From Halosegnis longus (GTDB lineage: Archaea > Halobacteriota > Halobacteria > Halobacteriales > Haloarculaceae): DNA of 64,000 nt. Shown here piece after piece: positions 1 to 64,000 of this stretch (its first letter is position 1; every line of letters starts with the position of its first letter). The stretch is taken from NCBI RefSeq assembly GCF_009663395.1, contig NZ_QKNW01000002.1:1-64000 (forward strand). Reading direction: 5' to 3'. The translations under genes and the position numbers were made by a program. Under the pieces are notes generated by a model, which saw only the letters and a list, made by a program, of their open reading frames with translations, made no database searches and had not been told where the DNA came from.

Positions 1-3000
1 AGGCCCCATCGGCGGCCGTCAACACAATCGTCGCCCGGACATCCCGACTCGGATCAAGCGCCTGTAGCCCAACCGCATAGGCGGCCATCTGCGGTTCGTG
101 GTGGGTCGCTCGCCCCTGGACAAACTCGTCGATTGACTCCTCGCCCCAACGATCAGTCTTGAAATCAACAATATGGTAGGCATCATCGGAGACAAGCAGG
201 CGGTCAATCTCCCCGCGCATCGCCACGCGTGCCCCCGACACGAGCTCCTCTAACTCGGCATCAATGCCAAACTCAGCATGGTGACTCTGGACAGCCGGCG
301 TCACTAACGACTCAAGACCCTGGACCGCCGCGTCCGCATCTGCCATCGCAGCCGTCGCCACCGCAGCGATATCAACGGCCTCGACATCAGCCGCTGTCTC
401 GCCAGCAAGCACTTGCCGGACAATGCGCTCAACGGCCTCCTCCGGCGGCGCCATCTCAACCAGTCGGTGGACAAGCGTGCCGTAGGCAGCTGCCGACACG
501 CCACCAGGAATGTCACGCCCACCGCCAGCCGACTGGCCCGCTCCACGATCATGCTCCGGCACGTGGTCTTCCTCAACCACCCCAATCGTCTGGTCATCAA
601 GCCATGCGAGCGACGCCGTTCCAGCTGCAAGGCCACTACACTGCGATGGCGACAGCTGAATCGTCGGGGTCGCCTCTTGGGTCGGCGGGGGCTCATACCC
701 GGACAGATCAACAGTCGGCTGCGTCTCATTCGATAATTCAACCGACTCCGCGGGTGGCTGCCGAATCGTAATCGTCCCGGTTTCCTGCCCATCTGGCCCG
801 GGATATGGCAGCGTTCGCCTGTATTCTCCGTCCGCCGCTAACGCGTCGAACACTGCAGCTGGGCCGTCACCATCTGCCTCCTCATCGGCTTCGAATAGCG
901 CGGCCTGGACCCAGTCACGCCAGGCCTTCGCATCCGTCGGGCTCGGCTCGGCCATCTCACCGGGATACTCACTGTCAGAGCCAGTCGCATGCCGCCCCGT
1001 CAAGACCAGATGATCACGCGCCCGGGTACAGGCAACATACAGTGTGCGCTTCTCTTCGGCTCGCTCTTCATGGCGACGCTGCCGCGCAGCTGTTGCGCGA
1101 CTCAGCGTCTGCTGGGTCCGGAATCGATCCGACGGTGTCGGCCCCTTCAGGCCGAATACAGGCACCCGTTCATCCTCACCGGTCGGCACCGTCTCGAACT
1201 CCGCCTGTTGCGCGCCAAGTCGGGCGCCGCCGGCCTGCGTGAACTTACGATGCATTCCAGGCACGACGACAATCGGGAATTCGTCACCCTTGGCCTCGTG
1301 AATCGTCAGTAACTGCACGCTCCCAGCGTCGGTGTCCTCCTCAGCATCAGCGAACGAGACGACATTCGCTTCGGGGTCATGCTCGGCACGCTCCTGCTGG
1401 TGTTCCAACTGCCGAATCACGCCCGAGAGACTATGCTGGTCGCCGTCGGCAATCGCATCTACACGATCCCGGAATCGCTCCACATTCACCATCGCCGTTT
1501 CGCCACGCTCGTCTGCCCCAATCGCCGCCAGATAGCCAGTTTCGCGAAGCGCCAGCTCAACGACGGCGCCCCATGAGTCTACCTGGCGACCATCGACATC
1601 GGGATCCGTGCCAGCTGCCTCGCGCAACATTGTCAGCGTCCGCGCAATCGCGGCCCACTCCTCGCCATCGGCGGCCTGCAGCGCCTGCCACAGCTCCACA
1701 TCGTCCCCGTCGGCACCGGCTTGATCGTCGCGACCAGCGACAGCCAGCTGGGCAAGGCTATCATCTGGCTGGCCAAACAGTGGCGACCGCAACACCGCAT
1801 ACAAGGCTCGGTTATCGGTCGGATCAGCGATGACGCGTAACAGATTACAGAGTGTCTCGACTTCCGGCGTCTCGAAGAATCCCTGCCCCTTCACCACGGT
1901 ATGTGGAATCTCCGCTCGTCGAAGCGCCCGCTCATAGGCCGCGAGCTCACTCCGCGACCGGAGCAACACCGCCACATCACCAGGCCGAGCTGAACGGGCG
2001 CGTTCAATCGGTTCCGTCTGGGTGGCGGCGAGCTCGGCATACTCCGGATCGTCGGCTGAGACGCTTTCATAGACGGTCGTGTCGCCAGTGAGTAACTCAG
2101 CAATGCGGGTCGCAACCACCGACGCCTCAAGCCGGGCGGGCTCATCGCTTCCCTGGGTGAGCATATGCGTCGCCACATCAGGGAGGAGCGTTTCCTGGAG
2201 TTTGGCGTCCGTCGGCACCGGAATGTACTCGACAGCCGATGTCACACCATGTGGATTCGTCCGTCCGGCACGCAACGGCTCTGACCGCGCCTCGAAGTCT
2301 GCCGGCTTGCCGTCTCGCTCAGCATACCACGGCTCACCGTCACGGGGCCGGCCAACGAAGATCCGCTCGAACAGGCCATTGATTGCTTCTAGTGGCCGTT
2401 GGAGTGTCCGGAAATTCGTCGCCAATGGCGGCTGGGCCGTGGAATACCCCGCCGCGTCGTTTGCTGCTTTGAGCGTCGCTTCGCCATCGGCAAACACGCT
2501 GACATCGGCGCCGCGGAAGCGGTAGATACTCTGTTTTGCATCACCGACGATGAACAGATTCGTCGCTGTTGGCTCCGCCGGCTCCTCACACGTGAGCTGT
2601 TTGATGATGGCCCATTGCTCCGGATTTGTATCCTGGAATTCATCCACCATCACATACGCCTCCTGGGGCGACTCGCCAGACTCACTCATGAATCCAAGCT
2701 CGCGGCGTGCAGTCGGCGATATCGAGGCCAAGAAGTGGTTCGTCAGCGCAATCAAATCGCCGTAATCGACGACATTCTCCTCACGCTTTCGCTCGGTATA
2801 TGCAGTAAATGCCTCTGTCGCCAGTGTCGCAAACGCCTGCACATCCGGGTAGGTGAGTTCGGCTGTCTGGAACGGTTGCTCTGGAATTGCGTCCCACGCG
2901 CCTTCCTGTGCATATGCAAAAAGCGACTCAAGGGCGTCAGCATACAGCCCAAGCGACGACTCTGGATACTCGTCAGCAATTCCCCCCTCCGGACGTAACG

Positions 3001-4024
3001 CTTCGTAGACGGTGCCACTGCTGCTTGAGATGACGGCCGCAAGCACACCAATCGCCATCTCGCGGCGTTCAGCCGTCGACAGTGACGACAGATCAGCCGA
3101 CGGATCTGCATACTCGCCAAGCGCCCCAGCCACGTTGTTCAGCATCCACGACTCCGTATTGCCGTGTAATTCGGCTTCGGCCTCGGCCGGAAGTGCCTCG
3201 AAGGCCGCCACCATCGTCTGCCCGTGTTCGATTACGGCTGGGGTGATGGTTTCCAACCGTGCAAGCGACAAGCCCGAGTCCTCCGTGTCGAAATACTGCG
3301 CCGCGACACGATCACGGTAGTCGGCGGCTGACGTACAGGCGTCCATCGTCGAGAGCCACTCATACGTCGTGGCTCGTGGCGTGAACGCCAGAAAATCAGT
3401 GAGCATCTCTGCCAGCGTCTCCCGCGGAAACCGCCGTGCCAGTCGTTCAACGGCGTCGGGGGCCTCTGGGTCGCGGAACACTGCCGCAACGGCCGCCTCC
3501 TGTAGCGCCGTCGCGTCTCCCTCCTCGGCTACCTCAAACCCGATATCAAGTCCGTCATACGTCATGCCGTAGCGGCCAAGCGGTGTCTCGGCGTCGACAG
3601 TCGGTGTGGTCGTCGCGCCGACGGCATGCTCGCTCAAGAGCCGGTGACACAGGCCGTGCAGGGTGTGAATATAGGCGTCGTCAAGCCCATCCGCAACGGC
3701 CCGCCATGTTCGAAACTCCGGGCCAGAGTCAGCCGCTGAGAGGCGGCTGAGGATTTCTTCACGGACGCTTTCCACAAGATCATCCGCGGCGCGTTCAGTG
3801 AATGTTGTCGTCAGAATCTGTTCGGGAATCGCTTCCGCAGCCGCCAGCCGCGCCGATTCATCGGCTGTTGGCAGGGCGGCGACTCGCTGCTCCAGAATCT
3901 GCATATATCGCGCCGTCAGCGTCGTTGTTTTGCCCGTCCCCGCCCCGGCCCGCACACTCACGTTCCGATCAAGCGTCGTTGCAGCCGTCTGTTGTTCCGG
4001 CTCCAGTCGCTCCTCGTCAATCAT
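1..4024 (-). CDS. AddA/UvrD-like helicase-nuclease, C-terminus cut by window edge
   Basis: Superfamily 1 helicase fused to a RecB-type nuclease, the AddA-like partner in double-strand-break end processing. I translated the start directly: Walker A motif AGAGTGKTT lies at about residues 26-34 and Walker B VMVDEFQDT near residue 457. Near residues 1270-1290 the nuclease core GEIDRLLVSDDAYHIVDFKT is visible, with the Gly-x-Ile-Asp and Asp-Phe-Lys signature of RecB nucleases. About 1341 codons lie in the window, and only a short C-terminal tail should be missing. The ATG is the first possible start after an in-frame stop just upstream. It lies 106 bases behind the AddB-like gene on the same strand, so the two probably form one operon. 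AddAB-type complexes are mainly bacterial; archaea usually use Mre11-Rad50/HerA-NurA. Confidence 0.9.
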   Translation of the reverse strand, partial: MIDEERLEPEQQTAATTLDRNVSVRAGAGTGKTTTLTARYMQILEQRVAALPTADESARLAAAEAIPEQILTTTFTERAADDLVESVREEILSRLSAADSGPEFRTWRAVADGLDDAYIHTLHGLCHRLLSEHAVGATTTPTVDAETPLGRYGMTYDGLDIGFEVAEEGDATALQEAAVAAVFRDPEAPDAVERLARRFPRETLAEMLTDFLAFTPRATTYEWLSTMDACTSAADYRDRVAAQYFDTEDSGLSLARLETITPAVIEHGQTMVAAFEALPAEAEAELHGNTESWMLNNVAGALGEYADPSADLSSLSTAERREMAIGVLAAVISSSSGTVYEALRPEGGIADEYPESSLGLYADALESLFAYAQEGAWDAIPEQPFQTAELTYPDVQAFATLATEAFTAYTERKREENVVDYGDLIALTNHFLASISPTARRELGFMSESGESPQEAYVMVDEFQDTNPEQWAIIKQLTCEEPAEPTATNLFIVGDAKQSIYRFRGADVSVFADGEATLKAANDAAGYSTAQPPLATNFRTLQRPLEAINGLFERIFVGRPRDGEPWYAERDGKPADFEARSEPLRAGRTNPHGVTSAVEYIPVPTDAKLQETLLPDVATHMLTQGSDEPARLEASVVATRIAELLTGDTTVYESVSADDPEYAELAATQTEPIERARSARPGDVAVLLRSRSELAAYERALRRAEIPHTVVKGQGFFETPEVETLCNLLRVIADPTDNRALYAVLRSPLFGQPDDSLAQLAVAGRDDQAGADGDDVELWQALQAADGEEWAAIARTLTMLREAAGTDPDVDGRQVDSWGAVVELALRETGYLAAIGADERGETAMVNVERFRDRVDAIADGDQHSLSGVIRQLEHQQERAEHDPEANVVSFADAEEDTDAGSVQLLTIHEAKGDEFPIVVVPGMHRKFTQAGGARLGAQQAEFETVPTGEDERVPVFGLKGPTPSDRFRTQQTLSRATAARQRRHEERAEEKRTLYVACTRARDHLVLTGRHATGSDSEYPGEMAEPSPTDAKAWRDWVQAALFEADEEADGDGPAAVFDALAADGEYRRTLPYPGPDGQETGTITIRQPPAESVELSNETQPTVDLSGYEPPPTQEATPTIQLSPSQCSGLAAGTASLAWLDDQTIGVVEEDHVPEHDRGAGQSAGGGRDIPGGVSAAAYGTLVHRLVEMAPPEEAVERIVRQVLAGETAADVEAVDIAAVATAAMADADAAVQGLESLVTPAVQSHHAEFGIDAELEELVSGARVAMRGEIDRLLVSDDAYHIVDFKTDRWGEESIDEFVQGRATHHEPQMAAYAVGLQALDPSRDVRATIVLTAADGA

Positions 4025-4130
4025 CGCGGGCCTCCAGTCGCATCACCGGGCGCATAGATGATGTGGCGGCAAGGGTGCAAAGAAAGTTCCTGTGGGCACG
4101 CTCGGGCGTCGTGGCTTGCCTCACGGTAGG

Positions 4131-7100
4131 CTACGTCCATGAGGAGTCACTGGCAGGCATGTATGCCGGCGCATCGCCAACTCCGTCACGCCGCGCCTGG
4201 CGGTGGTGATGGCGCACATCACAGACATGGGCAAAGTCACAATGGGAACACCCAGCCGTGTCCGCTTCAAGCAGCGTCGGATGGAAGACGCCCGCCGTAA
4301 GTGCCTCCCGAATCGCTGCTAACCGCTCGTCAAGCGTCGTCGTGAGAAACTCCGCAAGTGTCTCTCCCTCTGTAGCATCCGCAGCAAACAGCTGATCTGT
4401 GCCAGTCGTGTACGGAAGCGCCATGCCAGAGTGGCCACGCCAGCCAGCCACATCCGCCCCAGCCAGTGGCGTCCCGGCATAGCCCGCCGTTGTCGGCGCA
4501 TCAAGTGTGTAGTATGCCGCGCCGATTGGCGACCAGTCAGCATCGAGCGTGGCATCCAACAAGCGGAGATACACGGGCAGCTGGAAGCTCACACCGCGTC
4601 GAATCTCGTCGATACTCGGATACGAGCCCGTCTTGTAATCGACAGCAACAAACTCGGTGCCGTCATCGCCTGGCTGGATATCGACGCGGTCCACCTTTCC
4701 CCTGACAGACAATCCCTCAATGAGCTCGACGGGCTCTTGCGACAAGGGTGTCTCAACCGCCCCGTTGCGCACATCAAGCCCAACCGTCGCTTCAAACAAT
4801 GCTGGCTGTGTCGTCAAGCGGCCGGAATCCCGAACGAGCTCATCACGCAACCGCACGAATACGCCACGATAACCGGGCGGGCCAGCATACGGATTCTCTC
4901 GGCTGTTCGGTTCAAGCCCGGCCAGTAGCCGCGTGAGAAACCCATCACTGAATGGCGACTCAAACTGGGCCATTGCTGAGTCTGCACGCTCTGCCATCGC
5001 CGCCGCAACCATCGCGTCCGCGACGCCATCACTGGCTTGGAAATCAATCGGCTCACCGGGCTCGTCCTGGAGTCGCTTGCCAACCCGCGCCAGCGTATTG
5101 TGAATAAACGTGCCGCCAATCCGGGCATCCGGATCCTGAGCCCGTTCCGTCGGCGGCTCGAATCCCAGCAGCTCACCCATGTAATATCGGAAGCCACACG
5201 TCGCAAACGTATCCAATCGCGACGGGCTGATCGGCCCGTCAAGCACCCCAAGCGCCGTCGCAGTCTCCGTCGAGATCCAGCCGTCGTAGGCCGTCGTCTC
5301 CGGTCGCTGGCGGGCAGTTGCAAGCGTCACGCCGGCCTGGAGTCGGTCACCAACGGGCGTGTCGGCAAATGGTGGCTGGCTCGCAGCCGACGCAGCCATC
5401 TCAACCCCATCCTCCTGTATCGCCGTGTCCGCAAGCGCCCGTCCGACGACCCGTTGGGCATCTAATGCTGTCTGCGGTGGCTGTGCCCCATCACGCTGCT
5501 TCGTCGGGGAGACATCAGTACCGATCCGCTTGAGCTCAGCCAGCAAATCCGCAATTACCGTCGGGTCGCCCTCGGCCGTCTGATCAGGGTGCGACAGCGT
5601 TATTTCGGTCATCTGGGCACACAGAATCCCAAGGGCATATCGCGCCTGTTGGCGCGTATCTGTTGCTGCGAAGTCCGGGTGGACATCGTTGACAGCTCGA
5701 GTAAAAGCGAGTCGAGTCGGCGTTGACGGGAATGCATCAGCCGTGAGCCCAACCACGAATGCGTGTGTCGCTGACTGCAGCAGTGTCTCTCCATATGTGC
5801 AGATCTGAACGCCCGATTCCGCGCCCAGTGTCCACTCCACGGTAGTCGTTTCGAGGGCGCGCGGCAGGACATCACTCAATGCCCCATCGCTCTCACTGGT
5901 GTCAAGCGTCGCGGCGACACGCTCCAGCGTCCGAACCGCGGCTCGCTCCCGGGTTGTTACCCACGGCTGGCGCGTCTCAACCTCGCGAAGCTGCCAGTCG
6001 GCTGTCGAAGACAGGATGCCCAACTGACGACACAGCGTCGCAAGTGTCTCCGATGCGGTCTCTGGAGCCGCTGTGAGTGACGCACAACACTCGATCAGCC
6101 AGGCCCGTTCGGCCTGTAGTTGACTAGCTGGCGACTCCTCACCGTCGGAGGACGATGAGTTGGCCTCGGCATCCGCTGTGGTGACAGTCGTCGCGTCCGC
6201 AAGGATCTCGGGGAGCGCGTCGAGGCGTGTCTCAGCCGGCAGCATATCTTCATCGACACGGATCGAGCCGGCCAATCCACTCAGGGGCTGGGCTGGTGTC
6301 GTCAGTGGGGTGGCGGCCAACTGTCGTACGGTCTCCAAGGTCGCTTCTCCCTCTGCAATCGTCAGACACAACGAGAGCACGGTTCCGAGTTCGGTATCTA
6401 CCCCCGAGCACGATTGCTCAACTGTCGCCGGAATTCCGTAGCTTCGGCATGTCTCATACAGCGTTCGGCAGGCATCCGGATCACTCGCCGCAATGAGCAC
6501 CTCTGCTGGGTCGGTTCCGTCCGCTAATGTTGCTCGCACACGGCGTGCGACACCCCGACGCTCATGGGCTGGCGTCGGATACGTGTCCCAACAAATGCCC
6601 GTTGTCGCAAGCGATGGGGCAGCCGTCTCCGGCCGATAGCGATACAGGTGGCTAGCAAGGCCCGATGTATCAGTCGCTGATTTGGCGTGGAATCCAAGCT
6701 GGCGATACGTGCGCCAGGCGCGACTAGCTCCCTGATCGACACCCGTCAGTGGCGCAGCAAGCGTCGGCTCACTGGCCGCTGTTGACAAAGGCAGTGTGGC
6801 AATGACGGTCGTCTCAGTCGCCATGATGGCATCGAGGAGGCGTCGTTCCAATGGTGAGAAGAACGGTTGCGGGCCGATTACAACGGCATCTGTGGATGCA
6901 AGGGCCGCCGCAAGAAGTTCGCCATCATCAATCACGCGTTCATATCGCTCAGTTCGAAGCGTTTGCCGGTCGGTCGGATCCGATGCAGCAATCGTTCGCT
7001 CCCGATCAAAGGCCGTCGAGAGCTCATGCAATGCCGTCAGAATTGACTCAGGCAACTCAGCCAGGCGTGCGTCAGTTGTAATCGTTGCTGGCTCAGTGAG

Positions 7101-7496
7101 CCCGGCGAATTCAAGCAACGACAGCAGATCTTCAGCTTGCTGGCAGACACCAGCGCCAGCATGTGGCACGGACGCAGCAAGCGGATGCTCAGCCGGTAGT
7201 GAATCAACAGCCCGTTCCACCAATCGCTGTCGCTGTTCGCCTGAAAGTGCATGTTCACGTGTTTCGAAGGCATGCCGCTCTAGTGCCTGATCAACAAGGC
7301 GATCGAAGGTTGTCGTCTGCAGTTGGAGTGGTGTTCCATGCTCAAGCCACAACTCGCGCGCAGCGTCGGTCTCATCGCGCGATGGCGTCACATAGAGGAC
7401 TCGCTCTGGAAGTGGCTCTGCATGTGACGCTGCATCGCCAAAGGCAGCGTCAAGTGCCGTCGCCGGATCAGTGGCGACGTGCAGCGTTGGAGACAT
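4131..7496 (-). CDS. AddB-like PD-(D/E)XK nuclease with iron-sulfur cysteines
   Basis: Protein of 1121 residues with AddB/Cas4-like nuclease features at its C-terminal end. The sequence shows FATCGFRYYMGELLG near residue 765 (first cluster cysteine), a nuclease core with VDYKTG near residue 950, and a terminal CSHCDFAHVC near residue 1080. Four cysteines split this way around the nuclease domain are the established ligand pattern of the 4Fe-4S cluster in AddB. The N-terminal part should be a helicase-like fold without a clear Walker A, consistent with AddB as the structural partner of AddA. I chose the ATG preceding SPTLHVATD because the 42 codons upstream look like leader sequence. It precedes the AddA-like gene on the same strand. 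Confidence 0.88.
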   Translation of the reverse strand: MSPTLHVATDPATALDAAFGDAASHAEPLPERVLYVTPSRDETDAARELWLEHGTPLQLQTTTFDRLVDQALERHAFETREHALSGEQRQRLVERAVDSLPAEHPLAASVPHAGAGVCQQAEDLLSLLEFAGLTEPATITTDARLAELPESILTALHELSTAFDRERTIAASDPTDRQTLRTERYERVIDDGELLAAALASTDAVVIGPQPFFSPLERRLLDAIMATETTVIATLPLSTAASEPTLAAPLTGVDQGASRAWRTYRQLGFHAKSATDTSGLASHLYRYRPETAAPSLATTGICWDTYPTPAHERRGVARRVRATLADGTDPAEVLIAASDPDACRTLYETCRSYGIPATVEQSCSGVDTELGTVLSLCLTIAEGEATLETVRQLAATPLTTPAQPLSGLAGSIRVDEDMLPAETRLDALPEILADATTVTTADAEANSSSSDGEESPASQLQAERAWLIECCASLTAAPETASETLATLCRQLGILSSTADWQLREVETRQPWVTTRERAAVRTLERVAATLDTSESDGALSDVLPRALETTTVEWTLGAESGVQICTYGETLLQSATHAFVVGLTADAFPSTPTRLAFTRAVNDVHPDFAATDTRQQARYALGILCAQMTEITLSHPDQTAEGDPTVIADLLAELKRIGTDVSPTKQRDGAQPPQTALDAQRVVGRALADTAIQEDGVEMAASAASQPPFADTPVGDRLQAGVTLATARQRPETTAYDGWISTETATALGVLDGPISPSRLDTFATCGFRYYMGELLGFEPPTERAQDPDARIGGTFIHNTLARVGKRLQDEPGEPIDFQASDGVADAMVAAAMAERADSAMAQFESPFSDGFLTRLLAGLEPNSRENPYAGPPGYRGVFVRLRDELVRDSGRLTTQPALFEATVGLDVRNGAVETPLSQEPVELIEGLSVRGKVDRVDIQPGDDGTEFVAVDYKTGSYPSIDEIRRGVSFQLPVYLRLLDATLDADWSPIGAAYYTLDAPTTAGYAGTPLAGADVAGWRGHSGMALPYTTGTDQLFAADATEGETLAEFLTTTLDERLAAIREALTAGVFHPTLLEADTAGCSHCDFAHVCDVRHHHRQARRDGVGDAPAYMPASDSSWT

Positions 7497-7624
7497 AGTT
7501 AGTAGGCACCCACGAGCTGTAAGAAGGTTTCCACAACGTGGCAATGCCAGTCGTGGATGTTCGTCTCGGCAATGGTTATTGAAATACGCGGACAGGAAGC
7601 CCACCACTGCCGCCTGCAGCACAC

Positions 7625-8785
7625 TCAGTATGTTTGGGGCGGTTGCTCGAGAATCTGGAAGATTTCTGTTGCACGATACTCAGCCGGTCGGCCCTGGCTC
7701 TCGACCTCCTCAAGGATTCCTGCCTCGAGTAATGATTGAATTGCTCGGTAGGCAGTCGATCGATCGACATCATACATGTCCGCGACAACAGCCACCGTCA
7801 CAAACGGAGTGGTAAACAAATCGCAGGCAAGCCGTGCAGCGGTCTTTGCTTGGCCTCCATACTGGTCAGTATACGTCTGTTCCAAAGTGGCAAGTTCACG
7901 GGTTCGGACAACGGCTTCCTCGGCTTGCTGTTTAATCCCAGTGAGGAAGAAGTCAAGCCATGCACCCCACTCTCCGTCTGTTCGAACAGCTTCCATTCGC
8001 TCGATATATGTTCGCTTGTTCCGGTTGAAGAACTCCGAGAGATAGAGATTTGGCGTGGAGAGATACTCTTGATCGATCAGTTGGAGCGTGATGAGGAGTC
8101 GGCCTAGTCGCCCATTGCCATCGCCGTAGGGGTGAATAGTTTCAAACTGATAGTGAAACAAGGCGATATCGATGAGGGTGTGGTAGTTTCCTCCAGTCTG
8201 ATAGTACGTTAACAGCGATTCCATCAGATCCGGCGTAACGCCGGGTGCAGGCGGGAGATATGCACCAAGATGATTTGGAGTTTGCTTGTATTCGCCAATC
8301 GTAGCAGTCTCTACCCGCCTGTCCGGCAGGTCGGTGAGAAGCACCTCATGAAGATCGTGGAGGAGCTGCTCTGTCAGCCCGTCCCTGCTAACTGCTTTGC
8401 GTCCTATTTCAATGGCTTGTTCGTAGTTCAGGACCTCCTGCGCATCTTTCGTTTCACTAGCCACTGTGGACGCTGATGCCACCTCAGTATGCGTTTCGTA
8501 CTGATAGACACTTGTGTAATCGACATTTGCACCCTCAATTTCCGCGGATTCCATCGCCTCCTTTCGAAGCAGACTCGTATACAACAGCGGCGAGAATTCA
8601 GCTGCTGCTGTCCCTCCGCTTAATTTACCCAGCCAATACGTTGCGTCGGCAAGCAGTTCATACAGCCTGTCTGGAAGTGTGAGCGGAGGGGATGGAGGCA
8701 GCGGATCTGGTCGATAGTACGACTGGTCACCGTACGAGACGAGCCTCCCGGGCGCAGTGTCTGCAAGTGTGAACTCACGCGCCAT
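7625..8785 (-). CDS. Fic family protein with C-terminal winged helix
   Basis: Fic enzymes usually transfer AMP from ATP to a hydroxyl side chain of a target protein. The active-site loop HPYGDGNGRLGR is intact near residues 218-229. An N-terminal S-A-E-I-E-G matches the inhibitory helix motif (S/T)xxxE(G/N) of class II Fic proteins, so the enzyme is probably auto-inhibited. The last about 70 residues form a winged-helix-like segment (VADMYDVDRSTAYRAIQSLL), as in the common Fic-wHTH subfamily, suggesting DNA binding or autoregulation. At 386 residues it is typical in length. The start is the ATG of MAREFTLADT; an upstream in-frame ATG would add 19 atypical residues. It stands alone, codirectional with the AddB-like gene. 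The target is unknown. Confidence 0.88.
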   Translation of the reverse strand: MAREFTLADTAPGRLVSYGDQSYYRPDPLPPSPPLTLPDRLYELLADATYWLGKLSGGTAAAEFSPLLYTSLLRKEAMESAEIEGANVDYTSVYQYETHTEVASASTVASETKDAQEVLNYEQAIEIGRKAVSRDGLTEQLLHDLHEVLLTDLPDRRVETATIGEYKQTPNHLGAYLPPAPGVTPDLMESLLTYYQTGGNYHTLIDIALFHYQFETIHPYGDGNGRLGRLLITLQLIDQEYLSTPNLYLSEFFNRNKRTYIERMEAVRTDGEWGAWLDFFLTGIKQQAEEAVVRTRELATLEQTYTDQYGGQAKTAARLACDLFTTPFVTVAVVADMYDVDRSTAYRAIQSLLEAGILEEVESQGRPAEYRATEIFQILEQPPQTY

Positions 8786-8962
8786 TGTGCATATAAGATC
8801 GATATAGCTGCAGTATTGTGAATCTTCGTGCCGCCATTGCACGGCTCACCGATTTGTAGACATAAACTATGCATTTTGGAGAACCAAATGCAACGTTGGG
8901 CGTATAGAAAGCCCCGACACTGCAGACACACCGTTGACTGCATCACGGTGAATGTGAGGAAA

Positions 8963-8978
8963 TCCGGAAACCCGGAAG
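8963..8978 (+). promoter_or_regulatory. Shared 16-base promoter element, copy 1
   Basis: Reads TCCGGAAACCCGGAAG and ends 43 bases before the ATG of the ImuA-like/PolB2 operon, just upstream of the expected TATA/BRE zone (AACATAC). The same element with one base different (CCCGGAAACCCGGAAG) occurs before the Orc1/Cdc6 gene and the small wHTH gene downstream. The position suits an activator or repressor site. Confidence 0.75.
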
Positions 8979-9021
8979 CGACCCTGCGACCCTCAACATA
9001 CAGCCGCGCGAAGATGTGTGT

Positions 9022-9705
9022 ATGGCACACCACCACGCTCCACGCGGACCAGACCGGAGTGAGGGCCCACAGCTCGAGCCGGGAATCACACTCCTGCATA
9101 CAACGGCCGTGCAGTCGCCTGGTTTTGTCCAGCTTGTCTGCAGCTCGCTTGCAGCCGCTGACGATGCATTGTGGATTGATAGCCGCAACACCGCCAACAC
9201 ATATCGCCTCTACGAGACTGTCAGTGACGAGCGACAGCTTTCCGGGTTACAGATTGCCCGAGCCTTCACCGCCTACCAGCATTTCGAGCTATGTCGGCAG
9301 CTCTGTCGCCGCGTCACGCCGGACACAACGCTCGTCTGCTTGCCAAACATTGTGAGTCTCTATCAGGACGATGACGTCCCGGCGCATGAACGTGAGCAGC
9401 TATTCACGGCCGTCTGTGCCGGGCTGGCTGGGCTCGTGGAGACGTATTCGCTGCGTGTGGTGATCTCCACCCCAGCTGCGAACGAGCTTGTCGACCGGCT
9501 CACAGCGCTTGCTGACCGAGAACTCTCCGTTGAGACCACGCCATTTGGGTGTTATTTCGAGGGCGACGACTACGAGACGACGCTGTATCCGACGCAACAC
9601 GGGTGGCAGACTACCATTCCGTACTGGGTTGAGCTGTTCGGCGTTGTCGACGATACGCAGCTCGTTGAGACGGCCTACAAAACAGAGTTTGCAGGGGTTG
9701 CATAG
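9022..9705 (+). CDS. Degenerate RecA-fold (ImuA/RadA-like) protein
   Basis: About 227 residues with the layout of a RecA/RadA core but no working Walker A. Instead of GxxxxGKT the N-terminus has LEPGITLLHTTAVQSPG. RadA-like landmarks remain: LWIDSRNTANTYRLYE (compare the vIDtE..f..eR strand), GLQIARAFTAYQHF (compare nI.vaRAfn), and LVCLPNIVSLY followed by a long helix and LRVVISTP. An inactivated RecA-like protein beside a B-family polymerase is the arrangement described for the Sulfolobales dpo2 operon and, by analogy, bacterial imuA-imuB-dnaE2 mutagenesis cassettes. The ATG of MAHHHAPRG is preferred; an in-frame GTG lies two codons upstream. The next gene starts directly after its stop codon. 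Confidence 0.7.
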   Translation: MAHHHAPRGPDRSEGPQLEPGITLLHTTAVQSPGFVQLVCSSLAAADDALWIDSRNTANTYRLYETVSDERQLSGLQIARAFTAYQHFELCRQLCRRVTPDTTLVCLPNIVSLYQDDDVPAHEREQLFTAVCAGLAGLVETYSLRVVISTPAANELVDRLTALADRELSVETTPFGCYFEGDDYETTLYPTQHGWQTTIPYWVELFGVVDDTQLVETAYKTEFAGVA

Positions 9706-9987
9706 ATGGGCCGAACAAATCCGACCTATCGCCGGTTTCTCGATGGGCAGCGCGAACAGTGGAGTGGCTACCGCCGAGCCCTCCGCTATGAGGCGAAACA
9801 GGATTTTGATTCGATCTTTGCGTATGCCGAGCGGTATGCCGATGCAGCCGGCTATCTGAATCGGACGGATCCCTCGACCGCGCTGCTTGTCTCGATGCTT
9901 ATCGGTGTAGAAGCCGAACGGCGCCAGCTCGCTGACCGTGTTGCTGCGCTTGAGGCAGCCTGTGATGATGTCACTCCTGACTGTTGA
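9706..9987 (+). CDS. Small helical protein of the PolB2 operon
   Basis: 93 residues, basic at the N-terminus (GRTNPTYRRFLDGQREQW) with a probable coiled coil at the C-terminus (VEAERRQLADRVAALEAA). I do not recognise a characterised family. It sits between the degenerate RecA-fold gene (its ATG follows that stop codon immediately) and the polymerase, whose start overlaps its end by about 22 bases, so translation of all three is probably coupled. The small size and position suggest an adaptor between the RecA-like protein and the polymerase; this is inference from gene order only. Confidence 0.75.
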   Translation: MGRTNPTYRRFLDGQREQWSGYRRALRYEAKQDFDSIFAYAERYADAAGYLNRTDPSTALLVSMLIGVEAERRQLADRVAALEAACDDVTPDC

Positions 9988-12094
9988 ATTTCGAGAGACT
10001 GGCGTCGTGGAGTGGCATACCACCGCGACTGGTGTCCGCACAGTGGCCGCTCCGGAATATACCCCAACGATGTACGTCGGGGGCGACGAAACAGCTCTCA
10101 CAGAGCTGTCGGCCCGCTTGACCGATGATCCCAAAGTCGTCACGCTGGCTGTCGAAGACCACTACACGTCACTTGGGGCCAGTGACCGCGAGGCAGTCTT
10201 GCGGATCGATGCGGCTCGCGAGCGAGATATTCGACAAGTTGCGACTGAGATCCGGCATCACCACGAGCCGACAGCGTTCCAGCCAGCGACGTTTCGGCTC
10301 TACAACGTGGATTTCTCGCCACAGTTTCGCTACTGTCTGGAAACAGCGACTGCACCAGTACCGACACGCGACCTTCGAACCCTGCGACTCGAGCTCTCCG
10401 AGCCGGCGCGGGCAGCCGATCGTGTCGAGGACCTTGCTATCGATGGCGAGCAGGTGGCTGGCGATGCAGCTACAACACTTCGGGTGCTCGACGAGCGGCT
10501 TCGGACGACCGATCCAGATGTGCTATGTTGCTCTACGGCCGCACTTGTCCCCCTCCTCGAGACGGCCGCACACGAGCATGGCCTCGATGACTTTGCACTC
10601 GGGCGCCGAGAGGGCTATGAGCAACTCGCTGGAGCAAGCACCTACGAGAGCTACGGGCAAGTAGGCCACTCGCCCGCTCGCTATGCCGTCCCCGGGCGGG
10701 CGATCATTGATCGGGCAAATAGTTTCATGTTCGACAAGGGCGGGCTCGCCGGCATTCTCGATCTTGTTGAGCGATCATGGAAACCGATTCAGGAGACGGC
10801 ATGGGGCTCAATTGGGACGATCTTGACAGCGATTCAGTTACGCGAAGCAACAAGCCGGGATGTGCTGGCACCGTGGAACAAATGGGAGCCAGAGCGATTC
10901 AAATCAGTCGATCAGTTACACGATGGCGATCGTGGTGGGTTCATTTTCGCGCCCGATGTAGGACTCCATGAGAATGTCACCGAGGTCGATTTTGGCTCGC
11001 TGTATCCGAACATCATGTGCAAGTGGAATATCTCACCGGAGACCATCGACTGTGAGTGCCATGACCGGGCGGGTGTGCCAGGCCTCGAGTATTCACTGTG
11101 TGACAGTCGTGGCTTCATTCCGGACGTCTTGCGCCCACTTATCGATGATCGCGCGGCGTACAAAGAGCGGCTTGCAGAAACGAGCGACCCTGATGAGCGT
11201 GAACACCTCCAGCAACGAGCGGATGCACTCAAATGGATCTTAGTCTCCTGTTTTGGGTATCAGGGATATCGTAATGCGAAGTTTGGCCGCATCGAGTGTC
11301 ATGAGGCGATCAATGCAGTGGCGCGTGAACTCATGCTCAATGCGAAAGCCCGCCTCGAGGAGGGTGGTTGGCGCGTGGTACATGGAATTGTGGACTCGCT
11401 GTGGGTGACACCGAGGGCGCCCGATCCCGAGCCGATTGGAACCCTCTGTAGCGAGATCTCCACAGCGTGTGGAATCCCGCTTGAGCACGAACACGAGTTT
11501 GAGTGGGTTGCCTTCGTTCCAAAGCGTGATTCGGAAGCTGGCGCACTAACGAAATATTTCGGCGCAGTGCGCGATCCAAGCCCCGAAGCTGATGCGTACA
11601 AGATTCGTGGGATCGAAACCCGGCAGCGATCAACGCCGGCGTTCATTGCGACTGTGCAAGAGGAGCTGATTGCTCGCTATGCTGATACGCGCCAGCCGGA
11701 GGCTGTTGTCGCTGCGCTGCAGACGCATCTGGCTGCGTTGCAGACTGGTGACGTTGCACCTAATGAGCTGGTAGAGACTGCACGCACATCACAACCACTC
11801 GAGGCGTACACGCAGGCAACGCTCACGGTCGCAGCGCTGGAGCGTCTGCGCGAGCAGGGACTGTCACGGGCGCCTGGCCAGGATGTCGAGTATATCGTTG
11901 TTGCCGATGATGCAACGGGCGCCGCACGCGTTCGGCTCCCGCACGAGTCCCCCAGTACGTACGATATCGACTACTACAGCCAGTCGCTGATTCGAGCAGG
12001 CGTGAGTGTGTTGGCGCCATTTGGCTACGATGAGCGAATGCTCCGCCAGGCACTGCGTGAGACGACCGACCAGACACTCGCTGCCTATCAGTGA
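9965..12094 (+). CDS. PolB2-type family B DNA polymerase with altered motifs
   Basis: About 709 residues, shorter than replicative PolB. Polymerase motif A is intact (VDFGSLYPNIM, Asp near residue 342). Motif B reads LKWILVSCFGYQG: lysine and Phe-Gly-Tyr are kept, but the usual asparagine is missing. Motif C reads VHGIVDSLWV rather than YGDTDS, so the first Asp is Ile while the second (near residue 477) remains. In the exonuclease half, the ExoI Asp-Ile-Glu and the ExoII/III patterns are not recognisable, although YNVDFSPQFRYCLE and SSIGT-like WGSIGT remain. This combination fits archaeal PolB2, linked in Sulfolobales to error-prone damage tolerance. The ATG is one of two adjacent ones overlapping the previous gene; a weak start 27 bases upstream is less likely. 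Confidence 0.88.
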   Translation: MMSLLTVEFRETGVVEWHTTATGVRTVAAPEYTPTMYVGGDETALTELSARLTDDPKVVTLAVEDHYTSLGASDREAVLRIDAARERDIRQVATEIRHHHEPTAFQPATFRLYNVDFSPQFRYCLETATAPVPTRDLRTLRLELSEPARAADRVEDLAIDGEQVAGDAATTLRVLDERLRTTDPDVLCCSTAALVPLLETAAHEHGLDDFALGRREGYEQLAGASTYESYGQVGHSPARYAVPGRAIIDRANSFMFDKGGLAGILDLVERSWKPIQETAWGSIGTILTAIQLREATSRDVLAPWNKWEPERFKSVDQLHDGDRGGFIFAPDVGLHENVTEVDFGSLYPNIMCKWNISPETIDCECHDRAGVPGLEYSLCDSRGFIPDVLRPLIDDRAAYKERLAETSDPDEREHLQQRADALKWILVSCFGYQGYRNAKFGRIECHEAINAVARELMLNAKARLEEGGWRVVHGIVDSLWVTPRAPDPEPIGTLCSEISTACGIPLEHEHEFEWVAFVPKRDSEAGALTKYFGAVRDPSPEADAYKIRGIETRQRSTPAFIATVQEELIARYADTRQPEAVVAALQTHLAALQTGDVAPNELVETARTSQPLEAYTQATLTVAALERLREQGLSRAPGQDVEYIVVADDATGAARVRLPHESPSTYDIDYYSQSLIRAGVSVLAPFGYDERMLRQALRETTDQTLAAYQ

Positions 12095-12129
12095 ATCCAG
12101 ATTGCCCCGGTGAGAGACGTGATGAGCTA

Positions 12130-12145
12130 CCCGGAAACCCGGAAG
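12130..12145 (+). promoter_or_regulatory. Shared 16-base promoter element, copy 2
   Basis: CCCGGAAACCCGGAAG, an imperfect direct repeat of CCCGGAA. It ends 49 bases before the ATG of the Orc1/Cdc6 gene and is followed by a CTTATGATGG TATA-like stretch about 30 bases before the start. This copy would allow the Orc1/Cdc6 protein, or another regulator, to control its own transcription. Confidence 0.78.
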
Positions 12146-12194
12146 TGACCCCCTTCCGCTTATGATGGCTGGCGCAGGTAGCATGGAGTAGAGC

Positions 12195-13193
12195 ATGTTG
12201 CACAACGCCCGCGTTCTGGACGCTGACTGGGTCCCGAACGACGTGATCCACCGGAACGCGGAGAAGAATCGCCTGCGCAATGCGCTCCAGCCGGTGTTGG
12301 ATGGCGCCCAGCCACAGGATGTGTTGGTTGAGGGGCCATCGGGTGCAGGCAAGACCTGCTTGGCGCGGTATACAACGGCAAAGCTCGAAGAACAAGCCCT
12401 GAACGTGCAAACCCAGTATATCGACTGTTGGAACCACTCCAACCGCTATCGTGTACTGCTCGATCTGCTCGAAGGGATCGGCCCGACGCATGATATTCAC
12501 CGCAATACGCCACAGGACGAGATGCTGAGTCGGCTTGAGCGGATCGATGACCCGTACGTCGTCATTCTCGATGAAGCCGATCAGCTTGCCGACAAAGATC
12601 TGCTCCGGGAGCTATGGTCGATTCCACAGTTGACGGTGATTCTGATTGCTAACCGCGAAGAGGACGTCCTGAATGCACTCGACGAGCGAGTTCGCTCTCG
12701 GTTGCGGAGTGCCATGCGCGTCCGCTTCGATCAGTACCATCATGATGAACTCGTGGCGATTCTGCAGGCGCGCGCTGAGGCAGCCCTCACGCCAGAGGCG
12801 ATCGATGGGCCGCAATTGGATCAGTTAGCCGATGCTGCAGCCGGCAATGCACGGGATGCGATTACATTTCTCCGACAGGCGGCCCAAGAGGCAGAGTGGG
12901 ACGGCCGTGAAACGATCACGAGTGAACATATCCGCACCGCGATTCCGGCAGCACGCGACAATCTGCGTCAGCGCAGTCTCGACAAGCTGAGCGAGGATCA
13001 GCGATTGATCTACGATGTGTTGTTAGAGCATGGGTCACTCATGCCCAAGGAGATTCATGAGCGGTATACCACGCGGGTTGATGATCCAAAGACGAAGCGA
13101 ACAGTACGGAAGTATCTCCGTAAGCTGGAGCACTACAACCTAATCGAGAGCGAGGGCGAAGGGCCCAGTCGTCGCTATACGCCAGCGACGTAA
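12195..13193 (+). CDS. Orc1/Cdc6-family AAA+ ATPase (first copy)
   Basis: 332 residues, shorter than chromosomal archaeal Orc1 proteins (about 400). Walker A is GPSGAGKT at residues 47-54 and Walker B ILDEAD at about 124-129. A sensor-2/lid segment (GNARDAITFLRQAAQEAE) and a C-terminal winged helix (HGSLMPKEIHERYTTR) follow. Family members bind origin recognition boxes and recruit MCM, but some paralogues (Orc1-2 of Sulfolobus) act as transcription factors in the DNA damage response. It lies directly downstream of the PolB2 operon and shares an upstream element with it and with the next gene, which makes a regulatory role worth considering. No long origin-like repeat tract is adjacent. Confidence 0.9.
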   Translation: MLHNARVLDADWVPNDVIHRNAEKNRLRNALQPVLDGAQPQDVLVEGPSGAGKTCLARYTTAKLEEQALNVQTQYIDCWNHSNRYRVLLDLLEGIGPTHDIHRNTPQDEMLSRLERIDDPYVVILDEADQLADKDLLRELWSIPQLTVILIANREEDVLNALDERVRSRLRSAMRVRFDQYHHDELVAILQARAEAALTPEAIDGPQLDQLADAAAGNARDAITFLRQAAQEAEWDGRETITSEHIRTAIPAARDNLRQRSLDKLSEDQRLIYDVLLEHGSLMPKEIHERYTTRVDDPKTKRTVRKYLRKLEHYNLIESEGEGPSRRYTPAT

Positions 13194-13248
13194 ATTACTC
13201 CGAACTCAACCCCCGAGACACTCGCCGTATTCACCTGTAAAATTGGTA

Positions 13249-13264
13249 CCCGGAAACCCGGAAG
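13249..13264 (+). promoter_or_regulatory. Shared 16-base promoter element, copy 3
   Basis: CCCGGAAACCCGGAAG, identical to the copy before the Orc1/Cdc6 gene. It ends 43 bases before the ATG of the small wHTH gene, with a CCTTACGCC/CTATTG TATA-like zone between. The spacing equals that before the ImuA-like gene. Confidence 0.78.
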
Positions 13265-13307
13265 CCGCCACCTTACGCCTATTGACAGACACTGGCTGGG
13301 TAGTAGT

Positions 13308-13604
13308 ATGGCAGCAACCAACAGCGTCGGAGACCACATCCAACGGCTCGCACTGCAGCGGATCCTTGACCACCTGCGCGCGGAGCACGAGCGTGGTCGG
13401 AGCTTCTACACACTCACTGAGATTGCCGAAGCGACTGGGCTTGATCCCACGACTGCCGCACAGGCGATGGAAGAACTGGAGGACGGTGGCCCATACACCG
13501 TCGAGGCAGTGGACGCAGAGTACAGCGAGATTCAGTGGCACGTATGGGGGTCTCCCTACGAGCTTGATGGCTGGGACTCTGACGTGTGGAATATTGAGGA
13601 GTGA
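13308..13604 (+). CDS. Small winged-helix protein of the first Orc module
   Basis: 98 residues with a helix-turn-helix-like segment (YTLTEIAEATGLDPTTAAQAMEEL) followed by a wing-like strand and an acidic, Trp-rich tail (GWDSDVWNIEE). No named family is evident. It follows the Orc1/Cdc6 gene by about 115 bases but has its own copy of the shared promoter element, so it is probably transcribed separately under the same control. A second gene of the same length, also wHTH-like and also sharing a private element with an Orc1/Cdc6 gene, occurs at 50.7 kb. The role could be corepressor, DNA-binding partner or replication-copy control; this is inference. Confidence 0.75.
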   Translation: MAATNSVGDHIQRLALQRILDHLRAEHERGRSFYTLTEIAEATGLDPTTAAQAMEELEDGGPYTVEAVDAEYSEIQWHVWGSPYELDGWDSDVWNIEE

Positions 13605-13828
13605 AGCACAGCTAAAGACATACCTTCCGAGAACACCTGGTCTAACACATAGTCACACCTCGGTTCTGAGGCCGCCATGGACGAGGCAAGTTGTGGCGGG
13701 GCTTCAAACCGGGTGTCCTAACTGATGAGTTACAAGTGCTCGATGGGTGGCAATCGAACAGCCACGATCACCCCTGATGTACCGACTTTGCCCCGAAGGT
13801 TCTTGGTAGACGACTAGTACTGACACGC

Positions 13829-14692
13829 ATGGTATCAGTCGAGAAGTGGAATGGGACCGGGAACGATTTCGTGATTGTTCCAGGGACCGCGCCTATCGAA
13901 GATGAGGCTCACTTCACGAAACATGTTTGCGACCGCGAGACCGGGCTTGACGACGTACATAGTAGAAAGCGTGGTGCAGACGGTGTGCTGTTTCTTACAC
14001 TCCATGATGGCACTCCACCACGGGTTGAGATGCACCACGTCCAACCCGATGGCTCAACACCAGCGATGTGCGGCAACGGGGTTCGATGTGCAGCACAGTG
14101 GGCGCTGAATCGGACCGAGGCCGAATCCGTCATTGTTGAACCACCAGCTGGCCCACATCCGGCGACGCCAACAGCAGATGGCATCGAGATTGAGATGCAG
14201 CAACCACGATTTGCGCCGGCGGCTGTTCCGCTCAATCGACCCACGCCGCTTGTTGCAGAATCCCTCGGCGGATTCGACATTACAGCCGTCTCGACTGGGG
14301 TCCCGCATGCCGTTGCGTTTGTAGACGATATTGCTGACTACGACCTCTCAGAAGTTGCGCCACCGATTCGGCATCACGATATCTTTCCAGAGGGTGCGAA
14401 CGTAACGCTCGCCGAATGGGTCGGTGAGACAGAGCTCATTCAACGAACGTACGAACGTGGTGTTGAAGCCGAGACAGACGCCTGTGGAACGGGAGCCGTT
14501 GCGATTGGCGCAGCCGCGGTCCGGACCCAGCGCGTCGCTCCCGGAACAACGCTTTCAATCCAGCCGCCAGGTGGGACGTTGGCTGTGACTGTCGACGAAG
14601 AGCAGGTCCTGATGGCCGGCCCCGTAGAACGCGAGTTTGAAACGACACTGGAAGCGACCCGTCGGAGTGTCACTCCCTCTCCGACCGACTGA
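13829..14692 (+). CDS. dapF: Diaminopimelate epimerase (DapF)
   Basis: 287 residues. DapF interconverts LL- and meso-diaminopimelate in lysine synthesis. Both catalytic cysteines are in place: MCGNGVRC near residue 76 and DACGTGAVAIG near residue 219, with TYERGVEAE just before the second. The N-terminal NGTGNDFVIV is close to the family's H-G-x-GNDF, with Asn for His. No other lysine genes are nearby. Its stop overlaps the start of the following CDC48-N-like gene (TGATG), so the two are co-translated. This may be the cell's lysine enzyme in an unusual setting, or a paralogue acting on another substrate; the sequence alone does not decide. The upstream 224 bases hold no recognisable gene. Confidence 0.88.
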   Translation: MVSVEKWNGTGNDFVIVPGTAPIEDEAHFTKHVCDRETGLDDVHSRKRGADGVLFLTLHDGTPPRVEMHHVQPDGSTPAMCGNGVRCAAQWALNRTEAESVIVEPPAGPHPATPTADGIEIEMQQPRFAPAAVPLNRPTPLVAESLGGFDITAVSTGVPHAVAFVDDIADYDLSEVAPPIRHHDIFPEGANVTLAEWVGETELIQRTYERGVEAETDACGTGAVAIGAAAVRTQRVAPGTTLSIQPPGGTLAVTVDEEQVLMAGPVEREFETTLEATRRSVTPSPTD

Positions 14693-15915
14693 TGGCGGAA
14701 CAAATTGCGACTGAGCCAACAGTCAGCACAGACACCGTTGCCGTCCAGGTGTTGCCCAGAAAAGCATTTGCTGCCAGTGACTTTCGCGACCCGCTAGACC
14801 AGTTCAAAGATGTCGTTATTCTCTCCGACTCGACATTCGCTGAGCTGTTCGATGATGCTCGTCCGACGGGCTATGTAGAACTCTCGACAGGGACCACCTC
14901 CACTGTGGCCCCGGCGTTGCGATTTGCTGATGGGTACGATGGCACAGTGAACGGTCGCCCGAAGGCGTATCTCAGAAACAACATCCAACAAGAGCTCGCT
15001 GTCGATCGCGCAGATCCGGTTCTTGATGTTCGAGCCATCGACGAACCAGATAGCGGTCCCTTGGAGGTCGTCCGCCTTTCAACGCAGATTGAGAGTACCG
15101 AGCCAGAGACGTGTCGGCTCCACCCAGAGCAATTGGCCGCGATGAATCTGGCAGACGGCGATGATATCGAGCTGTACAACCCACAGACAGGGTGGCGACT
15201 GAACAAAACCGCGCGAGCAGAGTCACGGCTTGATCCAGACCAAATTTCACTGAGTACTCGGGGACGGAAGTTACTCCAAGCTGAATTCGACGAGCGAGCC
15301 GGCGATGACGTCACAACGGTTCTGCATGCCAGGCCGCCAGTCGCCTGTCATGAACCAGAAGACCAGTTCTTGCCGACCGTACGAGCCGCTCTCCGGCGGC
15401 TTGTCGATCGCTCGGTCGGCTACCAGGAGACACAGCTGAAGATCAATATCGGACTCAATGCTGATGAAGGCCAAGGCCGTGGACGGGTCAACGAAGATAC
15501 GATGGATATCCTGGCTGTTGAGGATGGTGACCGGGTCGAGATCTCCGCCAAAGATACTCGCACCGTGACGCGAATTCGAGCGATTGACCCAGAGAGCCAC
15601 CTCATCAAAACTGACGAGGATATCCATGCATCTGATGTCCGGGACCGAACGATTCTCTTGCCATCGACCGTGCGAGAGGAGATTGACGCTGTCAGCGGAG
15701 ATACCGTCACCGTCCGTAGGGAAACCCGAAATATCGCAATTCGACAGATTACACCTTCGTTATTCGGCTTTCTGGGCGTGTTTGTTGGCGGAATTCAGAC
15801 GGTCGATCTCGCGGTGCCGCCAGCCTGGCAGTTGGAGGGCATTATTCTCACGATCATGCTCTCATTTGCCGCAATTTGGCTGACCCTCTGGCCGGAGCGG
15901 GAACGCTGTCGGTGA
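14692..15915 (+). CDS. Membrane-anchored CDC48-N-like double-psi barrel protein
   Basis: 407 residues. The middle contains a segment like the N-domain of CDC48/VCP: LKINIGLNADEGQGRG, then NEDTMDILAVEDGDRVEI around residues 248-290. An earlier region (EQLAAMNLADGDDIELY, about residues 145-160) has the same double-psi-barrel rhythm, so two related barrels are likely. CDC48 AAA+ domains are absent. The C-terminal 60 residues form two hydrophobic segments (FLGVFVGGIQTV and IILTIMLSFAAIWLTLW), so the barrels are probably anchored on the cytoplasmic face of the membrane. The gene starts within the stop codon of dapF. A substrate-adaptor role is possible but unproven, and I know no characterised homologue. 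Confidence 0.75.
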   Translation: MAEQIATEPTVSTDTVAVQVLPRKAFAASDFRDPLDQFKDVVILSDSTFAELFDDARPTGYVELSTGTTSTVAPALRFADGYDGTVNGRPKAYLRNNIQQELAVDRADPVLDVRAIDEPDSGPLEVVRLSTQIESTEPETCRLHPEQLAAMNLADGDDIELYNPQTGWRLNKTARAESRLDPDQISLSTRGRKLLQAEFDERAGDDVTTVLHARPPVACHEPEDQFLPTVRAALRRLVDRSVGYQETQLKINIGLNADEGQGRGRVNEDTMDILAVEDGDRVEISAKDTRTVTRIRAIDPESHLIKTDEDIHASDVRDRTILLPSTVREEIDAVSGDTVTVRRETRNIAIRQITPSLFGFLGVFVGGIQTVDLAVPPAWQLEGIILTIMLSFAAIWLTLWPERERCR

Positions 15916-15921
15916 CGAGTG

Positions 15922-16455
15922 TTATGGTGCGGTTTCGCGGGCGAAATACACTGTATCGGTATCCGCGCCGCGATCATTTGGAATTCGATGCACGAGATCG
16001 AATCCGAACTGCTCTAAGATTGCAATGTGCGCTTCGTTGTCGTCCCAGGTTTTTGTCGTCACATAGGGTTGGACCCACTCTGTCGGGAGATCAGTGAACA
16101 GGTACTCATACAGTGTTGAGGCGATGCCTTGCCCCCGGGAATCGGGCTCTACAGCAACGATTTCCACGTGGTTTGACGGAGTATACCCGTCCAAGAATTT
16201 CGACTCAGAGATCTGCTTGAATGATAAGAACCCAACTACCCGGTCATCCTCAACTGCGTAAATGAGCGGACGGGCCAGACATCGGTTGACGTACCCGTCA
16301 ACATCTGTGTGTCCGCCTTCGGCTGCCGACCGATCCATGTCACTTCGAGAGCCGCCCGTCAGCGGGGGGACGAACTCATCATCAACGGTCTGAATGAGCC
16401 GGCGGATATCTGCTGTATGCGTCTCCAGCTGCCCGTCGCTAAATTTTACATTCAT
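15922..16455 (-). CDS. GNAT-family N-acetyltransferase
   Basis: 177 residues with the GNAT fold: a central strand LIYAVEDDRVVGFLSF and the acetyl-CoA-binding motif VEPDSRGQGIASTLYEYL, where R-G-Q-G-I-A is the classical pyrophosphate loop. The C-terminal N-E-A-H-I-A-I-L-E-QFGF is the usual motif B. The acceptor cannot be predicted. It converges on the CDC48-N-like gene with only six bases between the stops. A TATA-like stretch is not obvious upstream. The adjoining 245 bases (16456-16700) hold nothing I recognise. Confidence 0.88.
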   Translation of the reverse strand: MNVKFSDGQLETHTADIRRLIQTVDDEFVPPLTGGSRSDMDRSAAEGGHTDVDGYVNRCLARPLIYAVEDDRVVGFLSFKQISESKFLDGYTPSNHVEIVAVEPDSRGQGIASTLYEYLFTDLPTEWVQPYVTTKTWDDNEAHIAILEQFGFDLVHRIPNDRGADTDTVYFARETAP

Positions 16456-16700
16456 ATCTCATCTGACCCGCATTCCCTGGGGTCGTACACGCCGTTCGCC
16501 CAGCGATTAGCGAATTACCGGCTGATAGTCGCTTAACAATTGTCACTTGGCCTCGGTGGCATCATCGTCGTTCGGGTGTTCTCTGGAACAACGCTCTCCG
16601 CTGAGGTAGCGGTGTTCACCGCACCGAGCACGTCCGCGAAGTCTCGCGGTAACTATCGTCCGGGGGACAGAAGCTTTCTCTGTCTCGCTCTGCAATCTGT

Positions 16701-17222
16701 TTGACAGTGGTTGACGCTATCAGAACGTACGCTGACTACGATACCTTCGCTCGCAGGTGGCACTCAGAGACACTCAGAGACCACGGTGTGGCCCTGGAGA
16801 CGGCACGAGAGCGGAGTCTCATCAGCGAGCAAGATACGCATCGACTGTGGCAGTTGTTGGGTCTCCTGGACGAAGCTGACGTGTTCATCCAGCTCCCGGA
16901 GTGGCTCGTTGACGAGAAAACCGACGACGTGCGGGAACGCCTGGCCACCGCGTTTGTCGGACGTATCTCCCGTGAAACCGAGGAGGCAGTTCTCTTCAAG
17001 AACTCGTCGCCGGGTCGTCGTCTCATGCAGATCGCACACAAGATACACTCGCTCGAACACGGCATCGAGAATACTGCAGTCGATAGCGACCGTCGAGAGC
17101 GGTTGAATGATATGCTACAGGAAGAGCATCGGCGATTCGAGAAGCGAGACGATGCCCCGTATCTCTCTGACGAGTGGCTTCCGAAGTCTCAGCTTATCAG
17201 TATCGTCCAACGGAGAGAGTAG
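16701..17222 (+). CDS. Hypothetical helical protein with non-ATG start
   Basis: About 173 residues, predominantly helical and charged. It contains HKIHSLEHGIENTAVDSDRRERL and ends in a Lys/Arg-rich tail. No family is recognised. The first ATG in frame lies more than 100 codons in, so translation must begin at TTG (used here) or at GTG six bases downstream, just after TGCAATCTGTT. The non-ATG start leaves open that this is a fragment or decayed gene. It is isolated: about 245 bases of apparently empty DNA lie before it and about 180 after. Confidence 0.5.
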   Translation: MTVVDAIRTYADYDTFARRWHSETLRDHGVALETARERSLISEQDTHRLWQLLGLLDEADVFIQLPEWLVDEKTDDVRERLATAFVGRISRETEEAVLFKNSSPGRRLMQIAHKIHSLEHGIENTAVDSDRRERLNDMLQEEHRRFEKRDDAPYLSDEWLPKSQLISIVQRRE

Positions 17223-17400
17223 TCGGTACCACGGCCTGTTCACCAAGCCAGTGTGGCGAATCTCGTCGTGAATCGTTCTATACGACGGATTCTCCCGACG
17301 TTGTGTATGTCATTCGAAATGCTTCTGAGTGTAAGATTACCGAGAATTTTTGACCGGTTTGTTACGGAGAACTCGTCGAGGAAAGCACTTGGAGTCGTTC

Positions 17401-17886
17401 CTACGGTGGGTTGCGACCTGCGTTGAGCGGGGCATACGAGTCCGTGTGGTAGGCGACCCGCCAGAGTTTGAGGACCGCACGGGTGATCAACTCTTTGGGA
17501 GATTGTGCGATACAGGACGCTTCGACCGCGTCTGGGTCGGAACTCGCATTCGGTGGTGGGTGGTAGTGTGCTAATCCGGAGACATGGATGTAGTCGCCTG
17601 CGTGTGGATGCTTTCCCCAACGCAGATTCTCCCCTTCGGTGTCCGTGTAGTGGAATTTGTAGTCATCTCGTGTTGTCCACTGGATGTCGATTCGGGCCTC
17701 ATCGGCTGCACACAGTCCGTCGTCAAGCACAACTTCGAGCACAGAGGGATGGAGATAGTCGTCGAGTGCAGCTGTTGCGAGCGGTTCCATCTCCTCAACG
17801 ATGTCACGAATCGTCAGGAGCGCCGGGCGATCCGTCGCTCCCCGGAGCGTATGGGTTTCTGCTTGGGCAAGAGACTCCCGCACCAT
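17401..17886 (-). CDS. Putative toxin-like partner of HTH protein
   Basis: 161 residues of a family I know only as hypothetical haloarchaeal proteins found beside small HTH genes. It has a compact beta-rich core (ARIDIQWTTRDDYKFHYTD, then HAGDYIHVSGLAHYHPPPN) and a C-terminal helix ending LKLWRVAYH. Its ATG follows the upstream stop directly (TGA-ATG), so it is translationally coupled to the HTH gene. That order, regulator first and small effector-like protein second, is typical of toxin-antitoxin modules; the biochemical activity is unknown. Confidence 0.65.
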   Translation of the reverse strand: MVRESLAQAETHTLRGATDRPALLTIRDIVEEMEPLATAALDDYLHPSVLEVVLDDGLCAADEARIDIQWTTRDDYKFHYTDTEGENLRWGKHPHAGDYIHVSGLAHYHPPPNASSDPDAVEASCIAQSPKELITRAVLKLWRVAYHTDSYAPLNAGRNPP

Positions 17887-18477
17887 TCAGGCAGAGACGC
17901 TATCGTCAGTCGACCGACGGTCACTATCAACGAACTGCTCAGCGTTGTCGATCGAGAGGGCAGCGTTCGCGAACGCGAGATTCCGTCGAAGGGTTTTCCA
18001 CTCACGAATCGTTGCTGGATCGATCTCCTCCTGTGGGGATTCGGTCTCGCTGAGGGCCTGGTTCGTCTGGTTGACCGTCAATTCCTCGGGAGAATCAACA
18101 CCGAATTCGGATCGATACTCGGTGAGCTGCTCGCGCATCTCCTGAATTCGAGTAACGAGTTCATCAGTTGAGACGTGCTCGAGGATGTCGGCAGCCTGTT
18201 CGACGACAAGTGATTCAGGGGAGCGCCGATAGAGTGTTCCACCCTGTTCGCCAGGTGTCGTCTCGACAAACCCCTCGTCTGCGAGTGTGTTCAGGTGCTT
18301 CCGAGCGGTCTTTGGTGCCGTCCGTGCATCGTCAGCGACGGCAGCAGCTGAGACGGGGCTGTACGTATGCGCAACGACGTGTCGAATGCGCTCATAGGGG
18401 GTTGTGTCTGCTTCCCAGTCCTCACCAACCGCGTCGTTAACGTCTGTGAACTCATCTGGTGGGGCTCGGTCGCTCAT
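17887..18477 (-). CDS. Winged-helix (DUF7342-like) regulator
   Basis: About 196 residues. The N-terminal third is a winged helix: YERIRHVVAHTYSPVSAAAV, then TAPKTARKHLNTLADEGFVE, where the second helix is the recognition helix. The remainder is helical with an acidic linker (LTEYRSEFGVDSPEEL). The pattern fits the haloarchaeal DUF7342-type HTH family. I chose the ATG of MSDRAPPDEF rather than one four codons earlier because the conserved region begins there. It is cotranscribed with the toxin-like gene that follows it without a gap and is probably its antitoxin or repressor. Confidence 0.75.
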   Translation of the reverse strand: MSDRAPPDEFTDVNDAVGEDWEADTTPYERIRHVVAHTYSPVSAAAVADDARTAPKTARKHLNTLADEGFVETTPGEQGGTLYRRSPESLVVEQAADILEHVSTDELVTRIQEMREQLTEYRSEFGVDSPEELTVNQTNQALSETESPQEEIDPATIREWKTLRRNLAFANAALSIDNAEQFVDSDRRSTDDSVSA

Positions 18478-18701
18478 GTATAGATGCACGTCTTAGAGGA
18501 ATATAGTGCTTTGGTGAATTCATATGTTCCCCCAGTAGAGAGTACACCGGCTGGATTCCCCCAAGTGAATTCCGGAAATCGGGGGAGAAGTAGCGGAACA
18601 CAGACAAACGGCCAGAAAGCGCCGATGGATAGGCTTCTGCCGATAGATTCGTTCGAGCCGCGGTGCGGTTATCCAACGCCGCAGGTACGCTGTCCGATAC
18701 T

Positions 18702-19502
18702 CTACTGTACAGCGTCAATGACTGCTGCCACGTCCGACTCATCCTCAAGAGAGTCGTCACCAACGAGGTGCAGTCGTTGTCGTGGCCGTCCGACATCCTG
18801 TTTAATCTGTGTCGTGGCAATCGCGCCGGCATCCTCAAGCGTGGTCTTGGCGCGCGAGATCGTCGCTTTACTGGAGAGACCACAATCCTCCAGGAGCTTC
18901 GAAACCGCATACAGCGAGCAATCGTTGGCTGCCGCCGCCAGCACCGCTCGCTGTTGGTCTGGCGTCTCGCCGGGGGCTTGCAGCGCGGAAATAAAGTCAG
19001 TCTGCAGGTCTTCGTCGAACTCCTCGGCCACGCGCTCACGGAACGTCGACAGCGTCCCGCCGGGAAGCCCGTATGGCTCGCCGGCCTCGAATGCCTGTGC
19101 GGCGGCCTCGCGTGCTCGCTCGACCGTGGGTGTATCCTCGCTCGTCGTCGCGACGGTCGTCTCAGGCAGTGGCGTCGAGACCGCGACCGCGTCGTCCGTC
19201 ACCGCGAAACTCGACTCATGTGCTGCGGTCTCCGAAACGCGAACGTCCGCGGTCGCTGCAAGCTCATTGAACAGGAGCCGCCCGAGGTAGTCGCCTCGGA
19301 GACGTGTTCTGGCTGTTGGCGACAATACGATGCGCTCCGGGCCTAGTTCCGGCATCTCGCCGGGTGGGTCAGTCGGCGCTGGAGTGCCACACAGGCGTGA
19401 TGCATACCCGACCGCTTCCCGGGCGCTGGTGAAGACGAGATACTCGGGTGCAGTCAGTGCCGCGAACGTGGGGGCTGAATGCTCGGCTGGGGGTGCACTC
19501 AT
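18702..19502 (-). CDS. TbsP-like (DUF5821) transcription regulator
   Basis: 266 residues. The N-terminal half resembles haloarchaeal DUF5821 proteins (TFAALTAPEYLVFTSAREAV; GDYLGRLLFNELAA). The C-terminal third is an HTH region (LLEDCGLSSKATISRAKTTLEDAGAI followed by KQDVGRPRQRLHL). The only characterised relative I know is TbsP of Haloferax, a regulator of central carbon metabolism. It stands alone; the 224 bases upstream of the preceding HTH gene contain a TCCGGAAATCGGGG sequence faintly resembling the shared element seen further left, which I do not count as a copy. Confidence 0.6.
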   Translation of the reverse strand: MSAPPAEHSAPTFAALTAPEYLVFTSAREAVGYASRLCGTPAPTDPPGEMPELGPERIVLSPTARTRLRGDYLGRLLFNELAATADVRVSETAAHESSFAVTDDAVAVSTPLPETTVATTSEDTPTVERAREAAAQAFEAGEPYGLPGGTLSTFRERVAEEFDEDLQTDFISALQAPGETPDQQRAVLAAAANDCSLYAVSKLLEDCGLSSKATISRAKTTLEDAGAIATTQIKQDVGRPRQRLHLVGDDSLEDESDVAAVIDAVQ

Positions 19503-19557
19503 ACATCAGTTTAGTGGTGGGATAAAATAAGACCTGTCGCTCTGGAATCTGTTGGCT

Positions 19558-19986
19558 TCACTGTTCCTCTCGCAGTGCGACGACCGCGTCCGCCCGCTCG
19601 ACCCGCCGCGGTTCCCCATCGTGCACAACAAACAGATCGTTGCCGACGGTGACGGGCGCACGGTCACCCTCCTCGAAGCCAGCATCGCGGGCGTTCGGGA
19701 GCTGTACCTGATACCCGTTCCCCTCCGGCTGGATGCTCGCGAACATGATGCGATAGAGCGACTCGGCGTCACGCGCCAGCGGATCGACCAGTTCGATGCG
19801 GTCGCGGCCAGTAAGTTCCGCTCGATTCCCGACCAGTAGCGTGTCGTCGACGGCGACGATGAACACGTCGGCGAGGTCGTGCACGTCGCCGTCGTCGGTC
19901 TCACGCACGAGCCCAGCCTCGCGCGCCGGCACGGTCACCTGCAGCGCAAGCCCGCCGCCCGAACGTTTGATACGGTTCGCTGCCAT
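19558..19986 (-). CDS. AbrB/SpoVT-like double-domain DNA-binding protein
   Basis: About 142 residues with two copies of a swapped-hairpin-like pattern: GGGLALQVTVPAREAGLV followed by DTLLVGNRAEL, then NGYQVQLPNARDAGFEEGD followed by NDLFVVHDGE. Two tandem AbrB-like units in one chain would give a DNA-binding domain without dimerisation. The ATG chosen (MAANRIKRSGG) abuts a perfect 9+9 palindrome that fills the gap to the divergent TOPRIM gene, suggesting autoregulation. Assignment to AbrB is by pattern only. Confidence 0.6.
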   Translation of the reverse strand: MAANRIKRSGGGLALQVTVPAREAGLVRETDDGDVHDLADVFIVAVDDTLLVGNRAELTGRDRIELVDPLARDAESLYRIMFASIQPEGNGYQVQLPNARDAGFEEGDRAPVTVGNDLFVVHDGEPRRVERADAVVALREEQ

Positions 19987-20009
19987 ACGTTCGTACACGA
20001 TACGAACGT
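19987..20009. promoter_or_regulatory. Perfect palindrome between divergent genes, copy 1
   Basis: ACGTTCGTA-CACGA-TACGAACGT: two perfect 9-base arms around 5 bases, wedged between the start codons of the AbrB-like gene and the TOPRIM gene. A second copy with the same core (CGTTCGTA-CRCGA-TACGAACG) lies at 51011-51033. An operator or partition-type site is likely. Confidence 0.75.
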
Positions 20010-21678
20010 GGAAAGAGCTACCGACGACGACTCTCCCGACCGCCCGCTCTCAGAGCTGATCGACGACCGGAGCGACATCGCTGAGTTGCGACCACGCATC
20101 AAGGAGCGGGCTCGCGAACTCCGGGCGGCTGGGGACGACGCCCACGTTGAAGACCTCCTCGCGCTGACGCGCAAGAACGATACGGCGTACATCTCCGATG
20201 CGGACATGGCGAAAGCGGAGTGGGCAGCCGAGATGTACGAGTACGCGAACGACCACTTCCGCGAGCAGCGCGACGACGGCGAGCTTGACGCCGCCGACAT
20301 GGACTGGACGCCCGACGGCGACGTGATGATTGCACCGCGGAAACTCCACTACTTCCTCGGCGGCTCGGGGAAAACGACCCGCGACGGCCGCCCCGTTGAG
20401 AATAACACGCACTGTTGGGGTGAACTCCGCGAGGGGTTGCGGTGGGCGCAGATTCTCGGCCTCGTCGACGCCGACGCCATCAAAGACAAGCGGAATCCGT
20501 CGCCACAGGGACCGGCTATCACCATCGCGAGCGACGGATCGGTCGAGGACGCCTCGCCTGCTCGCGACCGCGGTCCCGCCCGCGTGCTTGACGAGGTCGG
20601 GCCGTTCGAAATCGACACTGGCTACCGGAAACCGAACGTACCGACGGAGATTCGCCGGCCCGAACTGCGCCACGAGGATGCCGACGATCTCATTAGTACG
20701 GTTGCGGAGGACCTCGTCGACACAGCCTTCCAGCGCGTCCGGTATGACGCGCTCTCCCAGCAGGCCTACTACGTTGAGGTGTGGTGCGAGAAGTCGGGTA
20801 TCATCCCCCAATCGCTCTCTGCGGAGTACGGGGTCACCCGGCGTCCTGCAGGCGGTGGGGAGATGTCGTATCAAATGTGCCGACAGGCCATCGAGATTGC
20901 GGCCGCTCGCGAGCAGGGCCTCGTCATTATCCTACTCACCGACTACGACCCGAAGGGCAGTGATATGCCGAAGTCCGCCGCCCGGAAGCTCGAGGTTGAA
21001 GCCGCGTTTCACGACACGGAGGTGCAGCTGCATCACGCGGGCGTCACCCGCGCACAGGTGCAGGAGTACGAGCTCCGAACAACGCCGGCGAACGACCCCA
21101 GCGGTGACGCGGCGAATCCGGGCCGGAAGGCGTACGAGGGGCACACGGAGACATTCGAGGCGTACGCCGGACAGGACCCGGTCGAAGTGGATGCCTTTGC
21201 CGCCGACTATCCTGGCGAGTTCCGCCAGGCCATTGCCGACTACATCGAGCCGTACTATGACGATGCGCTCGCGACGCGGATTGAGGCGGCGACCGAGGAT
21301 GCAAAGCAAGAGGCACTCCGACTCGTCCGTCGCCGCCTCAGTGAGGACGAAATCGCGGTTGAGGATGCCGTGGCGGACCTCCAGCGGGCGATTGATGCCT
21401 ACATCGACCGCATGGCCCCTGGGTTCGAGGCCGCCGAAGCCAGCCTTGAAGCACTTGCTGATGAGGCGCGCGAACAGCGCGAGGAACACAAACTGGACCA
21501 GCGTCGTGACGAGCTGAAGGACGCAATCCGCATGGACTTCCGCGATGCACTTGCCGACGTGGAGGTCGACCTACCGGACCCGGACGCCGACGGCCGCGAG
21601 GGGCCGCTGCTGGATACGCGACGTGGCTTCTTCGAGCAGGTCGACTGGTACAAGGCGAACGATATTCGCGAGGAGTAG
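20008..21678 (+). CDS. Spo11/Topo VI-A-like TOPRIM protein
   Basis: About 556 residues from GTG. The N-terminal domain has RKLHYFLGGSG and later ELREGLRWAQILGLVDADAIKDKRNP, matching the Y-containing CAP-like domain pattern of proteins related to topoisomerase VI subunit A. The TOPRIM domain follows: glutamate in VEVWCEKSG near residue 256 and DYDPKGSDM near residue 312. The later DPVEVDAFAADYP corresponds to the E-x-D-A motif of this family. The C-terminal 150 residues are an acidic coiled coil (AEASLEALADEAREQREEH). It could cleave or manipulate DNA, but no B-subunit ATPase gene is nearby. The GTG lies inside the palindrome and is preferred because an earlier in-frame start would overlap the divergent gene. 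Confidence 0.72.
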   Translation: MERATDDDSPDRPLSELIDDRSDIAELRPRIKERARELRAAGDDAHVEDLLALTRKNDTAYISDADMAKAEWAAEMYEYANDHFREQRDDGELDAADMDWTPDGDVMIAPRKLHYFLGGSGKTTRDGRPVENNTHCWGELREGLRWAQILGLVDADAIKDKRNPSPQGPAITIASDGSVEDASPARDRGPARVLDEVGPFEIDTGYRKPNVPTEIRRPELRHEDADDLISTVAEDLVDTAFQRVRYDALSQQAYYVEVWCEKSGIIPQSLSAEYGVTRRPAGGGEMSYQMCRQAIEIAAAREQGLVIILLTDYDPKGSDMPKSAARKLEVEAAFHDTEVQLHHAGVTRAQVQEYELRTTPANDPSGDAANPGRKAYEGHTETFEAYAGQDPVEVDAFAADYPGEFRQAIADYIEPYYDDALATRIEAATEDAKQEALRLVRRRLSEDEIAVEDAVADLQRAIDAYIDRMAPGFEAAEASLEALADEAREQREEHKLDQRRDELKDAIRMDFRDALADVEVDLPDPDADGREGPLLDTRRGFFEQVDWYKANDIREE

Positions 21679-21916
21679 CCCACCGACGCGTCACTGCTGG
21701 TTGCTGTCACCGTCTGAGCGGCGCTGCTCGGGTTGTGATATGCTGCCCTGTTGAAATTCACACTCAGTACAGTTGCAGCAAATCTATGCGTGTTTTATCT
21801 GGGTACGGGAAACGCTGGAAGCGATGATTCGTCCTGAAGTGTGGCGACGAAGTGCTGTCTCAGCCCCGCTGGTCGTTTTACACAGTTTTTTGATACGTGG
21901 CTGTAGTAAATGTGGT

Positions 21917-23119
21917 ATGCGCGATGTACCGATGTACAATCCCACTCATCGGGTCCCCCGATCTCGCAAGCATGGGCCCGACTCCGACCCGTCTGTCCGC
22001 TGGAGTCACCAACTTCAAAAGTACGTCCATGAGGTCGCTATCTGGGACAACACGGTGTATGTCGCAGTGAGTGATGAGGTTGTGGCAATCGGTACCGATG
22101 GCACCGAACAGTGGTCGTTCCGAACGGACGATGAGGTGTGGTCGTCGCCAGCGGTCGTGGATGGCACCGTCTACGTCGGGAGTGACGACGCCCATGTTTA
22201 CGCGCTGGATGCTCGCAGTGGCACCGAACAGTGGTCGTTCCGAACGGACGGTGAGGTGCGGTCGTCGCCAGCGGTAGTTGATGATACCGTTTACGTCGGG
22301 AGCGGGTACAGCGCGCAGGTGTCGTCGCCTCCTTTCGATAGGGGGACTGTCTACGCGCTGGATGCTGCCAGTGGCACCGAACGGTGGACGTTCCAAACAG
22401 CCAATGATCCAGTTTCGGGTGTGAGCTCGTCGCCAGCGGTCGTGGATGGCACCGTCTACGTCGGGAGTGACGACGCCCATGTTTACGCGCTGGATGCTCG
22501 CAGTGGCACCGAACAGTGGTCGTTCCAAACAGCCAATGCTCCAAGTTCGGTTGTGAGGTCGTCGCCAGCGGTCGTGGATGGCACCGTCTACATCGGGAGT
22601 CGCGACACCCATGTTTACGCGCTGGATGCCCGCAGTGGCACCGAACAGTGGTCGTTCCAAACGGACGGTTGGGTGCGGTCGTCACCTGCGGTGGTTGATG
22701 ACACTGTCTACGTCGGGAGTGACGACACCCGTGTTTACGCACTGGATGCTCGCGGTGGCACCGAGCAGTGGTCGTTCCGAACGGACGGTGAGGTGCGGTC
22801 GTCGCCAGCGGTGGTTGATGATACCGTTTACATCGGGAATGTCGACCGTCATGTCTACGCGCTGGATGCTGCCAGTGGCACCGAACAGTGGTCGTTCCAA
22901 ACAGACGGTACAACGATCTCACCTGTGGTGGTTGATGGCACTGTCTACGTCGGGAGTTGTGACAGGGTCTACGCCTTAGGGGAAGAGGAGTCAGGAGGGA
23001 ATACGAAAGTCTACGAACGCTGTTCAGGGTGTGGGGCGGATTTGTCCGACCACGGTGACGTGAACTTCTGCCCAAAGTGCGGGGCTCAGACAGAGACGAG
23101 TGCAGACTCCAATTCATAA
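21917..23119 (+). CDS. PQQ-like beta-propeller protein with zinc ribbon
   Basis: About 400 residues made of seven or eight repeats of about 40 residues with the propeller signature SSPAVVDGTVYVGS..VYALDA..GTEQWSF. The C-terminus is a zinc ribbon, CSGCGADLS and CPKCGAQ. There is no signal peptide from the chosen ATG (MRDVPMYNPTH), so it is probably cytoplasmic; an upstream start would add about 48 poorly conserved residues. PQQ-propeller repeats are generic scaffolds and do not prove binding of the cofactor. Blades are nearly identical in DNA, indicating recent internal duplication. No neighbour suggests a pathway. Confidence 0.85.
   Translation: MRDVPMYNPTHRVPRSRKHGPDSDPSVRWSHQLQKYVHEVAIWDNTVYVAVSDEVVAIGTDGTEQWSFRTDDEVWSSPAVVDGTVYVGSDDAHVYALDARSGTEQWSFRTDGEVRSSPAVVDDTVYVGSGYSAQVSSPPFDRGTVYALDAASGTERWTFQTANDPVSGVSSSPAVVDGTVYVGSDDAHVYALDARSGTEQWSFQTANAPSSVVRSSPAVVDGTVYIGSRDTHVYALDARSGTEQWSFQTDGWVRSSPAVVDDTVYVGSDDTRVYALDARGGTEQWSFRTDGEVRSSPAVVDDTVYIGNVDRHVYALDAASGTEQWSFQTDGTTISPVVVDGTVYVGSCDRVYALGEEESGGNTKVYERCSGCGADLSDHGDVNFCPKCGAQTETSADSNS
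22100..22980 (+). repeat. Near-identical internal DNA repeats in the propeller gene
   Basis: Blocks of about 120-180 bases recur with few changes. For example GGCACCGTCTACGTCGGGAG followed by TGACGACGCCCATGTTTACG occurs at 22160 and 22450, and GGCACCGAACAGTGGTCGTT occurs five times. Protein-level repeats of such age would normally have drifted apart at third positions, so duplication or gene conversion is recent. Confidence 0.85.
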
Positions 23120-23775
23120 GTATACGACCCGTGGGTGTTTGATACCAGTCTCAGTCGCAGAGCCTAGTGACTCACTCAATGATTCGGTCAGCAGCGGGAT
23201 GCTGTACAGATGATCGAATCGCTGCATGTGCGCCCTACATCTTGCACGGCTTCCAGAACGTGTACTGGATCTGGTAAGACTCACAGCGGTATCTACAGGC
23301 GGAGCAGGCCGAGTGCCTCGGGGCTTGACCCCGAGGCGGTTCACGCACTTCGAGTAGCACAGCTGATTCGGTAGATCAGAGATGGAATGAACGTGGTCGC
23401 AGTGCTGCATTGATCCTCTGTATACCGCACGTAGTCTGTACCAAATTCGAAGAATTCTATTGAAGCTAAACATCCTACTCACTGCGTAACCCCCCGTGAT
23501 TGTGTCCCGGTTACTACCCCACAGCGTGTAGGCGTTCACCGCGGCGAACGGATTCTACCTCAGTCTCTCTCCAGTTGAAATGGCGTTAGTAGATACGCGC
23601 GTATCCACCGCGCTCGCCAGCACCCTCGAACCCAGGCGGCAACTCGCGTCCAACCCTCACGTCCAGCAGGATGTGCTGTGCGGCCCGTGTGGCTGTTTGT
23701 GGTTGCCGGGTAGGTCTCCATCACACTCTGGGGCAACTGACCCACACGGTACCCGCTCGTGGCTGCTGTCTCGTC
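23120..23775. other. Gene-free stretch with a strong hairpin
   Basis: 656 bases without a convincing gene on either strand. The main structure is a perfect hairpin at 23315-23337 (GCCTCGGGG-CTTGA-CCCCGAGGC, 9-base arms). It may be a terminator or the subterminal hairpin of a decayed IS200/IS605-type element, but no transposase remnant is visible. Composition is lower in GC than flanking genes around 23430-23470. Confidence 0.55.
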
Positions 23776-24489
23776 TCACTCGATATGCCCCGTCCTGTGC
23801 GTTGAGGCTATGGCGAGCCGGCCATCAACATCCTGCAGGTCGTGGTGACTCGCTGCGGCGAGTTCGTCGATTGTATCCTCAACCTCCGGACGCCGGAACC
23901 GGTCGCCAGAGACTTCCTCGACGACTTCGGACCGAGCGACACCGTAGCCGGAGTCGCGCTGGTGTTCGTCGACGTAGTCCACAACCACATCGCCGATATC
24001 GGTCGCATCGGCGTCGACTGTGATATCCTCGCGCTCGTGTAGTTTCGTCGCGCGGAGATATGTCGAGAGGACCGACTCCTTCTGCTTCTGGAACGCTTTG
24101 TACGTTCCCGAGATGGTGAGGCGGTCGCCCTCTTCGACCGTATCGCAGTCGTCGCCTCGGAGAAACACGATGAGCCTCGGTGGGTCTTCGAGCGTCGAGT
24201 TTGGTGGCTTCGTGAGTATCTTCTGATGGTCGATCAGGTCAGATTCGGAGAGCTTGAACCGGAGGACGGGGTTGCCACAGTCTTCACACCGCTCCGGTTT
24301 CTGCATCTCTCCGGGCTGTTGTCGTCGTTGATTGATGTAGTAACACGATGTGCATTCGAAAGCTGCATTATGACAGAATGGCTCGACTGGCCCAGCCTCG
24401 ACGACAGCTGCGTCGACGGAAATCGTGGAGTTGAGGTCGGCCGCTCGCTGCTTCCCGACGCGAATCACGTCGCCCGGGTCGTCGCTCAT
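23776..24489 (-). CDS. Free-standing MCM N-terminal-like OB/zinc protein
   Basis: 237 residues. The order of elements follows the N-terminal domain of MCM helicases: a zinc module with FECTSCYYIN and ERCEDCGNP, then the strand/loop pattern SDLIDHQKILTKPPN, PPRLIVFLRGDD and VEEGDRLTISGTYKA of the MCM OB fold. No AAA+ domain follows; instead there is a helical C-terminus. The MCM N-domain binds DNA and makes rings, so a single-strand DNA-binding accessory role is plausible. It overlaps the HerA/VirD4-like ATPase gene by ATGA and is the last gene of the long leftward array, which ties it to DNA handling by that apparatus. Confidence 0.7.
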   Translation of the reverse strand: MSDDPGDVIRVGKQRAADLNSTISVDAAVVEAGPVEPFCHNAAFECTSCYYINQRRQQPGEMQKPERCEDCGNPVLRFKLSESDLIDHQKILTKPPNSTLEDPPRLIVFLRGDDCDTVEEGDRLTISGTYKAFQKQKESVLSTYLRATKLHEREDITVDADATDIGDVVVDYVDEHQRDSGYGVARSEVVEEVSGDRFRRPEVEDTIDELAAASHHDLQDVDGRLAIASTHRTGHIE

Positions 24490-26990
24490 TGGTCACCCTC
24501 GTAGAGCGCGACGTTGATGCGGTCCCATGGCAGTTCAACTACTTTCTCGCCGACAATCGAGAGGTCGTACTCGTCGTTATCGGTTCGTTTGTAACACGGC
24601 TCCAGATTCTTCGGCGATCCGTCGTCGTGAACACCGATATGGTTCTTCAGTGACCCTCGTTTGTAGTCTGGGTGAGGGGCCGCCCAGTCGGATTGCGTCC
24701 GCACTGGCCCCTCCTCGTCGAGAATTTCACACGCAGTGACCAGTTTCTCCCGCACGTCGCGGTCCTTATCGAGCCAGTCGCGAATCTGGCGTGGCACCTC
24801 GAAGTCCTTCGCGACCTCCTCGACGGTCGGGAGGTCCTCGGGATTGAACGTCACCTCCTCTTGCCCGCGCTCGGCCTCCGTTGACTGCAGCATCAGGTCG
24901 GTTTCGAGCGGATACGGCCGACGGTCTTTGAGTGCGCTCCGGACGAGCGCCTCGTTCCCGGCCACATCCTCGGCCGTCGTCCCGTCGGGGAAGTGTGCAT
25001 CTGTCAGATACCACTGCGAGTAGTAGTCGCCCACCGACGGCTCCTCGTCTGCCGGGTCGTGCACGGTCCGTTCGGGGACATGAACCCACCAGTTGCAGTG
25101 GCGGTCGCCGCCGTCGACCCACGGGTCGTGCCGGTTGTCGTTATCGGGGTCGGGCCGGACCTCGGCCCCGAACGCGAGTCCGTAGCGGTCCAGCCAGAAC
25201 TCGTCTTTCAGCGAGAGGGCACAGGGGGACCCGCGTAACTCCACCGGGTAGTACTTCTGGCCGCCGGCGACGACCATCCCCCAACCAATCGAAAACTGGT
25301 TCAGCTGTCGCCGCTCCTCGTCAGTGAAGTTGTGCGAGCGGTCCAGCGTCTCAATCCCCTCCTCGTTCTGCCGGAGGAGTACCTTCGTCGCGAAATTCTG
25401 CCGAATCGACTTCTCCACGTCGTTCAGCTTCTGCGTGCTCGCGAGCATCATGATACCGCGCGAGCCGCCGCGTGAGCCGATGCGGAAGAGCGTCTGTTTC
25501 AGGGCACGAATCGCTTTGGTCTGCCCGCCGCCAAACCCGTGCTTCGACGGCGCGAGATCCTTCAGTTCACGAATTTCCAGGCAGGCACGCGGGAGTCGTG
25601 CGTTCTCCTCACGTGCTTCCCAAATCAACTCCAGCCAGAGGTTGATGATGTAGTACTTCAGCGGCTCTTGGCCCCGCCCGAGGAACGACGTACAGAGAAC
25701 CGTCGCCGTCTCCTGGTCGGCGATAACCTCGGCCATATCGATGTTCGTCGCGGCCGCTGGTGAGGTGATGAGGCCGTCGCCGGCGAGCCGAGCCAGTTGG
25801 TTCGCGGCGTCGGTGAGCACGTCCGAGGCCGGCATCTTGTACTCCGCCGTTTTCGTCACCGTTGAGCCGCCCTCGCGCTCGCCGACGGTTTCCGTCCAGG
25901 TCACCTCGGCAGGCGTTTCGCGAGCATAGAGATTTAGCTTGAAGATGAGTTCGGCCACGTCACCACCGTTGGCGAGCGTCTCGTCGAGTGCCTGCTCGAT
26001 GCGGTGGACCACGTCACCCTCGCGCTTGTTCACACCGGCAAAGTTCAGAATCATCTCCGGCGTCAACTGGTCGATGCCGATGGTGAACTGTGTGAAGTTC
26101 GCCGGGAGTCGGTCGGGGACGGAGTCTTCCATCCGCGGGACCAGCACCTCAGCGTCGAAGCCGCGCGGCACCTGGTCGAGCCGGTCGAGATTCTGCTGGA
26201 TGACTTCCTCGTCGGTTGGAATCGGGAGCATCGGGGTCTCCATCCGGCCATCATCGAAAATCGAGAAATAGGAATAGCCATGCTCTTCCCAGAGATTCAT
26301 CCCAATCGAGGTGAGCGTTGAGTCCTTGCCAGACCGCGGGAGCGCACAGGCGAGGATATGGTCACACGAGTCGTGTGGGATTTCGACCTTCCGCGCGTCT
26401 AGATCGTCGGAGTTCTCAGCGGAGAGTCGCCGCCGACCGACAGGCGTCGGATTCTCCTCCTCGTCGAGCGACCCGAGGTGGCCGAGATTCTCGACAACTA
26501 ACGGCGTCCAGTTCGACGGGTCGTGAATCGAGTTCTCGTACCCGAGCGCCTGCGCGACCGCCGAGAGCGTTGCTGCCTCCTCTTCGGCGTCGGGGAAGCG
26601 CCCCTGCGACCGCGCCCGGTCATGTGCTTGGTACGTCGCCCGGTATCTCGCGGCCATCTCGACGGTTATCTCTTCACCGAGATTCTCGGCCAGCGCTGCG
26701 GGCGACTGCAGCATCTGCTCGAGATCGGCGTCATTCTCCAGCACCGACCGAATGTGCGTCATGATTTCCGACGCCCGCCGCTCTTCGCGACTTCCAATCG
26801 CGGACCGTGCCTGCTTGAGCAAGCCGCGTACATAGCCTTCCGTCTGGAGCGTATCCTCGCGGGCGGCTCGCTCGCGCTGTGCCTCGATGACGCCACGGAC
26901 GGCATCCGATATCTCGGCATCGTCCTGTGACTGAATCTGCTGGTATTTCCGTTCAAACGCGTCGCTATCGTGGGTCTGTGATTCTGACAT
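24486..26990 (-). CDS. HerA/VirD4-like DNA-translocating ATPase
   Basis: About 834 residues. An N-terminal helical region precedes Walker A ALPRSGKDSTL near residue 218, the variant GKDS/T loop found in TraG/VirD4/HerA ATPases. The likely Walker B region reads PRACLEIRELKDLAP, with a Glu where Asp is usual. GIMMLASTQKLNDV then resembles the sensor strand of VirD4-like proteins (hhhaTQ..sd). No transmembrane segment is visible, unlike classical VirD4; neighbouring membrane proteins could supply the anchor. The start is the ATG of MSESQTHDSD, 14 bases after the preceding stop. It is the best evidence that the surrounding operon moves DNA or protein through the envelope. Confidence 0.8.
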   Translation of the reverse strand: MSESQTHDSDAFERKYQQIQSQDDAEISDAVRGVIEAQRERAAREDTLQTEGYVRGLLKQARSAIGSREERRASEIMTHIRSVLENDADLEQMLQSPAALAENLGEEITVEMAARYRATYQAHDRARSQGRFPDAEEEAATLSAVAQALGYENSIHDPSNWTPLVVENLGHLGSLDEEENPTPVGRRRLSAENSDDLDARKVEIPHDSCDHILACALPRSGKDSTLTSIGMNLWEEHGYSYFSIFDDGRMETPMLPIPTDEEVIQQNLDRLDQVPRGFDAEVLVPRMEDSVPDRLPANFTQFTIGIDQLTPEMILNFAGVNKREGDVVHRIEQALDETLANGGDVAELIFKLNLYARETPAEVTWTETVGEREGGSTVTKTAEYKMPASDVLTDAANQLARLAGDGLITSPAAATNIDMAEVIADQETATVLCTSFLGRGQEPLKYYIINLWLELIWEAREENARLPRACLEIRELKDLAPSKHGFGGGQTKAIRALKQTLFRIGSRGGSRGIMMLASTQKLNDVEKSIRQNFATKVLLRQNEEGIETLDRSHNFTDEERRQLNQFSIGWGMVVAGGQKYYPVELRGSPCALSLKDEFWLDRYGLAFGAEVRPDPDNDNRHDPWVDGGDRHCNWWVHVPERTVHDPADEEPSVGDYYSQWYLTDAHFPDGTTAEDVAGNEALVRSALKDRRPYPLETDLMLQSTEAERGQEEVTFNPEDLPTVEEVAKDFEVPRQIRDWLDKDRDVREKLVTACEILDEEGPVRTQSDWAAPHPDYKRGSLKNHIGVHDDGSPKNLEPCYKRTDNDEYDLSIVGEKVVELPWDRINVALYEGDQ

Positions 26991-27004
26991 GAATGCGAAT
27001 CTGA

Positions 27005-29035
27005 TTAGCTCGGTGTGGTCGTCCAACTGTCCGCGTCGATATGCGATGAGACGGCGGGGTCCCACGACGCCGAGAGGTCGGGCCGCTCGGGAAGCGGATA
27101 CGTCGCCTCGGCATCGGGGTCGAAGTCGCCGTGGAACTGCGCGCGAATCTCCGCGGTTGACTCGGGCAAGCCCATCTCGCGGAGATACACAACGGTCACG
27201 TCGCGCATCTCACCGTCGCTCGACTGCACCGGCACGTCGATTTCCCAGAGTGCCGGCCCGAGCAGGTCGAGATAACACTCGCCGATGAGCTCCGGATCGT
27301 AGCGACCGTCGGGTGCTCGCGATGCCACGCGCTCGGCGAGTTGGTACTTCGGTACCATCGCCGGCGGGTGGTCGTTCTCGCGCACCTCGTCGAGAATTTC
27401 ATCATACACTGCGCCCCGCGAGTACTCACTGTCGTTCCACTCGATGAGTTCCGGGAACGGCAGCATCTCGGCGGCATCCGTGGCCCACTGCTCCTGCTGT
27501 GCGGGCCATACATCCTCACCGTGGATGAGCTGATACCACCGTTTGGCTGTCGTGCGGGCAAGCCGGTGTTTGTCGTGGTCGAACAGCACCCGTCCACCGA
27601 CGAAGACGACGTAGGCGTCGCGCCCGCCGTCCACGTCCTCGATGGGTTTTGCGAGCGCCATCGAATCGCTCCAGGTCGACGTGTCGCTGTCAGCGCGCGC
27701 ACTTCGGACCGCACGCCGCTCTTGCCAGCGCCGGCCACCGTAGTAGCCTGTCCCAACGACAAGACCCATCGCCCCGAGGAGAACGTAGCCAACTGGGGAG
27801 AGCGTCACCGTCTCCAGTGCCACAATGCCGAGGAACATGATGAAGCCCGCTGGCAGGAGAAGCTGGTAGGCGATATTCCCGAGGGAGGCGGTCGCGGCGA
27901 CCTGCTTGCGGAACGCCCGTAGCGTCTCGGCCAGTTGCGCCGTCGCGCTTTGCTGACCCCCGGCTGCGTGGTCGTCCTGCAGCGCCGTCTCGTCGGTCGT
28001 ATCCAGCGACTCCTCAGTACTCGCCGCGCGCTCGTGAGCCTCCACCAGCATGGCCGTGCGGACGCCCGCCCGCGTGCCTGCCTGGAGTACCGCGGTCGCC
28101 ATCTGGTTTGAGATGCAGTACTCGATGACGTTGTCCTCACGCGCGGCATCGAGCAGGCCGTGGTATTCCAGCACCAGTCGGTCGTGGCGCGCGGCCAGTC
28201 GCTCGCGGTCGGTGTCTGTGTCTTCATCGTCGACGGGCAGGCCGGCAAGGTCCGAGGCTCGGTCCTCGTAGGCACTTTGCAGCCGTTCAATATCGGCCTG
28301 CATCGCCGTGAGCTTCCGGTCAACAAACGCAGCCAGCGACTCGTCGGTGTCGCTGCTGGCTCCGGCATCGGTATCTACAGACTCTGTCTTCTCGGGACAC
28401 GCCGGCAACGCACCGGAAACTGGATCGGCGAGTTCGCCGCCCTCTGTGGGCGTAGCCTCTTCGCCGGGTGCTTCATCGACGGCGTCGCCGTTGAACGCCC
28501 GCATCAGCTTGGCGCGCAACTGCTGTTCGCTGTGGTCCGTCGAGCCGTAGAGACCGACTGCCGCCGCCGTTGAGCGAACCTCGGCGGCGTACCGTTTGAC
28601 AGCCTGCTTCGAGACGTTCGTCTCGGCGGCGGTCTTTGCGGCCATCCGGTCGCGCTGCCAGCGCAGCATCATCGCCGCCGCGATAAGCCCGAGCACACCG
28701 TACAGATACGTCGAGGAGCCGTACTTCACGAGCGTCCGAAGAATCGGCCCACTCTCCGTCGTCAGTGGGAGCGACAACCGGACGAGCAGGAACAGCACCC
28801 CGATGACGGCCATGAAGAACATGACCACGGCGAGCGCGAGGAGTCGGAGCCCAGCCGTCTCACGACTCCCGACGATGCGCATGAACGCGCGAGCAGCGTA
28901 CTCGCGCAGTGGCGTGCCCGCACGACGTGGGAGGCGACCGCGCACAGCCGCGAGTGGCTGGTAGTCAGACCACCAGACGCCTGCACTCGCGAGGAAGAGG
29001 CCGACAACCGCCGCGATGAGCAAGAGCGACACCAT
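27005..29035 (-). CDS. Large membrane protein of the transfer operon
   Basis: 676 residues, no recognised family. Three hydrophobic segments lie in the first 125 residues (LLLIAAVVGLFLASAGVWW; LLALAVVMFFMAVIGVLFLL; YLYGVLGLIAAAMML). Two more follow near residue 400 (LLLPAGFIMFLGIVAL; VGYVLLGAMGLVVGTGYY). In between is an acidic, coiled-coil-rich domain, and the C-terminal 230 residues form a soluble domain with WYQLIHGEDVWPAQQEQW. Placed directly before the ATPase gene and overlapping the previous gene by one base (TGATG), it is a good candidate for the membrane scaffold or ATPase docking partner. Confidence 0.78.
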   Translation of the reverse strand: MVSLLLIAAVVGLFLASAGVWWSDYQPLAAVRGRLPRRAGTPLREYAARAFMRIVGSRETAGLRLLALAVVMFFMAVIGVLFLLVRLSLPLTTESGPILRTLVKYGSSTYLYGVLGLIAAAMMLRWQRDRMAAKTAAETNVSKQAVKRYAAEVRSTAAAVGLYGSTDHSEQQLRAKLMRAFNGDAVDEAPGEEATPTEGGELADPVSGALPACPEKTESVDTDAGASSDTDESLAAFVDRKLTAMQADIERLQSAYEDRASDLAGLPVDDEDTDTDRERLAARHDRLVLEYHGLLDAAREDNVIEYCISNQMATAVLQAGTRAGVRTAMLVEAHERAASTEESLDTTDETALQDDHAAGGQQSATAQLAETLRAFRKQVAATASLGNIAYQLLLPAGFIMFLGIVALETVTLSPVGYVLLGAMGLVVGTGYYGGRRWQERRAVRSARADSDTSTWSDSMALAKPIEDVDGGRDAYVVFVGGRVLFDHDKHRLARTTAKRWYQLIHGEDVWPAQQEQWATDAAEMLPFPELIEWNDSEYSRGAVYDEILDEVRENDHPPAMVPKYQLAERVASRAPDGRYDPELIGECYLDLLGPALWEIDVPVQSSDGEMRDVTVVYLREMGLPESTAEIRAQFHGDFDPDAEATYPLPERPDLSASWDPAVSSHIDADSWTTTPS

Positions 29036-30408
29036 CAGTCGTCACCTCGTGCAGCCGTCGTGTAGCGGTCCTCGTCGGCGCGGCCACTCTCCAGCCGGCC
29101 GGTCCCGGACTGCAGATGGTCGAGAGCCGTCGACACGCGCTGGTACGGCTCGCGATACTTCGGCAGGCCATGCTTTTCCGCGAGTCGCTGGAGGACGTAC
29201 TTTGACTCGGCGAGGAAGCGCCGGGCACTGCCGAGATGCTGGTCGCGAATGATGGGTTCAATCCACGTCTCTTCAAGCGGCTCGCCGTTCTGCAGTGCCC
29301 GCTCAATCTCTGCGATACCCTCATGCGTGCGAACGAGTGGCCCGAGTTCGTTGCCCTCCTCATCGGTCACCACGTCGCCGGTGTGGTCACGAACCGGGTC
29401 GACATCGTCCGCGGATGGGTCGAGCCGGAGCAGGCGGCCGTCACCGTCGACGGCGGGTTTACCAGCCGCCAGTAGCTCCCCGAGTTGGCTCTCGGTCGCA
29501 ACGCCCAGCTGCTCGCGATAATGAACCGCGCCGGTCCCGATCTTGTCCACGTCTTCCAGCCGCGACTCGGCGGCCTGCTCTTCATCGCGCCGATAGCGTT
29601 GCACGAGTTGGCTCCGACGGAGTTGGCTCAGTTGACTCTCGGCGAGCGACCGGAGTTTCCGCCCGTGCTTACTCAGGAGGCGTCGCGAGAGCAGAATCAG
29701 CCCGACGGCAGTCAGGAACAGCAACAGGCCGGTACTCAGATAGAGGATGAACAAGTTCTGAATCCGGGTGAGGTCGCCGGCGAGGAAGTTATCGAAGACG
29801 CTCGCACGCTGCTGGAGATTCTCCTGCCAGTTGCGAATGCCAGCGAGCGAGCCCTCGTAGCCAGCGTCCTCGGCTTGGTCCTGCAGGTCCTCGATGAGGC
29901 CCTGCCCGTTCGCGACCGACGGCGGCACGGTCGTCGTCCCGGTGCCGCTCACGTAGAGGTCAATCGTGCGCGTTGAGTCGTCGGCGAAGAACAGCTCCAG
30001 TGAGTAGTATGATTCCGAGTCGGGCGACGCCTCGGGTTGCCACTCCAACTGAATGGTCTGGTCGCCATCGAGGATGCGCGCCTCCCCACCCGGCTGGGTG
30101 ATGCGAACCGCCTCGACGGGAATGGTCGTCGCGAAGCCAGCGCTCCGGCCGGTGATGTTGTAGGCGCTCCCCGCCTCGCCGGTGGTTATCGACGAGTACT
30201 GCTCGCCGAAATCCAGTGGCGCAAGCCGCACCTGCTCGGCGAGTGAGGGTGTGGCCGTGCCGTTCTCATCGTCTGGGGTTGGCGTACCGCCGTCGTCGTC
30301 CTCCTGGAGCGCGGGCGCCACAGACGTGTCGGCCGCTGTTGCACCACCGGCGGCGGTCGCCGGCACCGCGAGGAGCACGACAAGAAACACCACAAGCAGT
30401 CGTTTCAT
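29035..30408 (-). CDS. Exported single-pass membrane protein
   Basis: 457 residues with a clear signal peptide (KRLLVVFLVVLLAVPATAAG), an outer beta-rich domain of about 200 residues, then a transmembrane helix (FILYLSTGLLLFLTAVGLILL) near residues 220-240 and a long cytoplasmic tail rich in Arg, Glu and Leu (LSQLRRSQLVQRYRRDEEQ). A two-sided layout of this kind suits a component linking an extracellular structure with a cytoplasmic ATPase. No known family. It overlaps both neighbours by 1-4 bases. Confidence 0.78.
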   Translation of the reverse strand: MKRLLVVFLVVLLAVPATAAGGATAADTSVAPALQEDDDGGTPTPDDENGTATPSLAEQVRLAPLDFGEQYSSITTGEAGSAYNITGRSAGFATTIPVEAVRITQPGGEARILDGDQTIQLEWQPEASPDSESYYSLELFFADDSTRTIDLYVSGTGTTTVPPSVANGQGLIEDLQDQAEDAGYEGSLAGIRNWQENLQQRASVFDNFLAGDLTRIQNLFILYLSTGLLLFLTAVGLILLSRRLLSKHGRKLRSLAESQLSQLRRSQLVQRYRRDEEQAAESRLEDVDKIGTGAVHYREQLGVATESQLGELLAAGKPAVDGDGRLLRLDPSADDVDPVRDHTGDVVTDEEGNELGPLVRTHEGIAEIERALQNGEPLEETWIEPIIRDQHLGSARRFLAESKYVLQRLAEKHGLPKYREPYQRVSTALDHLQSGTGRLESGRADEDRYTTAARGDD

Positions 30409-31493
30409 CGACGGTCCTCCCCGCTCTCGGCGTCAAACGGCGGCTGGTCCCGGGACTGATGTCCCTGTGATTCGATTTGCTCGAGTATCTGGTTGGTCGT
30501 CATATTGCCGTTGATGTAGGGTTGAATCTCTTCGATATGGTCCGTCACGTAGTTCCAGGCGTCCTCGCGAGCGAGGCTCAGCTCTTCTTCCTTCTTCCGG
30601 AGCTCCTCGGACATGGAGCCAATCCGTACCTGCAGTTCCCGCGTCCGGTCGCGAAGGTTGCGGTTGTCCGTCCGCAATTGCTCGCGCTCTTTGGCCGACA
30701 TCGTCGCCGGCGGGAGCCAGATGTAGTCCGGCTCTGTCTCGGGGGTCAGTGACTTCACACGCCCCTTCGTCCGGAAGTGCCAGACGTTCGGTTTTACCTC
30801 GGTCGCCCACGGCGGAATCTCGTAGCCAATCTTGTCCGAGACCGGCCGCGTCAGGTCGGAATCATCCCGGAGCGCGCGGTCGTCGGCGATGCGCTTTGCC
30901 GACCGAGCGACCCCAAGCGTTCGCGTGTTCGAATACTCGTAGGCGACCATCGACGAGCCATCGACTTCGGGGTCGTCCCGATCCGACCGCGCATCCGGCG
31001 CGTTCGAGATATCGCGACCGTCAATAGGCACGGTAATCTCCTGCTCGTCACGCCCACTCTCGGGGTCGGCTTCCACCGTCGCGACGAGTTCGCCTTCGTT
31101 CGCCGAGCGCCGGCGCTCGAACCCGATTGCGACCGGAAGGGAGACCGCCACGACCGTGCCGACCTGCACGACAGGGTTGGCGAGTATGCCCGACGGCCCG
31201 CCGCTCTGGAGGAACGAGAAGCCCTCGTAGCCGACGACACAGAGTGCGACGAGCAACGCCCCGAGGGTGATTTTGCCCTCGGTAGGCAGCGAGCCGAGGC
31301 GTGTCCCAAGCCCGACCGAGTCGTCCTGCACGGCCTGCTGGCGCGCCTCACTCGTCTCCTCGATGCCGCCCGACGCACTCGCCTGCGATTGGCCGAGGCG
31401 ATAGATGATGGCGACGACGGCGAGCGCAATGACGAGCGCAAGCACCACGAGGACGGGCGTCGAGACGTTGCCCAGCAACGGAACGGACGCCAT
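30405..31493 (-). CDS. Membrane protein with C-terminal coiled coil
   Basis: 362 residues. Hydrophobic segments are VLVVLALVIALAVVAIIYRL, ITLGALLVALCVVGYEGFSF and VVQVGTVVAVSLPVAIGF. The soluble part contains a PWATEVKPNVWHFRTKGRVK segment and then a coiled coil (REQLRTDNRNLRDRTRELQV; SEELRKKEEELSLAREDAW). The coiled coil suggests oligomerisation or bridging. It overlaps the next gene by ATGA. Function is unknown and is inferred only from membership of the array. Confidence 0.78.
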   Translation of the reverse strand: MASVPLLGNVSTPVLVVLALVIALAVVAIIYRLGQSQASASGGIEETSEARQQAVQDDSVGLGTRLGSLPTEGKITLGALLVALCVVGYEGFSFLQSGGPSGILANPVVQVGTVVAVSLPVAIGFERRRSANEGELVATVEADPESGRDEQEITVPIDGRDISNAPDARSDRDDPEVDGSSMVAYEYSNTRTLGVARSAKRIADDRALRDDSDLTRPVSDKIGYEIPPWATEVKPNVWHFRTKGRVKSLTPETEPDYIWLPPATMSAKEREQLRTDNRNLRDRTRELQVRIGSMSEELRKKEEELSLAREDAWNYVTDHIEEIQPYINGNMTTNQILEQIESQGHQSRDQPPFDAESGEDRR

Positions 31494-32212
31494 CAGTCGG
31501 CCCCCGCGTCGGCAACCGACGCTGTCCCATCGTCAAGCTCGGGGTCGTCCCCGTCGCGTGGTTCAAACAGGCCGACCTCGGGGTCGCCCCGAATCACGTC
31601 TGCACCCTCGAACGCGCCAGGGGAGATGTCGAACTCCATCGCGCTCGTGATGCTTTGCTCAATCTCCGACTCCGCGTCATGGAAGATGAGCCGGTCCTCG
31701 ACGACCATCAGCAGAATCTGGCCGCGCTTCACCAGCGGTTCGTATGCCGTACTAACGCGCTCGACGGCGTCTTCGAGGATGTGACACTGGTTGTCGGCGG
31801 CGAGTCGGCGGAGCCGCTGTCGCCGGCGGACGGGGTCTTCGATATGCTCCATAATCTGTTGGAGCTGCCGTTCCGTGCCGTAGTCGGCGAACACGGGACA
31901 GGCCGCCCCCGCCTCGTAGTGCGGACAGCCTTCGCAGTCGTCGGGAAACTCATCCCGACCGTCCGTCGTCCCCGGCGTGCGGTACATCGCGTTCCCCCGC
32001 GTCAGTTCGGCCGTGCGCTTGGAGATGTGCTCGCGAGCGCTGGCGGCCGGGAGTTCGCGCGCGATGACGAGCCACTCGGTCACACCCTTGAGCAGTGCTT
32101 GCTCGTGCCCGAGATTATCCCGGTGCATCGAGAGTTTCTGTCTGAGTTCGGCGGCATCCTGCTGGAGGATATCGGCCTCGTCAGTGTCGTCGCTAATCGG
32201 ATTGTGTCTCAT
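31493..32212 (-). CDS. Cysteine-containing cytoplasmic protein of the array
   Basis: About 239 residues, no membrane segment. An N-terminal helical region (ADILQQDAAELRQKLSMHRD) leads to a cysteine cluster CEGCPHYEAGAACPVF that could bind zinc or an iron-sulfur cluster, then a basic helical stretch (DPVRRRQRLRRLAADNQC) and an acidic tail. The start ATG (MRHNPISDD) overlaps the end of the preceding gene by about 20 bases; a longer reading would extend through most of that gene and is rejected. No family recognised. Confidence 0.72.
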   Translation of the reverse strand: MRHNPISDDTDEADILQQDAAELRQKLSMHRDNLGHEQALLKGVTEWLVIARELPAASAREHISKRTAELTRGNAMYRTPGTTDGRDEFPDDCEGCPHYEAGAACPVFADYGTERQLQQIMEHIEDPVRRRQRLRRLAADNQCHILEDAVERVSTAYEPLVKRGQILLMVVEDRLIFHDAESEIEQSITSAMEFDISPGAFEGADVIRGDPEVGLFEPRDGDDPELDDGTASVADAGAD

Positions 32213-32561
32213 GTGTTGAATCAGGTGCAGACTCGGGGTCTGCGAAGCCGCGGTCGATTGCGATGCGATGCAGTTCGTCGGTGGCCTCAGGACAGAGGTC
32301 GCCGTCCGGGGCGGCCACCTCAGCCCCGTCGGCGACATCAGCGACTAACCCGTCTGGTGGGCCGTCGACGGCGATGGGATACTCGTCGACGGCCTCGACG
32401 GGCAGGAGCAACAGACCGCCACCCTCGGTCGGCTGCGCGATGACTCGGCCACCATCGGACAGCGCCCGCGGGAACGCGGAGTCGTCGACAAAGCCCGCCC
32501 GGAGGTACGCCTGCAGCCCAGCGCCGTTGGAGATGATATCCAACACCGAGTAATCAGTCAT
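32193..32561 (-). CDS. Small acidic hypothetical protein
   Basis: 122 residues, acidic, mixed alpha/beta with no recognised domain; the strand GGGLLLLPVEAVDEYPIAV is the most ordered-looking part. Unlike most neighbours it has its own promoter signals: GTTATAATCA about 35 bases upstream and a GGAGG ribosome-binding site 9 bases before the ATG. It therefore probably begins a second transcription unit feeding the lower half of the array, including the ATPase. Confidence 0.72.
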   Translation of the reverse strand: MTDYSVLDIISNGAGLQAYLRAGFVDDSAFPRALSDGGRVIAQPTEGGGLLLLPVEAVDEYPIAVDGPPDGLVADVADGAEVAAPDGDLCPEATDELHRIAIDRGFADPESAPDSTHETQSD

Positions 32562-32567
32562 GGCGTG

Positions 32568-32600
32568 AGCCCTCCGTTATCGTTGTACTATGATTATAAC
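32568..32600 (-). promoter_or_regulatory. Internal promoter and ribosome-binding site
   Basis: On the minus strand, TATA-like GTTATAATCA (plus 32592-32600) and GGAGGG (plus 32568-32573) lie in the only larger gap of the lower array, 75 bases. The spacing to the ATG fits a short leader of about 5-10 bases plus the Shine-Dalgarno sequence. Confidence 0.6.
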
Positions 32601-32636
32601 GCGGCCAGCTGGCGAAAAGACGATACGGAACGGCCA

Positions 32637-32918
32637 TCAGCCGTTCACCATCTGTCGCCAGTCGTCTTTCGCGTCGCCGATGCGTGTCGTTGCGATAGCT
32701 GCCCCGAGGATGACCATGATGAACGCGACCGACCGCGCCCACCCGCCCAAGAACAAGAGCCCGCCGAAGATGGCGACGTACGCGATGCCACCGAGCGCCT
32801 GCGTCACGTTCGACAGGAGGCCGATGCCGTCGCCGAACGATTTGCCGATCCAGCGCCCGGCGAGGACGCCGACGACGAGGAGCACCGCGCCGATGACGAG
32901 CGTTTGCCCAGCGGCCAT
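32637..32918 (-). CDS. Small three-helix membrane protein
   Basis: 93 residues, mostly hydrophobic: LVIGAVLLVVGVLAGRWIG, ALGGIAYVAIFGGLLFLGG and VAFIMVILGAAIATTRIG, with a short charged tail. Size and helix content resemble pore- or scaffold-forming subunits such as VirB2/VirB3-like proteins, but no sequence motif confirms that. It is coupled to the upstream gene by a one-base overlap (TGATG). Confidence 0.72.
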   Translation of the reverse strand: MAAGQTLVIGAVLLVVGVLAGRWIGKSFGDGIGLLSNVTQALGGIAYVAIFGGLLFLGGWARSVAFIMVILGAAIATTRIGDAKDDWRQMVNG

Positions 32919-33166
32919 CAGTCCCGCCCCCGGTCGTTGCCGTCAGACCCGACCAAGTCGCGGACGCGGTCTTCGGTTCGGCGACCTTTCGCGCCCATCT
33001 CTCGATTCAAGATAAGGTCCCACGCGAGGGAACTCCCGAGCAGTACTGCGACAACCAGCGCCGCGAGCACAGCCGCCAGGACGAACCCGCCGCCGGCGAC
33101 GAGCGCCGGCAACAGGAGCGCCGTGGCGAGCACGGCCGCGGCGATGATGAGGATTCGTGAAACCAT
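32918..33166 (-). CDS. Small two-helix membrane protein
   Basis: 82 residues: a long Ala/Leu/Val-rich region (ILIIAAAVLATALLLPALVA; VLAALVVAVLLGSSLAW) and a charged tail (KGRRTEDRVRDLVGSDGNDR). No family. One-base overlaps with both neighbours show strict translational coupling. Confidence 0.7.
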   Translation of the reverse strand: MVSRILIIAAAVLATALLLPALVAGGGFVLAAVLAALVVAVLLGSSLAWDLILNREMGAKGRRTEDRVRDLVGSDGNDRGRD

Positions 33167-34098
33167 TAGTTGAGCCTCCGTCTCCGAATCATGACCGGCA
33201 GGACCGTCCCGCCGAATAGTGAGAAGTCGCCCAGCATGTCGAGCCCGGAGAGGTAGCTCTTCAGCTGGTAGTCGATGTTCGCTCGGAACCCGGGATTCGC
33301 GTAGAACTTCACGACCGCGTCCTCGCGTGCCGCTTCCGAGAAGTGGAACGCGACGGCCGTGCCGTTCTGCGTCTCACTGTAGTAGACCGGGTCGGACGCA
33401 TCCTGGCCCGCATCGCGCCACGAGCTGTAGCCGTCGACGCTCGGGGCTTTCGCAAGCGCACGCCAGTCGTCGATAGACTGGCCGTTCGTCGCGTTCTCCA
33501 GCGGGACAACCACACGGGCCGACCCGTCGGCGGCAATCTCGTAGGTGTGCTTCTCGACACTGCTACTGCTGAAGTCGGGGAGGACCTCCTCCCACGCGCT
33601 CTTCGACTGCTCGGCGCGTTCCGTCACCCATGACATCGAGAAGATGCGGGCTTGGTTCGGGCTGAACGAGGCCGTCGTCTCGGGTGGCAGGGTGAACGCG
33701 ATTTTCGTGTACGTCCGGTCGGCCTCAAAGTCGTGCGTGGCATCCCACGTCGCCTCGATATCCGCGTTGTCGGCAGACACCGTGCCCGGCAACTCTGCCG
33801 GCGGAACTGCTTCCTCGTCGGCCTTCACGACCAGTCGCACGCAGTAGCCGTTCGGATTCTCGCCCGTAATCCGGTAGAACGAGTTGGCCGTGCCGACCGT
33901 CACGCGTGTATTCTGGGTCGTCGTCTCGACGGTCGTCCCGTTCGCGAGGGTGTCAATCTTCGCCGCGTCAGTCATGAGCGCGTCGTGCGTCACAACTGTC
34001 TGGCAGTCGGATTGCTGGCTTGTGCCCGCTGCTGGGCCGACAGTGACGGCCATGCCCACGAGCATAAGCGCACAAGCGAGTACGAGGAGTCGTCTCAT
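33166..34098 (-). CDS. Secreted beta-rich protein of the array
   Basis: About 310 residues with a signal peptide (RRLLVLACALMLVGMAVTVG) and a beta-rich extracellular body. The C-terminus has a weakly hydrophobic stretch before an RRRR cluster (LFGGTVLPVMIRRRRLN), a likely membrane stop. The body pattern (YRITGENPNGYCVRLVVKAD; EATWDATHDFEADRTYTKIA) recalls the outer domain of the signal-peptide protein at 29035-30408, which has a comparable order of strands, so the two may be distant paralogues. The start is the ATG immediately before the signal peptide, overlapping the previous gene by four bases. Confidence 0.76.
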   Translation of the reverse strand: MRRLLVLACALMLVGMAVTVGPAAGTSQQSDCQTVVTHDALMTDAAKIDTLANGTTVETTTQNTRVTVGTANSFYRITGENPNGYCVRLVVKADEEAVPPAELPGTVSADNADIEATWDATHDFEADRTYTKIAFTLPPETTASFSPNQARIFSMSWVTERAEQSKSAWEEVLPDFSSSSVEKHTYEIAADGSARVVVPLENATNGQSIDDWRALAKAPSVDGYSSWRDAGQDASDPVYYSETQNGTAVAFHFSEAAREDAVVKFYANPGFRANIDYQLKSYLSGLDMLGDFSLFGGTVLPVMIRRRRLN

Positions 34099-34472
34099 CG
34101 ACGCACCCTCCCGACCAGTCGGCCGAGGCTTGTCCGCACGGCGCTGCCGAACTGGCGCGTGCCGTCGACGAGTCGCTGGCCGAAGGCGTTGGTCCGGCGT
34201 CGCCACCGGTCGCCGGCGTCGCCGTCCCAGTAGTCAGCGGCCCAGTCGCGGAACCGCTGGTACGGGAGCACGATGCGAATGAGCATCCCAGCGGCGATGG
34301 ACGCCAGCACCGCGGCGAGAATGCCACTCACCGTCGCCGAGGCGACGATGAGCGCCAACGTGCCGGCGAGAAAGACGCCCCGAGCGAGCCAGCGGAACGC
34401 CGACACTTCCGCGTCCGCGACCGCTCGGCGTACGTCATCCTGTGACGGGGGATCGTAGTCGAGGAGGCTCAT
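34095..34472 (-). CDS. Small membrane protein
   Basis: 125 residues: an acidic N-terminus, two hydrophobic helices (LARGVFLAGTLALIVASATV; GILAAVLASIAAGMLIRIVL) and a basic C-terminal tail (TSLGRLVGRVRR), giving a probable hairpin with both ends in the cytoplasm. ATGA overlaps on both sides. No family recognised. Confidence 0.7.
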   Translation of the reverse strand: MSLLDYDPPSQDDVRRAVADAEVSAFRWLARGVFLAGTLALIVASATVSGILAAVLASIAAGMLIRIVLPYQRFRDWAADYWDGDAGDRWRRRTNAFGQRLVDGTRQFGSAVRTSLGRLVGRVRR

Positions 34473-34762
34473 CTGTCACCTCGCAGGTAGCGGTATGGCC
34501 AGCGGACGGGGATAGTCACGACGAGCGCGACCGTCACGAACAGCGTCGCGAGGGCGTACGTGGCTGCCCACACGGTATTTCCACCCGCGTAGCCGACACG
34601 CCGGGCGTAGGACGTGTCACCGTCCATGAGGCAGTCGCCGGCGTCACTGAGGCGGTCACCAGCCCGTCGCCAGTACGTCTCCGGCAACGATTCGTGGCGT
34701 CGTTTTTGGGCGTCGCGATGGCCCCGGGAGTCGCCGGACCACCCGCCCTTACTGTGCGTCAT
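34469..34762 (-). CDS. Small single-helix membrane protein
   Basis: 97 residues: a basic, hydrophilic N-terminal half (HRDAQKRRHESLPETYWRR) and one long hydrophobic segment (VWAATYALATLFVTVALVVT) ending with PVRWPYRYLRGDR. Overlaps the following gene by ATGA. No homologue recognised; probably a minor membrane subunit of the array. Confidence 0.68.
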   Translation of the reverse strand: MTHSKGGWSGDSRGHRDAQKRRHESLPETYWRRAGDRLSDAGDCLMDGDTSYARRVGYAGGNTVWAATYALATLFVTVALVVTIPVRWPYRYLRGDR

Positions 34763-34818
34763 CCGTGCCCTCCGCGGCCAGTGCAGCCGCTCAGGGGTAG
34801 TCGAGTACTGTGTGTCAT
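34759..34818 (-). CDS. Possible 19-residue leader ORF
   Basis: ATG to TGA giving MTHSTRLPLSGCTGRGGHG, beginning six bases after the preceding stop and overlapping the next ATG by ATGA, the same junction type used by the real genes here. It may serve only to couple translation across what would otherwise be a 62-base gap. Both it and the next gene begin M-T-H-S. Confidence 0.3.
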   Translation of the reverse strand: MTHSTRLPLSGCTGRGGHG

Positions 34819-34824
34819 ACTGAA

Positions 34825-35055
34825 TCAGCCTCGAACCGTCTGCAGGCCGAACCGGCCCAACCCGATCAAGAAGGTAATCGTGAACAGGACGACGAGAATG
34901 AGCGTCGCACCAAAGCTGAACAGCGCCGACACGTAGGCGGCCCCCATCCCGAGCAGCGAGAAGACCATCTGGTCGCGTGGCTCACCGAACAGCACCGCCC
35001 GAAGCCCCTCCTGTGCGAACTGGACAGGGTCGTCCTGCAGTGTCGCGTTGACCAT
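34825..35055 (-). CDS. Small two-helix membrane protein
   Basis: 76 residues. A soluble amphipathic N-terminus (LQDDPVQFAQEGLRAVLFGE) is followed by two hydrophobic segments (FSLLGMGAAYVSALFSFGAT; LILVVLFTITFLIGLGRFGL). No recognised family. It overlaps the previous gene's end by one base and so is coupled to the exported protein upstream. Confidence 0.7.
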   Translation of the reverse strand: MVNATLQDDPVQFAQEGLRAVLFGEPRDQMVFSLLGMGAAYVSALFSFGATLILVVLFTITFLIGLGRFGLQTVRG

Positions 35056-35699
35056 TATTCTCTCACCCCGTCGGGCAGGTCGATGGAGTCGCTGTAGGCC
35101 TGCATCCGCGAGAGTAGTGCCATGTCAACGTCGCGGTTCTCGGCGACGTACTCCGTCGCGAAGTAGTCGAGTTCACTCGCCGCATCCTCGGCGGCGAACT
35201 CCTCGATGGTGAGCGTCCCGTCGACGTCGCGGGTGGTGTCGTTCACCATCCGGAGATTCGTGAACTCGCCGTTGCTCTCGTCGGCAAGCAGGTAGCGCGT
35301 CGCGGTCGCGTCCTCCACGACGAACTCCACGGCGATGGTGTCCCAATCGCTCACCGGCGCACTCACGCGCTGGTTCACGTATGGTTCGAGCGCGGCAGCG
35401 TGCGTCTCGAACACGGCGCTCGTGTTGCTCGCGTACTGCTGGGCGCGGTCCATCGACGACGTGTCGGCGGTCAACTTCCCGAACTCGTACATCGCGCGGT
35501 CGATGAACTTCTGCGCGACGGTCGAGACCGCGTCGACCCGTTCACCGAGCGTCGCATCACTCGACGACACCTCAACGCCCGTGAGTTGGTCGAACAGACT
35601 CGACTCCTCCTGGGTCTGTGTTGCTGTGGCGACGCCGGCCCCACTCGTCACGAGCAGGACGGCGACCGCGAGGACGGCGACAGTGGAAAGGCGGCTCAC
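35055..35699 (-). CDS. Exported helical protein
   Basis: 214 residues with a signal peptide (STVAVLAVAVLLVTSGAGVA) and a mostly helical extracellular domain (RAQQYASNTSAVFETHAAAL; EFAAEDAASELDYFATEYVA). There is no membrane anchor after the signal. Family unknown. ATGA overlap with the upstream small membrane gene. Possibly a surface or pilus-tip accessory, judged only from context. Confidence 0.74.
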   Translation of the reverse strand: MSRLSTVAVLAVAVLLVTSGAGVATATQTQEESSLFDQLTGVEVSSSDATLGERVDAVSTVAQKFIDRAMYEFGKLTADTSSMDRAQQYASNTSAVFETHAAALEPYVNQRVSAPVSDWDTIAVEFVVEDATATRYLLADESNGEFTNLRMVNDTTRDVDGTLTIEEFAAEDAASELDYFATEYVAENRDVDMALLSRMQAYSDSIDLPDGVRE

Positions 35700-35905
35700 G
35701 GTGGTCCACTCCGGTTGTACCGCGGCGTTGGTGTTCGCCAGAGGGCGACCGCCGCGACGATGAAGAGGCCGATGCCAGTCGCCGCTGCGACCGTTGACGC
35801 CGAGACGGACAGCGGCATGTCCGTGAGGAGGCGGGGCAGCGCCGCGGCGAGCATGAGTCCGCCGCCAGCACCGACGCCGACGAGCGCGAGGTCAGCGTCC
35901 GTCAT
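35696..35905 (-). CDS. 69-residue membrane hairpin protein
   Basis: Two hydrophobic helices (LALVGVGAGGGLMLAAALP and ATGIGLFIVAAVALW) joined by a short loop, with a proline-rich tail. The ATG (MTDADLALVG) is the only one giving a sensible protein in this frame; a longer frame extending to 36292 runs through the tRNA-like element and the next gene and is spurious. It overlaps the following gene by ATGA. Confidence 0.65.
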   Translation of the reverse strand: MTDADLALVGVGAGGGLMLAAALPRLLTDMPLSVSASTVAAATGIGLFIVAAVALWRTPTPRYNRSGPP

Positions 35906-35964
35906 GGCCCTTGCCTCGTGGAGTCTGCTGTTGCTGTGTGGTGTAAATGTATCATAGGTTGAAT

Positions 35965-36003
35965 TGCTCACCCCGAGAGTCGAACTCGGTCCCTGCGGTG
36001 AGC
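35965..36003 (-). ncRNA. tRNA-like minihelix (acceptor stem plus T-arm only)
   Basis: Read on the minus strand: GCTCACC (7-base acceptor strand), 7-base linker GCAGGGA, T-stem CCGAG, T-loop TTCGACT, T-stem CTCGG, acceptor strand GGTGAGC, then A in the discriminator position. Both stems pair perfectly, and the T-loop has the canonical TTCRANN form. The D- and anticodon arms are absent, so it cannot be a decoding tRNA. It lies in the 145-base gap between two genes of the transfer array. Possible roles: relic of a tRNA attachment site, an RNA processing signal recognised by tRNA enzymes, or a recombination site. Confidence 0.6.
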
Positions 36004-36050
36004 GCGAAAGAATGGACTGCGATGCTCCGACAGAGCCGGAGCGAGCGGCG

Positions 36051-36347
36051 TTACTTTGCGGGTGCGCCCCACCACCAGCGGAACCACTCGTCACCGCCGC
36101 CGGTGAGCGCGAAGATCGTCTGCCCGATGGCCCAGCTGAACGCCGACGAGACGAGCATCCCGGCTCGCCCGTCTTCGTCGAGGCCCTCGCTACCGAGCAG
36201 GAGCTGCCAGATGATATCCAGCAGCATCCACACCAGCGCGACAAGGCCGACCAGCACGACGACGATGTAGCCGACCGTCGCCTGCCAGACAAGCGCGATG
36301 ATGCGCCAGAGCGCCTGTGCTCGATATTCGTTGCTGAAGGTATCCAT
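36051..36347 (-). CDS. Small membrane protein, Trp-rich
   Basis: 98 residues with hydrophobic segments IIALVWQATVGYIVVVLVGL, VALVWMLLDIIWQLLLG and FSWAIGQTIFALTGGG, and a tryptophan-rich end (WFRWWWGAPAK). No family recognised. It follows the secreted protein gene by six bases and precedes the gap with the tRNA-like element. Confidence 0.72.
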   Translation of the reverse strand: MDTFSNEYRAQALWRIIALVWQATVGYIVVVLVGLVALVWMLLDIIWQLLLGSEGLDEDGRAGMLVSSAFSWAIGQTIFALTGGGDEWFRWWWGAPAK

Positions 36348-36353
36348 CGGGAC

Positions 36354-37442
36354 TCACCCCTGCAGCGTCGGGCGACCGATGAAGAGCAGTCCAGCGCCGA
36401 GCATGCCCGTCAGCGACGAGATGGACGGGATGAAGCTGAAGAAGCCGGAGTCACCGAACGTGGTGACGGACTCGAACATTCCCAGCTCCTCACCAGCCGT
36501 CGTGGAGATGTCGGCGCTGCTCTCGCCCTCGTAGGCGTCACCGAGCGTGATGCTGTGGGCGGGGTAGCCGCCGACGCTATCGTACTCGGCGTACGTCGCC
36601 CCACTCGCGTCGAGCACCGACTCGGGTGCAATCTGCGAGTAGATGCCGTAGTTCTCGTCGTCGAGCGTGACGATGTGCTCACTGATTCGGTCACTCTCCG
36701 AGATGTCCGACGAAGAGAGTCCGAGGAACGACGAGTCAGACGACGCGCTCGATTCGAAGGCCGAGGAGACGGTGTCGTTAGCGTAGACCACGTTGACGGT
36801 CGTGCCTGCGCCGCCGATGGCGACATCAGACGCTTCGACCGTCGCGGTCGTCGTGTTCTCCGTGTTGCCGAAGAGCGTCTCTTGGAGGAATCCCGGCTCT
36901 TCCTCTTCGGTTTCAGCGACGCCGGATGCGGTCGCGTTGGAGCCGATGAAGACGACCGCGCGGTCGCCGACGTTGTTGAGCGTACCGGAGATCGAAGCGG
37001 TCGGCGGCGAGTCGGCCGTCGTATCGCCAATCATGCGGACACTGACGGACTTGGACTCGCCCGCGCCCATCTCGATGGCTGCGAAGTCGCTCTGTGTGAG
37101 CGTGATTTCGTAGCCGTTGTTCGCCGAGTCGTACTCCGAGAACCGCGTGGAGTCGCCTGAAATTCGCTTGACGACTTCATCGGTTTCGCGGTCAACGATT
37201 TCGATGGCGATATTCTGCGTGTCGTAGGTCGCACGCAGGACGCCGATGTCGGTCGCACTACCGTTGAAGTCAGCGACGCTGAAGCCGTCGGTGATGTCTG
37301 AAGTCTCTTGGCTGTCGGTTGTTTCGGTGTCCACCGTCGGCACGGCGAGCGCGCCGCCCGATGCGGCGAGCAGGAGCGCGGCGACCATCGCCAGCGCGCC
37401 AAAGGTGGCTGTGATACTATCGCGTCGGAATGAAATATCCAT
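36354..37442 (-). CDS. Secreted surface protein of the array
   Basis: 362 residues. The N-terminus carries a signal sequence (ATFGALAMVAALLLAASGGA) after a short basic start. The body is Ser/Thr/Asp-rich and beta-type, and the C-terminus has a hydrophobic stretch (LTGMLGAGLLFIGRP) that may anchor it. The size, acidic composition and C-terminal anchor are typical of haloarchaeal surface subunits; no named domain. The roughly 370 bases upstream hold no gene but include one of two similar 60-base repeats bordering the inserted cassette. Confidence 0.72.
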   Translation of the reverse strand: MDISFRRDSITATFGALAMVAALLLAASGGALAVPTVDTETTDSQETSDITDGFSVADFNGSATDIGVLRATYDTQNIAIEIVDRETDEVVKRISGDSTRFSEYDSANNGYEITLTQSDFAAIEMGAGESKSVSVRMIGDTTADSPPTASISGTLNNVGDRAVVFIGSNATASGVAETEEEEPGFLQETLFGNTENTTTATVEASDVAIGGAGTTVNVVYANDTVSSAFESSASSDSSFLGLSSSDISESDRISEHIVTLDDENYGIYSQIAPESVLDASGATYAEYDSVGGYPAHSITLGDAYEGESSADISTTAGEELGMFESVTTFGDSGFFSFIPSISSLTGMLGAGLLFIGRPTLQG

Positions 37443-37816
37443 GAATTAGTGTCGGAATCGCAGTACGGTGCGAGCGTGAGAAGCAAGCGGTCGGTGAGTG
37501 ATTGAGGCGGTGGGACGGGTGGTGGTGGGGTCCCTCCACCTTCGTGACGACGCGGTCGCTGGTCAGCGTGGCTGTGTGGCTGTGTCATGAGTGTCGTGAG
37601 TGAGAATGGCTTCGTTGGCTGGTCTTTGTGTGGCGTCGCCGGAAGGCGACTGGCAGTATCGGTACCCGAAGCTACGGCTGATAGTCGAATTGTGTATGAG
37701 AACGGTGCGGCGCTGTATCCTCTCCCTACGTCCTCAGTTGGTTCAGACGTTGAGGAAGGTGACTTATCGCTTCAATCCAGCTAACCGTATTTCGCCGCAT
37801 CGGGGCTTTTCGTCAC
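37443..37816. other. Gene-free junction with repeat copy
   Basis: No gene seen. Bases about 37535-37592 are similar (about 70% by eye over 60 bases) to 39345-39405 on the far side of the cassette; the best-matching core is GTCGCTGGTC(A/G)GCGTGG. The rest, 37600-37816, shows nothing I recognise. Confidence 0.5.
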
Positions 37817-38101
37817 TTAGTCGTCGTCAGCGGTGTACGCGCCACCTCGACGCTTGATACGTGCGACAACGAGCTGCCCATCGCCCTGCCGGAAGCTTAC
37901 GGACAGCCGGAACTCCCCGACGCGTATCTTCTTGTGCGGGCTGTTTTGCAGTGGCTCACCGTAGTCGGGTGGGTCGCGCCACGGTGAGGAGACGATTTCA
38001 TCGAGCTTGTCGAGTATCCGGTCTTGGTCGGCGGGAGACAGTCCCGCGAGGTCGTCCTCGGCGGTCGAAGAGAGTACCCACGTCCACTCCACATCACTCA
38101 T
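37817..38101 (-). CDS. RelE/ParE-family toxin
   Basis: 94 residues with the RelE pattern: a first strand and helix (WTWVLSSTAEDDLAGLSPAD), a second helix (QDRILDKLDEIVSSPW), KKIRVGEFRLSVSFRQGDGQ and a final VVARIKRRGGAY. Basic residues in the last two strands (KKIRVGEFRL; IKRR) correspond to positions used by ribosome-dependent RelE nucleases, but ParE-type gyrase poisons share the fold. It starts eight bases inside the antitoxin gene, the usual antitoxin-first order. Confidence 0.85.
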   Translation of the reverse strand: MSDVEWTWVLSSTAEDDLAGLSPADQDRILDKLDEIVSSPWRDPPDYGEPLQNSPHKKIRVGEFRLSVSFRQGDGQLVVARIKRRGGAYTADDD

Positions 38102-38375
38102 CGCTTGTGCCGAATCGCTCGCGGGCCTCCTCGGCGCTCGTCGTCTGATCCTCGCGGAGGTCCTCCTCCACTTGGAGCAGCGCGACGAGTTCGTCGCGGT
38201 CGAACGTCGGGAACTCGATAGCGTCTCGAAGCGTGTACCGGATGAACTCGCTCCGGCTGTTGAACCCGCGCCCCTGCCACGTGTCGTCGATTTCGTCGAG
38301 GAACGACTCGGTGACTTTGAAATTCACCGTGGCGATTTCGTCCGTATCATCGTTGTTTGTATCTGCTTCAGACAT
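38094..38375 (-). CDS. Ribbon-helix-helix antitoxin
   Basis: About 93 residues. The RHH domain is ATVNFKVTESFLDEIDD followed by GFNSRSEFIRYTLRDA: one beta strand for the DNA groove and two helices. The acidic C-terminal part (DRDELVALLQVEEDLREDQT) should wrap the toxin. The start is the ATG of MSEADTNN, closest to a TATA-like GATATACG 15-20 bases upstream. A direct ACGTAATACGT motif in this promoter is a likely operator. Overlaps the RelE gene. Confidence 0.83.
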   Translation of the reverse strand: MSEADTNNDDTDEIATVNFKVTESFLDEIDDTWQGRGFNSRSEFIRYTLRDAIEFPTFDRDELVALLQVEEDLREDQTTSAEEARERFGTSDE

Positions 38376-38553
38376 ATAGACGTAATACGTATATCTTACC
38401 AATAGTCATTTCGGCGGAATCACAACCGGCTGGCGTGGGCCGTAGAGAACCGTATCGAGGAAGAATTTGTCTCGAAGTTGGAGTGAAACGGCTGTTCAGT
38501 GGGTATGCGAATGTATCAAAACCCATTTGTTGAGAGACGAATAGCCGGACGTT

Positions 38554-39210
38554 ATGACAACTACGGTGTATTTCGACCTTGATGGAACCCTTCTCGACTA
38601 CACTACCCCTTTCGCAGAACTCTTCGCACAGACACTACCAACCACTGCCTCCGACGAGATGGTTGAAACGTATTCTGAACAGGTACTATCAGGGATTACG
38701 CAAGTAGATGAAGACCCATACAGACGAGCGTTCGAGATGGTTCGTCAAGAGTACGACCTCAATATTAATCCAGAGACACTTGCGGCGGAGTATATCAAGA
38801 GAGAGGCCAATGCGACTCAACTATCTCCATCAGTAAAACGACTCGTAGAGTCCGTTGCAAGCCAACATCAAACCGGTATTCTCACAAACGGAGATGGACG
38901 AATGCAGCGTCAGAAGCTCAAACAACACGCGCTCGACGAACTCGTAGATACGGTTATCGTTTCGAATGAAGTCGAGTCACGGAAGCCGAGCCAAGAAATA
39001 TTTGAAGAAGCCAAGGAACGGCTTCCGGCAGAAACATTCGTTTACATCGGAGATACGTTTGAGGAGGACATCATACCAGCACGCGAAGCGGGGTTTAAGA
39101 CAGTCTATGTCGGTGAGGACAACCAACCGGACGCAGCAGTAGCCACTAGAGGAACAGAAGAACTGGCGGAGATACTTCTCCCATTAATCGAGGAAATCTC
39201 TGTAAAGTAG
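38554..39210 (+). CDS. HAD-superfamily hydrolase
   Basis: 218 residues with all four HAD motifs: FDLDGTLLDY at residues 7-16 (nucleophile Asp), ILTNGD near residue 109, lysine in ESRKPSQEIF near residue 147, and GDTFEEDIIPAREAG near residue 171. Likely a phosphatase of the haloacid dehalogenase/phosphoglycolate phosphatase type; substrate unknown. It is on the opposite strand to the array and is less GC-rich than it (45-52% in two lines I counted), consistent with acquisition as part of a cassette with the toxin-antitoxin pair. Confidence 0.85.
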   Translation: MTTTVYFDLDGTLLDYTTPFAELFAQTLPTTASDEMVETYSEQVLSGITQVDEDPYRRAFEMVRQEYDLNINPETLAAEYIKREANATQLSPSVKRLVESVASQHQTGILTNGDGRMQRQKLKQHALDELVDTVIVSNEVESRKPSQEIFEEAKERLPAETFVYIGDTFEEDIIPAREAGFKTVYVGEDNQPDAAVATRGTEELAEILLPLIEEISVK

Positions 39211-39344
39211 TTCTTCTATACTGATCAAAACGTGAGTTTCCTATGCGGGGCAATCGGTTCGCGGTGGAATCTAAATTACGCTGCACGTTGGTGGGCGATT
39301 CGGTGACGGAGGTGGCAGCGCAGAACTGGTATAGTGCATCTCTT

Positions 39345-39405
39345 TGCCATCTCCGTGGCGGTGTAGTCGCTGGTCGGCGTGGGTGTGTGTCTTGAGCATG
39401 AGTAT
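39345..39405. repeat. Second copy of cassette-flanking repeat
   Basis: Contains GTCGCTGGTCGGCGTGGGTG and aligns over about 60 bases with 37535-37592. The two copies bracket the toxin-antitoxin/HAD cassette and are in the same orientation. The remaining bases between the HAD gene and this repeat show no gene. Confidence 0.5.
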
Positions 39406-40208
39406 CAGGGTCTGAGTCGTGGCGCGACGAGCTGTGGATTCGCTTCGACCGCGTTGTGCAACGCGACGTGGAACGGCAGCCACGAGATGGCGTTCTGTGA
39501 GAGGTCCGACGCCGCTGCCCCGTCAAGCCCGAGCGTCAGTCGGGTGCGGGCGTACAGCGCGTCGAGCGACCCAAGCCCGAACGAACCCGTTGCCCACCAG
39601 TCGGGTTCGGCGAGGATGGTCTCGGGTCGGGCAACCCCGACACTGGTGTCGAGGGACTCTTCCAGGCCGTTATCCAGCCAGTCGGGCATCTCTGGCACGA
39701 GGTCCTCCACGTCGAACCGTTCGGCCGGCGTGGTCGGTGTCGGAGCCATGAGGTAGTGGTGATACGGATTGTTCACGAGCATGACTGGGTTCGTGCCGTC
39801 GAGTGTCGGCATCCGGCTCTCGGCTTTGAGCCAGTGATACGCCGTGTAACAGACGCGGTCGACGTTGCCCTGCTCGTCGACGGCGACGTACAGGGGTTCA
39901 TGGTCGCCACGGTGACTATCGAGGTCCGTCAAGCCGGTCTGGTGGGTGTACGACGCCCAGTAGCACGCCCAGTCGTACTCGAACTCCGGGCTGGAGGCCC
40001 GCCAGCCGTAGAGGCCGAGAAAGCGCGACCGCGTCTCGGAGTCCATCGCGAGGAGCGGCTGGTAGCGTTCGAGCCACGGCTGGTCGTAGCCGATGGTGAC
40101 ATGCTCCGGAATCTCCTCAAAGTGGTCGGCTGCCACCGTGCCCGTCGCGAGTGTCGTGGCAGCGAGCGCGCTGCCGGTCGCGGTGAGCACTGCACGACGC
40201 GTCGGCAT
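39405..40208 (-). CDS. Tat-exported protein of unknown function
   Basis: 267 residues with a twin-arginine signal (PTRRAVLTATGSALAATTL). The mature part contains GDHEPLYVAVDEQGNVDRVC, reminiscent of Vps62/DUF946-like proteins that have an H-x-G-D-x-E-x-hydrophobic pattern, then HWLKAESRMPTLDGTNPVML and Trp-rich segments. The likeness is weak and I do not assign a family. It overlaps the subtilase gene by one base (TGATG) and so belongs to the surface half of the array. Confidence 0.72.
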   Translation of the reverse strand: MPTRRAVLTATGSALAATTLATGTVAADHFEEIPEHVTIGYDQPWLERYQPLLAMDSETRSRFLGLYGWRASSPEFEYDWACYWASYTHQTGLTDLDSHRGDHEPLYVAVDEQGNVDRVCYTAYHWLKAESRMPTLDGTNPVMLVNNPYHHYLMAPTPTTPAERFDVEDLVPEMPDWLDNGLEESLDTSVGVARPETILAEPDWWATGSFGLGSLDALYARTRLTLGLDGAAASDLSQNAISWLPFHVALHNAVEANPQLVAPRLRP

Positions 40209-41836
40209 TAGTCACCACCCAGTCCCAAACTGTTCAGGACGCCGTAGAAGAGGCCCCCCGAGCTGTCCGAGAGTGTCTCCACCCCGGCGTCACGCGCGGT
40301 CGCCTCGGTCGTCATGGCGTCCGCTTGCGTCTCCTCGCTCGGTGTGTTCGCGACCGCGTCGCCGAGGGAGACGTAGCCCGCGCCGACGGCCGCCGACGTG
40401 GCGTTCGGCATCCGCGTCGCGGTCGACTGCAGCCGCTCTTCGACGGCCGCCGGGTCACCAGCGAGCGTCGAGTCGGCGTCGAGCAGGACCGCAATCGCGC
40501 CGGAGACGTGTGGCGTCGCCATCGACGTGCCCGAGAGTGTCTTTGTCGTCAGTGTGCCCCGGCTGTCGTAGATGGGCGCTTGCACGGCCGTCCCTGGCCC
40601 GACCACCGACACTGTCCGGCCCTCGGTCACGCCGTTGCTCAGGTCAAGCCCGTTGTCGGGACCGACCTGACTGAATGACGCCGGGAGTGCCGTACTCGCG
40701 TCGGCTTCGACCGTTGCCGCGCCGACCGCGATGGTCTCCTCGGTCGCGTCAGCCGGCGACGCGAGGAACTGGATGCCCTTCATACGCGAGTTGCCCGTTG
40801 CGACTGTCACAATCGAGCCTTCTTCCTGTGCGTAGGCGACAGCGTCCGCGATTTGGCTGTTGTACACCGGCGCGCCGAGGCTCATCGAAATCACGTCGGC
40901 GTTCTGGTCCGCGGCGTACCGAACGGCGTCCGCGATGTTGCTGCTATCCCCACTGCCGCGTTCCGGATCGAGCGCCTGCAGCACGAGGAGTTCTGCGCCC
41001 GGCGCGACACCGTCGAGCGAGTCGTTGGCGTGATTCGCCGCGATGGTCGCTGCGACGTGGGAGCCGTGGCCGCCCTCGTCGTCAATCGCCGCAAAGTCGC
41101 CGGCCGGCACGTCCACGGATTCGCCGGAGACGAACGACTTCGACGCGTTCGAGATGCGAAGGTCGCTGCCTGCAGTCCCGTCACCGAATACGCGGCCATC
41201 ACCGACCGACGCGCCAGTGTCGACGACCGCGACCGTCGTCCCTGCGCCGGTCTCCGTGACGCCATCGGTCTGCATCGCGTCACGGGAGTCGGCCAGACTA
41301 GTCGTTTCGTAGTCGCCGGCGAAGGCGAGGCCAGCGCTTGCATCGAGCGTTCCGCCACCGAGCGCCGCGTTCAGCTGTGTGAGCCGGTCGCCCGGAGCCT
41401 GATAGCCGTCGGCGCTCGTCAGTTCAACCTCTGGCACCGGGACGGTAATCTCCGGCTCGATGCTCGACACGTAGTTGCGTGCCGCCAGGCCGTTGTTCAG
41501 GAGCCGGTCGGCAAGGCCGGTCCCAATCGCTGTCGGCGAGGCGGCGACGACCGCGTAGCCGTCACTCGGAGCCTCGATGAGATGCCGTTGCTCCGAACTC
41601 ATCGCCCAGTCCTCGAGCTTGCTCGCGTCCGATTCGTTGTCGAGTTCGACCACCCACGACGGCTGGCCGTGGCGGAGAATCGTATCGTCCGGGCGGTCGA
41701 GCGCACTCGGCCCGAGTGTATCGGCACCGAAGACGCCCATCGCGGACGGCCCGGTCGCCGCAGCCGCCGCCACGGGCGACGCGACGAGTAGGAACGCGAG
41801 GCCGGCGACGATGAACGTCGGATTTGTGTTGCTCAT
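40208..41836 (-). CDS. Subtilisin-like serine protease of the array
   Basis: 542 residues with a Sec-type signal peptide (FIVAGLAFLLVASPVAAAAA), a pro-region of about 180 residues and an S8 catalytic domain. The triad is visible: VAVVDTGA (Asp, about residue 204), GGHGSHVAATIA (His, about 257) and GTSMATPHVSGA (Ser, about 435), with the oxyanion Asn in TVATGNS. Gene overlaps place it between the 1429-residue surface protein and the Tat protein. A processing role for partner surface proteins is likely, by analogy with halolysin-type maturation proteases. Confidence 0.88.
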   Translation of the reverse strand: MSNTNPTFIVAGLAFLLVASPVAAAAATGPSAMGVFGADTLGPSALDRPDDTILRHGQPSWVVELDNESDASKLEDWAMSSEQRHLIEAPSDGYAVVAASPTAIGTGLADRLLNNGLAARNYVSSIEPEITVPVPEVELTSADGYQAPGDRLTQLNAALGGGTLDASAGLAFAGDYETTSLADSRDAMQTDGVTETGAGTTVAVVDTGASVGDGRVFGDGTAGSDLRISNASKSFVSGESVDVPAGDFAAIDDEGGHGSHVAATIAANHANDSLDGVAPGAELLVLQALDPERGSGDSSNIADAVRYAADQNADVISMSLGAPVYNSQIADAVAYAQEEGSIVTVATGNSRMKGIQFLASPADATEETIAVGAATVEADASTALPASFSQVGPDNGLDLSNGVTEGRTVSVVGPGTAVQAPIYDSRGTLTTKTLSGTSMATPHVSGAIAVLLDADSTLAGDPAAVEERLQSTATRMPNATSAAVGAGYVSLGDAVANTPSEETQADAMTTEATARDAGVETLSDSSGGLFYGVLNSLGLGGD

Positions 41837-44800
41837 GCCGACTCACCCCCGTTGCGGCGGCGACGGAGACTGAGTGGGATCAACCCACCGAGCGAGAACC
41901 CGCCGATGTGAATGAGCGGTAGGTCCTGGCGGAGGTTATCGAAGTCCCACACAATCGACTCCCAGAAACTCGGGTTGGCTGTCGTTGACAGCGTCACAAC
42001 ACCGTTCGCGTTGGTGAGCGTGTCGGCGGTTGTGCCGTCCGAGCGCACGTCAAGCGTTGCAAGCGAGTTTTCTGCCCCCGGCGGGACAGCCGCGCCGTTC
42101 ACGCGGAAGATCGCGTCGTCGCCCGGTGCGGGCGTGTGCAACACCACGTTCACGCGGCGTTCGAGCGCACGTTCGTCTGGCGCACGGACGACTGCCACGG
42201 TCACATCGGCACTTGGTGCGAGTTCGAGCCCGCTGGTGTAGACGTGGAGCGAGCCAGGAATCTCGGCGTTCTCGCCGATGACCGCGGTGATGGTCGTCTC
42301 CGTGCCAGCGTTCGATTCGACGCGGGCGCTGTCGATGCCACCCGTCAGCGCGTAGGTCCCCGTCGGCCCGGAGACCGTCCGGACCCGCGGCACATCCTGC
42401 TCATCGCTACTGGCGGCATCGAGGTACTGGACCTCGGTGAACTGGTTGCCAGCACTGTTCGAGAACGTTGTCTCGATGCGGTAGGCTCCGGCACCGCTCG
42501 TGCTGAATTCGAACTCACGCCCATCGAGGGTCGGCGTGATAGTCGACCCATCCGGCTTCGTGATGGTCACGGAGTCGAGGCCACCGAACGCGGTTCGGTC
42601 GGCGGGCACAACCTCGCCGGTGACGAGTTCACTCGGGCCGGGCGACAGTGTCGAGAAGCTCATCGAATCGAGTTCCGGAATGTTCGCCGTGAACGCCGGG
42701 TTCGTCACCGTCGACGTGGACGTGCCGAGCCCAGATGGCGTTGCCACATCGAGTTGGACCTGTGCGACATCCATCTCGCCGAGCGGGTAGTCCTCCAGCG
42801 CAACGGTCGTGCCTGTCGGGCCGTTCGTCACGGAGAGGTAGTCGCTGTCCGTCGAGAGTATCTCCGTCTCACCGCCGTCCGACGGCGTGACGCGGACAGA
42901 GAGTGCATCAGACCCAACTGAGTCACTAAACACGCCGGTGTTACCAATCGACCACGTCCGCGAGAGGAGGTTTTGGCCGTCCTCCTGGACGGTGTCGCCG
43001 GACTCCTGCAGCACCTCAACAGTGGACTGCACCTCCGTGAGCGACTGCTGCATCGCCTGGACCTGACTCTTTAGCTCCTCGTTGGAGAGCTGGTCCAGGT
43101 CGAGTTCCTCCGCAACCTCGTCAGCGTCGACCTGCTGGTCCAGGTTCTCACGGTAGAGGTCCATCAGCTGCTCGTTGTTGTTGCGCAGGCCTTCGAACTG
43201 CGTCGCAATCTCTTCGAGTTTCTCGCGGCTCGTGCCGTCCAAGCCCTCCTGCAGCGCCTGTGGCAAGTCCGAGAACGTCTCATTCTTCAGTTCGTTCAGA
43301 TACGCCTCGAACTGGTCCTGGTAGGCCGTCGCGTTGCCGAACGGATTGGTCGAGACCTCCGTCATGGTGATGTCGAGGTTTTCCGCCGGGACGCTCGCCC
43401 GCCGTGGTCGCGTCGGGAAGTAGACAGCGGGTGCGTCCTCGCCGCTGACGGCGTTCTGGAGGCCCGTCTGCGTGCGGTTGAACGCGTACTGCCCGTCGGG
43501 GTACTTGTACGCCTGCACGATGACAGTCTCCGTGCGGTTGTCAAGCACAGCGCGGAATTCACCATCCGCATCCGTGCTGCTGGTGATGCGTTGGAACGCG
43601 CCCGAATCGAAGGCGTTCTTCGCCTGTTGAGAGGCGTCTGTCAACCGCTGCTCCGTGCTGTCGACGCTATCCTCAACGCTGTCGCGCACGTCAGCGCGAA
43701 TCTCCTCGGAGAGGAGTTGGATGGGGTTCCCCACCTTGATCACGTACGAGATGTCGCTATCCACGACGCTGACACGGTAGAAGCCATCCGACAGCGCAAC
43801 CGTCCCGTAGTTCAGCGCGCTTGGGTCCCCAAGCCCGCCGCCCTGCCGCTGGTCCAGTGTAACCGTCGTCCGCGAGGTCGCGTCCTCGCCGACAAGCGGC
43901 TCGACGACGACTGCGGCGTCGTTCTCGAACGTCCCGAAGACCTGTGAGTCGTACTCGCCGTTGAGGAAGCCACTGTTGCGGCCGTCTGTCGGGTCGACAG
44001 CGGTCAGCATCACCTGTTGGCCGGCGTCGATATCACGCCAGGCGGGCTCGCTGAGTTGCGCGGTGTCGAAGTACGAGAACCCACTGTTGGCTGAGATGTC
44101 CTCGCGCGTGTACACGAGTGGGTACTCGCCGTCGAACTCTGACGGCTTCGCGTTCGCACCGGTCAACTGGAAGCCGTCCGACTGCTGCGTTTGGAACGCA
44201 CTCGGGATGTCAGGGATAGAGTCGCCGACGAGTTCGTCAACGCGCTGCTGGATGTCTTCCTGTGTTGGGGCCTCACTCAGCGTCTGGTTGAGCTGGTCTT
44301 CGACGGCCTGTTGCTCGACGCTGACGACTTCGACCGTCGCGTTCGAGACTGGCGTCCCTGCCTGATTGGTGACGGTGCCAGTGACGACCTCGCCGCCACG
44401 GTCGCCCGGCCGGACAACATTTGTCTCGTTGAGCTGCTCCGGTGGGTCGTCTTCCCAACTGACAACCTCTTTCGGATTTCCAAGCCGAATGCCCATCAGT
44501 CGGCCGCCGGGTTTGAGTCGGACGAACCAGTCTTGGGTGACGCCATTGTACGTTGAGGTGATTTTGAGAATCCCTGACGGGGGTGCTTGGAAGCGAGCGT
44601 TAGAGGTGTAGTTGCCGTCGAGGTCTTTGTCGGCGTAGCGTGTCCACGTCTCGCCTTCTTGTGGCCCGCTGATAACCTCGAAGTCAAGTTTCGTGCCCGG
44701 TGCGCCGTAGATATCCCAGCCGAGCGGTTCGCCGTTTTCATCGGTTTCGTCAACCTTCCAGTAGTGGATATTGAGCGAGTCGTGTTTGTTGTCGTACTTC

Positions 44801-46122
44801 GCCGGCTCCATCGTGATGGTGTCGCCGATGGTCCCGGTCGCTGGCCCGTCAGCTCTGCTTGAGTAGACGGTTACCTGGCCGGAGGCAGCAAGTTCGTAGT
44901 TGCCCTGTGCGTCGGTGTAGCCGAGCACGTTGCCGTTCTGGACGAGTGGTGCGCCGGGGACCGGTGAGCCGTCAGAGGTTTCGACAGTGCCGGTGGTGGT
45001 CTCTGGGATGTACTCTGCGGTGTAGGAGACATCATCCACATAGTACTCGCTTTTACCTACCGCCGCAACGTCGGGGATAGGTATGTCTGGTTGACTGATT
45101 GTTTTTTCGTACGTTTCGCCATTCCCTTCGACAGTAACCTCAATCTGGTTATTGTTTCCAGCAATTCGGAAGTCAAATGTCCCAGGTTGTGTCGTCACGC
45201 CCTGGATAGGGTACTCATTCGTTACACCATTTTTATCAACAACAATATCGATAGCTTCGTCAGCAGTATTAAGATTGACAGCCAGCAAATCGCCACCATC
45301 AGGATCTCCGACTTCAAACCCACCAGGATTGACATATTGGTCCTTTGTCTCTGACCGAATAACGGTGCCCTCTAGCGTGAAATCCGCTGTTGTGCCCGTC
45401 GCGGAGTGACGAGCGCGTCCAGTAAGCACCTTCTTTCCGTCTTGCATCACCACCTCACCATAATAAGGCGTAGACCAGCCTGCCGGCAGTTCTCCAGTCG
45501 GGGTTGATTCGAAGTCTTGCGTGAAGTCAGAGTCTGCTGTCGCAACACTCGCCTCAGACTGCCCGGTCGGCGACATCGTCCCGAGCGGCACGCCACCGAC
45601 AACAACGAATGCGGTCATCGCGACAATTGCGACCGACCGCCCCGAGGGCGACCGCCGCCGAACTTGCCCCACCAACTCCCGCGGCGCGAACGCAACTGTC
45701 GCGCCACCGAGTGTGAATAGCCCGACCGTCGCAATCTCGCCCCACGGCGCGGTCTCGGGCCACCCGCCCACGGTGAGCACGCCACCGACGTTCGCGGCGG
45801 TGACGACCCACGGGCCGAGCGCGAGCAGGCTGGCCATGCCCCAGCCGACGTGCTGATTGACCCGATGCTCGTCGGCGACGAGGCGCGTAGCCACCTCGCT
45901 TGCCCCAGCGACGAACGCAAGAAAGACGGCGGCCCAGAGCGGGTAGCCGCCGGTTTCGATGAGCGTGCGCGAAAGCGGCCCGATTTCGGTTGCCTGTGCC
46001 GTCCCGACGACGGTGCGTGTCAGCGTCACGTCGACGACGACGCCGGCGAGGGCGACGGCGCGCAGCCGGGAGAGCGACGTGTGGCGAGTGATGCGACTGG
46101 TGATGGATGTGTGCTGTGTCAT
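41833..46122 (-). CDS. 1429-residue membrane-anchored surface protein
   Basis: Residues 1-190 contain about four or five hydrophobic segments (WAAVFLAFVAGASEVATRLV; GMASLLALGPWVVTAANVGG; IVAMTAFVVVGGVPLG). Residues about 195-370 look like a jelly-roll or LamG-like domain. Two carboxypeptidase-regulatory-like modules follow (TTGTVETSDGSPVPGAPLVQ; TGTVTNQAGTPVSNATVEVV), then a coiled-coil region (RNNNEQLMDLYRENLDQQV) and Ig-like domains. The C-terminus has GGFSLGGLIPLSLRRRR as a likely anchor. The size, modules and coupling to a subtilase suggest the main cell-surface or recipient-contact component of the apparatus. The jelly-roll portion differs strongly in base composition (see findings). Confidence 0.78.
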   Translation of the reverse strand: MTQHTSITSRITRHTSLSRLRAVALAGVVVDVTLTRTVVGTAQATEIGPLSRTLIETGGYPLWAAVFLAFVAGASEVATRLVADEHRVNQHVGWGMASLLALGPWVVTAANVGGVLTVGGWPETAPWGEIATVGLFTLGGATVAFAPRELVGQVRRRSPSGRSVAIVAMTAFVVVGGVPLGTMSPTGQSEASVATADSDFTQDFESTPTGELPAGWSTPYYGEVVMQDGKKVLTGRARHSATGTTADFTLEGTVIRSETKDQYVNPGGFEVGDPDGGDLLAVNLNTADEAIDIVVDKNGVTNEYPIQGVTTQPGTFDFRIAGNNNQIEVTVEGNGETYEKTISQPDIPIPDVAAVGKSEYYVDDVSYTAEYIPETTTGTVETSDGSPVPGAPLVQNGNVLGYTDAQGNYELAASGQVTVYSSRADGPATGTIGDTITMEPAKYDNKHDSLNIHYWKVDETDENGEPLGWDIYGAPGTKLDFEVISGPQEGETWTRYADKDLDGNYTSNARFQAPPSGILKITSTYNGVTQDWFVRLKPGGRLMGIRLGNPKEVVSWEDDPPEQLNETNVVRPGDRGGEVVTGTVTNQAGTPVSNATVEVVSVEQQAVEDQLNQTLSEAPTQEDIQQRVDELVGDSIPDIPSAFQTQQSDGFQLTGANAKPSEFDGEYPLVYTREDISANSGFSYFDTAQLSEPAWRDIDAGQQVMLTAVDPTDGRNSGFLNGEYDSQVFGTFENDAAVVVEPLVGEDATSRTTVTLDQRQGGGLGDPSALNYGTVALSDGFYRVSVVDSDISYVIKVGNPIQLLSEEIRADVRDSVEDSVDSTEQRLTDASQQAKNAFDSGAFQRITSSTDADGEFRAVLDNRTETVIVQAYKYPDGQYAFNRTQTGLQNAVSGEDAPAVYFPTRPRRASVPAENLDITMTEVSTNPFGNATAYQDQFEAYLNELKNETFSDLPQALQEGLDGTSREKLEEIATQFEGLRNNNEQLMDLYRENLDQQVDADEVAEELDLDQLSNEELKSQVQAMQQSLTEVQSTVEVLQESGDTVQEDGQNLLSRTWSIGNTGVFSDSVGSDALSVRVTPSDGGETEILSTDSDYLSVTNGPTGTTVALEDYPLGEMDVAQVQLDVATPSGLGTSTSTVTNPAFTANIPELDSMSFSTLSPGPSELVTGEVVPADRTAFGGLDSVTITKPDGSTITPTLDGREFEFSTSGAGAYRIETTFSNSAGNQFTEVQYLDAASSDEQDVPRVRTVSGPTGTYALTGGIDSARVESNAGTETTITAVIGENAEIPGSLHVYTSGLELAPSADVTVAVVRAPDERALERRVNVVLHTPAPGDDAIFRVNGAAVPPGAENSLATLDVRSDGTTADTLTNANGVVTLSTTANPSFWESIVWDFDNLRQDLPLIHIGGFSLGGLIPLSLRRRRNGGESA

Positions 46123-46130
46123 GGGTGGCC

Positions 46131-46709
46131 TCAGTCCTCGTAGTAGTCCTCGACGCTGCCAGGGGAGGTGACGGCAAGCGTCAGGTCGGCGATGATATCC
46201 ACGTCACTCGTGTCTTGGGCGGCTTTCTGCTGGCGGGCCTGTTCGCGAAGCCGGTCACATTCGCGGTCGCGCAGGCTCTCGCGAGCGCGCCAGAGGTCGA
46301 GACACGCCTCGACGATCTCCATGAACGTGTCACGGGGCTGGTCGCCCAGCTCGACCCATGTTCCGAAGCCGCCGGCGAGCGCGCCAGTTTCTTCGTTGAC
46401 GCGGACGGCGGTGAGTTGACTCGCTACCGGGTCGGCCGGCGGGTAGGCGTCGGGCGCGGTGAGTTCGATGTCGATGCCGTCTTTCCGGGCGAGTCCGCAG
46501 AGTGCGGGCGCGCTGTTGGCAAGCAGCCGGTGGGCTTTCCAGGCGGCCTGCTCGCTGGCGGTTGCGCCAGTGGTGTCGTGGCCGGTCTGGTCGTCGGTGC
46601 CGTCAACGTCTTCGCCCCACCAGTTGCGCCCGGCGTAGGGTGAGCCGGACCCGGACTCGGTGGTGCTGGTGTCGGTCGACGGCGCGGTCGCTGATGGATT
46701 AGTTGACAT
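46131..46709 (-). CDS. Hypothetical acidic protein heading the array
   Basis: 192 residues. A disordered Ser/Thr/Gly-rich N-terminus (TSTTESGSGSPYAGRNWWGE) leads to an alpha-helical core (SEQAAWKAHRLLANSAPALC; ESLRDRECDRLREQARQQKA). No signal or membrane helix. Family unknown. It lies nine bases before the surface-protein gene and is the first gene of the leftward array, next to the divergent pilin genes. Confidence 0.68.
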   Translation of the reverse strand: MSTNPSATAPSTDTSTTESGSGSPYAGRNWWGEDVDGTDDQTGHDTTGATASEQAAWKAHRLLANSAPALCGLARKDGIDIELTAPDAYPPADPVASQLTAVRVNEETGALAGGFGTWVELGDQPRDTFMEIVEACLDLWRARESLRDRECDRLREQARQQKAAQDTSDVDIIADLTLAVTSPGSVEDYYED

Positions 46710-47052
46710 GGTGTGAGTGTGAGAGTTGGAACTGCGGACGCATCGCGACGGCCGGGACAGCCGCCGCCGTGCGAGCGGACCGGGTCGGCCTGTAAACCGC
46801 CGGTCGTCAGCACGTTCCCCTGCGCGGGACGGACCCGCCGCGAGCGTGTTACCACCGCTTTGGCACGACTCCCCTTAGCAAAATGGCCGTGTATACATCG
46901 CTGTGCGCGTGGAGGTCGTGGCTAGTGTTAGCTGGCTTATCAAACACGCGTTTGTGAATAACAAGCGTGCTTGTGAACCGCCGGCACGAAGCGGTACTCG
47001 CCAGAATTACTACTTAAACAGTTCTCTCAAATCGGGAGAATGAGCGGGAGGA
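46710..47052. promoter_or_regulatory. Divergent control region with two palindromes
   Basis: Gene-free gap between the leftward array and the rightward pilin genes. Two adjacent palindromes are visible: CAAAC-ACGC-GTTTG (46941-46954) and ACAAGC-GT-GCTTGT (46961-46974), each followed by GTGAA. They are suitable operators for coordinated control of array and pilins. Nothing else recognised in the rest of the gap. Confidence 0.5.
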
Positions 47053-47252
47053 TTTAACATTCATGGGCGCGTCACTACGGCTAGACCGCGCGCTGACGCG
47101 ACCGGTGGCTTGTGCTCTCGGTCGTTGACGAGTCCGCAAGGAGAGAGAACGGAGGACAGTCACCACCTGTCCAGCCTCAAGAGTACGGTTGCGTGTCATG
47201 CTCAAAAATCCTTGGGCCGGCTCGGTGTCTGACGCGCTGGTTGTCAACCAAT
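47053..47252 (+). promoter_or_regulatory. Promoter and conserved leader of pilin gene 1
   Basis: TATA-like TTTAAC at 47053 lies 29 bases before TAGACCGCGCGCTGACGC, where transcription probably begins, giving a leader of about 170 bases. A hairpin GGACAG-TCACCAC-CTGTCC is at 47154-47172, preceded by AGGAGAGAGAACGGA. The whole arrangement is duplicated before pilin gene 2 with identical TATA-to-motif spacing. A long leader is unusual for haloarchaea, where leaderless mRNAs dominate. Confidence 0.6.
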
Positions 47253-47666
47253 ATGGAAATTAACAATCTGTTCGACGACGATACAGCCGTCTCGCCTGTT
47301 ATTGGCGTGATACTAATGGTGGCAATCACTGTCATTCTGGCAGCTGTTATCGGGACGTTCGTGCTCGGACTTGGCGACAACGTCCAGAGTACGCCAACAG
47401 CCACGTTTAGCTTCGACTACTCGAACAACGGTGATGAGGTCACCATCACGCACGACGGTGGCGAGACGATTCCGGGAGACCAGTTGGATACGGTGGTAGC
47501 CGGTAGCGACGCTAGTAGCGACTGGCCAACAGGAAGTGACATAAGTTCTGGCGACAGTATCACTATCAGTAGTGGTCTTAATGCCGATGACGAAATCCGT
47601 GTCGTCTGGAGTTCGACCAACGGCGATACGACCCAGACACTTGCGAGTAGTGAAGTTCCAAACTAA
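47253..47666 (+). CDS. Type IV pilin-like protein 1
   Basis: 137 residues with the archaeal pilin N-terminal motif: DDDTAVSPVIGVILMVAITV followed by ILAAVIGTFVLGLG. The processing site for prepilin peptidase (PibD) should lie just before the hydrophobic helix, after the short acidic leader. The rest is a short Ser/Thr/Asp-rich beta domain (FSFDYSNNGDEVTITHDGGE). It is probably an adhesion or conjugation pilus subunit, possibly working with the divergent transfer array. The 48-codon longer reading upstream overlaps the leader and is rejected. Confidence 0.88.
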   Translation: MEINNLFDDDTAVSPVIGVILMVAITVILAAVIGTFVLGLGDNVQSTPTATFSFDYSNNGDEVTITHDGGETIPGDQLDTVVAGSDASSDWPTGSDISSGDSITISSGLNADDEIRVVWSSTNGDTTQTLASSEVPN

Positions 47667-47837
47667 CTGACGAACTCCCTGCTGTGCAGCCGTTTTTTCA
47701 CGACGACACTACCCGGTAGCTGCGGCGGCGTCCATACAGCGATGTGTTCGGCCGGCTATTCGAAACGCTAGCCCAGCACACGCTGACAGGCTCGCCTGAC
47801 GCGGATATTTCTCACACCGAGAAGATACCCATCAGTC

Positions 47838-48037
47838 TTTAATAACAGTGGAAGTGTACATACAGATAGACCGCGCGCTGACGCACCCGGTGGCTTGTGC
47901 CTGCGGGTGTCAACGAGAGCAAAAGGAGAGAGAACGGAGGACAGTCACCACCTGTCTATCCTCAAGGAGATATGTTGCGCGCATATCTCGCCCCCCTCTA
48001 CTGGCTCGGTGTCTGACGTGCTGGTTCCAAACATACA
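47838..48037 (+). promoter_or_regulatory. Promoter and conserved leader of pilin gene 2
   Basis: TATA-like TTTAATAAC at 47838, again 29 bases before TAGACCGCGCGCTGACGC (47867). The hairpin GGACAG-TCACCAC-CTGTCT sits at 47939-47957; one base pair changes from G-C to G-T, so pairing is retained. GAGAGAGAACGGAGGACAGT is shared with copy 1 and a CTGGCTCGGTGTCTGACG-like tail is also shared. The sequence between the pilin 1 stop and this leader shows no other gene. Confidence 0.6.
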
Positions 48038-48472
48038 ATGAATATCAAACAACTGTTCGACGACGATACAGCCGTCTCGCCTGTTATTGGCGTGATACTA
48101 ATGGTGGCAATCACTGTCATCCTTGCTGCGGTGATTGGCACGTTCGTGCTCGGACTTGGCGACAACGTCCAGAGTACGCCAACAGCACAGTTCAGCTTCG
48201 ATTACGATACAGGCGCATCACCGGCTACAGTCACTATCACGCACGACGGTGGCGAGACGATTCCCGCAGACCAGCTGGAAATCGTGACAAGTAGCAGTGG
48301 CAATGGCGGCGATTGGAACAGTGCAGGCACCGGTACCACAGTAACTGACGTGAGTTCTGGTACGAGCCGCACTATCGAGTACGCTACCGGTGAAGAGATC
48401 CGTGTTGTCTGGAGTTCGGGCAACGGCGACACGACCCAGACGCTTGCGACCAGCGAAGCACCGAGCAGCTAA
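48038..48472 (+). CDS. Type IV pilin-like protein 2
   Basis: 144 residues, a paralogue of the previous gene. The first about 55 residues are almost identical, including the DNA encoding TAVSPVIGVILMVAITVILA, whereas the C-terminal surface part (TSSSGNGGDWNSAGTGTTVT) has diverged and is longer. The two genes thus form a tandem duplication that includes promoter and leader. Alternative or mixed pilus subunits are plausible. Confidence 0.88.
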   Translation: MNIKQLFDDDTAVSPVIGVILMVAITVILAAVIGTFVLGLGDNVQSTPTAQFSFDYDTGASPATVTITHDGGETIPADQLEIVTSSSGNGGDWNSAGTGTTVTDVSSGTSRTIEYATGEEIRVVWSSGNGDTTQTLATSEAPSS

Positions 48473-48541
48473 CGACCGCTTCACGCAGCCCTTTCTTTCG
48501 CGACCACAACACTCGATAGCCCCGGGTGTGTCAATTCGATA

Positions 48542-49378
48542 ATGCTCCCCGACCGCCCCGACCGCGAACGCCGGCTCGCAAACACCTACGCCGACAGAGG
48601 CGGCCAAACGGGCTGGGAGCGCGTCGAAGACTACCGCGAAATCCGTCGGTACTGTGCAGAACACCCCAACGACGGGTCCCAAGCCGTTGCGACCGCGATG
48701 GACATGAAACGCGGGCGGATTCGCGGCTGGGTTGATGCAACAAGTCGTCCCGAACCGGCCCACGCAATCGAGGTAGCCGACCAGCACGGCTGGCTGGACT
48801 GCGAGCTGTCCGACCGAATCGGGGCAGCGTGGACCATCGCGCATGCGTGGGTGTGTGCTGGTGGGTCGCTGTCTGGTCCCTCATTCACCGCGCGGTTTGC
48901 CCTCGGAGACGACGATCCAGCTGCGGCACTCCGTGAGGCGCTTAATGTGCTCGGGATGGCGACGACTGAGCATGGGGACCCGGACGCTGGCCGTGGACGT
49001 GAACTCCAGCCAGCAGCGAATGGCTCCGTATTCGGGCGATTCTTGTACGGTATCCTCGACGCGCCGCTCGGGGCAAAAGCCGATGGGGACCGCCGCGTCC
49101 CGACATGGGTGCAGGATGCGCCGCCAGCCGTCGCGCTCCGGTGGCTCCAGACGCTGGTCAGCGTTCGTGGAACACCTGTCGACACGGAACAACACGCCTA
49201 CGCGGTCAGGCTCCAAGCGGAGCGCCGCGGCGACGCGTGGTGGCAGGGACTGGCAACACAGATGCGGCGTGTGTGCCCGGCTGACTCGGTGACGCTCGGG
49301 GAGCAGAGTCTGCTACTGCGCCCGGAGGCAGCGGCGGTCCTCGACCAGCCGCCGACACTGCCGGCGCTGGAGAGCTAG
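48542..49378 (+). CDS. HTH protein with LAGLIDADG-like domain
   Basis: 278 residues. The N-terminus is an HTH-like region (YREIRRYCAEHPNDGSQAVA; MKRGRIRGWVDATSRP). The remainder resembles a two-repeat LAGLIDADG homing-endonuclease fold: SDRIGAAWTIAHAWVCAGGS aligns with AYLLGYLLGDGS-type starts, and VPTWVQDAPPAVALRWLQTL with the P-E-W...FLRGLFDADG region. The catalytic acidic residues are not obvious, so it is probably a domesticated DNA-binding protein, as in bacterial WhiA. It lies between the pilin genes and the second Orc module. Confidence 0.5.
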   Translation: MLPDRPDRERRLANTYADRGGQTGWERVEDYREIRRYCAEHPNDGSQAVATAMDMKRGRIRGWVDATSRPEPAHAIEVADQHGWLDCELSDRIGAAWTIAHAWVCAGGSLSGPSFTARFALGDDDPAAALREALNVLGMATTEHGDPDAGRGRELQPAANGSVFGRFLYGILDAPLGAKADGDRRVPTWVQDAPPAVALRWLQTLVSVRGTPVDTEQHAYAVRLQAERRGDAWWQGLATQMRRVCPADSVTLGEQSLLLRPEAAAVLDQPPTLPALES

Positions 49379-49520
49379 ATCACGGGGCGAGCGGTCTCGC
49401 CCCAGTTGCGTCTGTCTTGCGACGGGACACAAGTATGAACCCGCGGTAGGGGTCTGTTCATCCCCGCGCGGCACTCTGTTCTCACGGCCAGTACGCATAA
49501 TTCTGCCGGGTGGTCGCACC

Positions 49521-49548
49521 AAATGAAGTAAATGAAGCAAATGAAACG
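49521..49548 (+). promoter_or_regulatory. Triple 9-base repeat before second orc gene
   Basis: Three units at exact 9-base steps (49521, 49530, 49539): AAATGAAGT, AAATGAAGC, AAATGAAACG. They end 41 bases before the ATG of the Orc1/Cdc6 gene. An almost identical array precedes the small wHTH gene that follows, at the same distance. Confidence 0.75.
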
Positions 49549-49589
49549 ACCCGTTGCATTTGATAACCCCATGAGTTGTAATCGCACAT

Positions 49590-50624
49590 ATGCTGCAGAA
49601 CGTCAACGCGTTCCGCCTCGACGAGCCGCCGCGCTCAGTCGTCGGGCGGAACCCTGAACAACAGGCGCTATCGCGCTGTCTCAAGCCGATTGCCGATGGT
49701 GACCCCGGACAGTCAGCGGTGCTTGAGGGGCCAGCGGGCGCGGGGAAGACGACGGTCGCGCACTCCACGCTCACGCGCCTGCGCGAACAGTCGATTGCGG
49801 CCAACACCGCCCACGTCCACTGCTCGGGCATGTCGCGGTACACGCTGCTTGAGACGCTCGGCCGGGAGACAGGCGTCGGGCCAAGTGGCCACGCACGGTC
49901 GGCCGCCGACATGCTCGACCGCCTGCGTGAGTTGACCGAGCCGTGGGTCATCGTGCTCGATGAGGTCGACGGTCTCAAAGACCGCAGTGCGATTACCGAT
50001 ATCTGGTCACTGCGTGAGGTGACGTTGGTCGCGATTACGAACAACGAACCGCGACTGCAGGCGGCGCTCGACGAGCACGGCAAATCGCGAATTCGTGCCA
50101 TGACGACCATCAGCTTCGATAGCTATTCCGACGCCGAACTCATCGATATCATGCGGGAGCGCATTGAGTGGGGCCTGTCGACCGCCGGCACGGTGCCCGA
50201 CGACCAGCTCGAACTGATTGCGCGTGCCGCCGATGGCGATGCCCGCAACGCGATTTCGATTCTCTCCCAGTCAATTCGCGCGGCCGAAGAAGATGGCCGG
50301 ACGACTGTGACGCGCGCCGACGTGGTGGAAGACGGTATCGACCGAGCAGCCGAAGAAATCCGGGACAAGCAACTCAGCAAGCATTCGCACCACCACCGCG
50401 CGGTCTTCGACGCGCTGGACGATGGCGGCGAGTGTGGGCTTGAGACGCTCTACGAGCGGTACACGCAGGCCGTGTCGGACCCGCGCAGCCAACGGCAGAT
50501 GTCGAACTATATCTCAGACCTCGTCGAGTACGACCTTATCGAGCGCCGGGGGCCGCGACAGGACCGGACGTTCGTCACGCGACCGCCAATTACGATTTCA
50601 TTAGAAAACCACCAGACACCGTAG
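49590..50624 (+). CDS. Orc1/Cdc6-family AAA+ ATPase (second copy)
   Basis: 344 residues. Walker A GPAGAGKT at residues 47-54, Walker B IVLDEVDG at about 121-128, sensor region TLVAITNNEPRL, lid GDARNAISILSQSIRAAEED, and C-terminal winged helix (CGLETLYERYTQAV). Size and layout match the first copy at 12.2 kb, but the sequences have diverged. It may be an initiator for this element or a regulator. The upstream 210 bases contain the triple 9-base repeat and no other gene. Confidence 0.9.
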   Translation: MLQNVNAFRLDEPPRSVVGRNPEQQALSRCLKPIADGDPGQSAVLEGPAGAGKTTVAHSTLTRLREQSIAANTAHVHCSGMSRYTLLETLGRETGVGPSGHARSAADMLDRLRELTEPWVIVLDEVDGLKDRSAITDIWSLREVTLVAITNNEPRLQAALDEHGKSRIRAMTTISFDSYSDAELIDIMRERIEWGLSTAGTVPDDQLELIARAADGDARNAISILSQSIRAAEEDGRTTVTRADVVEDGIDRAAEEIRDKQLSKHSHHHRAVFDALDDGGECGLETLYERYTQAVSDPRSQRQMSNYISDLVEYDLIERRGPRQDRTFVTRPPITISLENHQTP

Positions 50625-50636
50625 CGACTCGCCAGC

Positions 50637-50664
50637 AAATGAAGCTCATGAAGCAAATGAAACG
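50637..50664 (+). promoter_or_regulatory. Triple 9-base repeat before small wHTH gene
   Basis: CAAATGAAG, CTCATGAAG, CAAATGAAACG, again at 9-base steps, ending 41 bases before the ATG. The middle unit carries two changes compared with the copy before the Orc1/Cdc6 gene. The equal distance to both starts implies the same regulator. Confidence 0.75.
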
Positions 50665-50705
50665 CCCCGTCTGTACTGATACGTGGCAGGCTGGTAGGCC
50701 GACGT

Positions 50706-51002
50706 ATGAGTGCCGATGCTGCTGGCGACCCGGATTACGACCTGATTGCTGAGGAGCTCGGGCTGAACAGTGATAGCGGACCGGAGACCCATCTGCGGAA
50801 GTGCGTGACTGAACTCCGCGAGGCGCTGGCGCGAGCGGCTGGACGTGGTGAGTACGAGCACACAACGGCGTCCGCCTCGCGACTCGTCGGCTACCCCGCA
50901 CCGGTCGTCGGTGAAGCACTCCGGGCGATGGCTGCCGACGCGCCCGATCTACTCGAACACACAGACGACGGGTGGCGGTTCATGCCGCCGGAGGAAGAGT
51001 GA
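50706..51002 (+). CDS. Small winged-helix protein of the second Orc module
   Basis: 98 residues: a helical N-terminus (DLIAEELGLNSDSGPETHLR), an HTH-like region (EHTTASASRLVGYPAPVVGE and ALRAMAADAPDLL) and a short beta tail (HTDDGWRFMPPEEE). No named family. Its length, acidic C-terminus and location after an Orc1/Cdc6 gene, with a shared private promoter element, parallel the gene at 13308-13604, although the sequences are hardly alike. A palindrome lies eight bases after the stop. Confidence 0.72.
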   Translation: MSADAAGDPDYDLIAEELGLNSDSGPETHLRKCVTELREALARAAGRGEYEHTTASASRLVGYPAPVVGEALRAMAADAPDLLEHTDDGWRFMPPEEE

Positions 51003-51010
51003 GGCCGGTT

Positions 51011-51033
51011 TCGTTCGTACGCGATACGAACGA
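51011..51033. promoter_or_regulatory. Perfect palindrome, copy 2
   Basis: TCGTTCGTA-CGCGA-TACGAACGA: 9-base perfect arms, 5-base spacer, sharing 8 bases of each arm and four of five spacer bases with 19987-20009. It is not at a promoter: it lies between the wHTH stop and convergent genes. This favours a partition-like, silencing or looping site over a simple operator. Confidence 0.7.
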
Positions 51034-51151
51034 CGTGGCACTTACTCGTCGGAGTGAAACCAGCGATAGAGGAAGGCAGGGCCGCGCCGACTCCGGACCC
51101 CTTTCTCGGCCATCGTCAATTCGTCATCACCGCCAGAAGAGTCGCACATGG

Positions 51152-51352
51152 TCACTCGTCATCATCCGGTTTCGACTGGTCATCGAGCGGCGAGGAAATA
51201 CCGAGGAATCTGAAAAATCGTCGCAGTCGCTCGGAACCGTGGCGACTGTACTCAACAGAGATGTCGTCTCTGTCAACGCCTTCCGGCGTATAATCCACCG
51301 CACTCGAACCTCCGTCGTCGGTGGTTTGACTCATATTACCAACGTTACTCAC
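51152..51352 (-). CDS. Small acidic partner of membrane protein
   Basis: 66 residues, acidic and mostly disordered (DDGGSSAVDYTPEGVDRDDI) with one basic segment (HGSERLRRFFRFLGI). The start overlaps the membrane-protein gene by ATGA. No family. It could be an antitoxin-like or regulatory partner; evidence is positional only. Confidence 0.6.
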   Translation of the reverse strand: MSNVGNMSQTTDDGGSSAVDYTPEGVDRDDISVEYSRHGSERLRRFFRFLGISSPLDDQSKPDDDE

Positions 51353-51948
51353 TCACTCCTCATTAGTCTTAGTACTAGAATACTTCCGACAGAGACGGCG
51401 GCTGCTATCCCTGGTGCAACCCATATTGAGAGGTCAAATCCCCGAACAGTGATGAGCGATAATGACGAGACAGTCAGGAAGATTATACCAATAAGCAGCA
51501 GTAGCGACGCATACTGGAGATATCCTCGATTCCGGTCAATCTCTCTATCGAGCTCATCAATCGCCTGCGAGACCGTGATTACCGCACGAAACGTCCAGAC
51601 TTCAGTATCGGTCTCACCGCCGCCCGGTGTAATGAGATTCTTTGTCACGTCTTCCGGGACAATCGTCTCTGCATATATCCCGACGGAGACGATGCCCGCG
51701 ACGAGTAGTGAGAGGACGCCGAGTCCCCCGGTGAGCAGGGCGATGGGATTGAGTGACCCAACTGCATCTGGGCCGCTCACAGCGACCGCCGACGCGACAA
51801 AGCCGAGGACGATGACTACTGTTCGAGCAGTCCGCATCGACTTATCGTCGATTGCTTCGAGTCGGTTGTACTTTCGGTCGTACTTCCGACGCGCAGCAGT
51901 CAGTAGCTCTGGGAGAACGTCAGAATCGGGCCGAGCCACAAACGACAC
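51349..51948 (-). CDS. Four-helix membrane protein (S-4TM/SLATT-like layout)
   Basis: 199 residues. A basic N-terminal helix (LLTAARRKYDRKYNRLEAID) precedes two membrane helices (TVVIVLGFVASAVAVSG; LGVLSLLVAGIVSVGIYA), a soluble linker of about 50 residues, then two more (YASLLLLIGIIFLTVSSLSL; VAPGIAAAVSVGSILVLRL). This layout is like the SLATT/S-4TM membrane effectors of nucleotide-signal and other conflict systems, but no cyclase or sensor gene is adjacent. GC content is about 45% in a line I counted, lower than its surroundings. Confidence 0.68.
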   Translation of the reverse strand: MSFVARPDSDVLPELLTAARRKYDRKYNRLEAIDDKSMRTARTVVIVLGFVASAVAVSGPDAVGSLNPIALLTGGLGVLSLLVAGIVSVGIYAETIVPEDVTKNLITPGGGETDTEVWTFRAVITVSQAIDELDREIDRNRGYLQYASLLLLIGIIFLTVSSLSLITVRGFDLSIWVAPGIAAAVSVGSILVLRLMRSE

Positions 51949-52046
51949 CCCGTGGAATCATATGGTGACTGTGGTTAGCGGTTCGGTAAAGGAATTCCCG
52001 TTGTCCGTGGACGAATACAGAGATGCGGGAGAAAGGAGCGAAACGA

Positions 52047-52256
52047 CTACTCTGGTTTGGTTAACACTGCAGTCGGCAGTTCGTCGGTCACATCGACAGC
52101 ATCGAGCGTCTCGGTCCCAACGGGCCGCCACACACAGCCGGTCCACTCCTCCTCACGCCGGACAAGGCCATCCTCGGTCTCGCGAATCACCAGCCGCCGC
52201 CGTGGCCCACGGACGGGTGTGTACGCCACGACCAGCGCGTCGTCGGGCTGGCTCAT
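52047..52256 (-). CDS. Small beta-rich hypothetical protein
   Basis: 69 residues with alternating strands (DALVVAYTPVRGPRRRLVIR; EEEWTGCVWRPVGTETLDAV). No recognised family. It overlaps the preceding gene by ATGA and is the last gene of a short leftward operon. The roughly 100 bases between it and the four-helix gene show nothing. Confidence 0.65.
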   Translation of the reverse strand: MSQPDDALVVAYTPVRGPRRRLVIRETEDGLVRREEEWTGCVWRPVGTETLDAVDVTDELPTAVLTKPE

Positions 52257-52570
52257 GCGCCCAGCGCGCGCTCGACCATGCCACTGAGGCCCCCGTACAG
52301 CCGCTCATCGAACCCGTAGGCGTCATCGTAGGCCGCGACGAACTCGTCGAGCGTGCGCTCGCGGGCGTCCCAGACGTACTGATGGACAACACGCCCGGCG
52401 TCGGTGTCGACGACGTGCACGGTGTGCGTGCGGACGCTCGCGACGAGATCACAGCCGCCGGCGCGCCCGACGAGAAAGTAGGCCGGCCGCTGGCCAATCT
52501 TCTGGCTGGAGATGTGTGGTTGATCGGACGGTGCAACAGATTTACTGGGGTCGGAATCGGATTTGCTCAT
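52253..52570 (-). CDS. Hypothetical protein of about 105 residues
   Basis: A disordered N-terminus (DSDPSKSVAPSDQPHISSQK) is followed by a compact domain (PAYFLVGRAGGCDLVASVRT; HTVHVVDTDAGRVVHQYVWD) and a C-terminal helix. The start is the ATG of MSKSDSDPSK; a longer frame adds 18 unlikely residues. No known family. A TATTGTGC palindrome lies about 125 bases upstream, in the gap to the wHTH gene. Confidence 0.65.
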   Translation of the reverse strand: MSKSDSDPSKSVAPSDQPHISSQKIGQRPAYFLVGRAGGCDLVASVRTHTVHVVDTDAGRVVHQYVWDARERTLDEFVAAYDDAYGFDERLYGGLSGMVERALGA

Positions 52571-52695
52571 GCTTGCTTGCAGGGCCAGGGTCGCGTGGGT
52601 GCGCCAACACCCGGGCGACCACACCTCGCTTCTGGTGTAATCACCCGCCAGCGACCGCGTTCCCTATCAAATACGTATAGCGGGAGCTACTTAGT

Positions 52696-52717
52696 TATTG
52701 TGCAAACAAGCACAATA
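52696..52717. promoter_or_regulatory. TATTGTGC palindrome
   Basis: TATTGTGC-AAACAA-GCACAATA: perfect 8-base arms. The half-site ACAAGCACAA also occurs at 53103-53112, in the 5' region of the wHTH gene. It is placed in the promoter zone of the 52253-52570 gene, 7 bases after the wHTH stop region. Likely target of that regulator. Confidence 0.55.
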
Positions 52718-52723
52718 GAGAGC

Positions 52724-53023
52724 TTATTCAGACAATTTTCTACGCCCAGATTCGGACACGACGTAGCGAGCACGTTTGCTGGAATTGGGTGGGAGGTCTC
52801 GCACAACCCCTTCATCCGTGTCTATCTCAACCTTCTTGAGATGTCCATTCTCGTGGAGGTCGGAGACAGCCACCTGAACAGAGCGGTAACTGAATGTGAT
52901 ATCGCGGGAGTAGATGAGGCCGCCGTAGATGTCCTTGGGCTGGTGGGGGTAATCATGCTCCCCCAAGAACTCCAGAACAACCTCTTTGGCGGTCTTCTGT
53001 GGCACATTTTGTCTATCTGCCAC
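52724..53023 (-). CDS. Winged-helix regulator
   Basis: About 99 residues: a first helix (KTAKEVVLEFLGEHDYP), then HQPKDIYGGLIYSRDITFSY, recognition helix (SVQVAVSDLHENGHL) and wing, ending in a basic ESGRRKLSE. It is typical of small virus or plasmid wHTH regulators. The start is uncertain: I prefer the GTG of VADRQNVPQ because a TTATAAC TATA-like box lies about 35-40 bases upstream. A GTG at 53116 would add 31 residues with an atypical sequence that contains this box. Divergent from the rightward nine-gene operon, it is a good candidate to control it. Confidence 0.6.
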   Translation of the reverse strand: MADRQNVPQKTAKEVVLEFLGEHDYPHQPKDIYGGLIYSRDITFSYRSVQVAVSDLHENGHLKKVEIDTDEGVVRDLPPNSSKRARYVVSESGRRKLSE

Positions 53024-53146
53024 GCCGCTATTATGACCACCGGAATTGTCGGGTTTGTTATAACTGGGTTTCTGGGTGCGTTCTTTGCACACAGATGTTC
53101 TAACAAGCACAAACACTTAACTACTTGCCGACATCAAGCTCTGCGT

Positions 53147-53182
53147 ATGGAGACCGACGCACGCACGGGTGGTGTGGCATGA
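53147..53182 (+). CDS. 11-residue leader ORF, METDARTGGVA
   Basis: ATG to TGA, overlapping the next gene's ATG by ATGA. An ACTTAAC box centred about 28 bases upstream fits a leaderless start at this ATG, so this mini-ORF is probably translated first and hands ribosomes to the next gene. The sequence itself suggests no function. Confidence 0.45.
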   Translation: METDARTGGVA

Positions 53183-53547
53183 GTCAGTCACTCCCCAAAC
53201 TCCTCCGCGACCGCGTCGAGGACGACGGCGACCCGATTGCGGTCGTCGCACGCGAGCTGGACGGGCCAAGCTACGACCGCCTCCGGCGCACAGCCGAGCG
53301 CGAGGGCATCGAGGTCCAGCCGGGTGGGCCACGGCCTGTGGTTGACGCGACGACCGATGGCCGATGCGTCGACGGTGCTGCCCGGGTGCAGGTCCAGACC
53401 CGCGTGAGCGAGCCAACGGCAGCACAGATTCGCGACACCCGTGAGCGGCATGATATGACGGAGTCGGCGACGGTCCGCGCACTCGTGAATCTCGGCCTGC
53501 TAACGCTCGCGCTGCTCGACGAGCAGGACTCGGAGGACACCGAATGA
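53179..53547 (+). CDS. Hypothetical protein, possible HTH/RHH
   Basis: 122 residues. The segment ARELDGPSYDRLRRTAEREG near the start and PTAAQIRDTRERHDMTESAT followed by VRALVNLGLLTLAL at the end suggest a small helical DNA-binding protein. No named family. It is the first full-sized gene of the rightward operon; its start overlaps the 11-residue leader ORF. Confidence 0.65.
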   Translation: MSQSLPKLLRDRVEDDGDPIAVVARELDGPSYDRLRRTAEREGIEVQPGGPRPVVDATTDGRCVDGAARVQVQTRVSEPTAAQIRDTRERHDMTESATVRALVNLGLLTLALLDEQDSEDTE

Positions 53548-53699
53548 TGCGTCCCGTCGTGGTCGGTCACGGCCAGTTCGATTCTGGCACGGGATATGTG
53601 ACTCTCAGGAAGCGAACTCGTCGCCCACAAAAAACGGCGACGAACCCGTCAGGGCGGGTCCGACGCCTCGTGGGAGTCCCTGAGGACTATGTGGACTAA
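53544..53699 (+). CDS. 51-residue small protein
   Basis: ATGA overlap with the preceding gene, the junction used throughout this operon. The translation starts MMRPVVVGHGQFDSGTGYVT and continues with a basic stretch (LRKRTRRPQKTATNPSGRVR) and RLVGVPEDYVD. Codons favour G or C at third positions, like neighbouring genes. No family recognised. Two hairpins in this DNA (CGTCGCC/GGCGACG and ACCCG/CGGGT) lie inside it and are probably incidental. The 141 bases after it hold nothing visible. Confidence 0.55.
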   Translation: MMRPVVVGHGQFDSGTGYVTLRKRTRRPQKTATNPSGRVRRLVGVPEDYVD

Positions 53700-53840
53700 C
53701 ACACCGCACCCGCAAGAATCTGCGGGAACAGACACGAGTTGTACAGTCACCCAATCGTCACTCCAACAGCCACATTCAGATCGGTATCCAACAACCGCAC
53801 ACAACACAACAACCCAACACCCAACTGAGGTGCGTGGGCG

Positions 53841-54734
53841 ATGAGCGCCGACGACGTGCAGGACCGCCGCAAGCAGAAGGCGCGCGCCGGTCGGAAGGGG
53901 GGCGCACGGCGGATGCCTGTCGGCGACGAGCGCCCGACCCAGTGTGAGGTAACGCCAGTCGGTGCACGCCAGACGTTCGCGCCCGAGGCAGTCTGGAATC
54001 GCGTGCTCCGTCCGCAGGCGTGTCAGTACTGCTTCGGCAAGGACGCGACCGTCGAGGAAGCCATCGCGATGGCGACCGACGCCGGCGCGCAACTCTCGAC
54101 GACAACCAACAGCCGCTACGTCCACTTCGTTGACCCGAACCCCGAAGCGGACGCGGCGTCGGAGTCGACGACCGAGCCGACCGCGACGGACGGTGGCCGC
54201 GCCGACGTAGACCGCCTGACCGATGTGAAAGGCATCGGCGACGCGACCGCTGCGGATCTGTTGGCCATCTACGACGGCGACTTCGAGGCACTGGTCGCTG
54301 ACTGCGAGCAGTATCAGTTCAGTTCCGGTGGCCCACTCACCATCGCGAAAGCCGATGGCTTTGGCCCCGACCGCGCCGGCAAACTCGGCCGGCGCATCGC
54401 CGATGCATTCGGTGACGACGAGGACGAGGACCCGGAGGTCGCGACCGACGGCGGCACTATCGCCACCTGTCGAGACTGCAAAAAGTGCGAGGCGACCGTG
54501 CCGACGGTCGTGCTGGTGGATGGGCTGTGTGTTGGCTGTCGCCAGCAGATACTCGACGACCACGAGCAGACCGACGGCCCGGTGCGGTACGACGCGGTTG
54601 ACGAATGTGCCGCGACCGCGGCCTGTCCCAACGACCCGGCCGGCTCACACACCCGGTACTGTCGCGAGCACTCGTACTTCCGGGGCGACCTGCCGACCGA
54701 CGCCACGACCGCGGGGGTGGCCAATGGCGAGTAA
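53841..54734 (+). CDS. Helix-hairpin-helix protein with zinc-finger-like cysteines
   Basis: 297 residues. A basic N-terminus (DRRKQKARAGRKGGARR) and CQYCFGKD come first. Near residues 125-190 two helix-hairpin-helix elements appear (LTDVKGIGDATAADLLAIYD; ADGFGPDRAGKLGRRIADAF), the fold used for sequence-independent DNA contact. Cysteine pairs follow (CRDCKKCEA; CVGC; CPNDPAGSHTRYC). Likely a DNA-binding accessory for replication or transfer. It overlaps the next gene by 11 bases. Confidence 0.7.
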   Translation: MSADDVQDRRKQKARAGRKGGARRMPVGDERPTQCEVTPVGARQTFAPEAVWNRVLRPQACQYCFGKDATVEEAIAMATDAGAQLSTTTNSRYVHFVDPNPEADAASESTTEPTATDGGRADVDRLTDVKGIGDATAADLLAIYDGDFEALVADCEQYQFSSGGPLTIAKADGFGPDRAGKLGRRIADAFGDDEDEDPEVATDGGTIATCRDCKKCEATVPTVVLVDGLCVGCRQQILDDHEQTDGPVRYDAVDECAATAACPNDPAGSHTRYCREHSYFRGDLPTDATTAGVANGE

Positions 54735-54969
54735 CGTGCTGTCGCGAGCGCTGTCGCAGCTCCGACGTGAGACCAACGACGCGGACGACAGTATCGTCCA
54801 GTCACGGGCCGCCCACGGCGACTGTGCCGTCGCGGTCTACGCGCCCAATGATGCGAGCGCCGAGGAACTCGCGGCGATTCGCGACGACATCACGACCGAA
54901 CTCGCCCGCATGGAAGCTGATGCCGAGGCACTGGCCGACACCGAGCGGGGTGAGGCGGATGGCCAATGA
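54724..54969 (+). CDS. 81-residue hypothetical protein
   Basis: Starts MASNVLSRALSQLRRETNDA and continues with a strand (HGDCAVAVYAPNDASAEEL) and a C-terminal acidic helix. The ATG lies within the end of the HhH gene, and its stop overlaps the next gene by ATGA. No family. The frame's longer extension upstream runs antiparallel in sense to the HhH coding frame and is not credible. Confidence 0.62.
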   Translation: MASNVLSRALSQLRRETNDADDSIVQSRAAHGDCAVAVYAPNDASAEELAAIRDDITTELARMEADAEALADTERGEADGQ

Positions 54970-55217
54970 CCGCACGGCCGGCGAACGCGGGCGCGTGGTG
55001 GGCGGGCGCAGTCGTACTCTGTCTCGGTATCGGCCTGGTCGTTGTGTCGCTCCCGCCCAACGGCCCGTTCGTCGCGACGACAGCCCAGACCGGCTTTGCG
55101 GGCCTCATCGAGGGGTGGCTCCTCGTGGTTGGGATGGCCGGCGGCGTCTTCGCCGGGAGTGTCGTCAGCGTACTCGGACTGTTCTGTCTCAGCAGTGCGT
55201 GGACCACCAACCGCTGA
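54966..55217 (+). CDS. Two-helix membrane protein
   Basis: 83 residues with hydrophobic segments WWAGAVVLCLGIGLVVVSLP and WLLVVGMAGGVFAGSVVSVL-GLFCL. No family. ATGA overlap with the upstream gene. It is the only membrane protein of this operon. Confidence 0.65.
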   Translation: MTARPANAGAWWAGAVVLCLGIGLVVVSLPPNGPFVATTAQTGFAGLIEGWLLVVGMAGGVFAGSVVSVLGLFCLSSAWTTNR

Positions 55218-55230
55218 GCGGGGTGGCCGC

Positions 55231-55476
55231 ATGAGCCAGTCTGCCGACCTTCCGACTGTTGACGCGGTCGTCACCACCATCGAGACGATGTGGTACGACG
55301 AGGGTCGCCGCGGGATTCGTGCGAAAGACCTCGCGAAGCGGTTTGGGCTTGCAAACGGCGGCCGGCTCACCAACCACCTGCAGGAGGCAGTCGCCGCCGA
55401 CCGACTGACCGCGCGCGACCGCGCGACGAACTGCCGCACATATGCGCCGGCCGACGCGGAGGTGACCTGGCCGTGA
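55231..55476 (+). CDS. Small winged-helix protein
   Basis: 81 residues: VDAVVTTIETMWYDEGRRGI followed by RAKDLAKRFGLANGGRLTNH, an HTH with recognition helix, and a short C-terminal wing. The ATG is 13 bases after the previous stop. Likely DNA-binding; target unknown. A GTGA overlap couples it to the following gene. Confidence 0.65.
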   Translation: MSQSADLPTVDAVVTTIETMWYDEGRRGIRAKDLAKRFGLANGGRLTNHLQEAVAADRLTARDRATNCRTYAPADAEVTWP

Positions 55477-55682
55477 GCGCTGACACACCCGAGCCGGCGT
55501 CCGAGACGGCACTTGACCGCGCGACGCGACCCAAGCATCGCGCCCGGTGTACGGACGACGAGTATGGCTTTACCGCCACCTCCCGCTCGCGTGCGTTTCT
55601 CGCCGCCGAGTATGGCGACCACGAGGCAGCGACCGGTCACGAGACCGAACTGAGTGGCGATTCAGCCGAAGATACAGCATGA
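55473..55682 (+). CDS. 69-residue acidic protein, GTG start
   Basis: Begins (M)SADTPEPASETALDRATRP at a GTG that overlaps the previous TGA. A conserved-looking middle (DDEYGFTATSRSRAFLAAEY) and an acidic tail follow. It resembles nothing I can name. Its stop overlaps the next gene by ATGA, which supports the reading frame. Confidence 0.55.
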   Translation: MSADTPEPASETALDRATRPKHRARCTDDEYGFTATSRSRAFLAAEYGDHEAATGHETELSGDSAEDTA

Positions 55683-56080
55683 CACCAGCTCCAGATTCAT
55701 CGACAGCCGACGAGACACAGGAGACCGAACACAGCGAGCGTACCGTCGAGGCCCACGAGCGGGAGCCTGGCAGCCAGGAGCCATCACTGCCGCTCGGCTC
55801 ATCGGACCTGACGCAGTTCCAGTGCCGCATCCTGAGCGTCCTCACCGGGGAGCCACGCTACGGACTCGCCATCAAACGCGAACTCGAGACCGCCTACGGC
55901 GCGGCCATCAACCACAGCCGTCTCTATCAGAACCTCGAGCAGCTTGTCGACAGCGGGAGTATCACCAAGCGTGCGCTGGATGGGCGGACGAACGAGTATG
56001 CACTCACGGAAACGGGACACACCCAGCTTGCGAGTGAAATCGCATATCTTGCCCGTGGGTTCGAGGGGGGCGACCAATGA
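55679..56080 (+). CDS. PadR-like winged-helix regulator
   Basis: 133 residues. A disordered acidic N-terminus is followed by a PadR-type domain: LTQFQCRILSVLTGEPRYGL, AIKRELETAYGAAINHSRLY, QNLEQLVDSGSITKRALDGR and TNEYALTETGHTQL. The G-[LY]-A-I-K-R-E-L and S-R-L-Y-x-N-L motifs are characteristic. Probable repressor within the operon. ATGA overlaps on both sides. Confidence 0.8.
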   Translation: MTPAPDSSTADETQETEHSERTVEAHEREPGSQEPSLPLGSSDLTQFQCRILSVLTGEPRYGLAIKRELETAYGAAINHSRLYQNLEQLVDSGSITKRALDGRTNEYALTETGHTQLASEIAYLARGFEGGDQ

Positions 56081-56877
56081 CCGACCCAGAGGCCATGAGT
56101 CGCGCGGAACTCGAGACAGCCGTTACCGACCTGCGAAACGATATCGAGTATCTCGAACGGTCACTCCAACATCTCGAGGAGTTCGTCCTTGGTGAGTACA
56201 ATCCGGCCATCGCCCAACAGGAGTTGGACGGGACGCCGCTGTTCAAAGTGGCCCAGCAGTCGGGCGAGGCCACCGAGACGGTGGCCTTCGACGCTCGAGA
56301 GGCGATGGTCGATGCACACATCGAGTTACAGGACCTGAAGGCCGGGCGGGCGAACGGCTCCCAATCCGAGATTCGGGCAGCCCGTCTCCTGCAGGCGTTC
56401 ATTCGGGAACGCTCTCCAGACCACCAGTTGACCGGCGTCTCCCCGACAACGGGTGGGCGACTCGAGATGGGTGCAGACGACGCCCGTCGACTCCTGCGCG
56501 AGCACGACCTTGCGACCAACACGGGGATGTCGACGATCATCGCGCGGGCGATGGACGCACTCGTTCGCAACAGCGAGTATGGCCCCGACGCGACGCCACT
56601 GTTCCGACACAAGTCCGAGCATGGCCACGTGGTGTCGGTTGATCAAGAGCGCTGGAACGAGTATCTCGAAGCCGTGCAGGCCGCCCTCGATGGCGTGACG
56701 GTCGCGGTTCCTGACACCGGCGACGCGGCCGATGATCCCACGATGGGGGAGGCCACCGACGAGCAGCCAGCACCCAACGATGAGCCAGCCCAGCTGCCGG
56801 CCGCTCCCCCACGAGCAACTAACACTGTTGTTAGCTGCTCGGACGAGTCGGTGTTTGGAGGTGAGACGGACGACTGA
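56077..56877 (+). CDS. Coiled-coil hypothetical protein, end of operon
   Basis: 266 residues. A coiled-coil start (RAELETAVTDLRNDIEYLER) is followed by a helical middle (GADDARRLLREHDLATNTGM), a domain with LFRHKSEHGHVVSVDQERWN, and a disordered acidic/proline tail. No family. The last 70 bases of the gene contain the first of two related 13/10-base inverted repeats, so its 3' end overlaps the adjoining dyad-rich tract. Confidence 0.65.
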   Translation: MTDPEAMSRAELETAVTDLRNDIEYLERSLQHLEEFVLGEYNPAIAQQELDGTPLFKVAQQSGEATETVAFDAREAMVDAHIELQDLKAGRANGSQSEIRAARLLQAFIRERSPDHQLTGVSPTTGGRLEMGADDARRLLREHDLATNTGMSTIIARAMDALVRNSEYGPDATPLFRHKSEHGHVVSVDQERWNEYLEAVQAALDGVTVAVPDTGDAADDPTMGEATDEQPAPNDEPAQLPAAPPRATNTVVSCSDESVFGGETDD

Positions 56878-57067
56878 CGGCCGCCACGCATCTCCCCCCA
56901 TCAAAGGAAAATTCCGCGGTTTACGGTGCTGTATTGTGCGGTCCGCTACTGCGTGGTGAATCACTTCCCACTTCGATTCCCGAGTTTACGAGGTGAATCG
57001 AAGTGTGGTTCACCACGCGCTCGACAAACACTCCCTTTCGCGAGCAACTAACAACGCTGTTAGTTGC
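56812..57067. repeat. Dyad-rich non-coding tract
   Basis: Three nested or adjacent inverted repeats. First, CGAGCAACTAACA-CTGT-TGTTAGCTGCTCG (56812-56841, one mismatch). Second, a composite dyad with arms GCGTGGTGAA plus ACTTCGATTC and their complements GAATCGAAGT plus TTCACCACGC (56951-57018). Third, GCAACTAACA-ACGC-TGTTAGTTGC (57044-57067, perfect). The first and third share the same core and 4-base spacer. Their placement around a central cruciform suggests an origin, oriT or recombination site. Confidence 0.65.
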
Positions 57068-57084
57068 GGAAGGGGTGCAGCCAC

Positions 57085-57438
57085 TCACGAACAACAGCAA
57101 GAAACGCGTCCGTCGGTCGATTGCATCGTGTCTGGGCTGACGACCAAGTCGAAGTTGGTGTCAGCCGGTTCATTATCCGGTGACAGGTAGCCAACAGCGA
57201 CTGCCGAGTATACTTCGCCACCGCTGAGGCTCACATCGTAGCTTGCGACGACCTCTCCGTCGTTGTTCTCGGTATCGCCACGAATGTCGAGGGTGTAGTC
57301 GCCAGCAGGGACCGTCGCGTACCCGGACTCGCCGTATGCCACGCCGTCAAACACTGCATTGCCGTTGCTTGCGGTCCGGTCGATGATGCTGATACAGGTG
57401 CTTGAAACAGCTGGGATTGCTGCACTCGCTTTCGTCAT
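57085..57438 (-). pseudogene. DUF4397 domain remnant
   Basis: Up to 117 codons. NGNAVFDGVAYGESGYATVP, AGDYTLDIRGDTENNDGEVV and GEVYSAVAVGYLSPDNEPAD match the strand pattern of DUF4397 surface proteins, which are normally exported and usually longer. Here there is no signal peptide, the first about 20 codons do not fit, and the C-terminus stops in CCCS. I read it as a truncated gene, possibly cut by arrival of the element that ends at the dyad-rich tract. The 190 bases upstream hold no gene. Confidence 0.6.
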
Positions 57439-57628
57439 CTGGAAGTGAGGTAACTTCTGCTCAGGCCTGTTCTGTGCCTGTGATCTTCCGTGGCGGGGGT
57501 CCCTCGTCTTCTGGCGCGGAAGGAGGTCAAGTCCGCGTGACTGACCCGATATATGCCGACGTATCTAACCGCTTGTCCCTCAATGGGTAAGCTCAGCGCA
57601 TCAAATAAAGAAACAGAATGTGAGCCGA

Positions 57629-59371
57629 TTAGACTCCGTCGAGATCCCGGATAAACGCCTGCACGTCGTTGATGTCGAAGTCGCCGTCGCCGTCGAAGTC
57701 AAACGGATCGGGATTAACAAGGCTGCCACTTCCGATGGCAATCCGGTAGAGGATACGCGCGTCGTCCATATCGACGACACCGTCCCCGTTGACATCTTCG
57801 TACAGCCCGTCGTCGTCCGGGTCGGCGGGATAGTAGGTCTCCCCGTCGATGGTAAAGCCACCGGGGAACGCGACTGACTTCTGGGCCGCACGAGTCGCAT
57901 TCATGTGGCCGTCACCACGGTACCGCTGTGACGTGTATGGGTCCTCAAGCTCGAAGTCGCTGAAGACCCCAGGGACAACCTCATCGAAGTAACCGATGTT
58001 GACCCCGAACAGCTCGAAGACCGGCGGATACTCCGTGTCGATTTCACGGGCGGTGTTCTTGATGTGCTGTTTGAGTTGGTCGGGCGCTGCGCCGGGATTC
58101 TCGCCGACGACGAGGGCAACAAGTCCCGCGATGTTGGGCGCTGCCATACTCGTACCGTGAAGCGTCCCGTACTGTCCATACTGGCCACTCCCGACGCGAG
58201 CAAACCCACCCGGAACATCTGGCGGCATCGTGCTCAACACAGCGTCGAAGTTGGATGCAAGTGAGTTCCCACCGGGCGCGCTCACGTCGATGGAGTCCGG
58301 GCCGTAGTTGGTGTAGTAGGCCGGGAGATGTGTGGGAGCAACACTCCCGAAATCAGGTAGACCAGCCTCTGTCGTCCCGGATGACACCGGTCCGGTCGAA
58401 CTCACCTGCAGGAAACCGGCGACAGTCCCTTTTCCGGAGTTGGTAATCGTCTCCTCGACAGCATCAATATTCGCGTCGGCGTTACCGGCTGACTCGACGA
58501 GCACTGCGCCGTTCTCACGGGCGTACTCACCGATGCGCCGGTAGGATTCGACACTGAGGTCTGAGTCGATGCTCGGTCCGTAGGGGCTGCCAGGGCCGAA
58601 GCTCATGTTCACGACATCTGCTCCGGCGTCCACGCTCGCGCGGATTGCGTTTAGGAACGATGCCGAGGAGAGGTACGGGAACACCTTCATGTCCAGCACC
58701 TCGGCGTCGGGCGCAACGCCGACGACATACGGCGAGCCGTCCCCAGACGCGTTCGCACCGCTCGCAGTCGCGATGCCTGCAACGTGGGTTCCGTGATAGT
58801 CGGTCGCAGCACCGATGCTATCAGCCGCAGAGAAATTCTGCGACGCTTCGGTATTCACGTCCAAATCTGGGTGGTCGGCATCGACACCGGAGTCCACGAC
58901 GGCAACCGTGGTCCCCTCTCCGGTGATACCCTGCTCGTGGAGTTGTGCGATGTCCTGGGCCTCTTTGTCCCACTGGAGCGGGTGTGGACCGGGTGTTCCC
59001 TCTGTGGCTGTGTCTGTCGCGTCAGGCGAGACGGTGGGTACCGACTCGTCCGTCTCTGCTGCGGGGACACCGTCCGGCCGTTCGGGCGGCGAGATCTCCA
59101 TCTGTATCTCCTGCCCGTACCGAAGACCAGAGAGTGCGCTTTCGCTACCCCGCACCGAGGCGAACCCGATCTCTGGTACCTCGTCGACAATCTCGACTTC
59201 GTCTCGCCATGCCTCTGACTCGGCCGAGCGCGTGTCAACCAGATACTGGTCGTCGATCGTTCCGGTCGCTTGGACGGCACCACCACCGCCAATCGCGACT
59301 CCGATTCCTCCAGCGATGCCGGCGAGTGTGGCTCGCCGGGTGAGCGTCCGTTCGCTATGTTCGTTTGTCAT
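57629..59371 (-). CDS. Tat-exported subtilase with C-terminal dockerin
   Basis: 580 residues. Twin-arginine signal (TLTRRATLAGIAGGIGVAIG), pro-region, then S8 domain with VAVVDSGVDADHPDLDV (Asp near 158), DYHGTHVAGIA (His near 194) and HGTSMAAPNIAGL (Ser near 407), with Asn in LVESAGN. The last 65 residues are a type I dockerin-like pair of calcium loops (DVNGDGVVDMDDARILYRI; DFDGDGDFDINDVQAFIRD). No cohesin is visible nearby. It is the last of three co-oriented surface genes, spaced 15-17 bases apart. Confidence 0.9.
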   Translation of the reverse strand: MTNEHSERTLTRRATLAGIAGGIGVAIGGGGAVQATGTIDDQYLVDTRSAESEAWRDEVEIVDEVPEIGFASVRGSESALSGLRYGQEIQMEISPPERPDGVPAAETDESVPTVSPDATDTATEGTPGPHPLQWDKEAQDIAQLHEQGITGEGTTVAVVDSGVDADHPDLDVNTEASQNFSAADSIGAATDYHGTHVAGIATASGANASGDGSPYVVGVAPDAEVLDMKVFPYLSSASFLNAIRASVDAGADVVNMSFGPGSPYGPSIDSDLSVESYRRIGEYARENGAVLVESAGNADANIDAVEETITNSGKGTVAGFLQVSSTGPVSSGTTEAGLPDFGSVAPTHLPAYYTNYGPDSIDVSAPGGNSLASNFDAVLSTMPPDVPGGFARVGSGQYGQYGTLHGTSMAAPNIAGLVALVVGENPGAAPDQLKQHIKNTAREIDTEYPPVFELFGVNIGYFDEVVPGVFSDFELEDPYTSQRYRGDGHMNATRAAQKSVAFPGGFTIDGETYYPADPDDDGLYEDVNGDGVVDMDDARILYRIAIGSGSLVNPDPFDFDGDGDFDINDVQAFIRDLDGV

Positions 59372-59386
59372 TGGTTTCCTCGTGTG

Positions 59387-60616
59387 TTACTCATCGAGCT
59401 GTTCGCGGCCAAGTGCCAGTAGTGCGGCACCAACGAGTGCGACGATTGCGACCATGCCACCGAAGCCGGGCTGGCTTCCCGAGGTTTCAGTCTCGGCGCT
59501 ACCCTCCGTCGGCGTATCTGTCACAGGCTCCGGCGTCGGTGTGTCCGTAGCAGGAGCTGGTGTTGGAGTAGCCGTTACGGGCTCTGGCGTCGGCGTGTCG
59601 GTTCCCGGCGCCGGCGTCGGAGTGGCTGTCGCGGGTTCTGGCGTCGGTGTGTCCGTCGCGGGCGCCGGCGTCGGCGTTGCATCACCATCGCTCGGTGGCG
59701 CACCACCATCATCATCATCACCACCGCCATCGGCCGGGGTCGCGGTCGGGGTTGCTGGCCGCGTCGGGTCAACGACGGCGAACGTGGAGAACCCGGGGGT
59801 CGTTGCCTCAACTACGATCTGATCGCCTGTTGGGTTGACCGTCGTCTCGAGTTCTTCCCACGCGTCGTCTGCCTCGTCATAGCGGACCACCGTCAATTCA
59901 CTCCCAGCGCCGTCAAGTGCGACGTTTGGCAAGGTGAATTGAAGTGTCGCGGACTGATCAGTGACCGAATCCGGTACCGTGATGTCCGAGACGCGAACTG
60001 AAGCACCGGGCGGCTGGCTGAACTCCTCGGGTGGAGCCGCGCGCTCACTGACGGTGACCGTGCCGCTTCCCTCGACCTCCTCGTTGTCGAAGGTGATGGC
60101 AGTCACGGATGTCTCACCGCCGCTGAACCCAACGTTCACCCCCGGTGTGTTCGGGTCGGTGTCTTCGATGGGGGCACTCGACTCCCCGTCGACCGTCTCG
60201 ACGGCGAAGTCGACTTCAGCTACCCCACCGCTCGTCCACTCGTGATCGGAAGACTGTTCGCCCGTCTCCACGGTGAACTGGCGCTGCTCGTCCTCATCAA
60301 TCGCTGATGCCTGCACTTTGAACCGGTACTGGCCGGTACTCGTCGTCACATCGGTTGCGACGACGTCGCCACGGTACGTCGCTGTGACCGTGACGCCGCT
60401 GACAGCGGTCCCTTCCGCATCAGTCACTTGGCCGTAGACGACTTGAGGCGGCTTTGGCTGTGCGCTACCACCGGAGAGGCCGACCGCACCGCCACCGATG
60501 GCGCCAAGTACGACGACGGCAGCAACGACGGCTGCGAGACCGGCGCTGCGAAGTCGCCGTGCGGAGCCTGAACGGTCCGTCGGCGTCGTCGGGTGATGCG
60601 GTGTGTTATGTGACAT
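59387..60616 (-). CDS. PGF-CTERM surface protein with PGF-pre-PGF domain
   Basis: 409 residues. Order: an N-terminal hydrophobic signal-anchor (AGLAAVVAAVVVLGAIGGGA), a carboxypeptidase-regulatory-like module (QVVYGQVTDAEGTAVSGVTV), a PGF-pre-PGF domain (ASVRVSDITVPDSVTDQSAT; ELTVVRYDEADDAWEELETT), a Thr/Pro-rich linker with repeated ATPTP/DTPTPEP, and a C-terminal sorting signal SQPGFGGMVAIVALVGAALL-ALGREQ. The last is the established target of archaeosortase A, so the protein should be trimmed and lipid-anchored. Confidence 0.88.
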   Translation of the reverse strand: MSHNTPHHPTTPTDRSGSARRLRSAGLAAVVAAVVVLGAIGGGAVGLSGGSAQPKPPQVVYGQVTDAEGTAVSGVTVTATYRGDVVATDVTTSTGQYRFKVQASAIDEDEQRQFTVETGEQSSDHEWTSGGVAEVDFAVETVDGESSAPIEDTDPNTPGVNVGFSGGETSVTAITFDNEEVEGSGTVTVSERAAPPEEFSQPPGASVRVSDITVPDSVTDQSATLQFTLPNVALDGAGSELTVVRYDEADDAWEELETTVNPTGDQIVVEATTPGFSTFAVVDPTRPATPTATPADGGGDDDDGGAPPSDGDATPTPAPATDTPTPEPATATPTPAPGTDTPTPEPVTATPTPAPATDTPTPEPVTDTPTEGSAETETSGSQPGFGGMVAIVALVGAALLALGREQLDE

Positions 60617-60633
60617 TGTGTGGAAGGGATGTG

Positions 60634-63600
60634 TTAGGCCTCGTTGTATACGCCACCACGCATCGGTGCTTCCGTGTACGTCTGATCAGACGTGACGAAG
60701 ACGAAGTATGCCTCGCCGCGTTCGAGCTGATCAAACTCGTCAGCGCGGTATGACTCGTAGCTGAAGCCGTCGCTCGATTCGTCCTGTCTGAGCACCCGGA
60801 AGACGACATCCTCGAAGCTCCCGTCCTGATCGGCAGTTACCGAGGAGAGCGCTGTTTCGACCGTTTGATGATCTTCCTGGAAGTGCCCGACGAGATTGTA
60901 CCCCTCGGTGAGGTCGACGCTGTTAGGTGCGTCCGCACCAGCGGGCACGTTGTTGACGTTGATTGGCACTGAGGCGTCCGCAGTCATCCGGACGATGTAA
61001 CCCTCACCACCCTCGAGTTGGCTGAAGGAGTTATCCGGTGCACCGGGGACGTAGACGTCGAACTCGTTGTCAGCAGCATCGTAGCGGCTGATGGATTCGA
61101 TGCTCTCGGTCGGAAGTGCCTCGATATTCAGGCCACCACTGGCTGCAGGCACCGACACGAAGTTGACGCCTTCCTCAAGTTCGAGGACGTCAGTGTGGAT
61201 GGTCGTTGCACCCTCACTCTCACCGGCTGTGCCGGCGAGGTCGGTGTAGCTGTCACCGGCAATCGTCACGTCAGGCGTGTCGCCGGTTCGAAGCTCACCT
61301 TCGAGTACAATCTCAAGCGCGCCGAAGGAGCCAGCATTCTGCACAGCGACGATATCGCCGTTGAAGCCCTCGACTGAGACGTCGTCCGGAGACACTTCAC
61401 TTGCCTGTATCGGCTCGCTGAACAGTACTCGCACGCGCGGTGTATTCCGAGTATCGTCAAGCTGGGCCGCACTGGAGACGCCAAGCAGGACAGCATCGGT
61501 CGGTGCTGGCGCTTCCGTATCAACGACAGCGGTCGCAGTCTGGTCAGCCTCACCGACTAACGCACTCGCGGTGTAGGAGCTATCTTCCGGTGCTTCAACC
61601 GTCGCGGTGTAGACACCTGCCGACTGTTCCGTGAAGCTATCAGGCGAGATACTCTCGGTGAAGCGGTCTTCCAGCTCGAAGCCTTCGACCGCGGTGAATT
61701 CACGGTTCGTCTCGGCAACCGAGACTGGGCCACCGAGGGTGTCGGCAATCGGCTGGTCACTCACCACGGTCACGGTGAGGGTAGTGTCGTCTGCGCTGAG
61801 ACGCAGGTCCGGTACGTCACCGACCCCTTCCAGTACAAATGGAGCGTTGAGACGCTCATTGCCTGCAAGGTCTGAGACGCCAGCAGCCAAGCTGACCGTG
61901 TCGGTACCGGTATCAGCCGGCGAAACGGGCGAATCAAGCGTAAGCCGGAACTCAGTTGCGGAGAGTTCCTCAGCGCCGGTGACCGTGGTCGCGTCTCCAC
62001 CACTCTCGTCGGTATACGTGAACGTCGATGCCGTTGTCTCCTCGACACCGAGCGGCTCACTGGTTTCGACGACAATGCTCGTCTCCCCGACCGCCGCGGT
62101 CGCAGAGATGACTGATGGACCAGTCGTGTCGTCGATCGTGACGGATCCAGTCACGGGATTGCCTGCCGCGTCGGTCGCGCTGCTCTCCACGGTAAGCTGT
62201 TCCAGGTCCTCAGGTGGAACCGCCTGACTGAGCGTGACGGGATACACAACTTCGTCTTCGTCGTCGGAGTCAGTGTCGATTATTATCGGGTCGGCCACTG
62301 AATCGACTGTGTACTCCTCGCCGGAGACCGAGATGACCTCAGTAGAGGCGGTTTCGAGCAGTTCGCTCGTCGTGAGTTGGACGACGGACGTCCCGGCGTC
62401 AACTTCTGCATTGAGCAGTTCCGGCGCGACCGTGTCCTTCTCGATCACCGCGTCGTCGGATGCAGATTGGCTCGAGGCGTCGGTCACTGTCGCGGTGACA
62501 GTGAGTTCACCATCAGCCAGCTCGGAGAGATCAAGCTCGGTGAAGCTAACCTCCCCGGTCACGTCGGTCTGCTCTCTCGTGACCATTGTCTCACCGTCCG
62601 TGACAGTCAATTCGACATCGCCAACCGTGTCGCCGATGTCGACCGTCACTGGCCCGTAGCTCTCGACGTTCTCAGCATTAACGGGGCCATCTGCGGTTAG
62701 TGTCGGCTCGCTGGGCGCCGAGGTGTCCGCGAGCGCGATCGTTGCACCGCTTGGAACTGGACGCGCGTTCTCGCCGTCAGTGTCTACGACTTGCTCAGCC
62801 CGCACGCTGATCAGGTCGTTACTGAGGTCCTCGCTGTCGACAGCCGCATCCAGTGTGAGCTGAACGGTGTCAGGAGCGATTCGCTCAACGCCTGTGATAC
62901 TGCTCGCGGGACCAGCGTTATCCTGATACGCGAAGTCGCTGCGATCAAGCGCTTCGTCGCCGTCGCCTGCGACAACGGCTTCGGTGAACGTCACCGTCAC
63001 AGTGTCACTGCCGACATTGGCGTTGACGGCCTCGAAGCCGGGCGCCTCGGCGTTCACATCAACTCCCGCCGGAGTCTGGTCGACGATCGGATCAGCATCG
63101 GTGTCGAGGTTCGTGTTGCCGTTCTCGTCGGTAGCAGTGACGAACACCTGATAGTCACTGTTGTCCTCAATCACCTCAAGCGTCGACAGATCGACGGAAA
63201 CGGTCTGATCCGTGTTGCCGTTATCGATGTCTTTCGTCACCTGCGAGAAGTCCGCGTTCTCGAAGTCACCGGCCGCGAACGCAGGAACGGTATCCTCGGC
63301 GACGACATGGATAGTGACGCTCGCTGCGTTCGTCACATCTTGGTAGGTGTAGGAGACATCTACCTCGGCATCCGTGCCGACGTCGCTGTCCGGATCAACA
63401 TTCACGTTGAAGACTTCTGGTGGCTCATCATCGACGACGACGTGCGGTTCGGCGGTCGTCCCCGAGACCGTCTCCCCGTTGTCGTCTGTCACCTCAACCG
63501 AGACGGTGTACGCACCATCGGCAAGCGTCTCGTCATTCTTGTCGAGGTCAAGCGCGAGACTCTTCGTCGTACCGTCGCCCGCGTATTGTGAGCTATCGAC

Positions 63601-64000
63601 CGCGTACGTGTATGACGCATCACCGTCAGCCTGAGTCAGCGTCACCGTGACATCTTGGACGCTATCTCCGCTTTCCGTGTATCGATAGCTCACGTCGAGT
63701 ACGTCCGTCGAGTCAACGAGTGTGCGCTCGCTCGGCGTCAGTACCTCAACGTTTGGTGCTGCTTCATCAACGACTACCGACTGGTCGATTGCCTGCAACG
63801 CATTACCCGCAAGGTCGGTTACCTCAGGACCGTCAGCAAGCGCCACCTCAACCGACCCCGTCGAGATGTCTGCGTCGCGGGCGACGGTGAGTGTGAACGC
63901 TTTGTCGTACGGTGAGTCACCGGTGGACACACTCTCGGGCGTCACGCCCCCGACCTCAAAGTCAGTGGTGTTAAGCGTGCTGTCGTCAACGGGTTCATCC
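60634..64000 (-). CDS. Giant Ig-repeat surface protein, N-terminus outside window
   Basis: Open from the window edge (1121 codons seen) to its stop. Repeated beta-sandwich units of about 100 residues show patterns such as VSYRYTESGDSVQDVTVTLT, DNGETVSGTTAEPHVVVDD and VTVTFTEAVVAGDGDEALDR; several are close to bacterial Ig-like/SbsA-type domains. The C-terminal 180 residues (LEEGVNFVSVPAASGGLNIE; LTEGYNLVGHFQEDHQTVET) form a separate repeated module. No PGF-CTERM anchor is present. It is the first of the three-gene surface operon, followed after 17 bases by the PGF-CTERM gene. Confidence 0.85.
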   Translation of the reverse strand, partial: DEPVDDSTLNTTDFEVGGVTPESVSTGDSPYDKAFTLTVARDADISTGSVEVALADGPEVTDLAGNALQAIDQSVVVDEAAPNVEVLTPSERTLVDSTDVLDVSYRYTESGDSVQDVTVTLTQADGDASYTYAVDSSQYAGDGTTKSLALDLDKNDETLADGAYTVSVEVTDDNGETVSGTTAEPHVVVDDEPPEVFNVNVDPDSDVGTDAEVDVSYTYQDVTNAASVTIHVVAEDTVPAFAAGDFENADFSQVTKDIDNGNTDQTVSVDLSTLEVIEDNSDYQVFVTATDENGNTNLDTDADPIVDQTPAGVDVNAEAPGFEAVNANVGSDTVTVTFTEAVVAGDGDEALDRSDFAYQDNAGPASSITGVERIAPDTVQLTLDAAVDSEDLSNDLISVRAEQVVDTDGENARPVPSGATIALADTSAPSEPTLTADGPVNAENVESYGPVTVDIGDTVGDVELTVTDGETMVTREQTDVTGEVSFTELDLSELADGELTVTATVTDASSQSASDDAVIEKDTVAPELLNAEVDAGTSVVQLTTSELLETASTEVISVSGEEYTVDSVADPIIIDTDSDDEDEVVYPVTLSQAVPPEDLEQLTVESSATDAAGNPVTGSVTIDDTTGPSVISATAAVGETSIVVETSEPLGVEETTASTFTYTDESGGDATTVTGAEELSATEFRLTLDSPVSPADTGTDTVSLAAGVSDLAGNERLNAPFVLEGVGDVPDLRLSADDTTLTVTVVSDQPIADTLGGPVSVAETNREFTAVEGFELEDRFTESISPDSFTEQSAGVYTATVEAPEDSSYTASALVGEADQTATAVVDTEAPAPTDAVLLGVSSAAQLDDTRNTPRVRVLFSEPIQASEVSPDDVSVEGFNGDIVAVQNAGSFGALEIVLEGELRTGDTPDVTIAGDSYTDLAGTAGESEGATTIHTDVLELEEGVNFVSVPAASGGLNIEALPTESIESISRYDAADNEFDVYVPGAPDNSFSQLEGGEGYIVRMTADASVPINVNNVPAGADAPNSVDLTEGYNLVGHFQEDHQTVETALSSVTADQDGSFEDVVFRVLRQDESSDGFSYESYRADEFDQLERGEAYFVFVTSDQTYTEAPMRGGVYNEA

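Follow-up and report, generated by a model that had tools for sequence, protein, structure and literature searches.

Genes and promoter elements at the locus

The window analysed here is a stretch of 64,000 nucleotides from Halosegnis longus, namely the initial 64 kb of contig NZ_QKNW01000002.1, whose total length is 181.5 kb. Three transcription units that lie close together on the forward strand are each preceded by a copy of one tandem element:

8963-8978, + strand: tandem element copy 1, TCCGGAAACCCGGAAG, 5' of the iRadA-PPB2-PolB2 operon
9022-9705, + strand: iRadA, degenerate RadA-fold protein without Walker A; ORF open from GTG 9016
9706-9987, + strand: PPB2 (arCOG07300-like), 93 aa, phrog_30126 with E 1e-18; starts MGRTNPTYRRFL
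9968-12094, + strand: PolB2-type DNA polymerase, NF004418 over the full length with E 4e-276
12130-12145, + strand: tandem element copy 2, CCCGGAAACCCGGAAG, in the orc promoter
12154-12158, + strand: TTCCG, a third half-site in inverted orientation that directly adjoins the orc TATA box, CTTAT (12159-12163)
12195-13193, + strand: Orc-A, regulator-type Orc1/Cdc6, 332 aa, TIGR02928 with 187 bits, Cdc6_lid; AAA+ and C-terminal winged helix
13249-13264, + strand: tandem element copy 3, CCCGGAAACCCGGAAG, 5' of wHTH-A
13308-13604, + strand: wHTH-A, winged-helix protein of 98 aa, HTH_IclR with 23 bits

The genes of the first unit, iRadA, PPB2 and PolB2, are adjacent, in that order, on one strand. The initial annotation had described a PolB2/ImuA-like cassette whose first gene encodes a degenerate RecA-fold protein. 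Sequence searches with this protein (229 aa) gave no match, but its AlphaFold (AF2) model (pLDDT 77, pTM 0.74) matched DMC1/RadA/Rad51 in Foldseek with E about 1e-10 and prob 1.0. An hhalign comparison with haloarchaeal RadA used a near-identical RadA set, and the identity was settled by the fold search. A Walker A motif (GxxxxGK[ST]) was not visible in an alignment of nine homologues, and the homologues are 38-60% identical. The assignment as degenerate RecA-fold protein plus PolB2 thus stands, but since the predicted fold is that of RadA/Rad51, "ImuA-like" is better replaced by iRadA. PPB2 opens with MGRT, a hallmark of this family, and motif C of PolB2 reads HGIVDS, the first Asp of DxD being lost as in most PolB2 proteins (PMC11791011). 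The operon of unit 1, iRadA-PPB2-PolB2, is already known from the literature as a translesion "mutasome", and its enrichment for orc1/cdc6 genes as frequent neighbours was also noted earlier (PMC4104785, PMC11791011). The cassette had been presumed to be new in the initial annotation, which does not hold for the operon and its orc neighbours; no description of the element was found in the literature searched, and the cis-element, the membership of wHTH and the wiring in two classes (see below) appear to be undescribed. The Orc/Cdc6 and small winged-helix assignments of the second and third unit were borne out by the profile matches.

The surroundings of such cassettes differ in other haloarchaea. 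On pNRC200 of Halobacterium NRC-1, PolB2 adjoins orc4 and an IS200/IS605-family transposase gene lies just upstream; this cassette looks truncated, with the transposase gene where Halobacterium GN101 has iRadA and PPB2. On Haloarcula marismortui pNG600, on Natrinema J7-2 pJ7-1 and in Halobacterium GN101, the Orc gene comes directly 3' of a defence island, either BREX-5 or one with DUF499/DUF1156/helicase genes, and also adjoins a gene for an SOS response-associated peptidase (SRAP), ahead of iRadA-PPB2-PolB2. On pNG600, orc spans 143442-144470 and iRadA-PPB2-PolB2 spans 135471-139584.

The 3' ends of the three element copies are 43, 49 and 43 bases away from the ATGs at 9022, 12195 and 13308, and copy 1 differs in one base from the other two. 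Copies, deviation and spacing had been reported in the initial annotation and were confirmed when the positions were recounted. With up to three mismatches allowed, the window contained these three copies and no others (shuffle mean 0.61; at least three in 4/100 shuffles), and the core CGGAANNNCGGAA (CGGAA-N3-CGGAA) matched 3 times compared to 0.22 expected, with no shuffle giving three. In the whole genome (2.77 Mb) only the three copies were found at up to one mismatch, and the reversed control gave 0. The crenarchaeal ANTTTC box was not seen at the window promoters, which have tandem CGGAA; an ACTTTC-type tandem was seen in other loci only. The Halobacterium UV motif, TTTCACTTTCA, is absent from the window cassette, and one copy lies elsewhere in the same genome.

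The element belongs to a family found across Halobacteriales

A tandem repeat immediately 5' of the TATA box was found in the iRadA promoters of about 60 further cassettes. Two classes were defined by fixed patterns, class 1 being CGGAA-N3/4-CGGAA with variants such as TGGAA, and class 2 being TTTCACTTTCA. Among 63 iRadA promoters, 38 were of class 1, 11 of class 2 and 14 of neither, several of the latter being visibly degenerate versions. Among 428 promoters of the remaining genes of these loci, 6 had class 1 and 1 had class 2. In a second set of loci from named organisms, which overlaps the first in part (e.g. Halorarius litoreus BND22 is in both), 35 of 40 iRadA promoters carried class 1, and the 79 orc promoters comprised 32 with the tandem, 33 with a palindromic TTTCCGGAAA variant and 1 with class 2, at a background of 5/474 and 9/474. 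Such repeats are therefore found at 1-2% of control promoters (6/428, 5/474) and are not widespread at unrelated genes. Judged by half-sites and spacing, the element is a member of a haloarchaeal family in which CGGAA half-sites are repeated in tandem at a distance of 8 or 9 bases.

A strict search with the 16-mer returned mostly close relatives and some chance matches inside genes, and therefore half-sites and TATA box were combined in one pattern (CGGAA-N3/4-CGGAA-N11-19-YTTAT), which was run against 295 Halobacteriales genomes. About 121 matches were obtained, compared to 10 for the reversed pattern. The sequence was read for 91 matches, and 47 of these precede a gene of the Orc clade or a PolB2 cassette; for 46 of these, the second half-site is exactly 14 bases away from the TATA box. 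Roughly 40 of the 91 are located elsewhere and their spacing to TATA is mostly irregular. The 14-base gap recurred in 11 remaining matches, of which 3 front orc remnants, 4 a small conserved ORF and 1 a broken TFB gene. Judging from where the matches with fixed spacing fall, the regulon has few members, and orc and the mutasome are at its core. The scan, together with the promoter sets, confirms that the element accompanies orc/polB2 cassettes across Halobacteriales, so that the idea of one regulon survives the check by genome scan which the initial annotation had itself set for it. In these promoter comparisons, a non-initiator Orc, the mutasome and, in some Haloarculaceae, the wHTH gene are set apart by promoters in which a tandem element keeps a constant distance to the TATA box.

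Some single loci deserve mention. In three of them (L118 6700-6960 in G265, L150 in G051 and L214 in G196), polB2 lies directly behind a class 1 element. Four loci from Natrialbaceae (family f7; L247 500-1200, L249, L250 and L256) have class 1 with the 14-base gap 5' of the small conserved ORF, and a tyrosine integrase follows this ORF in three of the four (L249, L250, L256). These integrase neighbours hint at a damage-coupled mobilisation of integrative elements. A class 1 element fronts the frameshifted gene for TFB (general transcription factor B) in L157 (1500-2000; G103). A PadR-like winged-helix gene on the Halosegnis marinus plasmid NZ_CP119803.1 (L059, 6557-6968) has the 16-base element in exact form in front of it, and its product showed no relation to wHTH-A by blastp.

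The small wHTH gene was followed by protein similarity alone in 148 genomes of the family. Four homologues were obtained (57, 43, 46 and 30% identical), and all 4 have a class 1 element upstream: CCCGGAAACCCGGAAG, CGGAACCTCCGGAA, CGGAAGTTCCGGAA and CGGAATTATCGGAA. The most distant homologue has an in-frame stop, and only weak matches were seen in the rest of the order. By its promoters, wHTH is a genuine member of the putative regulon with a narrow distribution (some Haloarculaceae).

Regulator-type Orc proteins and co-variation with the element

In a phylogenetic tree, Orc-A fell into a clade of 39 rows (support 100/99), apart from the initiator-like Orcs of its own genome. The replicon carries another full-length Orc (C2:79907). 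By this tree, regulator-type Orcs are separate from initiator-type Orcs with strong support, some branches being long. A local Orc of this clade was present in 28 of 38 class 1 cassettes versus 0 of 11 class 2 cassettes. Three of the class 1 cassettes are in genomes in which no Orc of the clade was detected (G042, G093 and G155), at least G042 being incomplete. Across genomes, PolB2 and the Orc clade occurred together in 140, only one of them in 43 and 29, and neither in 83; the co-occurrence has a p of 9e-18 in a statistic that ignores ancestry.

At 30 loci with both orc and iRadA, the variable positions of the two elements agreed at 4.70 of 8 positions versus 2.97 with shuffled partners, and none of 5000 shuffles reached this value. 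The flanks of the same elements agreed at 5.23 versus 4.66 and at 4.37 versus 3.97 by chance (both about p 0.05). Since relatedness should raise the agreement of the flanks as well, the co-variation is unlikely to come from relatedness alone. It probably reflects a single factor that reads both promoters at a given locus, and does not by itself single out Orc. Nevertheless, because of its presence in most class 1 loci, its absence from the class 2 loci and its co-occurrence with PolB2, Orc is the natural candidate for the shared factor. The conserved, co-varying element common to orc and iRadA promoters is thus the basis for a candidate autoregulation and a candidate control of PolB2.

The inverted half-site that abuts the TATA box of orc in the window was found in other orc promoters as well: TTCCR in this position was present in 24/35 orc promoters versus 0/12 cassette promoters, and in another sample in 12/30 orc versus 0/50 cassette promoters. 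Its occurrence in many orc promoters and in none of the sampled cassette promoters suggests an autoregulation of orc which is distinct from the regulation of the targets. The orc promoters of viral Orc relatives (LSV-48N and SNJ2; 38-39% identical) do not have a tandem element of this kind.

A second module in the window

A parallel module with a different tandem element is located at 49521-51002 and had been missed by the initial annotation:

49521-49547, + strand: module B array 1, three ATGAA half-sites with a period of 9, 44 bases before orc-B
49590-50624, + strand: Orc-B, second regulator-type Orc (Orc-A clade HMM 298 bits, tree, Pfam Cdc6_lid)
50637-50663, + strand: module B array 2, ATGAA, 44 bases before the 98-codon ORF
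50706-51002, + strand: 98-codon ORF behind array 2, encoding a small protein, possibly a wHTH

The distance of 44 bases to the ATG was counted from the last half-site, and the genome holds no ATGAA arrays besides these two. The 98-codon ORF had no Pfam match, no homologue in 146 genomes and no detectable homology to wHTH-A, and close relatives of Orc-B were not found in the genome contigs searched. In module B the design appears to recur in the same geometry, with a different half-site and a different Orc; we regard this as suggestive only, since the module has no relatives in the collections searched.

Class 2 promoters and the UV motif

TTTCACTTTCA was described as a motif 5' of the UV-B-induced genes radA1, top6B, vng17 and vng280 in Halobacterium NRC-1, where its regulator was left unassigned (PMC2556686). 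In many genomes we found class 2 ahead of radA1 and of the genes for topoisomerase VI-B and RPA, and in other haloarchaea ahead of iRadA-PPB2-PolB2 (the 11 of 63 iRadA promoters given above). The reversed pattern is not a valid control for TTTCACTTTCA, because the motif is nearly identical when read backwards. From these two findings, the same mutasome is, as far as promoter motifs tell, wired in two ways, through the general UV motif or through a private element beside its own Orc. Among 20 non-haloarchaeal loci, TTTCACTTTCA or a stretch matching it over 10 bases was present at two, and the class 1 element was absent from the methanogen PolB2 loci. At three loci (L069 4250-4390, L070 11350-11500 and L132 3850-3935) a regulator-type orc gene is itself fronted by TTTCACTTTCA or a close variant, and in L069 and L070 this orc is ahead of the mutasome genes on the same strand. 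Given the position of class 2 before these genes, an Orc is a candidate for the factor that reads class 2 and, by extension, the Halobacterium UV motif.

Which factor reads the element?

We consider it likely that the element is the operator of a cassette-borne regulon, in which the cassette-encoded, Orc1-2-like Orc controls itself, the mutasome and wHTH. The element looks like a portable switch of a damage-response mutagenesis system.

An unlinked chromosomal factor that reads the element, with Orc as just another target, is an unlikely but serious alternative. As targets, the promoters of orc, iRadA and wHTH resemble one another, 10 of the 38 element-bearing cassettes are without a local Orc, and the related TTTCACTTTCA motif is likewise without an assigned regulator (PMC2556686). 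Against this, the variants of the half-sites follow the locus they are in, a different element belongs to Orc-B within one and the same genome, and cassettes without a local Orc tend toward TTTCACTTTCA, as seen from the lack of local Orcs in class 2.

That the small wHTH protein and not Orc is the regulator which binds the element is quite improbable. It is a protein of DNA-binding type whose own gene always carries the element, and in module B the 98-codon ORF likewise follows its element; yet homologues were found in only 5 of 148 genomes of the family, while both the Orc clade and the element family occur throughout Halobacteriales, and it is on this narrow distribution that the idea fails. 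Haloarcula marismortui is one of the species that lack wHTH.

The elements might also be origin recognition boxes (ORBs) of an origin beside orc, their placement before genes being a by-product. The initial annotation had pointed to GGAAAC as the core of such boxes. The resemblance is real, haloarchaeal Orc families have family-specific ORBs, and many orc promoters contain the palindromic variant. However, an ORB origin is defined by several inverted ORBs with a G-string which flank an AT-rich region (PMC3528665), and neither a G-string nor an AT-rich stretch nor an inverted pair of elements was found at the window elements (A+T 35-41% around 12000-12340). Further, each promoter has a single element, which always points in the direction of transcription and lies 14 bases from TATA, elements also occur at promoters of iRadA and wHTH that are remote from orc, and the replicon has the other full-length Orc mentioned above. 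Because of this geometry and the missing G-string and AT-rich DNA, we regard the origin reading as very improbable.

A variant of the core promoter (BRE/upstream), shared by chance or recent duplication and served by no specific regulator, would explain why the element adjoins the TATA region and is similar in the three units, but is hardly credible given its rarity at control promoters, its conservation between genera while the flanks diverge, and its three copies only in the genome.

In the cassette-borne regulon favoured here, Orc would bind the half-sites via its winged helix just 5' of BRE/TATA. The ATP state, damage or replication stress may then switch Orc so that the mutasome and orc are induced; damage or replication stress is a probable trigger by analogy with Orc1-2 (PMC9738581). 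The inverted half-site next to the TATA box of many orc promoters would allow autoregulation to differ from target regulation, and the wHTH protein could act as co-regulator or feedback modulator. The assignment to damage control is probably right, but is borrowed from Sulfolobus and the Halobacterium UV motif.

A broader proposal, which we put forward tentatively, is that haloarchaeal Orc/Cdc6 paralogues radiated into self-linked regulators with private tandem operators (CGGAA, TGGAA, ATGAA, palindromic). These could be interchangeable modules for mutagenesis cassettes, perhaps also for the integrases of mobile elements, and would be an Orc-based counterpart of the diversified LexA/SOS boxes. 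The older wiring of the mutasome would be TTTCACTTTCA, whose occurrence also before some Orc genes suggests an Orc as regulator of the UV motif.

Comparison with known systems

To our knowledge, crenarchaeal Orc1-2 is the only archaeal damage regulator that has been worked out. The finding supplies a defined putative operator and a candidate regulator, encoded beside its targets, for the control of inducible mutagenesis in euryarchaea, and it suggests that relatives of replication initiators have repeatedly been turned into transcription switches whose specificities diverged. In Saccharolobus islandicus, Orc1-2 binds ANTTTC (DDRE) at its own promoter and at damage-response promoters (PMC9738581), and the damage regulon includes dpo2 (PolB2) (PMC9738581, PMC11791011). 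As in that system, the gene of a non-initiator Orc and PolB2 share short promoter boxes, which is here read from sequence alone. Unlike in that system, the half-sites are of the tandem CGGAA type, 8 or 9 bases apart, and not ANTTTC, the putative regulon is nearly confined to the cassette and includes a small wHTH gene, and the element is cassette-borne with half-sites that vary between loci. By its sites, the window system is not part of an ANTTTC regulon; by analogy of design, it is Orc1-2-like.

The Halobacterium UV motif is similar in being a tandem repeat 5' of TATA, about 50 bases before the start, and in fronting the mutasome elsewhere, but its sequence is different and it controls radA1, topoVI-B and RPA. 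The published iRadA-PPB2-PolB2 mutasome (PMC11791011, PMC4104785) has the same genes, gene order, sequence hallmarks and orc1/cdc6 neighbours, but a cis-element or a regulon is not described there. Like the haloarchaeal Orc families, each of which goes with its own DNA boxes (PMC3528665), the Orcs described here go with boxes of their own, but these would be promoter operators, without a G-string or an AT-rich unwinding region. With the bacterial LexA/SOS system (imuA-imuB-dnaE2 and PolB2 operons) the cassette has in common, as an analogy only, that regulator, mutasome and shared operator form a portable unit; the regulator proposed here would be an AAA+ Orc, presumably an ATP-switched DNA binder, and not a self-cleaving repressor.
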